From assembly GCA_031277215.1 (NCBI GenBank), contig JAITMR010000045.1, positions 1 through 64,000 on the forward strand: 64,000 nucleotides of DNA, written 5' to 3'. Positions 1-64,000 of the stretch are shown here, piece by piece. Below the pieces are notes generated by a model. It searched no databases and was not told where the DNA came from. It saw only the letters and a list, made by a program, of their open reading frames with translations. How positions within the stretch are numbered: position 1 is the stretch's first letter; each line of letters opens with the position of its first letter. This DNA comes from Burkholderiales bacterium (GTDB lineage: Bacteria > Pseudomonadota > Gammaproteobacteria > Burkholderiales > Casimicrobiaceae). The translations under genes were made by a program, and so were the position numbers.

Positions 1-23
1 CTCTATAAAAAAAGAGGGAGGGT

Positions 24-67
24 CGTAGGCTGGGATGAAGCGAAGCGTAATCCCAGCAAGCGTAGGG
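24..67. repeat. Dispersed intergenic palindromic repeat (GGCTGGGATGAAGCGAAGCGTAATCCCAGC type)
   Basis: Self-complementary GCTGGGAT...ATCCCAGC; related copies near 19003-19027 (opposite orientation) and 55110-55143. Confidence 0.6.
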
Positions 68-436
68 CGGGATTAACACTTACAGCTATGTAACGAATAA
101 TTCACTCTCAAAAGTAGATAGAGCCGGCTCCGCAAAATTGGACAAATTGATAAGTGTGGATCTGCTTTACACCGACAGGCGCAAGCCGCACGTAGAGGAG
201 CAGCCCGCATAGGTCGTGATGAGCTTGCGAACCGCGACGGATGAAAACAAACACGGTTAAGCTACGCCAATGAACAAAAATTATCAACTTAAAACGGCAA
301 ACGCAATGATTGCGATCCCCGTTTTTTTGTTCATTGAACATTGATTCATGTTGATAAAGTAGCGCTTGAGGCGTGTTGATAGCCTGCGTGCATCGCGCAA
401 AAAGCCTTCCTATCGCCTTTGCTTCTTGCTCGTTTT

Positions 437-1261
437 TTATGGGAGCTTTTTTGTAAGGCTCGTTGGCTCTGTGGTAATACCTGTTCTTCTTACACATTCA
501 AAAAGCACAACAGCAGCAGCGCTGGCAACATTGAGCGATTCCATACGACCGGGCATCGGGATGGTGACGGCGGCATCGACAAGTTGCGCCAAGGCGTCGC
601 TCAGTCCGGCGCCTTCATTGCCAAACACCAACGCCAAAGGCCGATGTCGAAGCTGTGGGGCCGTGAATACATTTTGCCCGTCAGCGGCGAGGGTGCCGAT
701 GATGATTCCGCCGCCAGCTCGGAAAGTGTGCGCCCATTCGCAGGCGTCCGCGTCTTCGACGATCTCCAGAAGAAAATGTGCGCCTTGCGCGGCACGCAGC
801 ACTTTTGGCGACCAGGCGCTGGCGCAATGTTTTGACAAAACGGCATGGGTCACTCCGGCGGCGGCTGCTGTTCGCAGGATGGCACCGACGTTGCCGGGGT
901 CTTGAACGTCTTCGAGGAGAACGCAGAAAGCGCCTGATGAGGTGGCGGCGGACGGTTGATCAATCACAGCCAGCATGCCGACTGCCGGTGGTAGCGAGGC
1001 GATGCTCTTGAACAGTGCGTCGGAAACGCATAGCAAGCTGTGTTCGTCGAGTTGCAAGGCCAGCGTTTTGACGAGCGGTATTTGGGCGTACGCTTCAGTG
1101 ACGATGAGCGTGTGCGGCGAGCCATGGCGCGCAACATACATTTCGAGCAGGTGTTCACCTTCGAGCACGCAACGCCGACTTTTGCGCCGTTCGTGCGCAG
1201 AAGCGACCAGGCGCACGGCGTCTTTGAGACGGGGATTGTGCGGCGAGTTGATGATTAGCAT
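437..1261 (-). CDS. TrmH/SpoU-family RNA 2'-O-methyltransferase
   Basis: SpoU motifs: VLLEDVQDPGNVGAILRTAAAAGV, LALVFGNEGAGLSDAL, IPMPGRMESLNVASAAAVVLFE. Confidence 0.9.
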   Translation of the reverse strand: MLIINSPHNPRLKDAVRLVASAHERRKSRRCVLEGEHLLEMYVARHGSPHTLIVTEAYAQIPLVKTLALQLDEHSLLCVSDALFKSIASLPPAVGMLAVIDQPSAATSSGAFCVLLEDVQDPGNVGAILRTAAAAGVTHAVLSKHCASAWSPKVLRAAQGAHFLLEIVEDADACEWAHTFRAGGGIIIGTLAADGQNVFTAPQLRHRPLALVFGNEGAGLSDALAQLVDAAVTIPMPGRMESLNVASAAAVVLFECVRRTGITTEPTSLTKKLP

Positions 1262-1448
1262 CGGGAATCGGGTATCAGAGGTCAGGAATCAGGATTTGAG
1301 ATGAACCGACAAGCCCCGTTTGCCCCCGACCAAAAGCATTTCGGGGGCAGGCTCTTCGGCGGACACCCTCTTTGGAAAAGGGGCTTTGAAATTGTTTTCT
1401 TCGCGCCTTCACGTGAGGCATTCTTTGTGCGCTATGCGTTCTTTGCGG

Positions 1449-1763
1449 TTAATTTTTTGATTCCAATGCGGGAGAAGGCACGGCTGCCGCCGAGTGCGCC
1501 TGGAACTGGAAATAAATTTCGTCTTTTTTAATCATTCCCAGTTCGGCGCGCGCCCGTTCTTCAACGGCTTCCAGTCCCGATTTGAGATCGGTCACTTCGG
1601 CGGCGAGTGCGTCGTTACGCGCTTTCAGCAGTACGTTGGTGGCTTGCTGCTTGTCGATTTCTTGTTGTAGCGCACGCACTTGCAGCCAGCCGCCTTTACC
1701 CAGCCAGGTCGGATATTGCAGGGCTGCGATCAGCAGCAGAAAAATGAAGGAAAGAATTTTCAT
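1449..1763 (-). CDS. ftsB: Cell division protein FtsB (DivIC-like septum formation initiator)
   Basis: Short N-terminal TM followed by a coiled coil (LQQEIDKQQATNVLLKARNDALAAEVTDLKSGLEAVEERARAELGMIKKDEIYFQF); adjacent to eno. Confidence 0.9.
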   Translation of the reverse strand: MKILSFIFLLLIAALQYPTWLGKGGWLQVRALQQEIDKQQATNVLLKARNDALAAEVTDLKSGLEAVEERARAELGMIKKDEIYFQFQAHSAAAVPSPALESKN

Positions 1764-1798
1764 TGCTGACGAAGTGCTCGTGATTTCATGAACTCCAG

Positions 1799-3115
<1,317 letters not shown>

Positions 3116-3155
3116 TTAGGGGCAATATAAAACAACTCATCGTTCGGTGAAAGGG

Positions 3156-5710
<2,555 letters not shown>

Positions 5711-5741
5711 TCAAGACAAAGTGTGAAACACCGTGAAACCA

Positions 5742-7139
5742 TTACACCAGCCCCGCCTGCAATCGCGCCCGTGTCTTTTCACGCCCCAACAGCATGAGCA
5801 CCGCGTCAATGGCCGGTGTTGAGAGCGTTCCGGTAACCAGCGCCCGAACCGGCATCATGACCTGCGGCGGCTTCAGACTGTGCCTTTGGGCAGCGCCCTT
5901 GAGCGCCGCATTCAACGATTCACGATCCCAGGGCAGGGTTTCAAACGCCTCAAACAACTCACCGAGCGCCGCACGATTGGCGGGCTGAATCTGCTCGGCC
6001 AGCAACGTTGCGTCTGGCACGACATCGGTATAGAAAAAACGAACTGCCTGCGCCATTTCAACCAGCGTCGCCACCCGCTCACGGAATAACCCGGCAACAG
6101 CCCCCGGCGCGGGGCCTGCCGCGACGCTCAAGCCTTCTTTCTCCAGAAACGGTAGCAGCCGCCGACCCAATTCTTCCGGCGAGAGCCGCTTCATATGCTC
6201 CTGATTGAGCCAGCGCAACTTGTCCGTATTGAAGCGCGACGGCGCCGGACTGATCGCGTCAAGATCAAACCAGGCGCAGAATTCCTGAGGCGAAAACACT
6301 TCATCGTTACCATGCGCCCAACCCAGGCGAGCCAGAAAATTAATCATCGCTTCCGGCACATATCCGGCGGCATCGTATTCAGTCACACTCACCGCGCCGT
6401 GCCGTTTCGACAGCTTCTGCCCATCCTCGCCAAGCACGGTTGGCACATGCGCGAACACCGGCGGCTCAACGCCCAATGCCCGAAAAATGTTGATCTGACG
6501 CGGCGTGTTGTTGACGTGGTCATCGCCACGGATGACATGAGTGATCCGCATGTCAATATCGTCTACCACCACACAAAAATTGTACGTCGGCGTGCCATCG
6601 GGACGGGCAATCACCAAATCGTCGAGTTCACTGTTCGCAAACTCGATACGGCCTTTGACGCGATCATCCCAAGCCACCGCGCCGTCGTCAGGGTTGCGAA
6701 AACGAATCACCGGAGCCACCCCGTCAGGCGGTGTTTTTCCAACGGCCTTTTCCGGTCGCCAACGCCCGTCATAGCGAGGTTTTTCACCGCGTGCCATCTG
6801 AGCCTCACGCAAGGCGTCCAATTCCTCAGTTGACATGTAACAACGGTACGCCAAGCCCTGCGCCAGCATGCCATCCATCACCTCGCGGTAACGCGCCATC
6901 CGCTGCATCTGGTAAAACGGCCCTTCGTCGTAATCCAGACCGAGCCAAGCCATACTGTCCAGAATCGCCTGTGTGGCCGCTTGCGTCGAACGCTCGCGAT
7001 CCGTGTCCTCAATCCGCAATACAAACGTTCCCTGAAAATGACGGGCATACGCCCAAGCGAACAGCGCCGTTCGGGCGCCGCCCAGATGCAAAAAACCGGT
7101 GGGGCTGGGGGCGAAACGGGTGCGGATAGGGATGGACAT
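5742..7139 (-). CDS. gltX: Glutamate--tRNA ligase
   Basis: [57 protein letters not shown]. Confidence 0.98.
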
Positions 7140-7695
7140 GGTAGCGTGGTCGGAAAGGGAAACAAGTGAGCAGAACTAACAGAAAAAGGCAAAAAGACAA
7201 CAAAAAAGAAACCCTATTCTACGCGAGGCGGTGCCTCTCGTCAGGAAACCTGGGCTTTGCGTGTTCCCACAAGCGTAATGGCTAACATCTTGCGTCTTTG
7301 CGAGCGAAGCGACACAATCCAGAAAAATATTCACACGGAGGCAAGGAGCGGCATTTTTGCTTGCTGAGAGCGGCAGATTGCTGCGCTTTGCGCGGCGCTA
7401 TCGATACGTCTTGCTTGCAGTATAAACGGAGGCGCTTCTGGAGGTATCCTGATCGCCGTTGTCATGCAAAAGCGGAAAAGCAATAGAATGTTGCCATAGA
7501 AAATAAAAAACCATGCATCAGCGGCTTTCGCAAGTCGTTGATTTTAAATGGACGTAAAAACATACCTGCAAAAAAAGTCACAAGCTATTCCGTTTGTTCC
7601 GACCTGTATACCGATCATCGGAGCGTTGTTGGGATAGAATGGGAGGAACGCTAGTGTTAAGATAAATTGATTATATATTTGGTGGGGAGCTGGGC

Positions 7696-8154
7696 ATGAA
7701 AGCGATAAGCAAGGGATTTACCCTGATCGAAGTGATGATCGCGGTGGTGATCGTTGCGATTCTGGCGGCGATTGCTGTGCCGAGCTACACCGATTATTTG
7801 CGACGGGGGGAGATTCCGGAGCCGTTGACTAGACTATCGGCGGAGAAAGTAGGGTTGGAGCAGTTTTTCGATGATAACCGAAGCTATCAAGGAAGGTGTA
7901 ATACTATAGGAGCAAGCCCAGGAATCCAAATTAGAAAATTCAAAATCACGTGTCATTATAGAGAGGGGGGGGCAGGTCCGTCTGCATCTATATCCGAAGG
8001 TTATACATTGAGAGCAACGGGAGATGCAGGGACGTTGGTGGCAGGGTTTATTTACGAATTAAATGAAAAGAACGTTAAAGCTACAACCTCAACAGGAATT
8101 TGGGGGAGAAGTAGTACTAGTTGCTGGGTTCTAAAAAAAGATGGCTCTTGCTGA
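7696..8154 (+). CDS. pilE: Type IV pilin (PilE-like)
   Basis: Class III prepilin signal KG^FTLIEVMIAVVIVAILAAIAVPSYTDYLRRG; C-terminal Cys pair. Confidence 0.85.
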   Translation: MKAISKGFTLIEVMIAVVIVAILAAIAVPSYTDYLRRGEIPEPLTRLSAEKVGLEQFFDDNRSYQGRCNTIGASPGIQIRKFKITCHYREGGAGPSASISEGYTLRATGDAGTLVAGFIYELNEKNVKATTSTGIWGRSSTSCWVLKKDGSC

Positions 8155-8170
8155 TGACGTGAGGCATGCC

Positions 8171-8788
8171 ATGAAAACGAGAAATGATATTCAGGGCTTT
8201 TCGCTGATTGAGTTAACGATCGCTATTGTTGTTTTCGCCGTCATCGTAGTTGTTGCGATACCAAATATCAGCGAATGGGTCGGCAAGGCTAGGGTTCGTG
8301 CCAGCGCTGAAGCTGTGCAAAACAGCATCCGCTTTGCGCAGAGTGAAGCGGTTAAGCGCAACAAGCTTATTGAGTTTTCGTTGATTAATTCCACGACGCC
8401 ACCTGCGGCGAATCTGGGTGGTTTTAACAACGACCTAGCGATCGATAATGGTACGGCATGGGTGGTTCGCATGATTGACGACCCTTCGGATTCGACCAAA
8501 GGCAGAACTTTTTTGCAGGGAGATGTTTTCTCCACAAACGGGATTCAGTTGCTTGGTGGCAGTAACGCAACACTTGTTTTTGGTGGCATTGGGCAAGTGT
8601 ATACGGCATTTCCATCAGGCGGGAGCCCCATTTTGTCCTCGACACGTGCTTATAGAATCGCTTCTTTTGGAGGTAAATATCCGCTGTGCGTTTTGGTAGC
8701 ACCGGGAGGAGGCGTGCGGTGGTGCGATCCGTCTCTTGCGTCCGGAGACCGCTCCTGTCCGGGAAGTGCAACGAATTCTTGTCTATAA
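8171..8788 (+). CDS. fimT: FimT/GspH-family minor pseudopilin
   Basis: QG^FSLIELTIAIVVFAVIVVVAIPNISEWV...SIRFAQSEAVKRN; start chosen at the internal Met of the 8141 ORF. Confidence 0.8.
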   Translation: MKTRNDIQGFSLIELTIAIVVFAVIVVVAIPNISEWVGKARVRASAEAVQNSIRFAQSEAVKRNKLIEFSLINSTTPPAANLGGFNNDLAIDNGTAWVVRMIDDPSDSTKGRTFLQGDVFSTNGIQLLGGSNATLVFGGIGQVYTAFPSGGSPILSSTRAYRIASFGGKYPLCVLVAPGGGVRWCDPSLASGDRSCPGSATNSCL

Positions 8789-8807
8789 AATTGGCTTAGA
8801 GAAGAGG

Positions 8808-9248
8808 ATGGCCATGAAGGTTTTGCAAAAAGGCGGGGTCATGTTGGAGGTGCTGGTTAGCGTAGCTCTTTTTGGGGTGGCGATCGTTGGCTTGTTGGGC
8901 ATGCTTGGGATATCGGCCATGCTTTCCACGGAAAGCCGCTATCGCACGGAAGCAGCGGCGCTGGCGAACGAATTGTTTGGAGAAATGGCGGCCGCGGCTG
9001 CGGTCGGTATCAGTACGCTGAGCTGGGAGTATGGTGAATCGTCTAGCAAGTTTGCGAACTGGAGGACAGCGCGGCTGGCGATGCTTCCCGGAGGCAAAGC
9101 AGAAATCGAGTTCGAAAATGGTACTAGGGTGGACGACACAGGAGCGCCGACAGGCAGCACTTTTGTCACGTTGACGATCACTTGGAAAGCGCCAAATGAC
9201 ACTTCTGCTACTGGCGGAAAATTCGTGACATCAACCTATTTCTATTGA
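8808..9248 (+). CDS. pilV: Type IV pilus minor pilin PilV
   Basis: KG^GVMLEVLVSVALFGVAIVGLLGMLGI...YRTEAAALANELFGEM. Confidence 0.8.
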   Translation: MAMKVLQKGGVMLEVLVSVALFGVAIVGLLGMLGISAMLSTESRYRTEAAALANELFGEMAAAAAVGISTLSWEYGESSSKFANWRTARLAMLPGGKAEIEFENGTRVDDTGAPTGSTFVTLTITWKAPNDTSATGGKFVTSTYFY

Positions 9249-9263
9249 TTGAGTGGGTGACCT

Positions 9264-10418
9264 ATGAGAGCGCATGGAAAAATGAGGCGACACCGAGGGT
9301 TTACCCTGGTCGAGCTGATGGTGGGTTTAACCATTGGTTTGCTGACAGTGCTGATCATCACTGAGGTTTTCGCCGTATCCAACATCCGGAATCGGCAAAT
9401 TGCCGGCAGCAATGATGCTCAGCAGGTGGCGGCGATTGCCAGTTACCAGATAGGGAACATCTTGCGTCAGGCCGGAAGCAACTTGCTGCAAAGTAGCAAT
9501 GTTTGGGGGTGTACTCTTCAGGTGAGAAAAGGCGGATATACGCATCCACCAGCGGCATTTCCGGATCCGTTTTCTCTTCTTTCACCAGTAGGTTTGCGTG
9601 TTACGCCAATAGTGATTCGGGGCGCAGACACTACGCCGGGATCCCGCGAGTCGGACATCGTGCTGGCGATGGGCGGAAGTGGCGGAACGTCGAACATTTT
9701 TTCGGCAGAGCCGGACTCGGGAGGAGGTTACGAGTTCGTCGTCGAAAACAGTAATGGTGTTTTGCCGTCGGATTATCTTCTGATAGCGGATACGAGCACG
9801 GTGCTTGGGGAAGATTGTCACCTTCTTCAGGTTTCTTCCAGCTTTACGCTGGCCTATACGGCGGGAAGGCTCGATAATACACCGAAAAGTATTCCATTGG
9901 AGCCAGGTGTTGGTCTTGGCAGCCTAGCGGCTATGACTGCGACTATGACCGAAACGGGGCTGTTTAATTTAGGAGCGGTGCCGAAATTCTATTTGTTGGG
10001 CGTCGATCCATTGAAAATGACGCTAACGCTCTACGATCTTCTGCAAGATAGGAATAATGGGACGCTAGGTTCTGCGATTACGCTGGGTGAGAACGTTTTT
10101 CTGCTGAGAGTTTTGTATGGCGTTGATTCTGGTGCTGGTGGCTTAGTCTGGCACAGTCCAACCGAGACCGGTTGGGCATTCAGTGATTTGCAAGCGGGAA
10201 CAATAGCAGCAACTAATAGTCTGCAGGCGATCAAGGCGCTGCGTTTTGCGCTGGTTACGCGGACGACCTATCCTTCAAGCGATTTATCGCCGACCACGAT
10301 TAAACTGTTTTCTTCATTGGGCGTCGCTGATCTCGAACAAACAATCACATTAACAGGCGCAGAACGCAGGTATCGGTATCAGGTGTATGAAAACGTCGTT
10401 CCGTTATTCAATATCTGA
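9264..10418 (+). CDS. pilW: Type IV pilus assembly protein PilW
   Basis: RG^FTLVELMVGLTIGLLTVLIITEVFAVSN; C-terminal RYRYQVYENVVPLFNI. Confidence 0.88.
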   Translation: MRAHGKMRRHRGFTLVELMVGLTIGLLTVLIITEVFAVSNIRNRQIAGSNDAQQVAAIASYQIGNILRQAGSNLLQSSNVWGCTLQVRKGGYTHPPAAFPDPFSLLSPVGLRVTPIVIRGADTTPGSRESDIVLAMGGSGGTSNIFSAEPDSGGGYEFVVENSNGVLPSDYLLIADTSTVLGEDCHLLQVSSSFTLAYTAGRLDNTPKSIPLEPGVGLGSLAAMTATMTETGLFNLGAVPKFYLLGVDPLKMTLTLYDLLQDRNNGTLGSAITLGENVFLLRVLYGVDSGAGGLVWHSPTETGWAFSDLQAGTIAATNSLQAIKALRFALVTRTTYPSSDLSPTTIKLFSSLGVADLEQTITLTGAERRYRYQVYENVVPLFNI

Positions 10419-10436
10419 CATGACTGGGGAACGGAT

Positions 10437-11072
10437 ATGAAAAGGATTATAAACGTTTCAGCATTTTTTCACAGGCAAGCGGACAAGCAGTTTCAGCAGG
10501 GTTTGGTGTTGGAGATCATGCTCGTCGTTCTTGTTGCCATTTTTCTGGCGGCAATAGGGCTGTACCGCTCGGTGGACACGTCTACCGGCGTTTCCGGAAA
10601 TCTGGCTTTCAAGCGTGATGCCGAAAATCGGGCACAGGTGGCGCTAAATGAGGCGCTGACTTGGATAGAAAACGAAAATAACTTTAGAACTTACATCATC
10701 GGTGGCGCAGATTTTCCAGGAGGGAATTTCTCGCAAAGAATGTTGCAAACTGACGGCAAGGGTATTCCCGTTATTCTTGGTAACATCGGACTCTTTGATT
10801 CGACTTATACCACGCCGCCGACGGCGCAGATGAACGATATGAGCAGTGGTATGCGGGTTCGTTATTTGATCGAGCGTATGTGTACACAAGATGGGCCGGT
10901 CTCGGACGCTTTTTGTTCAGTGACGGATGGATCAGGAACAATCAAAACGAGAGGAACCCAGCCGGGCGAAACGATAGGGGGAAGAGCGCTTCGCCCGCTG
11001 TTACGCGTTTCTATTCGTGTCGATGGCCCCCGCGATACGGTGGCTTATATACAGGCGATGATTGATCCGTAA
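10437..11072 (+). CDS. pilX: Type IV pilus assembly protein PilX
   Basis: QQGLVLEIMLVVLVAIFLAAIGLYRSVDTSTGVSGNLAFKRDAENRAQVALNEAL; RYLIERMC; located between pilW and pilY1. Confidence 0.82.
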   Translation: MKRIINVSAFFHRQADKQFQQGLVLEIMLVVLVAIFLAAIGLYRSVDTSTGVSGNLAFKRDAENRAQVALNEALTWIENENNFRTYIIGGADFPGGNFSQRMLQTDGKGIPVILGNIGLFDSTYTTPPTAQMNDMSSGMRVRYLIERMCTQDGPVSDAFCSVTDGSGTIKTRGTQPGETIGGRALRPLLRVSIRVDGPRDTVAYIQAMIDP

Positions 11073-11103
11073 ACGGATGAATGAAACCTTTAAGGGGCAT
11101 GTC

Positions 11104-14100
11104 ATGAAAATGGAACTTTCGAAATATCTCGCCCGATTCGGTGTGTCGATGGCAGCAACGTTGTTGTATTCATCGTTGAGCTGGACGGCACCTTTGCAGC
11201 TTGATGATCGGCCAACCACTGGAGCGCCGCCGCCGCCGAATATGCTGTTCACGCCGTCGGTAGAATTTCCGACGATGGTGGAGCCTGCGCACAAAGAGAG
11301 AATCTATAACCCTGCAAAAGAATACTTGGGTTATTTCGATCCGAAGAAATGCTATACCTACGTTAGCGAGAGCGACGGCTACTTTAAGCCGACGGATCTT
11401 GCGGGCGCCGATCACAGTTGCAGCGGAACATGGAGTGGCAATGCGCTTAATTTTGCGACGATGGCTGCAATGGATACTTTTCGCTGGGCCTTGACCGGCG
11501 GATCGCGCCACATCGACGAGCCGTCATCTGCAGCCAACCCGGGGGGGCTAACGGTATTGCGGCGCTCCTTCCAGGCGAACGTTGGTAATAGGCAGCTTAG
11601 AAATCGCAGCATTCCTACTCCGCACGGTAATGTATCTCCTGATTCAACACATCAAGGGGAAAAGATGCTTGTTGGCTCTACGCCCTATAACGTGCGTGTT
11701 AGGGTATGCGACGTTTCGTTTTTAGAAGATAATTGCGTTGCGTATAAAGACCCTGCAACCGGTCAGGAAACTTACAAGCCCATAGGGCTGATCCAACGTT
11801 ACCAAAGCAAAATACGTTTTGGCGCTTTTTCTTATTTATTGAACTATGGAGGGAAATACGATCAACAGGAGATTGACGGGGCGGTATTGCGGGCACGCTT
11901 GAAAAACGTCGGACCGTTGACTTGGAACGATCAAGTTAACCCCAACGTGGAATGGAATCCTCGCACCGGTGTTTTCTACCCAAATCCGGATCCCGATGAT
12001 GCCAGCTATAGCTATAACGGCAAAAAGTCAAGTGGCGTGATCAATTACCTGAACAACTACGGTTTCGAGACGAAAAACTATTCAATATATGACCAGCCAT
12101 CGGAAATGTATGCCGAGGCTTTGCGCTATTTGATGAAAGGATCGCCGACCGATATAAATTACTCTAAAGCCTACGATTATTCTTCAGAAGGGTTTCCGGT
12201 GATCACCGACTGGTGGAAGAACGGGCATGATTCAATATTGTCATATTGCCAGAAAACAGCGATTTTGGGAATCGGCGATGTCAATACACACTATGAGCAG
12301 CGCCTTGCTACTGGCACTAACGATATGTTGGCCAAGGCTAATACCGGTATGGCGAATATTGTCGGTGAAGGGTTCAACGCTGCCCAAGAGTGCTGGAATT
12401 CGGGCGCCAATCCGTCGACTTGCACCAACGGGGGAAGCAATAAGATTGCAGGCTTGGCTTGGTACGCACGCAACAACGATTTGCGTCCCGATCTGACGGC
12501 TGGGGTAGGCGGGAGAAAAGTGACGGTAGATACCTATTGGGTTGATGTTCTGGAACAAGGCGCACACGGGAGAATAGGTGGAAGGGTTGATGACGAATAC
12601 GTTCATAAAAATCAGTACTGGTTGGCAGCCAAATACGGCGGGAGCAGCCCTTGGAATAGTAAAGGCCGTACATACCGCAGCAATTCGGGGACTGTTCATC
12701 AGATTCCGGATAACTATTTTCCAGCAGGTGACCCTGAGGCCATGGTTAATGGTCTGACAGAAATTTTTGCCGAAGTTGGCGTCGAAACACCAGGCACTGG
12801 CGCTGGGGCGGGCTGGGTTTCCGACGCGGACGGTAATGCCACCGATTATTACCTGACGCGTTATTCGGCGGTCGATTGGTCAGGCGCTTTTGAGGCGTAC
12901 AAATTCAATGGGATCAAACCTGACGGTTCCGTGGATGGCACGTTATTGTGGGACGCAGCTACCAAGATTGACGGGCAGAACTGGGACACCGGACGCCGTA
13001 TCGTCACTTATGCAAAACAGGCGGATGGCACCTACAAGGGCGTTCCATTCCGCCTCGGCAGCAGCAGTCTCCTCACGGAGGTTCAGAAGAACGCGTTGGG
13101 TGGTGACGATCCAACTCGGCAAGCGGCATTGAATTACTTGCGCGGCGATAAAACCAATGAGGGGCTATCGGGTTACCGCGAACGTAAAACGCTGCTGGGT
13201 GATATCGTGCACTCGAAACCGGTGGAAGTTGGAGCGCCGAGCGCTTCGTACAGTGAAAACAAGAACCCGGGATACTCGAAATTCAAAGCAGACAGGGCTG
13301 GCCGGGCCAAGGTGGTTTATGTCGGAGCCAATGACGGTATGTTGCATGCGATCAATGGCATCGGCGAAGCGACTGAAGGCATGGAATTATGGGCTTACAT
13401 TCCCTCGTTTTTGTTCGAAGGGCCAGACAACCCGAAAGCTCCGGAGGTTAGCGGCTTGCAGGCGCTGACGCGGTCAACATACAGCCATCGTTACTATGTC
13501 GATGCAGCGCCGATGGTTCAGGATGTCGATTTCCATCATACCAAAAACCCCGGAGGAGGCTTGCCGGAAGCGAATGAAGCCAGCGCCGATTGGCGGACTG
13601 TTTTGGTCAGTGGTCTCGGGAAGGGAGGCAAAGGTTTTTTTGCGCTTGACGTGACAGATCCATCAGTGACATCGGAAACGGATGCGGCAAGTAGGGTGTT
13701 GTGGGAGTTTCCGCGTTTGGAAGAAACCGATCCTGGCCTGTTGGCGGACATCTCGGATATGGGCTTCTCGTTTGGCCGACCGTTGATTACCAAAACAAAA
13801 GCATGGGGGTGGGTCGTCGTCCTTACTTCTGGCTATAACAACGATTCCGGTAAGGGCGTGCTTTATATTCTTAACATCAAGACCGGGGAGACGCTTGCTA
13901 AAGTGGAAACCGGTGCAGGGACGATGGTTAGTGAAGCAGGCTTTGCACAGGTTTCTGGATATACACAGTCATATGAGGATTACACGACAGACCAAATCTA
14001 TGGCGGCGACTTGCTGGGGAATTTGTGGCGTTTCGATTTGACGGGAACCGGAGCATCAATCCCAGCTCCCGACAAAATCGCGGAATTCAAGACTGGCGAT

Positions 14101-14775
14101 GGAAAAGTTCAGCCGGTGACGGCAGCACCCATTATCGAGGTGATTGAAGATACCCGCTCGGCAGAGCACGAAACCCGCTGGATTGCGGTAGGAACCGGGC
14201 AATGGTTGTCGCACAGGGATATTGACACTTCGCTGGGGAACACGGTGCAAACCATGTATGTGATTCGTGACGGCAAACACGATGCGACGGAGATTGCTTC
14301 GGGGACGACATTGAATCGCAGTGATCTTACCCAACTTTCCAGTCCCAGCGCCGGACTTGCTGCTGCGCCCGAAAAAGGGTGGTATTACGATATGGACGGT
14401 GTTATAGGGAGCTCAAGGGAGAGAGTGGTTTTCCCGGCGGTGTTCGTGCCCAACACACTTGTCTGGGCGGGGGTTATCCCGCAAGCTGTTCGGGACGAAT
14501 GCCGGATCGAGATTCCAGACGGGAAGAGCCGTTTTTATGTAGTCGATTTGGCTACCGGAAAAACCAAGCTGACCAGCGGTAGTGCTGGAGGCAGTTATTT
14601 CGAAAAAGACGCGCTAACGATGGGCATGGATATCGTGCAATCGGGGGATGAGTTTTATGTGGTGGCAACCTCCAGCAAAGGCGAATCGTTTGCCGCGCCC
14701 CCAGAGGCAGTCGGCGGGCGGGCGTCTGGCGATCCATCCAGATCAGGTGTTATTAACTGGCGAACGGTTGAGTGA
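11104..14775 (+). CDS. pilY1: PilY1-type pilus assembly/adhesin protein with C-terminal beta-propeller
   Basis: Propeller motifs VVYVGANDGMLHAINGIGEATEGMELWAYIPSFLFEG, RTVLVSGLGKGGKGFFALDVTDP, QIYGGDLLGNLWRFDLTG; N-terminal signal-like segment. ORF track begins at 11062; start chosen at internal Met. Confidence 0.9.
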   Translation: MKMELSKYLARFGVSMAATLLYSSLSWTAPLQLDDRPTTGAPPPPNMLFTPSVEFPTMVEPAHKERIYNPAKEYLGYFDPKKCYTYVSESDGYFKPTDLAGADHSCSGTWSGNALNFATMAAMDTFRWALTGGSRHIDEPSSAANPGGLTVLRRSFQANVGNRQLRNRSIPTPHGNVSPDSTHQGEKMLVGSTPYNVRVRVCDVSFLEDNCVAYKDPATGQETYKPIGLIQRYQSKIRFGAFSYLLNYGGKYDQQEIDGAVLRARLKNVGPLTWNDQVNPNVEWNPRTGVFYPNPDPDDASYSYNGKKSSGVINYLNNYGFETKNYSIYDQPSEMYAEALRYLMKGSPTDINYSKAYDYSSEGFPVITDWWKNGHDSILSYCQKTAILGIGDVNTHYEQRLATGTNDMLAKANTGMANIVGEGFNAAQECWNSGANPSTCTNGGSNKIAGLAWYARNNDLRPDLTAGVGGRKVTVDTYWVDVLEQGAHGRIGGRVDDEYVHKNQYWLAAKYGGSSPWNSKGRTYRSNSGTVHQIPDNYFPAGDPEAMVNGLTEIFAEVGVETPGTGAGAGWVSDADGNATDYYLTRYSAVDWSGAFEAYKFNGIKPDGSVDGTLLWDAATKIDGQNWDTGRRIVTYAKQADGTYKGVPFRLGSSSLLTEVQKNALGGDDPTRQAALNYLRGDKTNEGLSGYRERKTLLGDIVHSKPVEVGAPSASYSENKNPGYSKFKADRAGRAKVVYVGANDGMLHAINGIGEATEGMELWAYIPSFLFEGPDNPKAPEVSGLQALTRSTYSHRYYVDAAPMVQDVDFHHTKNPGGGLPEANEASADWRTVLVSGLGKGGKGFFALDVTDPSVTSETDAASRVLWEFPRLEETDPGLLADISDMGFSFGRPLITKTKAWGWVVVLTSGYNNDSGKGVLYILNIKTGETLAKVETGAGTMVSEAGFAQVSGYTQSYEDYTTDQIYGGDLLGNLWRFDLTGTGASIPAPDKIAEFKTGDGKVQPVTAAPIIEVIEDTRSAEHETRWIAVGTGQWLSHRDIDTSLGNTVQTMYVIRDGKHDATEIASGTTLNRSDLTQLSSPSAGLAAAPEKGWYYDMDGVIGSSRERVVFPAVFVPNTLVWAGVIPQAVRDECRIEIPDGKSRFYVVDLATGKTKLTSGSAGGSYFEKDALTMGMDIVQSGDEFYVVATSSKGESFAAPPEAVGGRASGDPSRSGVINWRTVE

Positions 14776-14795
14776 TAACTTGCTTCTGATCTGTC

Positions 14796-14822
14796 TAAAG
14801 CCCGGCTAAAGGCAGGGCTTTA
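14796..14822. terminator. Candidate bidirectional terminator between convergent pilY1 and second pilX
   Basis: Perfect 8-bp stem TAAAGCCC...GGGCTTTA with an 11-nt loop, in the convergent gap; no long T-tract. Confidence 0.55.
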
Positions 14823-14934
14823 GCTTTGCGTGATAATGTTTCTCGCATGCAAAGTGGAGTGGCAAGGGCGCAGCCAAAACAGCCCGTTCCTTATGCCAAA
14901 TTTGGGAAGACGTTTCAGAAAACGAAGGGGTGTT

Positions 14935-15567
14935 TTAAAAATCGATAAAACGGGTGTTGAGGCGCCTGTTTTTAAGTACGCCGATAAAGGGTGGTTCAAC
15001 ATGTCGCACGACCGCTTGCATATAGATAGTTGTGTGGCGGGGGCCATTGACACGGACGGTAATACGGTAAAGCGCTGCGGGGAAATCGCTCCTGCTAAGA
15101 CCGGCAATGGTTTCGTCCGGCAGCATTCCGGAGAGGCAGTGAGACGTGTCCGGCGAACCATCGTGTAAGCACATTCTTTCGATCAGATAATAAATGGTGT
15201 TGCCTGCGCGGTCGATCAGGATTTTTGCGTTCTCTGGTGGCGATGCGGTTAAAAAAACAGGGATGCCTGTACTGTTGCTTTCTTGAAGGCTGGCGTAGTA
15301 ACCCTGCGGCGGTGAGTTGGCGCTGGTATCGGCGGTTTCAAGAAAAACGAGGCTATCATCTATCGCCCAAAAAGCAGGGGCTTGTGCCGCCTGTCGAAAA
15401 GCCAAATTGCCAACAGCAATGACGGCCATGTCGACGGAGCGCATCAAGGTGACGCAAGCCAAAGACATCAAGACCATGATTATCAATGTAATGAACAGAA
15501 TAACGCCGCGTTGATGCGTAGAGCCGAAGGGGCGCGAGCAGTGTTTGTGAGCGAGCGGATTAGCCAT
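14935..15567 (-). CDS. Second PilX-like minor pilin
   Basis: QRGVILFITLIIMVLMSLACVTLMRSVDMAVIAVGNLAFRQAAQ; YLIERMCLHDG shared with the first PilX. Confidence 0.8.
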   Translation of the reverse strand: MANPLAHKHCSRPFGSTHQRGVILFITLIIMVLMSLACVTLMRSVDMAVIAVGNLAFRQAAQAPAFWAIDDSLVFLETADTSANSPPQGYYASLQESNSTGIPVFLTASPPENAKILIDRAGNTIYYLIERMCLHDGSPDTSHCLSGMLPDETIAGLSRSDFPAALYRITVRVNGPRHTTIYMQAVVRHVEPPFIGVLKNRRLNTRFIDF

Positions 15568-16651
15568 TCCAGAAATTCCAAATGGCGTTTCTCATTGGAA
15601 TGATGACCTCATAAGTACGGTAACGCCAGCCGTAGGGTTTGGACGCATCGTGAGCAATGTGAACGGTCTTGCCGCTGCAAGTCGTGTACAGCGGGCAGTC
15701 CGGGAAAACTGAAGTGATGTAGTCGTTTTTTATTTCCTTGTCCGGCTCTCCAGAGCGGATGACGAAAGCAATGCGCAATGCCCTGATTTGCTGAATTTGA
15801 TCAAGCGGCGCTTTTCGCAGAGAATCTTCGTCCCAGATTCCTATGGCGGGCACCCACTGGTCGATATTGTTGTCCTTATCGGTGTCGATACCGTATTGCG
15901 CCCAAAAACGGACGACATCTGGGATCAGTGGGTCGCCGGTTGTTTTGAGTTTCCACTTGTGATCTTCCAAACGCCATTCCTGCATATAAAAAACATTGTC
16001 TTTCACATAGTAAACCCGGCGAATGGCGCTGCCGAGATCAATCAGCAAGTCGTCTTTGTGAACATCTTCATGGAAGGAATCAATGAAGAGGTGCGTTGTT
16101 CCGGTAATGTGGTTTACCGAAATGGAACTGGCGTCCGGCGTGTTGTAGGCATAGCAGTTTTTTCCTGCAGAAGGGACAACAACAAAGCTGCCGTTTTCTG
16201 AAAAACCCAAGGGTGTCTGAACGGTTAGGCTGGCGGGAGAAGGAGAGACATCGGTAATGGCGAGGGGAACGGTATGCAGAGGTGCGGTTCCGTAGAAAAT
16301 GAAAAGCTCGTCATTGGCGTCGTCGTTCAGTCCTTTTTTGATGACGGCAGGTAAGGGGCGAAGTGATAAAAAAGCGGATCCGATGAGAGGCGCATCTTGG
16401 CAGTGAGCGAGAAAGGGTGCTGCTGGCAGGAGACCGCTTCCGGCGTTGCTGATTTCTCGTTCCATCAAGAATACAGCGGAAAGTCCGGAAACCCGCAAAT
16501 CTGCAGCCGCCATGGTGTTATGTTTGACGCGTTCTGATAGTTCGAATGCCTGATAAACGGCATAAATGAGGAGAATTCCCAGTAGCGACGAAATCATCGT
16601 CTCGATTAACGTCATCCCTTTATGTAAGGGCATGCGAATGGGCGTTTTCAT
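15560..16651 (-). CDS. Second PilW-like minor pilin
   Basis: KG^MTLIETMISSLLGILLIYAVYQ; IRALRIAFVIRSGE; C-terminal GWRYRTYEVIIPMRNAIW. Confidence 0.8.
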   Translation of the reverse strand: MKTPIRMPLHKGMTLIETMISSLLGILLIYAVYQAFELSERVKHNTMAAADLRVSGLSAVFLMEREISNAGSGLLPAAPFLAHCQDAPLIGSAFLSLRPLPAVIKKGLNDDANDELFIFYGTAPLHTVPLAITDVSPSPASLTVQTPLGFSENGSFVVVPSAGKNCYAYNTPDASSISVNHITGTTHLFIDSFHEDVHKDDLLIDLGSAIRRVYYVKDNVFYMQEWRLEDHKWKLKTTGDPLIPDVVRFWAQYGIDTDKDNNIDQWVPAIGIWDEDSLRKAPLDQIQQIRALRIAFVIRSGEPDKEIKNDYITSVFPDCPLYTTCSGKTVHIAHDASKPYGWRYRTYEVIIPMRNAIWNFWNG

Positions 16652-16669
16652 CTACGAAGCCCAGTCATG

Positions 16670-17146
16670 TCAATGAGAAATGAAAGATTCTTGGGTGTAG
16701 TTGCGCAGTGCTTTTTCTTTCGGGGAGCGCCAGGAAATGGTGATCAGCACATGATTGCCGCCGCCAGCCATTGCGTCAATCGTGACGGAAGGGAGCGTTG
16801 CTCCGGGTATGCTCAAATCTTTAGGAAAGCCATTTCCCATGATACGTGCCGCGAATTTTTCATATTCTTCGCCACCTTCTTTGTAGAGATGGAGTTCTTT
16901 TTTGTTTGCCCCCCATATTTTTGCCGCGTAACTATTGGCAAGATGCATGGCTTCAATACGGTACTGCATTTCGTTGATAATTGTTACTGCATGGGCTTGT
17001 GTCGCCATTAGCGCAACGATGGGCAAAGCGAGAAGGATGATTGAGATCAGAACCTCAAGAAAGGCGAACCCGTTTGTTCGGCGGGAAACAGGGGATGTGT
17101 TGGTACAGAGGTAACTGTTAAAAGCGCCATTAATACGACGTGACAT
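16670..17146 (-). CDS. Second PilV-like minor pilin
   Basis: NG^FAFLEVLISIILLALPIVALMATQ...YRIEAMHLANSYAAKI. Confidence 0.75.
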   Translation of the reverse strand: MSRRINGAFNSYLCTNTSPVSRRTNGFAFLEVLISIILLALPIVALMATQAHAVTIINEMQYRIEAMHLANSYAAKIWGANKKELHLYKEGGEEYEKFAARIMGNGFPKDLSIPGATLPSVTIDAMAGGGNHVLITISWRSPKEKALRNYTQESFISH

Positions 17147-17231
17147 GGATAATTTAGAAATAATTCATATGACGCGCCCAAGTATAGACGGGCTTTGGGT
17201 TCTAAACAACCATGATATCGGAAGGGATTGG

Positions 17232-17344
17232 GGAACCTCTGAATAAACCATTCCGTTATTCTGCGCGTAGCGTAGCGTCATTCTGCGCGAAGCAGCGGAA
17301 GCGCAGGATGACGAACAGTGAACGGGGGATTGTTCAGAGGCTCC
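17232..17344. mobile_element. MITE-like element (113 bp) with terminal inverted repeats
   Basis: GGAACCTCTGAATAA (17232-17246) versus TTGTTCAGAGGCTCC (17330-17344), 13/15 complementary; flanked by TTGG on both sides (17228-17231 and 17345-17348); internal TTCTGCGCG palindromes. Confidence 0.65.
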
Positions 17345-17462
17345 TTGGCGGTTTTTTATGTGCGCATAAATGTTCTATGCAGGTTTGCTTTGAGTGGGTG
17401 GGCGAGAGATATTCAATCTGAACATCTATGCCATCAACCAGCAAATGATTTTGAAGCGGGTT

Positions 17463-18881
17463 CTAATGTGGCGATGTTTTGATAATGTTTCTCAAAACGA
17501 AAGCCTTTTCCGCCTTCCCAATTTTTGCCTTTACCACATGCCCGCTTCCTGGCGCTACGGTGATGGCGTTGCCGTCGAGGTTCCACAGCGCTTCCAATTG
17601 CAGGCTGTGATTGCTTTCTGGCGTGATAATTTCCAGTGTGTCGCCAACTTCGAAACGGTTTTTGACGTCGAGGGTGGACAAACCGGTTTCGGGGTCGTGG
17701 CCGATCACTTCAGCAACGAATTGTTGGGTGAAGTTTGAAGAGGCGCCGTCAATGTAATTTTGCGCAGCGTCTGGCGCCGCGTTCAATGCATGGCGGTCAA
17801 AGAAGCCTTCGGTGTAGCCTCGGTTGGCGAGGCCGTCGAGTTGTTTTAAGAGGTCGGGATTGAATTCGCGTCCGGCCATTGCGTCGTCAATGGCGCGTTT
17901 GTAAATCTGCGCGGTGCGGGCGGCGTAGTAGTGCGATTTGGTGCGGCCTTCGATTTTAAGGCAGTTGACGCCGATGTCGATTAACCGCCGGACGTGGCGA
18001 ATGGCGCGAAGGTCGCGCGAATTCATCAGGTAGGTGCCGTGTTCGTCTTCGGAGATTTCCATCCATTCATCGCGTCGGCGTCCGGTTTCTTCGAGGAGCC
18101 AGGTTTGGTCGGCGGCGGTGTGACGGGATGAAAAACGCTCTCCCTCTCCCCCAACCCCTCTCCAACTCTCCTCCGCTTGCGTGGGAGAGGAGGGTGCAGC
18201 CTCTTGAAGAGGGTTTTCAAGAGGGACTGTTGGCAATAGCGTACCTTCAGCGGTTTCGGTTCCGGGAATGATCCGGTAGCGCCAGCGGCAGGCGTTGGTG
18301 CAAGTACCTTGGTTGGCATCGCGGTGGTTGAAGTAGCCGGAGAGCAAACAACGCCCCGAATAGGCGATGCACAATGCGCCGTGCACGAAAACTTCCAGCT
18401 CGATATCGGGGCATTGTTGGCGAATGTCGGCGATTTCGTCGAGCGACAGTTCGCGTGACAGGATGATGCGGGCGATGCCTTGTCGTTGCCAAAAGCGCAC
18501 GCTTGCGTAGTTGACGGTATTGGCTTGAACAGAGAGGTGGACCGGCATGTCGGGCCAACGTTCGCGCACCAGCATGATGAGTCCCGGGTCAGCCATGATC
18601 AAGGCGTCCGGCTTGAGCGCTACGACAGGCGTTAAATCGTCGAGGAAGGTTTCGACTTTGCGGTGGTGCGGCATGACGTTGACGGCCAGATAAAAGGCTT
18701 TGTTGGCGGTGTGCGCGGCGGCAATGCCTTCGGCGAGCGCAGCGGTGTTGCGGAATTCGTTGTTGCGAACGCGCAGGCTGTAACGCGGCAGTCCGGCATA
18801 GACGGCATCGGCGCCGTAAGCGATGGCGTAACGTAGGCTTTTCAGGGAGCCGGCGGGAGAGAGGAGTTCGGGGCGTTTCAT
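17463..18881 (-). CDS. U32 family peptidase / YegQ-TrhP-like tRNA hydroxylation protein
   Basis: RPELLSPAGSLKSLRYAIAYGADAVYAG, FVHGALCIAYSGRCLLSGYFNHRDANQGTCTNACRW, DEHGTYLMNSRDLRAI, LKIEGRTKS. Confidence 0.9.
   Translation of the reverse strand: MKRPELLSPAGSLKSLRYAIAYGADAVYAGLPRYSLRVRNNEFRNTAALAEGIAAAHTANKAFYLAVNVMPHHRKVETFLDDLTPVVALKPDALIMADPGLIMLVRERWPDMPVHLSVQANTVNYASVRFWQRQGIARIILSRELSLDEIADIRQQCPDIELEVFVHGALCIAYSGRCLLSGYFNHRDANQGTCTNACRWRYRIIPGTETAEGTLLPTVPLENPLQEAAPSSPTQAEESWRGVGGEGERFSSRHTAADQTWLLEETGRRRDEWMEISEDEHGTYLMNSRDLRAIRHVRRLIDIGVNCLKIEGRTKSHYYAARTAQIYKRAIDDAMAGREFNPDLLKQLDGLANRGYTEGFFDRHALNAAPDAAQNYIDGASSNFTQQFVAEVIGHDPETGLSTLDVKNRFEVGDTLEIITPESNHSLQLEALWNLDGNAITVAPGSGHVVKAKIGKAEKAFVLRNIIKTSPH
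18138..18197. repeat. In-frame copy of the dispersed CCCTCTCCCCCAACCCCTCTCC palindromic repeat inside the U32-family gene
   Basis: The 22-nt block CCCTCTCCCCCAACCCCTCTCC is the exact reverse complement of intergenic copies (e.g. GGAGAGGGGTTGGGGGAGAGGG near 23630 and 30342); the ORF stays open across it. Confidence 0.75.
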
Positions 18882-19115
18882 GGGTGTGGGGAAGAAATCA
18901 GCGGTTAGCCGTAGTCTAAATCATAACGCTTGATGTGGTGGTCGTAAGGTATTCAGGGCTTCCTTTAAGGCCTGTCAAATAGTTTTGATGTCTGATTCTC
19001 CTGGATTACGCTTCGCTTCATCCCATACGTGATCCCCGCCGTATAATGATGGCAGGTTGTTCAGCGCAGTGGATTTTTTCGTCGTGTATAACCAGACTCT
19101 GAAACGGAGACAGCA

Positions 19116-20015
19116 ATGAACGCAGAACGGGATTGGAATGATGCAATGAAAGCGGAATGGGACAGTCTGCTTCCGCCTGGCGACACGTCGCGGCGGAGAT
19201 TTGTCGTCGGTTCGTTGGCAGCGGGGTTTGCGCTGGCGGTGCAGCCGGTGATGGCGCAGACGGCGATTACGACCAGCGCAGATGGTCTGGAAGCGTCGGA
19301 CGTTATGATTCCGGTTTCAGGTGGCGAGATGCCGGCTTATCGGGCGCGTCCGACGAAGGGGAAAAAATGGCCGACGGTTTTGGTGGTGCAGGAAATTTTC
19401 GGCGTACACGAATATATTAAAGACGTTTGTCGGCGACTGGCCAGACGAGGCTATCTGGCGATTGCGCCGGAGCTTTTCGCGCGTTATGGTGACCCGCGTC
19501 AATACACCGAGGTTCAGCAGTTGTTGCGTGAACTGGTGTCGAAAATCCCTGACAACGAAGTGCTCGCCGATCTTGATGCTTGCGCGGCTTGGGCGGTGCA
19601 GCAGGGCGGTGACTCTGAGCGTTTGGGGATTACCGGTTTTTGCTGGGGCGGGCGCATCACTTGGCTTTATTGTGCACATCAGCCGAAGGTTAAGGCGGGG
19701 GTGGCTTGGTATGGCCGTTTGGAAGGCGACAAGACGGAGCTGACGCCGCAACACCCAATGGATGTTATCGGCGAATTGAAAGCGCCAGTGCTGGGGCTGT
19801 ATGGTGGTGCTGATGCAGGTATTCCGAAGGAGAGTGTTGAAAGAATGCGCAAGGCGTTGGCGCAAGGACGTGGCGCGGCCAAGGCATCCGAGTTCAAGGT
19901 GTATAAAGACGCGCCGCATGCGTTCCATGCCGATCATCGACCCAGCTTCCGGCGGGAGGAAGCGAAAGATGGCTGGAAGCGGATGTTGGATTGGTTCAAG
20001 AAAAAAGGCGTTTGA
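19116..20015 (+). CDS. Dienelactone hydrolase family protein with twin-arginine signal
   Basis: [24 protein letters not shown] Tat-like leader; [43 protein letters not shown]. Confidence 0.88.
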
Positions 20016-20022
20016 AGTTAAA

Positions 20023-21061
20023 GTGCAAATTTTAGGCATCGAAACGTCGTGTGACGAAACCGGCATCGCGCTCTACGATACGGAGCGTGGTTTGCGTGCG
20101 CATACGCTGCATTCGCAGATCGCGCTGCATGCGGCGTATGGTGGCGTGGTGCCTGAGCTTGCGTCGCGTGATCATGTGCGGCGAATCGTTCCGCTGATCG
20201 AGGCGGTGATGCGTGAGGCGGGAACGACGCTGGATGCGATAGACGGTGTGGCGTATACGCAGGGGCCGGGGCTTGCAGGTGCGCTGTTGGTCGGTGCCAG
20301 CGTGGCAAGCGCGTTGGCGATGGCGCTCGATAAACCGTTGGTTGGCGTGCATCATCTGGAAGGGCATTTGCTATCGCCGCTGCTTTCCGAGGATAAGCCG
20401 TCGTTTCCGTTTGTTGCGCTGTTGGTGTCGGGTGGGCACAGTCAATTGTTTTTTGTTCGCGGCGTCGGGCAGTATGAATTGCTCGGCGACACGCTCGACG
20501 ATGCTGCTGGTGAGGCGTTCGATAAAGCGGCGCAATTACTTGGTTTGCCGTATCCGGGAGGGCCTGCGTTGGCGCAGTTGGCGCGTGATGGGCGCGCTGG
20601 TGTTGTGCGTTTGCCGCGACCGCTGATCGACGCGCCGCATTTTCATTTCAGTTTTTCAGGATTGAAAACAGCCGTGCTGACGTTGGTGCGACAACTGCAA
20701 CATGAAGGGCGTTTCAACGATCAAGCGCGTGCCGATGTGGCGCTGGAGTTTGAAACGGCGGTGGTCGATGTTCTTGCGGCCAAAGCGTTTAAGGCATTAC
20801 GGCAAACGCACAATAAACGATTGGTGGTTGCCGGTGGCGTTGGCGCGAACCAGTCATTACGAGCGCGTTTTGTGAAAGAGGCTGCGGCGCTGGGTGTTCG
20901 TGTTTATTTTCCGGAAATGGCTTTTTGCACCGATAATGGCGCGATGATTGCGCTGGTGGGCGCGTTGAGAATCACGGAGGGCGTGCGCGATTATGCGTTT
21001 CATGTTCGTCCGCGTTGGCCGTTGAGTGAATTGACGGCGGTGGTCGAGAAAGGAGTGGGCG

Positions 21062-21087
<26 letters not shown>
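20023..21087 (+). CDS. tsaD: tRNA N6-adenosine threonylcarbamoyltransferase TsaD
   Basis: [67 protein letters not shown] start at 20023 preferred over the ORF-track start at 19801. Confidence 0.95.
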
Positions 21088-23058
<1,971 letters not shown>

Positions 23059-23100
23059 CAAAATGTGAGACTTTGTTTTATCAAGAACGAAAGGACGGGC

Positions 23101-23535
23101 ATGAACGTATTCTTCAAAGAGTTTAAAGAGTTCGCAGTAAAAGGAAGCGTCATTGATTTGGCGGTGGGGGTGATCATTGGCGCTGCATTCGGCAAGATCG
23201 TCGATTCGATGGTGAAGGATTTGATCATGCCAATCGTCAGTCGCTTTTTGGGAGGCCTTGATTTTACGAATTGGTTTTTTGTTCTTGGAAAAATTCCCGA
23301 CAACTATCATGGCTCGATGACCTATGAAGCATTGACAAAGGCGGGCGTTCCGCTGTTCGCTTACGGAAATTTCATTACGATTCTGATTAATTTCATTATT
23401 TTGGCGTTCATCATTTTTTTGATGGTGCGACAGGTCAACCGGCTCAAAAGGAATGCGTTGCCTGTTGAAGCGCCGCCAACGCCGGAAGAAATTTTGCTGT
23501 TGAGAGAAATACGCGATTCACTGAAGAAAGCATGA
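23101..23535 (+). CDS. mscL: Large-conductance mechanosensitive channel
   Basis: [39 protein letters not shown]. Confidence 0.95.
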
Positions 23536-23569
23536 AATGTTTTTATTCTCATGCGAGGACGCGGAGAAA

Positions 23570-23660
23570 AGCCATTTTCACACGGAGGCGCGGAGAAAGG
23601 CACGATGCGCTCCCCTCGTCCGCTTGCGGGAGAGGGGTTGGGGGAGAGGGTAGTGGATTT
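23570..23660. repeat. Composite intergenic repeat (CACGGAGGCGCGGAGAAA + CGTCCGCTTGCGGGAGAGGGGTTGGGGGAGAGGG)
   Basis: Same modules as in 24.6-25.3 kb and 30.1-30.5 kb. Confidence 0.75.
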
Positions 23661-23711
23661 TACGGCGCTGTCTTGTCAGGCGATTAAACCAAAAAGTTCC
23701 AGATTTTAAAA

Positions 23712-24485
23712 ATGACTGAATTTTCACACTGGAAAAAAGCTCGCGTGATCGAGCGTTTCTCATGGACGGAGCGTCTTTTCTCATTGAAGATTGATGCGCC
23801 GGAGATACGCTTTACTGCGGGGCAGTTTGCTTCGCTGGCGTTGCCAGCGCCGAATGAAAGCGCGGAACCAATGCTGGCGCGGCCTTACTCGTTTGTGAAC
23901 GCGCCGGGCAGCACACCGCATGAATTCCTTATCGCCGAGTTGGCGCAAGGGGTACTCTCGCCGCGCTTGTCGCAACTGCGCGAAGGCGACGCGGTTTGGA
24001 TTGGTAACGCATACGGTTTTTTCGTGTGCGACGAAGTGCCTGCTGCGCCAGTGTTATGGATGATGGCGACGGGGACGGGCGTTGCGCCGTTTTTGTCGAT
24101 GCTGCGTACTGATGAACTGTGGCAGAAGTTCGGGCATGTTGTGCTGGTGCATGGCGTGCGGAGCGTGGAAGAATTGGCGTATCCGGGAGTAATTGCGGCA
24201 GTGCAACAAGAACGGGGCGCTCGCTTTTCTTATGCGCCGCTTGTCAGCCGTGGGGAAGTGTGCCTCGAAAAGTGCGCGTGTCTTTCAGGGCGAATCACAG
24301 CGGCGCTTGCCGATGGTCGATTGGAAGAAACGGTGAGACATACGATTGACAAAGAGACGTCGCAAGTTATGTTGTGCGGCAATCCGGCAATGGTCGAAGA
24401 AGTGCAAAGACTGCTTGGCGAACGCGGCATGCGACGCCACCGCAAACGTGCGCCGGGGCAGATAACGGTTGAGACGTATTGGTAG
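23712..24485 (+). CDS. fpr: Ferredoxin--NADP(+) reductase
   Basis: FTAGQFASLAL, ARPYSFVNAPG, WMMATGTGVAPFLSML, MLCGNPAMVEEVQRLL, terminal VETYW. Confidence 0.9.
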   Translation: MTEFSHWKKARVIERFSWTERLFSLKIDAPEIRFTAGQFASLALPAPNESAEPMLARPYSFVNAPGSTPHEFLIAELAQGVLSPRLSQLREGDAVWIGNAYGFFVCDEVPAAPVLWMMATGTGVAPFLSMLRTDELWQKFGHVVLVHGVRSVEELAYPGVIAAVQQERGARFSYAPLVSRGEVCLEKCACLSGRITAALADGRLEETVRHTIDKETSQVMLCGNPAMVEEVQRLLGERGMRRHRKRAPGQITVETYW

Positions 24486-24516
24486 GCGGGTTTATAGTGA
24501 ACCGCCTAAACTTTTA

Positions 24517-25807
24517 GGAAGCTCTGAACAATTCACGAAGCACCGTCATTCCTGCTAGAGGCCGCGGGAATGACGGAGTATGCATATCACCACAACCTTT
24601 GCACAAGAAGCTGCGGAGAAGGCCGGAGGGGCAGACCCCCGTGTCTGCCCTGGTGCGAATTCACGACTCCATTGAAAAAGGCACGGACAAGCACCCCTCG
24701 CCCGCTTGCGGGAGAGGGTGGTGGATTCACGCGAAGACGCGGAGAAAAATCATTTTCACGCGGAGACGCGGAGGCGCGGAGAAAGGCACGATGCATCGTC
24801 ATTCCCGCGTGTATTTGGCGGGAATCCAGCGTCTTTTGTTTTTCACGCGAAAGCGCGATGTGCGAATTTACGGCTTCATTGAAAAAGGCACAGTCAAGCT
24901 CCCCTCGCCCGCTTGCGGGAGAGGGGAGGGGGAGAGGGTGGTGGATTCACGCGAAGGCGCGGAGAAAGGCACGAAGTCGTCATTCCCGCGTGTTTCCCCG
25001 CCCAAAATCGCTGCGGGGACAAGCCTGGCGGGAATCCAGTGTCTTTTTTCCGCCCAATCACACAGCGATTTTGGGCAGGAGAGACAAACCCCCGTCCGCC
25101 TTCGGCGTCCCCCCTCCCCGATCAAAATCGTTTCGGGGACAAGCTCTTTGAAAAGGGGCTTCGGATGCGCGGAGAAAAATCATTTTCACGCGGAGACGCG
25201 GAGACGCGGAGAACGGCGCGAATGTGTCGTCATTCCCGCATGTTTCCCCGCCCAAAATCGCTGCGGAGACAAGCCTGGCGGGAATCCAGCGTCTTTTGTT
25301 TTTCACACGAAAGTGCGATGTGTGAATTCACGGCTACCGTAGAAAATGGCACGAAGTACCGTCATCCTGCGCGAAGTCGCAGGATTCACGCTGTCTGCTG
25401 GATTCTACGACTTCGCTGCGTTACGCGCAGAATGACACTAAGTCACGCAGGCAATGTGTCTTCTCAAAAAAGCAGGGGGGCTTCCTGTGGTCGCTCTGCT
25501 TCCATTGCCCTCACGATAAATGTGTTTGAAAGCCCCCTTTTGAAAGGGGGCTTCGATTTCATCGCGGTTTCTTGTGCAAAGGTGATATGCATACTCCGTC
25601 ATTCTGCGCGTAGCGCAGCGAAGTCGCAGAATCTAGAGACCGCTTGGATCCTGCGGCTTCACGCAGGATGACGGCGCTTCGTGACCTTTTTCAACGGAGC
25701 CATGAATTCACACATCGCGCCTTCGCGTGGAAAACAAAAGACGCTGGATTCCCGCTTGAAGCACGCGGGAATGACGAACAGTGGATGGGGAATTGTTCAG
25801 GGTGTCC
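24517..25807. repeat. Repeat cluster: nested composite repeats bounded by imperfect inverted repeats
   Basis: GGAAGCTCTGAACAATTC (24517-24534) versus GAATTGTTCAGGGTGTCC (25790-25807), 15/18 complementary; interior made of repeated CACGCGGAGACGCGGAGAAA, CCCTCGCCCGCTTGCGGGAGAGG, CATTCCCGCG...GCGGGAATCCAG and CCCCGCCCAAAATCGCTGCGGGG modules. Confidence 0.75.
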
Positions 25808-25963
25808 CTAAAGTCCGATATCACCATCTTCGTCTTGTCGCCCACCGAAAACTTGGGCAAAATGAGTGGTTTCGACGTCATGTCGTGTCTTGTAAAAAAC
25901 GCTTTCTTTCCAATATAGTTATCGCCGGGTTTCCCGGCCTGTTTTTTTGATCTGGAGATCATT

Positions 25964-26242
25964 GTGCCAATTTACGAATACCGTTGTACTGATTGCGGGC
26001 ATACGCTTGAGGCCTTGCAGAAAATTTCCGAGCCCGTTTTAACCACCTGCCCCGCGTGCAGCAAGGCGGCTTTGACCAAGCTGGTGTCCGCCGCAGGTTT
26101 CCAACTGAAAGGCAGCGGCTGGTACGCCACTGATTTCAAAAGCAAACCCGCCCCCACCTGCCCGTTGAAGCCCGAAGGTGGAGACAGCAAAGCCGCCGAA
26201 GCGCCGCCCCCTGCTTGCGCCGCCAACTGCGCCTGCCATTGA
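25964..26242 (+). CDS. FmdB family zinc-ribbon protein
   Basis: MPIYEYRCTDCGHTLEALQKISEPVLTTCPAC; FQLKGSGWYATDF. Confidence 0.92.
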   Translation: MPIYEYRCTDCGHTLEALQKISEPVLTTCPACSKAALTKLVSAAGFQLKGSGWYATDFKSKPAPTCPLKPEGGDSKAAEAPPPACAANCACH

Positions 26243-26252
26243 TCTTTACCCG

Positions 26253-26909
26253 ATGAAACGCTACCTGATCGCCGGTCTGCTGGTCTGGATACCGCTCGGT
26301 ATCACGCTCTGGGTGCTGTATTTCCTGCTCTCGGCGCTGGATCAGTTGATGTTGCTGGTTCCCTACGCTTGGCGTCCCGAACAGGTGTTGGGCTTCCGTA
26401 TCCCCGGACTTGGCGTTGTCATGGGGTTTCTGATCTTGCTCGGCACTGGTATTGTCGCTGCCAATATCTTCGGCGCACGGTTGATTGCTCTCTGGGAGCA
26501 GTTTCTTGGACGCATCCCGTTCGTCAAGTCGATTTATTCCAGCGTCAAAAAGGTCAGCGACACCATTTTGTCCAAAAAAAGCAACGCTTTCCGCAAGGCG
26601 CTGCTGGTTGAATTCCCGCGAAAAGGTTCGTGGACCATTGCTTTCCAAACAGGCAGTCCCGCTAGCGAAATTGCCGAACAACTCGACGAAGAACATGTCA
26701 GTGTATATGTTCCGACCACGCCGAACCCGACTTCCGGTTATTTTGTCATGTTGCCGAGGTCGCAGGTGCACGAACTGCAAATGACTGTCGATGAGGCGTT
26801 GAAGTACGTCGTCTCGATGGGCGTGCTCGAACCGCACAGCCACGCGCCACCGCCCGTACGCGCCCCTGCCGTCCCCGCTCAGTCGCCCGCCGCGCCGCCG
26901 ACTTCCTGA
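26253..26909 (+). CDS. DUF502 family membrane protein
   Basis: KRYLIAGLLVWIPLGITLWVLYFLLSALD, IPFVKSIYSSVKKVSDTI, FPRKGSWTIAFQTG; in the usual place upstream of aspS. Confidence 0.9.
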   Translation: MKRYLIAGLLVWIPLGITLWVLYFLLSALDQLMLLVPYAWRPEQVLGFRIPGLGVVMGFLILLGTGIVAANIFGARLIALWEQFLGRIPFVKSIYSSVKKVSDTILSKKSNAFRKALLVEFPRKGSWTIAFQTGSPASEIAEQLDEEHVSVYVPTTPNPTSGYFVMLPRSQVHELQMTVDEALKYVVSMGVLEPHSHAPPPVRAPAVPAQSPAAPPTS

Positions 26910-27014
26910 TTCCGTCAGAATCCTCTGGCGTTTTCCGTGCTTTCGGGTAAATCGCACACCCGTTTTTCGTTTTAAAATAGATGTTTGAGCGCGTATTTTT
27001 CAGCGGAGACTATT

Positions 27015-28799
27015 TTGAAGCGTACCAACTATTGTGGACTGATCGACGATCAATATCTAAGCCAAACCATTACCGTCATGGGCTGGGTGCACCGCCGCCG
27101 CGATCACGGCGGCGTTATTTTCATTGACTTGCGCGACCGCGAAGGTTTGCTGCAAATCGTGTTCGACCCGGATCGCCCCGATTCTTTCGCTGCCGCTGAA
27201 AAGCTGCGCGGCGAATACGTTGTTTGCGTTACCGGCCTGGTGCGCCATCGCCCGGAAGGCACAATCAATCCGAATCTGACTTCCGGCACGATTGAAGTGC
27301 TCGCACATGAGATCACGCTACTCAATCCGTCGCTTCCGCCACCGTTTCAGCTTGACGACGACAATCTGTCGGAGACTGTGCGCCTGGAAAACCGCATCCT
27401 CGATCTGCGCCGTGCGCCAATGCAACGCAATCTGAAATTGCGCCACAAAACGGCGATGGCGGCACGACGCTATCTCGACACACATGGCTTCATCGACATC
27501 GAAACACCGATGCTCTATAAATCGACGCCTGAAGGTGCGCGTGAATTTCTGGTGCCGTCGCGGATTCATCACGGCCATTTCTACGCACTCCCGCAATCGC
27601 CGCAACTCTTCAAACAGATGTTGATGATGGCCGGCTTTGATCGCTACTATCAAATCGTAAAATGTTTCCGCGACGAAGATTTGCGTGCAGACCGTCAGCC
27701 CGAGTTCACCCAGATTGACATCGAAACATCTTTCCTCGATGAACTTGAGATACGCGAGATCATGGAAGGTTTGGTGCGCACGATGTTCAAAGAAGCACTC
27801 GACGTCGATTTGCCTCCGTTCCCTGTGCTGGCTTACGCCGACGTGATGCGCGATTACGGTTCGGACAAGCCCGACTTGCGCGTGCCGCTCAAATTCACCG
27901 AACTGACCGATCTGATGAAGACCGTCGAGTTCAAAGTATTCCGCTCTGCCGCCGACATGCCGTATGGTCGCGTCGTTGCGTTGCGGGTTCCGGGCGGCGC
28001 CAAACTGTCGCGCAAAGAAATCGACGATTACACCACCTTCGTCGCCATCTATGGCGCGAAAGGATTGGCCTGGATCAAAGTCAACGATGTCACGCAGGCC
28101 AACGAAACCGGCCTGCAATCGCCCGTCGTGAAGTTCCTGCCGGAAAATGTGTTGCAAGAGATTCTGCAACGCACCGGCGCACAAAACGGCGACATCATCT
28201 TCTTCGGCGCCGATCACGAAAAAATCGTCAACGACGCGATAGGCGCGTTACGCGCCAAAGTCGGCCACCAACTCGGCCTCGCCGAAAAAGGTTGGAAACC
28301 GCTTTGGGTTGTTGACTTTCCGATGTTTGAATTCAACGAAGATTCCAAAACCTGGTCGGCACGTCATCACCCGTTCACCGCGCCGAAAGACGGGCACGAA
28401 AACCTGTTTACAGCCGATCCTGAAAAAGCGCTGGCCAAAGCTTACGATGTGGTGTTGAACGGTTGGGAAATCGGCGGCGGTTCGGTGCGTATCCACCGCG
28501 AGGAAGTTCAAGCCAAAGTTTTCGACGCCATGAAAATCTCCAAGGAAGACCAAGAGCGCAAGTTCGGTTTCCTGCTGAAAGCGTTGCAATACGGCACGCC
28601 ACCACACGGCGGCATCGCCTTCGGTCTGGATCGCATACTGACACTGATGACCGGCGCCGAATCCATCCGCGACGTGATCGCGTTCCCGAAAACCCAGCGG
28701 GGACAAGATTTATTGGTCGAAGCGCCAACACCCGTAACCGAACAACAATTACGCGACTTGCACATTCGCGTGCGTGCGAGTGACGCCATGAAACCCTGA
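27015..28799 (+). CDS. aspS: Aspartate--tRNA ligase
   Basis: [91 protein letters not shown] start assumed. Confidence 0.96.
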
Positions 28800-28800
28800 A

Positions 28801-29265
28801 ATGGCTCGCACTTTTTTTGGCCGCTTCGTCGTCGCCGCTCTTGTAATTTTTCTTCTGCTTTTGGGTTTAAGCAGTCTGTTCCTGTTTACAGAAAAAACAG
28901 AAGCGCCATCGACAATCGAAGCGGTAACAGAGGAAGCGGCAGCGGCAACGCCGTCAGCCGCCGAAACTGTTTCTGTGCAGCAACTTCTGCCTGAAGCCCG
29001 ACAGACACTGGCCTTGATTTATCAAAACGGCCCTTTCCCCTACGAACGCGATGGTATCGTGTTCGGCAATCGTGAAAAGCTCTTGCCGGAAAAACCGCGC
29101 GGTCACTACCGCGAATACACCGTGCCGACACCCGGCGCTCAAGATCGCGGCGCTCGCCGTATTGTTTGCGGCGGTGAAAAACCATCGACGCCCGATCTTT
29201 GCTATTACACCGCCGATCACTACCAGAGCTTCCAACGCATCCGCAATGAAACCGCTCAACCTTGA
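28801..29265 (+). CDS. Barnase-like ribonuclease (N1/T1 family) with N-terminal membrane/signal segment
   Basis: Hydrophobic N-terminus, Ala-rich linker, then GPFPYERDGIVFGNREKLLPEKPRGHYREYTVPTPGAQDRGARRIVCGG...YYTADHYQSFQRI, with E, R and H at barnase-like catalytic positions. Confidence 0.85.
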   Translation: MARTFFGRFVVAALVIFLLLLGLSSLFLFTEKTEAPSTIEAVTEEAAAATPSAAETVSVQQLLPEARQTLALIYQNGPFPYERDGIVFGNREKLLPEKPRGHYREYTVPTPGAQDRGARRIVCGGEKPSTPDLCYYTADHYQSFQRIRNETAQP

Positions 29266-29662
29266 CGACCTCGACCGAGCCGGTCTTCACTCCATCAAAA
29301 CGCCTGAAGCCGTTACCCGCATGATGGCCGCTTGCAAAACGTCGCCATTGCATTACCGTGTCGCCGATATTGCTGACGCTCATAACAAAGCCCAACTGCT
29401 TGATCGGCTTTCCGAAACACTGGCGTTTCCGGATTACTTCGGACACAACTGGGATGCGCTCTACGATGTGTTGTGCGATGGCGCATGGTTTGGTGATACC
29501 GGCGTTGTACTTCACTTGAAGCATACAACGTCTTTTGAAAAACGTTCCGCCAATGATTGGCTCATCTTGCGCGAAACATTCGAAGAAGCCGCTGATTATT
29601 GGCGCTCACAGGATTTGCCGTTCTGGGTGTTTGTTGACCATACGCACGCCATCCGCCGATAA
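29246..29662 (+). CDS. Barstar-like RNase inhibitor
   Basis: DLDRAGLHSIKTPEAV...FPDYFGHNWDALYDVLCDGAWF; ATG at 29246 overlaps the 3' end of the RNase gene by 20 nt. Confidence 0.88.
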   Translation: MKPLNLDDLDRAGLHSIKTPEAVTRMMAACKTSPLHYRVADIADAHNKAQLLDRLSETLAFPDYFGHNWDALYDVLCDGAWFGDTGVVLHLKHTTSFEKRSANDWLILRETFEEAADYWRSQDLPFWVFVDHTHAIRR

Positions 29663-30105
29663 TGCCACGCCACAAACGCCCGGAATCCGTTCTGATTGTC
29701 GTTCACACACCGCGCCTCGACATTTTATTATTGGAGCGCGTTGATTTTCCCGATCATTGGCAATCCATTACCGGAAGTCTCGAACCCGATGAAACGCCGC
29801 TGCACGCAGCACAGCGCGAACTGTTTGAAGAAAGCGGACTCGACGCCACACGCGACGGTCAACTACGCGATGCCCGCCAACAAACCACGTATTTAATTTA
29901 CGAACAATGGCGCCACCGCTACCCGCCCAACACCACGCATAATATCGAACACCTTTTCACCTTCCTCGTCCCCGCATCGTGCGCCATCACACTGTCACCG
30001 AACGAACACCGGCAAAGCCTGTGGTTGCCTTGGCAAGAAGCTGCTGAAAAAGTTTTTTCACCGTCGAACCGGGAGGCGATTTTAGTGTTGGGAACGCAGG
30101 CGTAA
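29662..30105 (+). CDS. nudB: Dihydroneopterin triphosphate diphosphatase (Nudix)
   Basis: Nudix-box motif SLEPDETPLHAAQRELFEESGL; WQSITGS; downstream of aspS. Confidence 0.88.
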   Translation: MPRHKRPESVLIVVHTPRLDILLLERVDFPDHWQSITGSLEPDETPLHAAQRELFEESGLDATRDGQLRDARQQTTYLIYEQWRHRYPPNTTHNIEHLFTFLVPASCAITLSPNEHRQSLWLPWQEAAEKVFSPSNREAILVLGTQA

Positions 30106-30109
30106 GTGA

Positions 30110-30535
30110 GCTCCCCTCGCCCGCTTGCGGGAGAGGGGCTGGGGGAGAGGGCGGTGGATTCACACGAAGGCGCGGAGAAAAATCATTTTCACGCGGAGGC
30201 GCGGAGAAAGGCACGAAACACCGTCATTCCCGCGTGCTTCTAGCGGGAATCCAGTATCTTTTGTTTTTCACACGAAGGCACGGTGTGTGAATTCACGACT
30301 CCATTGAAAAAGGCACAGTCAAGCTCCCCTCGCCCGCTTGCGGGAGAGGGGTTGGGGGAGAGGGCGGTGGATTAACGCGAAGGCGCGGAGAAAAATCATT
30401 TTCACGCGGAGACGCGGAGAAAGGCACGAAACACCGTCATTCCCGCGTGCCTCTGGCGGGAATCCAGTGTCTTTTGTTTTTCACACGAAGGCGCGGTGTG
30501 CGAATTCACGACTACCGTAGAAAATGGCACGGCGC
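30110..30535. repeat. Two tandem copies of a 213-bp composite repeat
   Basis: GCTCCCCTCGCCCGCTTGCGG at 30110 and 30323 (213-bp offset); the 60-aa ORFs at 30125 and 30338 are nearly identical. Confidence 0.85.
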
Positions 30536-30627
30536 ACCGTCATCCTGCGCGTGTCATCCTGCGCGAAGTCGCAAGATCCACGCTGTCTCTGGATTCTGCG
30601 ACTTCGCTACGCTACGCGCAGAATGAC

Positions 30628-30650
30628 GGAATGGTTCATTCAGCGCTTCC
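30628..30650 (-). repeat. MITE-terminus-like motif
   Basis: Reverse complement GGAAGCGCTGAATGAACCATTCC matches GGAACCTCTGAATAAACCATTCC at 17232 (20/23). Confidence 0.6.
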
Positions 30651-30918
30651 ATAAAAATTTTTCACAAAAAACCGTGGTGCATCCGACCCCTTTTCAAAGA
30701 GCTTGCCCCCGAAACGATTTTGATCGGGGAGGGTGGACGCCTGCGTTCTGCGACTCCGCTTCGCTTCGCGCAGAAGACGGGGGTTTGTCTCCCCCGCCCA
30801 AAATCACTGTGCGATAAAGCGGAAAAAAGACACTGGATTCCCGCCAGGCTTGTCCCCGCAGCGATTTTGGGCGGGGAAGCACGCGGGAATGACGAAGTAT
30901 GTATCCGCGTGAAAATGA

Positions 30919-31551
30919 TCACACTCCTTGTTTTATCAGCCACGCCGTGATCGGCAACCACTGTTCCCAGTCCTGTTTTCCTCTTGACGGTGGCAGATCA
31001 AACAACGTCAGACCATCACGTGCGCAGCGTATGTACACCTGCGTTTCGCGCAAATGGGCAATCAACGGAAACTCGAAGCCGTAAAGAAATTCATCAAGCT
31101 CCTGTGCGCTTCGGGTTCTCGCGTCAAACCGCATCGCTACCAGCGCAACCGCGAGCTTTTGCTCACGCACTGCTTTGTACTCGGTTACAGCGTCAAGAAA
31201 CGCTTGCGTTGCTTCCATGTCGAAAGCCGATGGCGATAACGGCACCAGCAAGTGATCCGCTTGTTTGACGAGATCGCGTAACCGTTCGCCGTGCAATCCG
31301 GCAGGCGAGTCAATGATCCGCCAGGCAATTCCCTGTTCACGCGCTTCCTTGCGACTGGTTCCGGGTTTGAGCGCTTCAATTTTTGGGAACAATATCGGTC
31401 GCCGCGCCAGCCAGGAGGAGCCCGAACGCTGAGTATCCTCATCCTGCAACGCAACACGCTGACGACGGCTTGCAAACCAGCCTGCCGCATGAGTTGCCAA
31501 TGTCGTTTTGCCGCTGCCTCCTTTGGCATTCGCCACCAGTAACGTCCGCAT
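30919..31551 (-). CDS. ParA-family ATPase (orphan)
   Basis: MRTLLVANAKGGSGKTTLATHAAGWFA deviant Walker A; WRIIDSPAGL; no parB neighbour. Confidence 0.85.
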   Translation of the reverse strand: MRTLLVANAKGGSGKTTLATHAAGWFASRRQRVALQDEDTQRSGSSWLARRPILFPKIEALKPGTSRKEAREQGIAWRIIDSPAGLHGERLRDLVKQADHLLVPLSPSAFDMEATQAFLDAVTEYKAVREQKLAVALVAMRFDARTRSAQELDEFLYGFEFPLIAHLRETQVYIRCARDGLTLFDLPPSRGKQDWEQWLPITAWLIKQGV

Positions 31552-31802
31552 AAGTCCTCCGAAGCAAGATTGACATTACCATATTACGCCAAAATGTCTT
31601 TCCCGTCGCCATCCGTGCGGTATCTCGAGCAATCATTTACAATCATCCTGAAAACCTCGGCTGACCGCTTGTAAACCTGTGGAGAATCGCATGGCAGTGT
31701 GCTTTGGAGTCTTTTTTAACACTCTCCCATCGGGTGAAAACGCTACGCACTCGCCAATACAACGCACAACACTGGCATGTACGTCCAATTGAGGTTTCCA
31801 GG

Positions 31803-32771
31803 ATGAATGATCACGTTTCCTTGGCTCCGATGCCAACCCCCAACAGCCAAACACGCGACCCGCGCCGCTTGGAATTTGAAGCCAACAAACTCAAAAAAAG
31901 GCTGCGCCGTCTGGTCGGTCAAGCCATAGCCGATTTTTCGATGATTGAAGCGGGCGATCGGGTGATGGTCTGCCTGTCCGGTGGCAAGGACAGTCACGCA
32001 CTGCTCGATATTCTTCTCTCGCTTAAAGCCCGTGCGCCGCTTCCGTTTGAAGTGATTGCGGCCAACCTCGATCAGAAACAGCCCGACTTTCCATCCGATG
32101 TTTTGCCGCGCTATTTTGAAGAGCACGGCATACCCTACCGAATCGTCGAGCAGGACACTTACAGCATCGTCAAGCGCCTCATTCCCGAAGGCGGCACGAT
32201 GTGCTCGCTGTGTTCACGGTTGCGCCGTGGCGTGCTTTATCGTGTTGCCGACGAACTGGGCGCCACCAAAATCGCGCTCGGACATCACCGCGACGACCTG
32301 CTTGCAACATTCTTCCTGAATCTCTTTTTCGCTGCCCGCGTCAAAACCATGCCGCCCAAGCTGCGTTCGGACGATAAAAAGCACATTGTGATTCGACCGC
32401 TGGCCTATGTGCGTGAGCGCGATTTGATTCGCTACGCCGATTTGAAAAAGTTTCCGATCATTCCCTGCAACCTGTGCGGCTCGCAAGAGCACCTGCAACG
32501 AAAACAAGTTTCATTGATGTTGCGCGAGTGGGAAAAGAAATTTCCCGGTCGGCTCGACTCGATCTTCGGCGCCATGTCCACCGTCGTGCTTTCTCATTTG
32601 ATGGATCGCAGAAGATTCGATTTTGATCATTTTAAACCGCGACAACCTGATGTTACTACCCAACCGGAAGATATCCGCGAACAATTGCCGGAGCTTGACG
32701 AAGATGATTTTGGCAATGTCTTGAACACTTTCTCGGATGCAACATCGCCGATCACGTTAAGGAAGCTCTGA
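31803..32771 (+). CDS. ttcA: tRNA 2-thiocytidine biosynthesis protein TtcA
   Basis: [18 protein letters not shown] (PP-loop), [54 protein letters not shown]. Confidence 0.95.
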
Positions 32772-33078
32772 TTAATTCGGCGATTCACCCCCATCCCCTC
32801 CCTATCCCTCCCCCCCGACCAAAATCTCTTCGGGGACAGGCTCTTGAAGCGGGAGAAAACCAAGAGGCGAATTGTGGCAAAGCCTACTACCTGACCGCCA
32901 ACCAAAACAACAAAACATTTTTGTGCGATATTGCTTTTGTTATTTTTTCTTCTCTCTTTAGCTCGGCATACTCGTCTTTATCATGGGCGTAATCAAAGGC
33001 CAGCACCAATGGTTCATCATTTTTCGTCGCCAATCTTAAACCAGCTTTTCCCATTGCATGTGCTGGCATTCTCTGTCG

Positions 33079-33843
33079 TCAGGTTTCCGCAACGATCAAC
33101 ATTTCAAAATCTTTGGTGGTCAATGTGTGTTCCCTCGAAAATTCGCCAAGCCTCGCTCCGAAGATGTCTATTGTTTTATATCTCAGCGACTTCAATAACC
33201 ATGTTATTTCGCAAGGCACGTAATATCTTTCATTGCATTCAAGCGTCTTTTTACTTCCATCATCGTCCTCAAAATCTACGATATTACGGTCACGGAAAGT
33301 CATTAAATCAAAGGTGCTGTTTCTACACGTCGAGCTGCCTTCTTCTTTTGCTGAAGCGTGAAATTCATCGACTGAATGATAGAGCGGAAACAGACCGTTT
33401 AGCGCGTTGAATATAAATTTGGCACGAGGTTTGAGCGATTTTGTAACGCTTTTCAGAATTTCAAAATTCATTTCATCAGTTTCCATCAATGAAAAACCGC
33501 CTTCGCAAAGCATGATCGCAACATCAAATTCGTTGTCAAAGGGCAAATGGCGTGCATCCTGGCGCTGAAAATCAATCACCAAATTATTTTCTGCCGCTTT
33601 TTCTTTTGCTCTTTTCAGTTGGGATTCCGACAAGTCAATGCCGGTGACACAATAGCCGCGTTTCGATAATTCGATGGCGTGCCGACCTGTACCGCAGCCT
33701 ACGTCCAATATTTTTAAGGACTTGTCGAAGTTGATTTCTTTTTCTATGAAATCACATTCTCCGACAGTACCATGAGTGAAATTCTCTTTGTCGTATTTTT
33801 TTCCGTAGTTTTCAAATAATGTCTCGTACCATTGTTTATTCAT
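33079..33843 (-). CDS. Class I SAM-dependent methyltransferase
   Basis: LKILDVGCGTGRHAIELSKRGYCVTGIDLSESQL; AT-rich composition and codon use. Confidence 0.88.
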   Translation of the reverse strand: MNKQWYETLFENYGKKYDKENFTHGTVGECDFIEKEINFDKSLKILDVGCGTGRHAIELSKRGYCVTGIDLSESQLKRAKEKAAENNLVIDFQRQDARHLPFDNEFDVAIMLCEGGFSLMETDEMNFEILKSVTKSLKPRAKFIFNALNGLFPLYHSVDEFHASAKEEGSSTCRNSTFDLMTFRDRNIVDFEDDDGSKKTLECNERYYVPCEITWLLKSLRYKTIDIFGARLGEFSREHTLTTKDFEMLIVAET

Positions 33844-33881
33844 GGCATTCGTCTCTGCCGTTTTCTTTATCGTCTAACGAA

Positions 33882-34559
33882 TCATTCAAGCACAGGCAGC
33901 ACACGCGCCAGAAACGCGCCGACATCCCGCAATTCTTGCTCTACCGCCGAATGTGGCATCGGATAGGTTTGCCATTCGACTTCGTAGCGACGTTCACGCA
34001 AAGCATCGCGCGACATCTCGCCCCATTGAGGCAACACCACCGGATCGACCGTCCCGTGCGCCATGAAGATCGGCGTTTGGCGGTTGGCCTCGCTTGCTTC
34101 CTGCCTCAGTGTTTCAGCGCCTATCAGATACGTTGACAGCGCCACGATTCCCGCCAACCGTTCCGCATGCCGCAATCCCGCAAACAGCGCTACCGCGCCT
34201 CCTTGCGAGAACCCCGCCAGAACCGTCCGCGACGGCGCGATTCCGCGACTGTATTCATGCCGCAATAACGCTTCAATACTTTCTTGAGATGCCCGAATCC
34301 CGCTGAGATCGGCGCGTGCGCTCAAATCGTTTCCTGCAACGCCGTACCAAGCGCGCATCCGGTATCCTTGATTGACGGTTATCGGCATCATCGGCGCATG
34401 CGGAAACAGAAAGCGAATGCGCGCTGCCGACGGCAGTCCTAATGAGCTTATCTCCGAAGCCCAGCCATGCCCGCTATCGCCCAAGCCGTGCATCCAGATA
34501 ACCGTAGCGTCAGGATTCGGTTGCGTTTCGATTTCAACGGAAGAAAGCAGTGTCGTCAT
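33882..34559 (-). CDS. Carboxylesterase/phospholipase (alpha/beta hydrolase)
   Basis: ATVIWMHGLGDSGHGWASEI, RTVLAGFSQGGAVALFAGLRH, IFMAHGTVDPVV; start at internal Met MTTLLSS. Confidence 0.9.
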   Translation of the reverse strand: MTTLLSSVEIETQPNPDATVIWMHGLGDSGHGWASEISSLGLPSAARIRFLFPHAPMMPITVNQGYRMRAWYGVAGNDLSARADLSGIRASQESIEALLRHEYSRGIAPSRTVLAGFSQGGAVALFAGLRHAERLAGIVALSTYLIGAETLRQEASEANRQTPIFMAHGTVDPVVLPQWGEMSRDALRERRYEVEWQTYPMPHSAVEQELRDVGAFLARVLPVLE

Positions 34560-34833
34560 GGGGAACACCCCTGCAAAAGGCCAAAGGTTTATTGTACCCC
34601 CTCGTTCGCACGAGTGGACAGCCGAAAGCCGGAAGAAAGTACTTTCCCACCCTCTTCCCGCAGCAAAAGATGGGCGCTGGCGTATCGCCGACCAGAAATA
34701 GCTTCTGCTATTAGGGCATTCTGAGGCAGGTTCTATTATCATAGCAAATGTGAACACATTATCATCAGCTTCATAAGCAGTTTTTTGCCAACTTGCCATT
34801 CAGCCAGGATCCGTCTGCCGTAAACTTCCTCTC

Positions 34834-36033
34834 ATGAACTATTTCTTCCTTATCATGCTTACCATCCAAGCCGCTTTGGGGGCTTATCTGGGCTGGCGCT
34901 TTCGCTGGGCATTCGGCGCTGCGTTGCCGCCTTGGCTGATGGCCTGGTATGTATTTTGGCCGGTCGTTGCGCTGGTCGTCATGAGCTTTCCGCTGGTTCA
35001 TTTTTTCAGCCGCCGACTCGGCGTAGAGTTACCGCCTTGGTTGTTTTTCGCCACCGCCGTTTTGTATGGCGCGTTAATAGTAGGATTTACCACCGTCTTT
35101 TTCGCCGATGTGCTTGGCCTGATCGCCCGTCGTTTGTCTTTTTTGCAAACCGCGTGCGCGTATGTTCGCCAACATCCGCATCATTTCGGTTTTCTTGTAT
35201 TGGGGATCATCGCGCTGCAAATGGCTTGGGGAGTTTACCGTGCGTACGCGCCGCGCGAAACGCATTATTCGCCGATCATTCACAAGCCGCTGAAAAACAA
35301 CGCAACACAATTGCGCATCGTCCAACTTTCCGATCTGCACATCAGCCGTTACAGTTCCGTGGCACTGATACAAGAGATGGTCTCTCGTGTTAACCGCCTG
35401 CAACCGGATATCATCGTCTTCACCGGCGACATCATTGACAATTCGGTTAAACCGTATTTCGATCAGGAGATGCCTCGCATCCTGAGCGAACTCAAAAGCC
35501 GTTACGGCGTTTACGCCATCATGAGCAACCATGATTACTACGGAGAATCGCCGAAACTCAACATTGATGCTTATGCCCGTTCCAACATGCGCGTCTTGCG
35601 TGACGAAGCTCTTTACCTCGAAGAACCGGGCATCACCCTGATCGGACGCGACGACTGGATTCTCGACACCCGTCAATTGCCGCCGGGCGTTTTGCTCGAC
35701 GCTCCAGGAAGCCGCGCTTCACTCGCCGCCCTGACAGCGCACGCCGATCCGACGACACCGTGGATTCTGCTCGATCACCAACCACGCCAAATTGATGAAG
35801 CCATCGCGCAGAAAATCGATCTGCAATTCTCCGGCCACACGCACAACGGCCAATTTTTTCCCATCAACTTCATCGTTAAATTCCTCTACAAAAAACCCTG
35901 GGGACTGCTGACAGAAGAAACCTATTCGCTAATCGTCACCTGCGGTTTCGGAACCTGGGGGCCGCCACTGCGTTTCCCCGGTTACGCCGAAATCGTCGTC
36001 GCCAACGTTCTTTTTCAATCCTCTCATCCTTGA
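34834..36033 (+). CDS. Membrane-associated metallophosphoesterase
   Basis: [50 protein letters not shown]-terminal TM segments. Confidence 0.9.
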
Positions 36034-36041
36034 TTCCTGAC

Positions 36042-37088
36042 ATGCGCATCGAAACCGAAATCAAACTCGACTTTAAAGATGTTCTGATCCGTCCCAAGCG
36101 TTCGACGCTTAACACCCGTTCGGACGTCGATATTTCTCGGGAATTCTCGTTTCGTCACAACAAACAGCCCTACCAAGGCATTCCGGTCATTGCCGCCAAT
36201 ATGGATACCGTCGGCACTTTCGAGATGGCAAAAGCGCTGGCCAGCCAGCGCATGTCCACCGCGCTTCACAAGCACTACGAAGTTTCGCAATACGTCGAGT
36301 TCTTTCGAGCCTTGCCGCCGCGCGATGTTGTTTTTTATTCGCTGGGGATCAGCGAACAGGATGAAGACAAACTGCATCAAGTCATGCAGCAGTTGGGAGC
36401 ATCGTCGGCAATCCGCCATATGTGCATTGATGTTGCCAACGGCTACACCGAAAACTTCGTCAGCTTTGTGAAAAAAATCCGCAACGCCTATCAGGATATT
36501 GTGCTGATGGCCGGTAACGTGGTCACCGGCGAAATGACCGAAGAACTCATTCTGGCCGGTGCCGATATCGTCAAAGTCGGCATCGGACCGGGGTCTGTCT
36601 GCACGACACGAAAAATGACCGGCGTCGGTTATCCGCAACTGTCCGCCATCATCGAATGCGCCGACTCCGCGCACGGCCTCGGTGGACGCATCTGCGCCGA
36701 CGGCGGCTGCACAACCGTCGGCGACATCGCCAAAGCATTCGGCGGCGGCGCCGACTTCGTGATGATGGGCGGCATGTTTGCCGGACACGATGAATGTGGC
36801 GGCGAAATCACCGTTCGCGGCGATGAAAAATACATGCAGTTTTACGGAATGAGCAGCAAAGCGGCGATGGACAAATACGCTGGCGGCGTTGCTGCTTACC
36901 GTGCAGCAGAAGGCAAAGAAGTCCTGATTCCCTACCGAGGCCCGGTCGAAAACACCGCTCAGGAAATCCTCGGCGGCGTGCGCTCGGCATGTACTTACGT
37001 CGGCGCCCGCCAACTGCGCGAACTTTCCAAACGCACCACCTTCATCCGCGTCACCCAGCAACTGAACGAAGTTTTCGGGAAAAATTGA
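36042..37088 (+). CDS. guaC: GMP reductase
   Basis: [61 protein letters not shown]. Confidence 0.93.
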
Positions 37089-37171
37089 TTTCCCGCTTTC
37101 GCTATCGTTGTTCTTTTTGCTTCAAAGCACGTTAGGTAAAGTGCGCTAAAAACTGCTGCCCCAAAGAAGAA

Positions 37172-37209
37172 GCCCCGCAAACGGACTAGGGAGGAAGTCG
37201 TTGCGGGGC
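37172..37209. other. Strong imperfect hairpin downstream of guaC
   Basis: GCCCCGCAA...TTGCGGGGC 9-bp stem, extended by ACGgACT/AGTCGT pairing, purine-rich loop AGGGAGGA; CTGCCCC upstream can alternatively pair with GGGGCAG. Confidence 0.5.
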
Positions 37210-37604
37210 AGTACCCTCGTTCTCTAATGAAAAGGGGTGATTAGAATATAACACACCGCCCCCGCCGCCTCAATAAAAGAACAGCATAAAGTGCAACGAG
37301 CTGTAAGCATTTGCGGATTTACCACGTCTATCATGGCGCTCTCGCCAGCAGCAGCATAGGCGAGATTTGAAAAATACTGACCGCCAAACCCGAAACAACC
37401 CAAAAAATCAGGCGGCTACAATCAGTTGGATTTACGTAACCTTTTGATTTTTAAAGGCTCGTGAGAAAAATAGCTGGCGTCCCTAGGACAACCTGAGCTT
37501 ATCCCCACTATCCGCATCAGCCGACCAGTCACTATCCGCTATCGCCGTCCATCAATGCTCGCGCCTCCGAAACCCTTGACGTAAATCAAACACCCACAAA
37601 ACAA

Positions 37605-37656
37605 GGACAAAAATGTCCATATTTCTATTGGCGGCACAGACATTTTTGTCCATAAT
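37605..37656 (+). promoter_or_regulatory. Candidate hicAB promoter with duplicated operator
   Basis: Palindrome GGACAAAAATGTCC (37605-37618) and inverted copy AGACATTTTTGTCC (37638-37651); TTGGCG-N17-CATAAT (37628-37656), with the second operator overlapping the spacer. Confidence 0.6.
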
Positions 37657-37692
37657 GCACCCATAGAAACACAACAAAGAAAGGAGGAAACG

Positions 37693-37872
37693 GTGAAGCA
37701 AAGTGAGTTTCGCCGATGGCTTGAAGAAAAAGGCGCAACGTTTGTAGAAGGAAGCAAGCATACAAAAGCCAAACTAAATGGTAAACAAACCACCCTCCCG
37801 AGGCACCCAAACAAGGAAATACGTAAGGGAACCAGAAAGGCGATAATCAAACAACTCGGGATTAAAGAGTAA
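37693..37872 (+). CDS. hicA: HicA-type toxin (59 aa; below the ORF-track length cutoff)
   Basis: GTG start with AAGGAGGAAA RBS; VKQSEFRRWLEEKGATFVEGSKHTKAKLNGKQTTLPRHPNKEIRKGTRKAIIKQLGIKE matches the HicA fold and GSKH...PRHPNKEI...G...I.KQLGI pattern. Confidence 0.9.
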   Translation: MKQSEFRRWLEEKGATFVEGSKHTKAKLNGKQTTLPRHPNKEIRKGTRKAIIKQLGIKE

Positions 37873-37925
37873 CACCAGCCCCGAAAGAGGCTAGATACTT
37901 CTACCCGGAGAAAGGAGAAAATGGT

Positions 37926-38345
37926 ATGCGGTACCCTGTAAATATCGAAAAAGATGGGGATGGATTTATGGTGAGCTTTCCGGATATACCAGAGGCTTTA
38001 ACCTGCGGAGACACCTACGAAGAAGCGTTAGAAATGGCGGCTGATGCTTTAGTTACTGCAATGGACTTTTACTTTGAGGATCGCCGCACGGTTCCGGCTC
38101 CAAGCAAAACGGCGCGCGGGCAGACAACTATCGAGTTGCCGGTCAGCGTGACCGCGAAGGTGTTGCTGCTTAATGAAATGTTGCGCCAGAACATAAGCAA
38201 CGCCGAACTTGCGCGCCGCATCGGTTCGCAGCCAAGAGAGGTACAGCGGATTGTCGATCTCGGGCACGCTACGAAAATCGACACCATCGCCAAAGCACTT
38301 TCGGCGCTCGGAAAGAACCTTGATGTCCGGCTGACGACAGCATAA
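37926..38345 (+). CDS. hicB: HicB-type antitoxin
   Basis: MRYPVNIEKDGDGFMVSFPDIPEALTCGDTYEEALEMAADALVTAMDFYFEDRRTVPAPS plus C-terminal HTH. Confidence 0.92.
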   Translation: MRYPVNIEKDGDGFMVSFPDIPEALTCGDTYEEALEMAADALVTAMDFYFEDRRTVPAPSKTARGQTTIELPVSVTAKVLLLNEMLRQNISNAELARRIGSQPREVQRIVDLGHATKIDTIAKALSALGKNLDVRLTTA

Positions 38346-38350
38346 ATAAG

Positions 38351-38381
38351 AAACGGCGGCCAGTAAGTCCGCCGTTTTTTT
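38351..38381 (+). terminator. Rho-independent terminator after hicB
   Basis: Perfect 9-bp stem AAACGGCGG/CCGCCGTTT followed by a T-tract. Confidence 0.85.
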
Positions 38382-38513
38382 CTAACAGCCAGCAAGCGCC
38401 GCTTTGGTCTGCGTATGACCGGCGGCGTGACGCGCTGCGATAATTTGTTCAGGCTTTGGCGTTTTCACGTTGGTTTTTGTTTTTTTGCCATGCCCAAGCG
38501 TCGCCAGCCTCTT

Positions 38514-38801
38514 TCATTGTACCTTCGGGGATTTTTTGATTGTCTTAAACGCTGGCTGGGGGCCGCTGGAGCCTGCGTATATCTGCGGATTATCTGGGAT
38601 GATCCACGACCGCCCTACACGTTGTGCGCCCTTGACACGACCCTCGACAAGAAGCGCCTGTAGACGGCGTTGGCTGATCCCCAACAAAGCTGCCGCCTCA
38701 GCAGTTGATAGCACCGGTAGCCTCTTGATAGATTCGACTGGCCTCGCTCGCCAGGCGGCGCAACATGATTGGTGTGTTGTGTAGACCGTTTTTTGCCTCA
38801 A
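38514..38801 (-). CDS. Small helix-turn-helix (excisionase-like) DNA-binding protein
   Basis: LPVLSTAEAAALLGISQRRLQALLVEGRVKGAQRVGRSWIIPDN. Confidence 0.6.
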   Translation of the reverse strand: MRQKTVYTTHQSCCAAWRARPVESIKRLPVLSTAEAAALLGISQRRLQALLVEGRVKGAQRVGRSWIIPDNPQIYAGSSGPQPAFKTIKKSPKVQ

Positions 38802-38985
38802 GCGCAGTCTGCACTGCGGCGAGGTTGGCGGGAGTCACAGAACCCGCGCCGAACAGCTGTGAACCGCTCGGCGCGTTGCTGAAAGAAACAACCAGCCCTG
38901 TATCGTGCGTAGCAGTGCAGGCCGAAAAATCAACCTGCCACCTGCTGCGCCACCCTTTATGCTTGCCAGCCACTGCGTCCCTCAT
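38698..38985 (-). CDS. Hypothetical protein of the integrative-element remnant
   Basis: ORF MRDAVAGKHKGWRSRWQVDFSACTATHDTGLVVSF...; between integrase and HTH ORFs; coordinates approximate at the start. Confidence 0.4.
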   Translation of the reverse strand: MRDAVAGKHKGWRSRWQVDFSACTATHDTGLVVSFSNAPSGSQLFGAGSVTPANLAAVQTALEAKNGLHNTPIMLRRLASEASRIYQEATGAINC

Positions 38986-39352
38986 TTTTTCGACTCCAGA
39001 GAAATTGTAACCCACTCCCTGAGCCGCCGAGTGCTGTTGTAGACATCGGTCATCGCTTGCCACCGGTGGCCGAGCAGTTTACGGGTGTCGATGCCTTGGT
39101 CGGAGTAGAGCCGCTCGGCCAACGACCGCTGCTCGTGGAAGATTGGCGGTGTCCCCTCATCACGCCCGAGCCGCAGACATCCAGCCTGAACGCACAAAAA
39201 CGGCTGGATAACAGCGTCGGGCAAACGTCGCGCGGCGGTGCAAGCTCCGTATGGATCAGATACGGGCTGCCGCTACCATCGCGGCAGAGATCGATCGCAT
39301 CCGCCAGCGACCAGCCTATCGCGTTGCAGCGTAGCGCCAGCGGGATCGCCAC
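38982..39352 (-). pseudogene. Truncated, frameshifted lambda-type tyrosine integrase
   Basis: IPLALRCNAIGWSLADAIDLCRDGSGSPYLIH in one frame, then GTPPIFHEQRSLAERLYSDQGIDTRKLLGHRWQAMTDVYNSTRRLREWVTI in another; the HxxR, LLGH and catalytic Tyr motifs are recognisable but the N-terminal part is missing. Confidence 0.8.
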
Positions 39353-39385
39353 ACGCGAAAGCCAAGGCGGAAGCCGAGAAAGTCA

Positions 39386-39621
39386 TGTCAGAGATCACAG
39401 GAAAAGATACCAAGAGCATGCTTGAGCACCTGACAGAAGAGATCTCAGGCCTTGACAGGAGCGGATTGCGGAACCTGATCCGCGGCCTCGTTGACCGCAT
39501 TACGCTTGATCCCGCTACACTTTGTTGCCGGATCGACTATCGACTACAGGTCATTTCCGGGCAAAAAAGTGGGGATAAGATGGCGTCCCCAGGGGGAGTC
39601 GAACCCCCGTTACCGCCGTGA
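39386..39621 (+). pseudogene. C-terminal remnant of a serine recombinase ending in tRNA-Glu sequence
   Basis: MLEHLTEEISGLDRSGLRNLIRGLVDRITLDPATLCCRIDYRLQVISGQKSGDKMASPGGVEPPLPP; last residues are the antisense of tRNA-Glu. Confidence 0.55.
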
Positions 39622-39656
39622 AAGGGCGATGTCCTAGGCCTCTAGACGATGGGGAC
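39581..39656 (-). tRNA. tRNA-Glu (anticodon TTC), CCA encoded
   Basis: GTCCCCATCGTCTAGAGGCCTAGGACATCGCCCTTTCACGGCGGTAACGGGGGTTCGACTCCCCCTGGGGACGCCA; acceptor, anticodon and T stems close. Confidence 0.95.
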
Positions 39657-39749
39657 CTGGAACTTTTTACTACGAAGCGGGATGGCGTCTCTTGTAAGAG
39701 CCTTTGCAGAAAACGTCTTAACCAGTCCCTAACTCGCAAAGGTTTTTGA

Positions 39750-40010
39750 TTATAGAGTACAAAGCGAAAAAAAACAAGCCCAAGTCTTGTCCAATGGTAA
39801 ATGAGCCTGAATGAAGAAGTGGCTCCGTTTATTTGGGCTGCCTTTTCCGTCCATGCTGATCTTGATACCGTTTTGTTCCAGCGTCTCGATGAAGGACGCG
39901 CTGGTGAATTGGCTGCCCTGATCGGTGTTCATGATCTCAGGTTTGCCGTACTCCAAAAGGGTTTCTTCCAGTGCGTCAGCGCAAGCATCCGCTGTCAAGC
40001 TGTTGGGCAA
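39750..40010 (-). pseudogene. IS3-family transposase (orfB) remnant
   Basis: LEETLLEYGKPEIMNTDQGSQFTSASFIETLEQNGIKISMDGKG (rve core), then divergent sequence. Confidence 0.75.
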
Positions 40011-40201
40011 GCGCCCGCTTTTTGCATGGAGAGCTGTTTTACGATGTTTGTGTGATAAAGCAACGGTTTTTGCAAGAGCGGTGAAATATTCGGTCTAGGG
40101 CGATGAGCTTTATGAGCGCGATGTTACAGCGCATGCAATTTCTCTTTCTTTGATGTTTGACAGAGCAGCCCGGACAAGCGAAGGGCCGCCCGGAAAGCCG
40201 C

Positions 40202-41710
40202 CTACAGCAATCCCGCCCACGCCAATGCGCGCACGGTGGTATCCAGAAGCACGCTGGGGAACAATCCCAACACCAGCAGCACCAAACCGTTCAGCGCCAG
40301 CATGGTACGCGGGATAGCGCCTATCGCCGGAAGTGACTCTTCCTCTCCTTCGCTCTGGTTCGAGAAAAGCATCAGCCGTATCAGGCGCAGGTAGTAAAAC
40401 GCCGCGATGACCGAAGTGAGGATAGCGATGATCGACAACCAGACGAAGCCGTTAATCAGCGCAACGGCGATCACCGCGAATTTTCCGTAAAAGCCCAGCA
40501 GCGGCGGCACACCGGCCAACGAAAGCATCGCGAGCGTCATCAGGACGGCGCGAATGGGAGAACGGTGGTAGAGGCCGCGAAAATCTTTGAGGTCGCTGCC
40601 GCAGCTCAACGTGATTTTACCGTTTACGTTTTCAGCATCGCCATCCGAGGTTTCGTTCATCGACAGCAATACTCCGAACGCCACCAGATTGGAGAGCACA
40701 TACGTCAAAATATAAAACAGCACCGCTGAAAAACCGTCCGGATTGCCCACCAGCGCCCCAAGAAGCAGGTACCCCATGTGCCCGATGGTCGAATACGCCA
40801 ACATCCGTTTCAGATTGGGTTGCGCGATAGCGGCAACCGCGCCGACGATCATCGAGAGCACGGCAAGCAACGCCAGCATGGTTTGCCATTCGGTCAATAA
40901 CGACGCTAATGCGCCGCTCATCAACCGCAACAATAGCATCACAACCGCCAGTTTCGGCACGGTGCTGATGAACAAAGCCACTACCGTCGGCGCACCGCGA
41001 TAAACGTCCGGCGCCCACATATGGAACGGCACTGCGCTCAATTTGAACGCCAGTCCGGAAAGGATGAATATCAGTCCCAAGAGCAACAAAGTGTTGCTGG
41101 AGTCGAACCCCTCGGCCAAATGCATGATGGAGAGCAGTCCTAACGAGCCGGTCGCTCCGTAAACGAGTGAAATTCCATAAAGCATGAATCCCGACGCCAG
41201 AGCACCAAGGAAAAAGTATTTGAGACCGGCTTCTATCGACAGCGCATCGTCTTTGCGCAACGCAACCATCGCGTACAGCGGCAGCGCCATCAATTCCAGA
41301 CCGACGAATAACGGAACAAAATGATAAGAACCGATCACCGCCAGCACACCGAGCGTCGAACACAGGAACAACATGAAAGTTTCCGGCTGCCACAGTTTTT
41401 GCCGAATCAGCGAAGCGCGGCCATAGACAAGCGTCAGCGACAGCGCCAGCAACGCGGCGCTTTGCATTAGCAGCGTTGGCGCAGAGCGCAGCAACATGCT
41501 ACCCATGACGAACTGTGTGCTTTTGAAGTCCTGCGTCAGCCACAACGCCAGCAGCGCGACCCACAGCGCCAGTTGCGTTAACCCGTACGCTGCCGTTCCG
41601 TCTTGGGATGGGAACAGCGCCACCATCAGCAAGAGCAATGCCAGTGCCGCCAACAACGTCAGTTCAGGGAGGAGAGGTATCAGGGAGAAAGTCATGGCTT
41701 TGCCGTTCAA
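40202..41710 (-). CDS. nuoN: NADH-quinone oxidoreductase subunit N
   Basis: Multi-TM; LALPLYAMVALRKDDALSIEAGLKYFFLGALASGFMLYG, KLSAVPFHMWAPDVYRGAPT. Confidence 0.95.
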   Translation of the reverse strand: MNGKAMTFSLIPLLPELTLLAALALLLLMVALFPSQDGTAAYGLTQLALWVALLALWLTQDFKSTQFVMGSMLLRSAPTLLMQSAALLALSLTLVYGRASLIRQKLWQPETFMLFLCSTLGVLAVIGSYHFVPLFVGLELMALPLYAMVALRKDDALSIEAGLKYFFLGALASGFMLYGISLVYGATGSLGLLSIMHLAEGFDSSNTLLLLGLIFILSGLAFKLSAVPFHMWAPDVYRGAPTVVALFISTVPKLAVVMLLLRLMSGALASLLTEWQTMLALLAVLSMIVGAVAAIAQPNLKRMLAYSTIGHMGYLLLGALVGNPDGFSAVLFYILTYVLSNLVAFGVLLSMNETSDGDAENVNGKITLSCGSDLKDFRGLYHRSPIRAVLMTLAMLSLAGVPPLLGFYGKFAVIAVALINGFVWLSIIAILTSVIAAFYYLRLIRLMLFSNQSEGEEESLPAIGAIPRTMLALNGLVLLVLGLFPSVLLDTTVRALAWAGLL

Positions 41711-41716
41711 CCTAAA

Positions 41717-43177
41717 TTAGAGTTTGGACAGCGCCATATGCGCCAGCAGTTGTGTGACCGAAGCGTCCGCCATTCCCAGAAGCGCCTGCGGCCAAAGGCC
41801 GAATCCCAGCATGGACGCCGCCAGCACGCTTAACAGCAGGCGTTCCTGAATCCCGAGATCAGACAACGCGCTCACTGACGGATGCGTCACCGAACCGAAA
41901 ACCACGCGCCGAACCATCCACAATGTATAGGCTGCGCCGACCACCACCACAGTTGCCGCCAGCAAGCCAACGCCCAGTTGGTAGCTAACCGCACCCAGGA
42001 TCACCAGGAATTCGCCGACAAAGCCCGAAGTGCCCGGCAATCCGATATTCGCCATCGCAAAAAACACCAGCAAGGTTGCCAGCCAAGGCATTGCATTGAC
42101 GATTCCACCGCAATCGTTCAGCCGACAATCTCCCAACCGCGTTTTCAACGCATCCGCGCAGAAAAACAGCGCCGCGACCACCAGTCCGTTCGACACCATC
42201 AACAGCACTGCGCCTTTCAACGCCACCGCATTGAGCAGGAAAAAGCCGAGCGTCACCAGCCCCATGTGCGCGATCGAAGAATAAGCGATCAAACGTTTGA
42301 GATCGGTTTGCGCCAACGCCACAAAACCGAAATAAATCACGGCCAGCAACGACAACCCGATCATCCAGGGCGCCAGCACTTGCGCGGCATCAGGAACAAT
42401 CGGCAGCAACAGCCGCAAAAAACCATAAGCGCCGATCTTGGTCGAGGCCAGCATGATCGCGGCACCGGTCGGCGCTTCGACATAAGCATCGGGCGCCCAG
42501 GCATGCAGCGGCCACATCGGCGTTTTGACCGCAAACGCCATGAAAAACGCACCGAACAGAATCAGTTGCGTGTGCAGACTGAGCGGCAGATGGTGCCAGG
42601 CTTGCAGCGAAAAAGTTTGCGAAACGCCGTAAAGGTAAAACAGCGCCAGCAACATGAACAGCGAGCCGAACAATGTGTAAAGGAAAAACTTGGTGGTAGC
42701 GTATTTCCGTTGCTGACCGCCGAACACCCCGATTGCCAGATACATTGGAATCAGCATTGCTTCGAAGAAGATGTAAAACAACACAGCATCACGTGCCGAA
42801 AAAGCGCCGTAGGTCAAACCTGAAGTAATCAACAATGCCGCCAGATAACTGCCTTTGCTGCTGATCTTTTCCGAGGTCACAACCAATAGCGTGATAAACG
42901 CGTTCATGCCTATGAACAACACCGACAAACCATCGATCCCAAGCGAGTATTCGATGCCGAAATACGGAATCCACATAACACGTTCGGAAAATTGCATCGC
43001 CGCTGAAGTGGATTGGAATTGACAAAGAACGTAGACCGCAATGAAGAACGTGACCCAAGCCGCAGCGTTCGCCAGCCAGCGAGACGGTCGCCCGCTATCG
43101 ACGTTGCGCAACGCCAGTACTGCGACGCCCGCAATGATCGGCAACCAGATCAGTAATGAAAGTACCGGCACGCTCAT
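41717..43177 (-). CDS. nuoM: NADH-quinone oxidoreductase subunit M
   Basis: FAVKTPMWPLHAWAPDAYVEAPTGAAIMLASTKIGAYGFLR; start at MSVPVLSLLIWLP. Confidence 0.95.
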   Translation of the reverse strand: MSVPVLSLLIWLPIIAGVAVLALRNVDSGRPSRWLANAAAWVTFFIAVYVLCQFQSTSAAMQFSERVMWIPYFGIEYSLGIDGLSVLFIGMNAFITLLVVTSEKISSKGSYLAALLITSGLTYGAFSARDAVLFYIFFEAMLIPMYLAIGVFGGQQRKYATTKFFLYTLFGSLFMLLALFYLYGVSQTFSLQAWHHLPLSLHTQLILFGAFFMAFAVKTPMWPLHAWAPDAYVEAPTGAAIMLASTKIGAYGFLRLLLPIVPDAAQVLAPWMIGLSLLAVIYFGFVALAQTDLKRLIAYSSIAHMGLVTLGFFLLNAVALKGAVLLMVSNGLVVAALFFCADALKTRLGDCRLNDCGGIVNAMPWLATLLVFFAMANIGLPGTSGFVGEFLVILGAVSYQLGVGLLAATVVVVGAAYTLWMVRRVVFGSVTHPSVSALSDLGIQERLLLSVLAASMLGFGLWPQALLGMADASVTQLLAHMALSKL

Positions 43178-45189
43178 TTCATTCCCCACCAAGTCATCAA
43201 CACTACCAGCCCCAGCGCCATTGCAAAAGCGTAGTGGTAAAGATAGCCTGTTTGCAGATAGCGCAAAGATTGTGCAGCCCACTGTACTAGCCGCGCCGTG
43301 CCCTGTACCAGTACCCCTTCACTCCAGAATCGTTCACCGCCTCGCACGAACCACAACGATAAAGAATGTGTGCCTCGCACAATCACGCGCTCATACAGTG
43401 CGTCGATGTAGAAGTGGTTTTTGAGTACACCATACACGGCGCCCAACATGTGCGCCAGTTTGCCTGCTGCCGTCGGTGCCGACAAGGTGAAATACCAGGC
43501 AGTCGCAATGCCTGCCAACGCCAACCATAACGGCGGTGTCAGGAACGCATGCAGGAGATAGCTGATAACCCCGTGCCATTCGGCATGCAGAATGGCCATC
43601 GCCGGATGGGCAACGTAATCGCCGCGAATCGCCGTGCCGAAATAGTCTCCAAACAGCACCGGCGTTGCGAACAAAATTCCGGCCAGCACAGAACAAATCG
43701 CCAGCACGATCAGCGGTATCGTAACGACTTTGGGTGATTCTTTGGGCGGTTCGTGGTGCGCTGCATGTTGCTCTTTGTGCGAGGCTTTGTGTGATTTATG
43801 TTTCCCGTGCGACGCCTCGCCGTAGCGAGGCGCACCGTGGAACGCCAGGAAAATCATTCGAAAGGTGTAGCACGCCGTCAAAAATACGCCCAGCGTCAAC
43901 GCCCAGTACGCGTAGGCGTGTCCCGTCACTTCCGCAAAACGCGCGGCTTCAATGATCGGTTCTTTCGAGAAAAATCCGGAGAACGGCGGCAGCCCGGCCA
44001 ACGCCCAAGCGCCAATCAACGCCGTCCAGTAGGTAATCGGCATCCTGTGCCGCAGACCGCCCATCTTGCGCAAATCCTGTTCGTGATGCAGCGCGATGAT
44101 GACCGAACCAGCCGCGAGGAACAACAACGCTTTGAAGAACGCGTGGGTCATCAGATGGAAGATCGCCGCCGAATAGGCCGACGCGCCCAGCGCCACGGTC
44201 ATGTAACCCAGTTGCGACAGTGTCGAGTAAGCAACGACCCGCTTGATATCGTTTTGCACCAGCCCCAACAACGCCATCGAGATCGCCGTCGTCGCGCCAA
44301 TGATGATCATGAACGAAAGCGCCGTGTCCGAGCCTTCAAACACCGGACTCATCCGCGCCACCATGAAAATACCGGCGGTGACCATCGTCGCCGCATGGAT
44401 CAACGCCGAAATTGGTGTCGGGCCTTCCATCGAATCGGGCAACCAGGTGTGTAGCGGCACTTGCGCACTCTTGCCCATCGCGCCGATAAAAAGACAAATG
44501 CAAGCAACCGTTAACAGCGACCATTCCAGCCCCGGCCATAACGAAACATCCAAGCCCTGAAGTTCGTCAACCCGTGCAAAAATTTCTGCGAAATTAAGCG
44601 TGCCCAACACAGCAAACAACAAGCCAATGCCGACGATGAAGCCGAAATCGCCGACACGATTCATCAGAAACGCTTTCATCCCCGCCTTGGTTGCCGACGG
44701 GCGCGTGTACCAGAAACCAATCAGCAGATACGACGCCAGCCCGACTCCTTCCCAACCAAAAAACATTTGCAGGAAGTTGTCCGACATCACTAACATCAAC
44801 ATCGAGAAGGTGAAAAACGCGATGTACGAAAAGAAGCGCGCATAGCCGGGGTCGTCTTTCATGTAGCCGATGGTGTAAACGTGCACCAGAAACGATACCA
44901 GCGTAACGACGACCATCATCAGCGCCGATAACGGGTCAATCAAAAAGCCGATGGTTAACTTGGTGCTGCCGAGATCAAGCCAGGTGTACAGTGTTACGTT
45001 TTCGGACTGGGTGCCAAGAGACGGCCACAAAAAAGCCACTTCGTACAATACGAAGGCTGAAAGAATGAAAGAAAAACCCACCGCCGCGCAGCACACCCAA
45101 TGCGACCAATCGCGCGGCGCCCGACGACCGAAAAAGCCGGCAAACAGCGCAGCGAACAGCGGCAGCAACGGGATAAGCGCCAGCATCAT
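43174..45189 (-). CDS. nuoL: NADH-quinone oxidoreductase subunit L
   Basis: FFGWEGVGLASYLLIGFWYTRPSATKAGMKAFLMNRVGDFG, GAMGKSAQVPLHTWLPDSMEGPTPISALIHAATMVTAG. Confidence 0.97.
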   Translation of the reverse strand: MMLALIPLLPLFAALFAGFFGRRAPRDWSHWVCCAAVGFSFILSAFVLYEVAFLWPSLGTQSENVTLYTWLDLGSTKLTIGFLIDPLSALMMVVVTLVSFLVHVYTIGYMKDDPGYARFFSYIAFFTFSMLMLVMSDNFLQMFFGWEGVGLASYLLIGFWYTRPSATKAGMKAFLMNRVGDFGFIVGIGLLFAVLGTLNFAEIFARVDELQGLDVSLWPGLEWSLLTVACICLFIGAMGKSAQVPLHTWLPDSMEGPTPISALIHAATMVTAGIFMVARMSPVFEGSDTALSFMIIIGATTAISMALLGLVQNDIKRVVAYSTLSQLGYMTVALGASAYSAAIFHLMTHAFFKALLFLAAGSVIIALHHEQDLRKMGGLRHRMPITYWTALIGAWALAGLPPFSGFFSKEPIIEAARFAEVTGHAYAYWALTLGVFLTACYTFRMIFLAFHGAPRYGEASHGKHKSHKASHKEQHAAHHEPPKESPKVVTIPLIVLAICSVLAGILFATPVLFGDYFGTAIRGDYVAHPAMAILHAEWHGVISYLLHAFLTPPLWLALAGIATAWYFTLSAPTAAGKLAHMLGAVYGVLKNHFYIDALYERVIVRGTHSLSLWFVRGGERFWSEGVLVQGTARLVQWAAQSLRYLQTGYLYHYAFAMALGLVVLMTWWGMK

Positions 45190-45193
45190 TGAG

Positions 45194-45511
45194 CTATCCT
45201 TTCATTACATCAAGTGTTTGCACGGCAACGTTGCCACGGCGACGGAACAACAGGATCAGCAACGCCAATCCGACCGCCGATTCGACCGCCGCCGTCGCCA
45301 ATACAAACATGGTCATCACCTGGCCGGACAAGTCGTCGAAATACGCCGAGAAGGCGACGAAATTGAGGTTCGCCGACAACAGCACCAACTCCACCGCCAT
45401 CAGCAACACCAATACATTGCGGCGGTTGGCGATAATGCCGACCACGCTGATCACCAGCAACGCCGCTGCCAGCAGCAGGTAATGCGTCAGTGTCGGTTCC
45501 AGTCCCGGCAT
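45194..45511 (-). CDS. nuoK: NADH-quinone oxidoreductase subunit K
   Basis: GIIANRRNVLVLLMAVELVLLSANLNFVAFSAYFDDLSGQVMTMFVLATAAVESAVGLALLILLFRR. Confidence 0.95.
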   Translation of the reverse strand: MPGLEPTLTHYLLLAAALLVISVVGIIANRRNVLVLLMAVELVLLSANLNFVAFSAYFDDLSGQVMTMFVLATAAVESAVGLALLILLFRRRGNVAVQTLDVMKG

Positions 45512-45512
45512 C

Positions 45513-46163
45513 TCAATGCCCTCCTGTTTTTTCTGGCGAGCGCTCCAGCGAATGAACGGGCGCGTCTTCCGTTTCCGTTTCTGCCGGCATGGACACGACC
45601 CGCAAGCGATCATCACGATTGACGGCGATCTGCTCGGCCGGCTCCTGCCGCTTCACAAAACGGCTTTGCCGATACGTCAGCACAATTGCCGCGATCATTC
45701 CGACCAGCAAAAGCACAGCCACGAGTTCCAGCGGATACAGGTAATCTTCAAACAGAAGTTTCCCAAGTTCGCGCGTGTTTTCCATCGAGGTCGCGTTTTC
45801 CGGCAATGCTGCTTTCGTTTTTACGCCTTTCACAATCAACAGCACGATTTCCGCCAGCATCACAGCGCCGACCAGCAACGACGGCATCAAATGACGTTTC
45901 CAGCGCGGCGTCTGGTCGGTTTGCCGCACATCGAGCATCATCAACACGAACAAAAACAGCACCATCACCGCGCCGACATATATCACCACCAGCGCCAATC
46001 CCAAAAATTCGGCACCGAGCGTGATCCACAACGCCGCCATCGTGAAGAAAGCAAGCACCAGCGACAGGGCTGCGTGCACCGGCTGACGCGCACTCACGAC
46101 GCGCACAGCAGACACCAGCAGGATCGCCGCAAGTACATAGAAAAGAAACGCAGAAAAGCTCAT
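45513..46163 (-). CDS. nuoJ: NADH-quinone oxidoreductase subunit J
   Basis: PVHAALSLVLAFFTMAALWITLGAEFLGLALVVIYVGAVMVLFLFVLMMLD. Confidence 0.95.
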   Translation of the reverse strand: MSFSAFLFYVLAAILLVSAVRVVSARQPVHAALSLVLAFFTMAALWITLGAEFLGLALVVIYVGAVMVLFLFVLMMLDVRQTDQTPRWKRHLMPSLLVGAVMLAEIVLLIVKGVKTKAALPENATSMENTRELGKLLFEDYLYPLELVAVLLLVGMIAAIVLTYRQSRFVKRQEPAEQIAVNRDDRLRVVSMPAETETEDAPVHSLERSPEKTGGH

Positions 46164-46184
46164 ATCGTGGCTGGCCTCATGGTG

Positions 46185-46673
46185 TCATCGGTAAGGAGCG
46201 TCTTCTTCCAGATTTTTGGCGATCTGCGCTTCGTAATGGTCGCCGATCGCCAACAGCATGTCTTTGGTAAAACACAAATCGCTGTGTTGCTCGCCGTGGT
46301 ATTCGTAAATCCGCGTCAACACAATCGAATCGACCGGGCAGCTTTCCATGCACAGCCCGCAATAAATACATTTGCTGAGATCGACATCGTAGCGCGTCGT
46401 GCGCCGTGACCCGTCCTCGCGTTCGGCAATATCAATCGTAATCGCCAGCGCCGGGCAAACTGCCTCGCACAGTTTGCAGGCAATGCAGCGTTCCTTGCCG
46501 TTCGGATAACGACGCTGCGCATGCAGGCCGCGAAAGCGCGGACCTTGCGGCGTTTTTTCCTCAGGGACGTGTATCGTGAACTTCGGCTTGAACATCCGGC
46601 GAAACGTCAGCCACAACCCGCTGAGTAATTCCAGCAACAGCCAGGTTTTTAGGAAATGCCGCAGCCGGTTCAT
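46185..46673 (-). CDS. nuoI: NADH-quinone oxidoreductase subunit I
   Basis: Two 4Fe-4S motifs [16 protein letters not shown] and [17 protein letters not shown]. Confidence 0.95.
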
Positions 46674-47734
46674 GCGCCGCCTCCGAGCAGCACCGACCAA
46701 CGAACTGCTACCGCAACAACAACGATCCACACCAGCGTCAACGGAATAAATATTTTCCAGCCGAGCCGCATGATTTGATCGTAGCGGTAACGCGGAAAAC
46801 TCGCCCGCACCCACAGGAAGAAGAACAACAACAATGTAACTTTGAGCGCAAGCCACAGAAATCCGTCCCCCAGCGGCGCAATACCAAAGATTGCCAACTC
46901 ATTAAAGATCGGCGCTGGAGCCATCCAGCCGCCGAGGAACAGAGTCGCCGCCAGCGCCGACACCAGAATCATGTTCATGTATTCGGCAAGGAAAAAGAGC
47001 GCAAACACAATTCCCGAATACTCGACATGAAAACCGGCAACCAGTTCGGATTCCCCCTCTGCCATATCGAACGGGTGGCGGTTGGTTTCGGCGATTCCCG
47101 AAATGAAGTAAACGACAAACAGCGGAAAGAGCGGCCACACATACCAGTGAAGAACACCGCCGGCTTGATGGCGAACGATATCGCCGAGGTTCAATGTGTT
47201 TGCCAACAAAATCACGCCGACCAGCGCGAATCCCATCGACAGTTCGTAAGAAATCAGTTGCGCGGTCGAACGCAGCGCCCCGAGAAGCGCATAGCGTGCA
47301 TTGGACGCCCAACCTGCCAGAATAATGCCGTAAACGCCAATCGAGCTCATCATCATGATGTACAACAAACCGGCGTTGAGATCGGCCAACCACAGATTTT
47401 CCGAAAACGGCACCACCCCCCACGCCGCTACCGCAGGTGCCAAAGCCAGAAGCGGCGCGAAGCGGAACAACATGCGATTGGCGCGTGCAGGAACGACCAC
47501 TTCTTTGAAGAGCATTTTGAGAACGTCGGCAAACGGTTGCAACAAACCGTTGGGACCTACCCGGATAGGGCCGCAACGCGATTGCATCGCGCCGATTACG
47601 CGCCGCTCGGCCAGCGTGAGAAACGCCACACACAAAATCAGCGGCGTTGCGATCACGACGATTTTGATCATCGTCCAGAGCACCAGACCCGGCGTACCCA
47701 TACTACCAAAGAAATCCGCTAACAACTGGATCAT
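46670..47734 (-). CDS. nuoH: NADH-quinone oxidoreductase subunit H
   Basis: [59 protein letters not shown]. Confidence 0.96.
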
Positions 47735-50136
47735 GGCGCCGCCTCCAGATGGAATTCCCCACACACATCGAAACCGGCTGTCAACGGATGCGCCATGTCG
47801 AAGCGCACGGTGTCCGCCGGCAGCGTTTCATCGCACACCCAGGAAAGTACCACCGTTACCGCATCATTTTCTTCGCTTTGCCGTATCCGCACCGCACCAC
47901 CTTTTACGAGGTTCAACCGCGTTGCCAGCGCCGCGTTCATCATCACGCGCGGCGGCGCAGCCAACGCCGTACGCTGCAACGAGGGTGCGCGTCGCACCAG
48001 CGGGTCGGCATGGTAAATCGGCACACCGGCAACCCGCTCCACCGTTTCTTTCGCCGCTGCTTTCGGCAGCGCCTGCAACGCTGTATCAATACGGTTCGAC
48101 AAACGCGCCGCGATGCTGTCCGCCGACGGCAAGCACGAGGCGCGCACCACTTCCGGCGTTGTCTCGGCAAATGGTTGTTCGAGCAGTCTGGCAAGCGCCA
48201 CAATCACTTGCCAGCCTGGTCGCGTTTCACCAAGCGGCGGCGCAACGCCATAAAACGATTGAACGCGCCCTTCCATGTTGATGAACGTTCCCGACGTTTC
48301 AGTGAACGGCGCGATAGGCAATACAATATCCGGCAACACAACATCTGGCAGCACGCCTTCGTCCGCCGGACGGAAAGGCGACAGCGAAAGCACGAAATCA
48401 GCCTGCCGCAACGCTGTCAGCGCCGTGCCGCCCTGCGCAATATCAAACGGCGCTTCCGTGTGCAACAACACATACGCTTTTCGCGGTTTTTCCAGCATCG
48501 TTCGCGCATTCAAGCCGCCTTTTTGCGGCTGTGCATTTATCAAGGCCAACCCTACGCTGTTGGCCGCTTCCGGCAACACCGCAAGGGTCGTTCCCGTATA
48601 GTCGGCTAACCGTTGCGTCAGCGCATGCAGGAGTACCGCGTGTTCGTGTTGCTGAGCAAAACTGCCAAGGAAAATCGTTGTCCGTTCCGGCGCGTTCATC
48701 AAGCTGCGAACGATCGCTACATCATTTTCCAGTGGCGTCACTTCATCAAACACTTTCGGCAACGCTTGCGCCACTTTCGCTTCACGATGCGCAGCCACTA
48801 CCAACGCCGCCAACGCCGCTGCCAGTTGCGATGGCGGTACCACGTTTTCGTGCGCCAGCGGCAAATGCCAGTCGGCGCGTACCGAATGTAAACTGGAAAT
48901 GGCCGCGCCATGCCGCGCCGCTTGCCGCACCCGCGCTGTTAGTAACGGCTGATCCTGGCGCAAGAAGCTACCGATGAACAACGCTGCTTTCAGTTGCGAC
49001 ACGTCGGCAATCGGCATGCCAAGCCAAGGGACATGCGCGTCTTTGGAAGTGTTCGAAAAATCCTGTTGCCGCAAACGATAGTCGATATTGTCGCAACCCA
49101 GCGTCCACGCCAGCCGTGACATCAGCGTCGCTTCTTCAAGCGTCGCATGCGGTGAAATCAACACACCAAGCGCCTCGCCGCCATCGCGCTCAACAATATT
49201 TTTGAGACGGGCAGCGGCCAGCGGTAATGCCTCCTGCCAATCGGTTTCGATCAGCACACCGTCTTTCTTAACCAGTGGCCGCATCAGACGCGATTCGCTG
49301 TTCAGCGCCTCGTAGGAAAAACGATCTCTGTCTGACAGCCAACATTCGTTGATCGCTTCATTTTCAAACGGTTGCACCCGCACAACCTGATTGCGTTTCA
49401 GTTGAACGATCAGATTGGCGCCCAGCGCATCGTGCGGCGACACTGATTTGCGCCGCGACAATTCCCAGTTCCGCGCCTGATAGCGGAACGGCTTGGACGT
49501 CAACGCGCCGACCGGACACAGATCAATCATGTTGCCGGACAATTCCGATTCCACCGTCTCGCCAACGAACGGCACGATCTCGGCGCGGTCGCCGCGCCGA
49601 ATCATTCCCAGTTCCATCTGTCCGCCTATTTCGTCACTGAAACGCACACAGCGCGTACATTGGATGCAACGGCTCATTTCAACGGCAGACACCAGCGGCC
49701 CCAAGTCTTTCCCCAGCACGACCCGCTTGACTTCCTGGAACTGCGAACTCCCCTTGCCATAGCCTACCGCGGCATCCTGCAACATACATTCGCCGCCCTG
49801 ATCGCAGACCGGACAATCGAGCGGATGATTGATGAGCAGGAATTCCATCACGCTTTGCTGTGCCGCCAGCGCCATTTCGCTGCGCGTCCACACCTTCATC
49901 CCCTCGGACACCGGCGTTGCGCACGCAGGAACAGGCTTGGGAATTTTTTCGACCTGCACAAGACACATCCGGCAGCTTGCGGCAATCGACAATTTTTTGT
50001 GATAGCAGAAATGCGGGATGAACACTTTTAACGTTTGCGCGGCATCCATCACCGTGCTGCCCGGCGGCATCTGCACCGGCTTCCCGTTGATTTCCAGATT
50101 GAGCCAACCGCTCTTGTCGATGGCGTTTTCAGACAT
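47731..50136 (-). CDS. nuoG: NADH-quinone oxidoreductase subunit G
   Basis: [62 protein letters not shown]. Confidence 0.95.
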
Positions 50137-51421
50137 AATCGGCCACCTGACAACGACGGTGCTCAATATGATATTCGAACTCGTCGCGGAAATGTTTGAT
50201 AAAGCTGCGCACCGGCATCGCCGCCGCATCGCCCATCGCGCAAATCGTGCGCCCCATGATGTCGTGCGCTATCCGGTCAAGCGCCTCAATGTCACCGGGG
50301 CGGCCTTCGCCGTGTTCAATCCGGTGCATCATGCGCGACAGCCAGCCGGTGCCTTCACGGCACGGCGTACATTGTCCGCACGATTCATCGTGATAAAACT
50401 CGGACAAGCGCGCCAGGCAGCGCACCATGCAGCGCGTTTCATCCATCACGATCACCGCGCCCGACCCCATCATCGAACCGGCTTTGGCAATCGAGTCGTA
50501 ATCGAGATCGGTCTCCATCATGACCGCCCCCGGCACAACCGGCGATGATGAACCACCGGGAATCACCGCTTTCAATTTCCGGCCATCGCGCACACCGCCG
50601 GCCATTTCCAGCAGCTTCGCAAACGGCGCTCCCATCCGAAGTTCGTAATTACCGGGACGCTCAACATCGCCCGAGACTGAAAAAATCTTGGTTCCTCCCG
50701 CGTTGGGACGTCCCAATTCCAAAAACCATTGCCCACCGTTTTTGACAATAAGCGGCACGCAGGCAAACGTTTCAACATTATTGACTGTTGTCGGCTTTCC
50801 GTACAAGCCGACATTGGCCGGAAACGGCGGTTTGTAACGCGACTGCCCTTTTTTGCCTTCGATCGATTCGAGCAGCGCCGTTTCCTCACCGCAGATGTAC
50901 GCACCGAAACCATGATGGTTGAACAGTTCAAATGAAAAATCGCTTCCCAAGATGCGAGAACCGATGAAACCCGCCGCGCGCGCTTCGTCAACCGCTTCCT
51001 CGCAGCGTTCGTAGACTTCCCAGATTTCGCCGTGAATGTAGTTGTAGCCGCGTGCGCAACCCATTACATAAGCGGCAATAACCATTCCCTCGATCACTGC
51101 GTGCGGATTGAAGCGCAGAATATCGCGATCTTTGAAGGTTCCCGGCTCGCCTTCGTCTGCGTTGCAGATCACGTATTTTTCGGGCGCACCGCGTGGCATG
51201 AAGCCCCATTTCATTCCGGTCGGAAAACCTGCCCCGCCCCGTCCGCGCAACACCGACAACTTGATTTCGGCAAGTATCTGTTCAGGCGCAATCCGTTCAC
51301 TCAGAATTTTTTTGAGCGATTCATAACCGCCGCGCGCAACGTAATCCTTGAGCCGCCAGTTATCGCCGGTCAAGCCCGCCAGCAACACGGCATCCGAGCC
51401 GAAATCAAGAAAGGCGCTCAT
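50129..51421 (-). CDS. nuoF: NADH-quinone oxidoreductase subunit F
   Basis: [60 protein letters not shown]. Confidence 0.97.
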
Positions 51422-51924
51422 CCGTGACGCTCCTCTTGCGCTGCCTCGACTCGCAATTGCGCCAGCAACGTATCTATTTGCGGCGGCGTTATTTTGCAAC
51501 ACATCCGCTGATGGTTGGCAAGCAACACCGGCGCTTCCTGGCAAGCACCCATGCATTCGCCCTGAAGCAATGTGAACATGTTGTCTTGAGTCGTCTCATT
51601 CCAGCCGATCTTCAACGTTTCCTGCAAATAGCGCCCCGCCTCACCTGCTCCCTGTAGTGCGCACGGCAAGTTGGTGCACAATGTCAGCACATAGCGTCCC
51701 ACCGGCTTCAGATGATACATCGAATAAAACGACGCCACCTCATAGACGGCAACCGGCGACATCTCCAGATAGTCCGCTACTTCGCGCAGCGCTTCGGGCG
51801 ACAACCAGCCGCGCTCCTCCTGCACAATCGTCAGCGCGGCCATCACTGCCGACTGCTGTCGGCCTGCCGGATACTTGGCAATGGCTTTGTCGATCTTCTG
51901 ACTGGCAGTGGTAGAAAGCGGCAT
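51418..51924 (-). CDS. nuoE: NADH-quinone oxidoreductase subunit E
   Basis: [29 protein letters not shown]; 2Fe-2S region [13 protein letters not shown]. Confidence 0.96.
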
Positions 51925-51935
51925 CGTCGCTCCTC

Positions 51936-53183
51936 TCAACGGTCCACAGAACCGAAAACAATATCGTAAGTACCGATCAGCGCTACCACGTCCGACAACA
52001 TGTGTCCGGGCGCCATCGCCGCCAACATCGACAAATGCACAAAGTCCGGCGTGTGAAGTTTGACGCGGTATGGTTTGTTGCCGCCGTCGGAAATCATATA
52101 AACGCCGAATTCGCCTTTCGGATGTTCCACCGCCGCATACGCTTCACCGGCAGGCACAGGGAAGCCTTCCGTGAACAGCTTGAAATGGTGAATCAGCGCT
52201 TCCATGTCGGCCTTGATTTCGGCGCGTGGCGGGGGCGCAATTTTGCGGTCGCCGGAAATCACCGGGCCGGGATTGGTGCGCAACCAGTTAACACATTGCA
52301 GAACCAACTTCGCCGATTGCCGACACTCTTCCATCCGCACAAGGTAACGGTCGTAGCAATCGCCTCCGGTGCCCGTTGCAACGTCGAAATCGAGCTTATC
52401 GTAAACAGCGTACGGCTGCTTCTTTCGCAAATCCCAGGCAACTCCGGAAGCACGCAACATCGGGCCGGTACAACCCATCGCTATCGCTTGTTCGGAGGAA
52501 ACCACGCCGATGCCAACCGTGCGCTGCTTCCAAATCCGGTTGTCGGTCAAAAGCGTTTCAATATCATCCACTCGCTCCGGCAACTGTTTGGCAAAATCTT
52601 CTATGAAATCGAGAACCGTCCCTTGCCGGTTGGCATTCATCCGCGTCAGTTCTTCGGCGCTACGTAATGACGACTGGTATTGCGGCATCTTGTCGGGAAG
52701 ATCGCGATAAACGCCGCCGGGACGGTAGTAATTGGGGTGCATCCGGGCGCCCGTGGTCGCTTCCAGAATATCGAAACAGGATTCGCGTTCACGAGCGCCG
52801 AACAGGAAAACCGTCATCGCGCCGAGATCCAACGCGCACGTTCCGACCCACAGCATGTGGTTCATGATTCGCGACAGTTCGTCGAACATCACCCGCAAGT
52901 ATTGCGCACGTATCGGCACCTCGATCTGCAGCAGCTTTTCAATCGCCAGACAAAGTGCGTGTTCGTTCGCCATCATTGAGCTGTAGTCGAGGCGATCCGC
53001 ATACGGCAACCCTTGCAGATACGTCTTGTGCTCCATCAACTTTTCAGTACCGCGATGCAGCAACCCGATATGCGGATCAGCGCGCACCACCACTTCGCCG
53101 TCCAGTTCCAGGACGAGACGCAACACCCCGTGCGCCGACGGGTGTTGCGGTCCGAAATTGAGTTGGTAATGATGCTCGCTCAT
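51936..53183 (-). CDS. nuoD: NADH-quinone oxidoreductase subunit D
   Basis: [56 protein letters not shown]. Confidence 0.97.
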
Positions 53184-53197
53184 CTCACGTTTTCGGC

Positions 53198-53824
53198 TCA
53201 ACGGGTTTCTGCGGAAGGCAATGGCGTCGGTGTGCTGTCGCCGTAATGCGGTTCACGAACAATGCGCGGCACGTTATCGCGCGGTTCGATGGACACAGGC
53301 TCGTACACCACCTGCTTTTGCTCCGGGTCGTAGCGCATCTCAATATGACCCGACAGCGGAAAATCTTTTCGGAACGGATGACCGGTGAAACCATAATCGG
53401 TAAGAATCCGGCGCAAGTCGGGATGGCCTTCAAAGGCAATACCGTACATGTCAAAACACTCGCGCTCCATCCAGTTCGCTGACGGCCATAACGACACCAG
53501 CGAAGAAACCACCGGCTCCGTTTCACTTTCGACGAAAACACGAACCCGCAACCGCCCGTTGTTCCGAATGGATAGCAAATGATAAACCACCGCAAAACGC
53601 GGCGCATCCGGTTCGCGCCCAGTGAATTCTTCATAGTCAACACCGGCCACGTCGATCAGCGCATCGAACGACAAATCGGGTTCGTCACGCAAACGTTGCA
53701 TCGTTGCGAACAGCTGCGCCATTGGAACTTCCAGCGTCAATTCACGATACGCCTCAACAAGAACAACACTCTCGCCGAAAATTCTGGTGAGCGTCTTTTT
53801 GAGATGTGACAGCGGCAGTCTCAT
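53198..53824 (-). CDS. nuoC: NADH-quinone oxidoreductase subunit C
   Basis: [49 protein letters not shown]. Confidence 0.96.
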
Positions 53825-54351
53825 GAGCGTCTCACCGACCGCGTCCGCCAGATTTTATTCTGTAGTTGCAAGATGCCATAAACCAATGCTTCCGCCGTCG
53901 GCGGGCAACCAGGCACATAAATATCGACCGGCACGATGCGATCACATCCGCGCACCACCGAATAAGAATAGTGATAGTAACCGCCACCATTGGCGCACGA
54001 ACCCATCGAGATCACCCAGCGCGGTTCGGCCATCTGGTCGTAAACTCGCCGCAATGCGGGAACCATTTTATTGCACAGCGTTCCGGCGACGATCATCACG
54101 TCCGATTGACGCGGGCTGGGGCGGAAGATCGTTCCGAAACGGTCAAGGTCGTAACGCGCTGCGCCGGAATTCATCATCTCCATAGCGCAACACGCCAGCC
54201 CGAAGGTCATCGGCCACATCGAGCCATCACGCGCCCAAGCAGCCAGGATGTCCAGCGTCGTCGTCACGAAGCCTTGGGACGTGACGTTTTCGTTCAACGC
54301 GTCGGTAGCGATCCGATGGTCAGGTGTCAGCGAAATCGGTGTCAAAGCCAT
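53821..54351 (-). CDS. nuoB: NADH-quinone oxidoreductase subunit B
   Basis: [61 protein letters not shown]. Confidence 0.97.
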
Positions 54352-54362
54352 GGTGTCCGGCC

Positions 54363-54719
54363 TCAATCCCATTCCAGCGCTTTGCGGCGCCATTCATAGA
54401 CAAGCCCCAAGCCCAACAGGGCAAGAAAAATCAGCATCGCCACAAATCCGGCTATGCCGATTTCCGGCAGCGCCACCGCCCATGGCAACAAAAAGATTAA
54501 TTCGAGATCGAAGAGAATAAAGAGAATCGCTACCAGATAATAGCGAATGTTAAACGGGGAACGGGCGTCTTCCAGCGCGTCGAAACCGCATTCGTAAGGC
54601 AAAACTTTTTCGGGATCGTGACGGGGCGGCGAAAACAACCGATTCAGCCCTATCATTGAAAGGCCGATCAAAAAACCTACAAAGATGATGAGTAAAATCG
54701 GAAGGTAATTTCCTAACAT
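54363..54719 (-). CDS. nuoA: NADH-quinone oxidoreductase subunit A
   Basis: [45 protein letters not shown]. Confidence 0.96.
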
Positions 54720-55019
54720 GTCACATCTTTCTAGACTGCATCTCTCAACCTGTTCACGGCTTCACATCAGCATCTTCAGACGTTCAGCAATGCGTCGTGA
54801 ACAGACTTTTGGTTGCTCGTCTCTACCGAGCTTGCAACCCAAGACATCTCCTCTATAGCCCCCGATTGCTCCCACGATCATACCACCGAATTTGAAAAAA
54901 TATAACCATGTTTTAATAGGGGAAATAGCAAGAAAAACTCTTGTTTCCCATGACGGCTATCAGGGTTTTGGACGCCCAGTATCAGAGGCCACGCATCAGG
55001 AACCAGAAAAGCACTATCT

Positions 55020-55580
55020 CACGCGAAGCTGCGAAGAAAAAGCCTTCCCCTTCTGTTTGCCCCCTTTCCCGCTTGCGGGAGGAGGGGCGAGTTGTCAGAG
55101 ATCGTAGCGCCGTAGGCCAGGATGAAGCGTAGCGCAATCCCAGCGCCTTGGATTTTGATGATCGTTTGAAGCTGGGGTTTCACCTCGTTTCATCCCCGCC
55201 TACGCTCTTATTTTATTTGAGAGAAAATCATTTCAAGCAGCGCAGTAATAACAAAGCAAATAAGCAAGGCTATCACAAATGCGATTGCCGCAAAGAGCTA
55301 CAAGAAACCCAAATAAACACGATCAGCCAATTGAAACAAACGCCGCTCACTATCAAAACCATGATCGCAAGAATATTAAGCGTGTAGACCATCATCAAGG
55401 CACAAAAAGCTTAACCACAAAGAACGCATAGCGTGCAAAGAAAAAAACCGGCGTTCATTGCGAGCGAAGTGAAATCCCGGCCTATAGCGGTAGATTCTGC
55501 GGCTTCGCTTCGCGCAGAATGACGGCGACCCCACCCGAACCCTCTCGATCAAAATAGCTTCGGGGGCAGGCTCTTGAAGG
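55020..55580. repeat. Intergenic repeat-rich region upstream of nuoA / downstream of lpdA
   Basis: Contains GGATGAAGCGTAGCGCAATCCCAGC, GATTCTGCGGCTTCGCTTCGCGCAGAATGACGG and GATCAAAATAGCTTCGGGGGCAGGCTCTTGAAGGGG repeat modules. Confidence 0.65.
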
Positions 55581-55597
55581 GGAAGGAGAAAAACGTC

Positions 55598-57037
55598 TCA
55601 AAAATTCAGCGCCCGTCCATCCAGCGCCAGCGCCGCTTCCTTGACGGTTTCCGTCAGTGTCGGATGTGCGTGGCAGATTCGTGCGATGTCTTCGCTCGAA
55701 GCGCCAAACTCCATTGCGATCACACCTTCCATCACCAACTCTGACGCCATCGGCCCGATGATGTGCAAGCCAAGCACGCGATCCGTTGTTGCGTCAGCCA
55801 ACCACTTGACGAATCCCCGCGTATCGCCGAGCGCTCGTGCGCGGCCATTGGCCATGAACGGGATGCTCCCTGCCCGATACGAAACACCCGCTGCTTTCAA
55901 TTGCTGTTCGGTTTTGCCAACCCAGGCGATTTCTGGAGACGTGTAAATCACATAAGGAATCGTGTTGAAATCGACGTGCGCTTTCTGCCCAGCCAGACGT
56001 TCAGCAACAGCCACACCTTCTTCTTCGGCCTTGTGCGCCAGCATCGGGCCGCGCACCACATCACCAATCGCCCAGACATTGGGAAGATTGGTACGGCAAT
56101 CATCATCGACCGCGATGAAACCCCGCTCGTCGAGCGTCAGACCAACCGCTTCTGCGTTCAACCCGGAAGTGTTCGGAACCCGACCGATGGAAACGATGAG
56201 TTTGTCGAAGGATGATTTTTGTGTGACGCCTTTTGCGTCGGTGTATTCCACCAAAACGTCTTTACCATCGGTTTTAACACTCGTGATGTTTACGCCTGTA
56301 TGAATCATCAGCCCCTGCGCTTTGAACAGCTTGGCCGCCTCTTTGGCAACCGCACTGTCGGCAACACCGAGAAATTCTGGAAGCGCTTCAAGCAGGGTCA
56401 CTTCCGCGCCCAGCCGTCGCCACACCGATCCCATTTCAAGCCCGATCACACCTGCGCCAACCACACCCAGCCGTTTCGGCGTTTCTGTCAATGCCAGCGC
56501 TCCCTCGTTATCGAGAAGTCGTTTGTTGTCAAACGGCGCTCCCGGCAATGCTCGCGGCGACGAACCCGTCGCAACAACGACGTGCGTCGCTGCCAAGGTT
56601 TCTGTTTTTTTATCTGCGCCGGCTAACGAAACGTTCAACTGCCAACTGTTTTCTTTCTTTCCCTCAAACGCCGCACGCCCATGAAAAAACGTGATCTTGT
56701 TTTTTTTGAACAGGTAAAGAATGCCTTCGTTGGTTTGTTGAACGATCTTCGTTTTACGAGCGATCATTTTCGGAACGTCGATGCTCAGATCTTTTAAGCC
56801 AATGCCGTGCTCGACAAAATGCGTCCGTGCCATCTCGAAATGTTCGGACGATTGCAGCAACGCTTTCGACGGAATACAGCCAACATTGGTACATGTGCCG
56901 CCCGGCGCAGGCTTGCCATCGACGCGCACACCATCATCAATGCACGCCACTTTGAATCCCAGTTGCGCCGCCCGAATTGCCGCAATATAACCGCCCGGCC
57001 CTGCCCCGATTACTGCTACGTCGAATGTGCTCGCCAT
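55598..57037 (-). CDS. lpdA: Dihydrolipoyl dehydrogenase
   Basis: [53 protein letters not shown]. Confidence 0.97.
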
Positions 57038-57055
57038 CGCTGTTTTATCCTTTCA

Positions 57056-58276
57056 TCAAACGTCCAGCAAGATGCGCGCCGGGTCTTCCAGCGCCTCTTT
57101 GATCGCAACCAGTGACAGCACCGCTTCACGGCCATCGATCAGACGATGGTCGTAAGACAAGGCCAAGTAGTTCATCGGTCGAATGACGATCTGCCCGTTT
57201 TCGACCACGGGACGTTCCTTGGTGGCGTGCACACCAAGAATCGCTGATTGCGGTGGGTTGATGATCGGTGTTGACATCATCGAACCGAAAACGCCGCCGT
57301 TGCTGATCGTGAACGTGCCGCCGGTCAATTCTTCGATGGTCAGCTTGCCTTCCTGAGCGCGCTTGCCGAATTCGCCGATTTGTTTTTCGATCTCGAGAAA
57401 CGATTTTTGATCCGCGTCGCGCAGAACCGGCACGACCAGTCCGCGTGGGCTGCCGACCGCCACGCCAATATCAAAATAACCGTGATACACCACATCGCTG
57501 CCGTCAATGGACGCATTAACGATGGGATATTTTTTTAGCGCATAGACCACCGCCTTGACGAAAAACCCCATGAATCCCAAACGAACGCCATGCACTTTCT
57601 CGAAGCGGTCACGGTATTTGTTGCGCAAATCCATCACCGGTTGCATGTTGACTTCGTTGAACGTGGTCAAAATCGCCGCCGTCGATTGCGATTCCACTAA
57701 GCGTTCTGCAACGCGCTGACGTAGCCGCGACATCGGCACGCGCTGTTCGATGCGACCAGAGTCCGTCGCGCCACTCACAGTCGGAAGGGAGGCCACCGCT
57801 GGCGCAGATGCCTTCGGCGCTTCTGAGGTTTTCGCCACAACAGCAGACATCACATCGGCCTTGGTAATTCTGCCGCCACGCCCGCTGCCTTCGACATCCG
57901 CCGCCGTCAGGTTTTTCTCGTCCATCAATTTGCGAGCAGCGGGTAGCGCCGTCGTTTCGGCTCCGGTTTTGGCTTCTGTTGCCGAAGGAGGTTGCGGTTC
58001 GGGTGCGGCTTCCGCTTTTTTGGCGGGTGCCACTTCCGCCGCTGTATCAAGCACGGCGATCACTTGTCCGGCCTTCACGACAGCACCATCGCTCTCAACG
58101 ATTTCCACCAGAACCCCCGCTCCCGGCGCTGGAAGTTCCAGCACGACTTTATCGGTTTCAAGGTCAATCAGGTTTTCATCACGGCCAACCAGGTCTCCGG
58201 TTTTTTTGTGCCACTGCACCAAAGTTGCTTCGCTGACCGATTCAGGAAGCGGCGGGACTTTGATTTCAATCTTCAT
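57056..58276 (-). CDS. odhB: Dihydrolipoyllysine-residue succinyltransferase (E2o)
   Basis: Lipoyl domain [91 protein letters not shown]. Confidence 0.96.
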
Positions 58277-58410
58277 GAATTATTTTCCTCTGTGCAATAC
58301 GGTGAGTCTTGTCAACCTTTAGACGCGGCGGCCAGCAATAAACGGAGCAGTACAAGCAATGCGGTAAGACGAAGTCAACGATGTGTGAAGGTTGACGCGG
58401 TTCACGGCGC

Positions 58411-61269
58411 CTATCCTTTGATATCCATGCTGCCCGTCCCCAGCGCCGAAGAATCCGCAAAAGCGTCTTCAATGACTTTCTTTTGCTCAGCAGCGTGCTT
58501 GGCCGCATAGCCCACCGCCGGTGATGCGGAAACGGAACGTCCGGCGTAGGCCAGAACGGGCTTGCTGCCGATGTCCTCCCGCAGATACGCCCGAATGCGG
58601 TACCAAGCGCCCTGATTCTGCGGCTCTTCCTGACACCAGACGACTTCCGCCGCCTTCGTGTAGCGGGCGATCTCCGCCTTTAAAGCGTCATGCGGGAACG
58701 GGTATTGTTGTTCGAGGCGCACGATGGCCACATCTTCGCGCTGGTGTTCGCGCCGGTAAGCATTAAGCTCGTAATAAATTTTTCCGGAACAGACAACGAC
58801 GCGTTTGACTTTTTTCGGATCGACCTGCGCATCACCGATCACGTTGTGAAATTTTCCATCGGAAAGTTCGCGTAAATCCGACACGGCTTCTTTATGGCGT
58901 AGCAAGCTCTTCGGCGTCATGACGATGAGCGGCTTGCGGTAGGGTCGCATCATCTGGCGGCACAGCAGATGAAATATCTGCGCCGGTGTTGACGGAACAA
59001 CAAACTGCATGTTGTGCTGCGCACACAGTTGCAGGAAACGTTCAGGACGCGCCGAGGAGTGTTCCGGTCCCTGTCCTTCGTAGCCATGCGGCAACAGCAG
59101 CGTCAGCCCGCACAAACGTCCCCATTTTGCTTCACCTGAACTGATGAACTGATCAATGACGACTTGTGCGCCATTGGCAAAATCACCAAACTGCGCTTCC
59201 CAGATCACCATTTGATTGGGGGCTGAGGTTGCATAGCCGTATTCAAAAGCCAACACGGCGTTTTCGGTCAGCACCGAATCAATGATTTCAAATTCCGGTT
59301 GTTTTTCCTTGATGTGTTGCAACGGAATCCATATTCCGGCGTCCCAGCGTTCACGGTTTTGATCGTGCAAGACTGCGTGCCGGTGAGAAAAAGTACCCCG
59401 GCCAACATCTTCTCCCGACAAACGCACTGGAAAACCGCGATCCAGCAACACCGCGTAGCCAAGGTTCTCAGCCATTCCCCAATCGAGTGGCAACGTGCCC
59501 TCGCCCATCGCTCTGCGACTGGCAATGACTTTTTCAACACGCGGATGCAGTTTGAAATTGGCAGGCGCCTCGGTTATCTTCCGCGCCAGCGCTTGCAAAT
59601 GTTCGTAATCGACCCGGGTATCGACGGGTTCGGTCCAGTGTTTCCCCCGATACGGTTCCCAGTCCGCCGGATACGGCGTTTTGTAGTTGGATAAAATCGT
59701 GCTGTTGGTGTGTTCGCCGCGATCAAGCGCTGCACGATACGCTTGAACCATTTTGTCGGCTTCGCCCGCCGCGATAACGCCACCCTGTTCGAGCCGTTCT
59801 GCGTAGAGCTTGCGCGTCCCCGGATGAGCGCTGATCGTTTTGTACATCAACGGCTGTGTCACCATCGGTTCGTCGGCTTCGTTGTGTCCGTGTTTGCGGA
59901 AACACACCAAATCAATGAAAACGTCTTTGTGGAATTTCATCCTGAACGCCAGCGCCAACTCGATGGCAAACAGGCAAATTTCAGGATCGTCACCATTGAC
60001 ATGCAAAATCGGCGCTTCGATCATCTTGGCGATGTCGGTGCAGTACGTCGTTCCGCGAGTGTCGCGTGGATCGGAGGTGGTAAAGCCGATCTGGTTGTTG
60101 ACCACGATATGCACTGTCCCGCCGGTCGTATAACCGCGTGTCTGCGCCATGTTCAACACTTCCTGATTGACGCCCTGACCTATCAGCGCCGCATCGCCGT
60201 GGATCAGTATCGGCAACACCTTGTCGCCCACCAGATCGCCACGTTGACGTTGCTGGGCGCGCACCGAACCTTGAACAACAGGGTTGACGATTTCGAGATG
60301 TGACGGGTTAAACGCCAGAGATAAACGCACCGGCCCGCCAAGTGTGGTGACGTTCGATGAAAAACCTTTGTGGTATTTGACGTCGCCTGCCAGCAAATCA
60401 AGCGACACCTTTCCTTCAAATTCACTGAAAAGTTCGGACGGCATCTTGCCCAACGTGTTGACCAAAATGTTGAGCCGCGAACGGTGCGCCATGCCGACCA
60501 TGATTTCCTGCACTCCCGAAGCGCCCGCTTTTTGAATCAGGTGATCGAGCATCGGCGACAAGCTTTCACCGCCTTCGCCGGAAAACCGCTTCTGCCCAAC
60601 GTAGCGGGTATGCAAATAACGCTCCAGCGTTTCTGCGGCAGTCAGTCGTTCAAGAACAAAGCGCTGCGTTGCCGCGTCAAACACAGGGCGGCCATGCACG
60701 GCTTCGAGTTGTTCGCGCAACCATTCGCGCTGCGCGGTGTTGGTCATGTACATGAATTCGACGCCTATCGTTCTGCAATAGGTGTCTTTCAAAAGCCGGA
60801 GGATGTCTTTGAGTTTGGCGTGTGGCGCCGAATGCAGCGAACCGGTCGCAAACTCGGTCTCCATATCGGCATCGGTAAAGCCGTAAGCTCCCGGGTCAAG
60901 CTCGGGCAACAGTTCCTGTGATTGGCGTTGAAGCGGATCCAGGTTGGCCTGCCGCACACCGAGGATCCGGTAACGGCTGACCAACAACTGCACCGCTGCC
61001 TGCTTGCTGTCGTGAACACCGCCCGCAGGCGCCGCCGCAACCGTTCGTATCGGCGCTTTCGTCAACTGCTCGAAAGCGCGCACAATCGGCGCATGTGGCA
61101 CATCACGAACCCCGCCGCGCAACAGTCCGAAATAATCGTGCCATTCTTCGCTGACTGACGACGGGTCTTCGAGATAACGCTCGTACTGCTCTTCGATAAA
61201 CGGGGCATTGCCTCCGAACAATGCACTGGTGGAAAGACTTTCCTTCATGCTGGTGGAGCTGCTCATCAA
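58411..61269 (-). CDS. odhA: 2-oxoglutarate dehydrogenase E1
   Basis: GMAHRSRLNILVNTLGK, DVKYHKGFSSNV, LAFNPSHLEIVNPVVQGSVRA, LLPHGYEGQGPEHSSARPERFLQLCA. Confidence 0.97.
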   Translation of the reverse strand: MMSSSTSMKESLSTSALFGGNAPFIEEQYERYLEDPSSVSEEWHDYFGLLRGGVRDVPHAPIVRAFEQLTKAPIRTVAAAPAGGVHDSKQAAVQLLVSRYRILGVRQANLDPLQRQSQELLPELDPGAYGFTDADMETEFATGSLHSAPHAKLKDILRLLKDTYCRTIGVEFMYMTNTAQREWLREQLEAVHGRPVFDAATQRFVLERLTAAETLERYLHTRYVGQKRFSGEGGESLSPMLDHLIQKAGASGVQEIMVGMAHRSRLNILVNTLGKMPSELFSEFEGKVSLDLLAGDVKYHKGFSSNVTTLGGPVRLSLAFNPSHLEIVNPVVQGSVRAQQRQRGDLVGDKVLPILIHGDAALIGQGVNQEVLNMAQTRGYTTGGTVHIVVNNQIGFTTSDPRDTRGTTYCTDIAKMIEAPILHVNGDDPEICLFAIELALAFRMKFHKDVFIDLVCFRKHGHNEADEPMVTQPLMYKTISAHPGTRKLYAERLEQGGVIAAGEADKMVQAYRAALDRGEHTNSTILSNYKTPYPADWEPYRGKHWTEPVDTRVDYEHLQALARKITEAPANFKLHPRVEKVIASRRAMGEGTLPLDWGMAENLGYAVLLDRGFPVRLSGEDVGRGTFSHRHAVLHDQNRERWDAGIWIPLQHIKEKQPEFEIIDSVLTENAVLAFEYGYATSAPNQMVIWEAQFGDFANGAQVVIDQFISSGEAKWGRLCGLTLLLPHGYEGQGPEHSSARPERFLQLCAQHNMQFVVPSTPAQIFHLLCRQMMRPYRKPLIVMTPKSLLRHKEAVSDLRELSDGKFHNVIGDAQVDPKKVKRVVVCSGKIYYELNAYRREHQREDVAIVRLEQQYPFPHDALKAEIARYTKAAEVVWCQEEPQNQGAWYRIRAYLREDIGSKPVLAYAGRSVSASPAVGYAAKHAAEQKKVIEDAFADSSALGTGSMDIKG

Positions 61270-61312
61270 TTTTCCCTCATTAGCTCATTGTCCGAAGAAA
61301 CGCCCAGTCTGT

Positions 61313-62617
61313 TTAACGCTGCACCAGTGGTTTGACGGCGCGATGCGTCTCGCCAATATAGCGCTGACGCGGACGACCGATCTTGTACTCGGGATCGGCG
61401 ATCATTTCGTTCAGTTGCGCAATCCAGCCGACGGTACGCGCCAATGCAAAAATCGCGGTGAACAGCGGCGTCGGGATGCCGATCGCTTTTTGAACGATGC
61501 CTGAGTAGAAATCGACGTTCGGGTACAGTTTGCGCGCTACAAAGTAATCGTCTTCCAGCGCGATCTTCTCCAGCGTCATCGCTAGTTTGAACTGGGGGTC
61601 GTTGCCCAAACCGAGTTCGTTGAGCACTTCGTGGCAGGTTTCACGCATCAGCTTCGCACGTGGGTCGTAATTTTTATAGACGCGATGGCCGAAACCCATC
61701 AGACGAACACCGGAGTTTTTGTCTTTGACCTTGGCGATGAATTCGCCGATCTTTTCAACGCCGCCTGCCGCCTGAATCTCATCCAGCATCACAAGGCACG
61801 CTTCATTGGCGCCACCATGCGACGGTCCCCACAGACACGCCACACCGGCGGCGATCGCCGCAATCGGATTGGTGCCGGAGGAAGCGCACAAGCGCACGGT
61901 CGATGTTGAGGCGTTTTGCTCGTGGTCGGCGTGCAAGGTCAGAATCCGGTCGAACGCACGCTCAACCACCGGGTTGACCTTGTACGGCTCGCACGGTGTG
62001 GCAAACATCATCCGGAGGAAATTGCCCGCATACGACAAGCTGTTGTCAGGATACACATACGGCTCGCCAATCGAGTACTTGTACGACATCGCCACCAAGG
62101 CCGGCATTTTCGAGATCAAACGGATGGCCGATGTTTCGCGTTGCTTCGCATCATGAATATCCATCGAGTCGGGATAGAAGGCCGACATCGCCCCAACCAG
62201 TCCGGTCAGCACCGCCATCGGGTGCGAATCCCGGCGGAAGCCGCGCAAGAAATAGTGCATCTGCTCGTGCACCATCGTGTGGTGCAACACTCTCTGGGTA
62301 AATTTGTCGTTCTGTTCTTTCGTGGGAAGATTGCCGTAAATCAGCAACTGGCAAACTTCAAGGAAGTTACAGTGATGCGCCAGATCATCAATCGGATAAC
62401 CGCGATAAAGCAATTCGCCTTTGTCGCCATCAATGTAGGTGATGGTGGAACCGCACGATGCCGTTGAAAGAAAACCCGGGTCGTAGGTGAATTTTCCTGT
62501 TTTCCCATACAGCGCTCGAATGTCGATCACATCCGGACCGAGATTGGCTTCAAACATCGGTAGCGTAATCGCCGGCGAGCCGTCTGAAAATGAAATGGTC
62601 GCAGTCTTTTCCGTCAT
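61313..62617 (-). CDS. gltA: Citrate synthase
   Basis: [79 protein letters not shown]. Confidence 0.98.
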
Positions 62618-62738
62618 GGCCTTTCCTTTCGCAGTAAGTGGTAAAGTCGATCCTCATTGTAAGCAAGATCAGGGGTAGTGTCACCATGCTTTTCCGTCAA
62701 ATTGAATTTTTTTACAGGGATTCGCTTTATTGGTTTGA

Positions 62739-62843
62739 TAACCCTACTGCCAGTAACCGCACTCCTAATAACCACAATGCCCGCAACTCTGCTGCCAATG
62801 AGTAAATCGCCAATAACCCCACTGCTAGTAATCCAACTACCCA
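62739..62843. repeat. Seven degenerate 15-bp tandem units
   Basis: TAACCCTACTGCCAG/TAACCGCACTCCTAA/TAACCACAATGCCCG/CAACTCTGCTGCCAA/TGAGTAAATCGCCAA/TAACCCCACTGCTAG/TAATCCAACTACCCA. Confidence 0.8.
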
Positions 62844-62988
62844 TATAACCCTAAGTAAAGTGTGCCATTAACAAGACCTTTACAGCTTGGGATGTCCGGC
62901 CTACTATTATAAAATTCGCGTCGTCCCCTATATGTGCGTTTTGCAACCCTTCAACCACCACTGTTTTTTGAACCAAGGAGAGTCTCAA

Positions 62989-63975
62989 ATGAAAAAACCT
63001 GTTCGCGTTAGTGTTACTGGTGCAGCCGGCCAGATCGGTTACAGTTTGCTGTTCAGAATTGCTTCCGGCGAAATGCTCGGCCCGGATCAGCCGGTCTTTT
63101 TGCAACTTCTCGAACTGCCGATGGAAAAGCCCCAGTCCGCCCTGAAAGGCGTGATGATGGAACTTGACGATTGCGCCTTCCCCCTGCTCGCCGGCATGCA
63201 GGGATTCAGCGACGCCAGGGACGCTTTCCGCGACACCGACATCGCCTTGCTCGTCGGTGCCAAACCGCGTGGACCGGGAATGGAGCGCAGCGATTTGCTC
63301 CAGGAAAACGCCAAGGTTTTCATCGCCCAGGGCAAAGCGCTCGATGAAGTTGCAAGCCGCGATGTCAAAGTGCTCGTTGTCGGCAACCCTGCCAACACCA
63401 ACGCCTATATCGCCATGAAATCGGCGCCATCGTTGCCCAAAAAGAACTTCACGGCGATGCTGCGCCTCGACCACAACAGGGCGCTGACACAGTTGGCAAC
63501 AAAAGCCGGTGTACCCGTCGCCAGCATCACAAACCTGACCGTCTGGGGAAACCACTCTCCGACCATGTACGCTGATTATCGCTTCGCCGTCAGCGGTGGC
63601 GTTTCCCTCAAGGACAAAATCAACGACGACACCTGGAACCGCGATGTCTTCCTGCCCACCGTCGGCAAACGTGGTGCGGCGATCATCGCAGCGCGTGGCG
63701 CTTCGAGCGCCGCCTCTGCCGCCAGCGCCGCCATCGACCACATCCGCGACTGGGTGCTCGGCACGAACGGTCAGTGGGCGACGATGGGCATTCCCTCTTC
63801 CGGTCAATACGGAATTCCGGAAGACGTGTTGTTCGGTTTTCCGGTGATCTGCGCCAACGGCGAATACCACGTCGTTCCCGATCTGCCAATCGACGAATTT
63901 TCCAGGGAACGAATCGCCGTAACGTTGAAAGAGCTTGAGGAGGAGCGCGAAGCCGTCGCTCCGCTGCTGGGTTGA
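62989..63975 (+). CDS. mdh: Malate dehydrogenase
   Basis: [73 protein letters not shown]. Confidence 0.97.
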
Positions 63976-64000
63976 GCGACCCCACCAAGCTGCTGAATTA

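Follow-up and report, generated by a model that had tools for sequence, protein, structure and literature searches.

In-frame copies of triplex-motif-like repeats in trhP and other conserved genes of a Burkholderiales lineage

Described repeat systems and the family A element

Known precedents for repeats that lie in frame within protein-coding genes are the Rickettsia palindromic elements (RPEs), small dispersed elements that add peptide to the products of unrelated housekeeping genes (PMC10969869), and the REP-decorated proteins, in which repeats within genes cluster in frame and, in Thauera and R. conorii, reach lengths of 43-82 aa (Di Nocera et al., 2013; PMC3733652). REP-decorated proteins are biased towards DNA repair genes; RecB and TruB are among the targets, TruB is listed among the proteins of unrelated bacteria that REPs or RPEs decorate, and in two Xanthomonas the recB genes are decorated at nearly the same point (PMC3733652). 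A further described system is the intrastrand triplex motif (TM), of which E. coli MG1655 has 23 copies, all of them intergenic and reading, for instance, CCCTCTCCCTGTGGGAGAGGGCCGGGGTGAGGGC; whether TM is inserted or deleted was left open (Holder et al., 2015; PMC4666352).

The window analyzed here is a stretch of 64,000 nucleotides from a 1.9 Mb genome in 73 contigs (G000), which we compared with its congeners (the other G numbers below), all of them draft or metagenome-assembled genomes, and with the outgroups L010 and L011. Dispersed through the window is an element that we refer to as family A. Its 22-nt core occurs exactly at 18142-18163 on the minus strand, within trhP as initially read, at 23629-23650 on the plus strand, and at 30343-30364, and with one mismatch at 30130-30151; none of 100 dinucleotide shuffles contains any match. 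The genome of G000 has 31 copies of the core at up to two mismatches, and near-identical, dispersed family A copies number 31 in G000, 117 in G003, and 55 in G005. The consensus of the aligned copies, GCTCCCCTC(T/G)CCCGCTTGCGGGAGAGGGG(T/C)TGGGGGAGAGGG, is 42 nt (14 codons) long, is open in all six reading frames, and comprises a pyrimidine arm, a loop, a purine arm complementary to the first arm, and a third tract, again of purines, in mirror symmetry to the second. The initial annotation had described a palindromic repeat, and a hairpin is indeed present, but it forms only part of the architecture, as the purine mirror repeat follows it. A scan for the architecture recovered the copies in the window and returned none in mononucleotide shuffles. 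The core has a mirror symmetry of 9/10, and the many matches obtained in a control in which the pattern was read backwards are due to the mirror symmetry of family A. The plus-strand copies are intergenic by our own gene calls, as had been proposed, but a fifth copy, at 24901, had been missed (Table 1). Many intergenic copies in G000 adjoin longer shared repeats (GTGGATTCACGCGAAGGCGCGGAGAAA..., GTCATTCCCGCGTG...), for example at 30154-30463 of the window, and intergenic family A units may be larger composites.

Judged by its sequence, family A matches the published TM rather than a REP of the GTAG/CGTC type. It shares with TM the order of pyrimidine arm, loop, purine arm, short loop, and mirror-symmetric purine third strand, of which the copy in trhP is a degenerate version, as well as near-identical letters (CCCTCTCCC...GGGAGAGGG...) and many dispersed copies in both orientations (PMC4666352). 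It differs from the E. coli TM in its longer third strand and GCTTGC-type loop, in the triplex being putative here, and in that copies lie in frame within genes for which sister species show the empty site. Family A falls outside the GTAG/CGTC REP superfamilies because its consensus has neither tag and hence lacks the unpaired terminal tetranucleotide, whereas a companion family, C (CGTCATTCCCGCGAAAGCGGGAATCC), begins with CGTC. Another companion, family B, is the CCCTCCCCTTCAAGGGGAGG family. With RPEs, family A shares the in-frame insertion into conserved, mutually unrelated genes whose reading frame is preserved, but its host is betaproteobacterial, its sequence is different, and it is 42 nt rather than about 150 bp long; it also uses several reading frames and encodes no conserved peptide (PMC10969869). 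The parallel with Rickettsia that was drawn initially is therefore apt for the way of working, but not for membership: the conserved RPE sequence and peptide and the Rickettsia host are absent, and we are dealing with a triplex-motif element that uses several frames and occurs in many other genes. By blastn, similar elements were found on plasmid records of Cupriavidus, Azospirillum, Vitreoscilla, and others.

Table 1. Positions of trhP, its insert, and family A copies in the window
Feature	Position	Strand	Basis or remark
trhP (yegQ) CDS	17463..18881	minus	NF011996 profile match; dN/dS of flanks
Insert, lineage-specific, codons 218-252 (TVPLENPLQEAAPSSPTQAEESWRGVGGEGERFSS)	18126..18230	minus	Comparison with relatives; low pLDDT
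Degenerate family A (triplex-motif-like) element in trhP	18142..18189	minus	Architecture scan and sequence
Exact 22-nt core GGAGAGGGGTTGGGGGAGAGGG	18142..18163	minus	Encodes part of W-R-G-V-G-G-E-G, residues 240-247
Possible decayed family B repeat (CCCTCTTCAAGAGG; residues NPLQEA), tentative	18198..18215	minus	Likeness to the CCCTCCCCTTCAAGGGGAGG family
Intergenic family A copy	23612..23650	plus	Core match, architecture scan, gene calls
Intergenic family A copy, shortened second loop	24901..24937	plus	Architecture scan; absent from the initial annotation
Intergenic family A copy, core with one mismatch	30113..30151	plus	Core match, architecture scan, gene calls
Intergenic family A copy	30326..30364	plus	Core match, architecture scan, gene calls

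The insert in trhP and its counterparts in related species

The trhP product is a prephenate-dependent tRNA uridine(34) hydroxylase of the U32 family with 472 aa. It matches the TrhP profile NF011996 at 697 bits, over the curated cut-off of 534, along its full length (profile positions 2-443 of 449). Like E. coli YegQ/TrhP, a member of the same enzyme family, it has the conserved cysteine and DEHGTY segments; unlike it, according to the family model and alignment, it carries an insert of repeat-derived sequence in the loop that connects the Fe-S cysteine and DEHGTY segments. The peptide quoted in the initial annotation is encoded by the minus-strand ORF, and the repeat-derived residues are there, but the non-ancestral stretch comprises 35 codons (residues 218-252), so that its span of 18126-18230 is slightly longer than the 18138-18197 first given. 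The suggestion that the position is variable was borne out, as the loop is 33-88 residues long in the 15 of 43 orthologues in which both flanking motifs could be located. The hairpin of the trhP copy is degenerate, with 10-nt arms that are 90% complementary. The tryptic peptides expected from the insert are IIPGTETAEGTLLPTVPLENPLQEAAPSSPTQAEESWR and GVGGEGER, and the insert peptides resemble low-complexity linkers.

In predicted structures, the model with the insert has strands at residues 202-209 and 215-217 and then at 261-265 and 269-276, and the insert-free model has them at 203-209, 215-217, 230-235, and 239-246. The insert is thus modelled as a strand-to-strand loop whose bordering strands are common to both models, in agreement with the initial proposal of a loop. 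Confidence is low there, with pLDDT <50 for residues 220-253; the cysteines likewise lie in a segment of low confidence, and the loop lies in the low-confidence part of both models. Searches of the PDB by sequence and by fold matched the C-terminal domain and parts of the barrel only. Since the solved relatives cover, by sequence, the C-terminal domain only, exposure was judged from the predicted models, according to which the loop would be at the surface.

In the congeners, the insertion point is flanked by ...TLLP on one side and (R)H-AAD...LLEE on the other. Only short ordinary linkers are found there in G002, G004, G008, and G009 and in both outgroups. A scan of the genomes of G004, G008, and G009 for families A, B, and C gave zero copies, and G002, a closer congener, has a few family A copies and 37 family C matches. 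The reading of the insert as repeat-derived would be undermined if relatives without the repeat carried the same residues; the repeat-free G004, G008, and G009 do not carry them, so the reading survives, and the G000 insert is lineage-specific.

All carriers of a trhP insert (G000, G003, G005, G007, and G010) are repeat-carrying genomes, and their inserts, all in frame, differ from one another in the repeat families they contain and in the order and number of the repeats. At the insertion point, G005 has an A and then a B element; G003 has an array of roughly 120 residues made of A, B, and C, with C nested in A-like sequence, in a protein of 562 aa; G007 has A-like and B sequence, on a contig that starts within trhP and shares an overlap with the end of a second contig; and G010 has a B element before the contig end. 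An intact family B repeat is present in the inserts of G003, G005, G007, and G010. Just downstream of the repeat-bearing trhP of G005 (L182:201-665) is a transposase-like ORF that by eye resembles IS5-type DDE transposases. On a tree built from the trhP flanks, G000, G003, G005, and G007 group together with G002 outside, with modest support. Because the carriers group together, five species do not amount to five independent insertions, and we rejected that count as unproven. It is possible that one old insertion was followed by turnover, or that there were several insertions; the inserts of G003, G005, and G007 may stem from one shared event.

In-frame repeats in other genes and alternative explanations

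Genes were called, with a simple home-made codon model, in samples of 293 kb from G003 and 184 kb from G000. Inside called genes were 21 of the 28 family A copies in the G003 sample (14 of the 28 at least 40 codons from either end); the contigs were chosen for listed repeats, which leaves position in or out of genes unbiased but does not give a whole-genome count. The corresponding figure for G000 was 9/33, with 6 at least 40 codons inside. Outside the window the calls are home-made, and a caller that picks open frames favors in-frame cases. Family searches showed that, around the repeats, these are ordinary, conserved proteins: in G003, RecG, PriA, RsmB, GcvT, Mpl, TruB, a sugar epimerase, and a RecB/AddA-like helicase that has several repeat arrays; in G000, Mpl, PrmA, and a Mu-like portal protein. 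The G003 truB (L161:16746-17843) has in-frame A and D repeats between the C-terminal domains of TruB, and this fourth family, D (AACAAACCCCCGTCCGCCTTCGGCGGGCACCCCCTTTGAAAAGGGGGC), occurs together with A and B within the rsmB of G003 (L196:1036-2547) and within recG (L184). The in-frame arrays of Mpl in G000 (L143:2229-3884) and G003 (L162:10259-11815) are in about the same region, a candidate hot loop. Empty sites were read directly in sister-species orthologues of recG (two sites) and rsmB, and they show gain by insertion; at one of the two recG sites, the G010 array differs from that of G003. No split-gene neighbors were found among the annotated pairs flanking intergenic repeats, of which about eight candidates were informative.

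Based on these comparisons, we consider it probable (about 0.85) that a triplex-motif-class element has inserted repeatedly in this lineage and that its coding copies survive in frame in tolerant loops. The alternative that comes nearest, which we nevertheless regard as improbable, is that the elements are adapted to coding sequence, as selfish or useful elements of the kind proposed for RPEs, with insertion into genes favored and the peptide selected. The high intragenic share in G003 would fit this idea, as would the targeting of one trhP loop in several species, the decoration of mpl near the same place in two of them, and the recurrence of helicase and RNA-modification genes (RecG, PriA, RecB/AddA-like, TruB, TrhP), also found in the published list (PMC3733652). 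However, family A occurs in G003 genes in both orientations and in five frame/orientation combinations, and therefore encodes no single selected or conserved peptide, as befits a unit that is open in six frames. Moreover, the inserts vary between species and look like linkers, and the intragenic share in G000 is below the coding density of 83%.

Less probable still is a role at the level of DNA or RNA, in which a triplex, hairpin, or G-rich mRNA would tune expression or stability and the peptide would be a by-product. The triplex-type architecture of family A is in keeping with such a role, and in vitro the published motif folds into a stable triplex, but the E. coli study saw no regulatory trend (PMC4666352), both orientations are found within genes, and the trhP copy folds as RNA only modestly better than shuffles (z -1.9, compared with -1.3 for the canonical unit).

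That trhP is decaying, with the repeat as a mark of pseudogenization, is hardly credible. The inserts do interrupt the family profile, and the genomes are 1.3-2.4 Mb in size, but a search of trhP in G000, G003, and G005 found no stop or frameshift, the TrhP score is far over the curated cut-off, and both flanks of the insert are under purifying selection. Before and after the insert, dN/dS of G000 trhP is ~0.05-0.18 against the congeners; the range is 0.05-0.21 among insert carriers and reaches 0.26 in comparisons with G002, values that are well below 1 and similar to those of the insert-free pair G002-G004 (0.04 and 0.14). The initial claim that the frame is open and both flanking parts are kept is thereby upheld. 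An assembly artifact, in which repeats joined unrelated reads, is equally hard to credit: the genomes are metagenome-assembled and repeats break contigs in G007 and G010, which end in or next to the insert, but G000, G003, and G005, each in its own assembly, show one gene in frame across the insert, and the G000 contig is 75.8 kb long with a stated contamination of 0.02.

Spread of the repeats and its meaning for the lineage

Under repeated insertion by a triplex-motif-class element, the hairpin-plus-mirror-repeat unit and at least three companion families would insert into the genomes of this lineage, and coding copies would persist only if they alter the net length by a multiple of three, introduce no stop, and lie in a tolerant loop; frame-breaking insertions would be purged, and in-frame ones would be near-neutral. 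With its stop-free 14-codon consensus, family A is unusually well suited to this. In the trhP loop, repeats would have been added or exchanged in different species. The TrhP of G000 is presumably made and active, and the peptide, which would have no function of its own, is probably a near-neutral filler, a disordered hydrophilic bulge around which the enzyme works.

We saw no target-site duplication or precise insertion boundary, and part of each insert may for that reason stem from later rearrangement. Candidates for the copying step are break repair driven by the repeats, template switching at these sequences, which can form structures, and a transposase that acts in trans. Genes for RAYTs (NF047646) are present in G002, G003, G007, G009, and G010, with only truncated matches above the cut-off in G000. 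A RAYT was considered as the obvious mobilizer, but none of the A, B, C, or D repeats was found near the four RAYT loci checked; a RAYT may still act in trans. Strong Y1_Tnp matches at L124, L173, and L181 proved to be IS200/IS605 transposases rather than RAYTs. The full-length RAYTs of G002 (C7:41745-42393, L180) and G010 (C79, L178) are flanked by GTAG-tagged palindromes (GTAGGTTGGG.TGAGC..GCGAA.CCCAAC) that are distinct from the families in trhP. A broader view, which we put forward tentatively and would not call probable, is that TM elements move actively in this genus, by a mobilizer other than a neighboring RAYT, and land in genes so frequently that many housekeeping proteins, such as DNA helicases and RNA modifiers, are being lengthened species by species at preferred loops.

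What is new here, beyond the known precedents, is that TM-class elements are shown as insertions and that one loop has been targeted or reworked repeatedly in a genus. Compared with the proteins of Di Nocera et al., the same loop is decorated in five species of one genus and the insert-free sister state is documented. The empty sites in conserved genes answer, for this lineage, the question of insertion or loss raised by the 2015 study of the very widespread TM, and coding copies, unlike intergenic ones, fix direction, boundaries, and timing. Peptides such as GRGVGGEG or PSPPTPLPQGERG in proteins call for caution in annotation, as they represent repeat DNA and not domains. The lineage offers a natural experiment, outside Rickettsia, on which loops tolerate large insertions, and its protein-coding genes keep a record of the jumps of the repeats.
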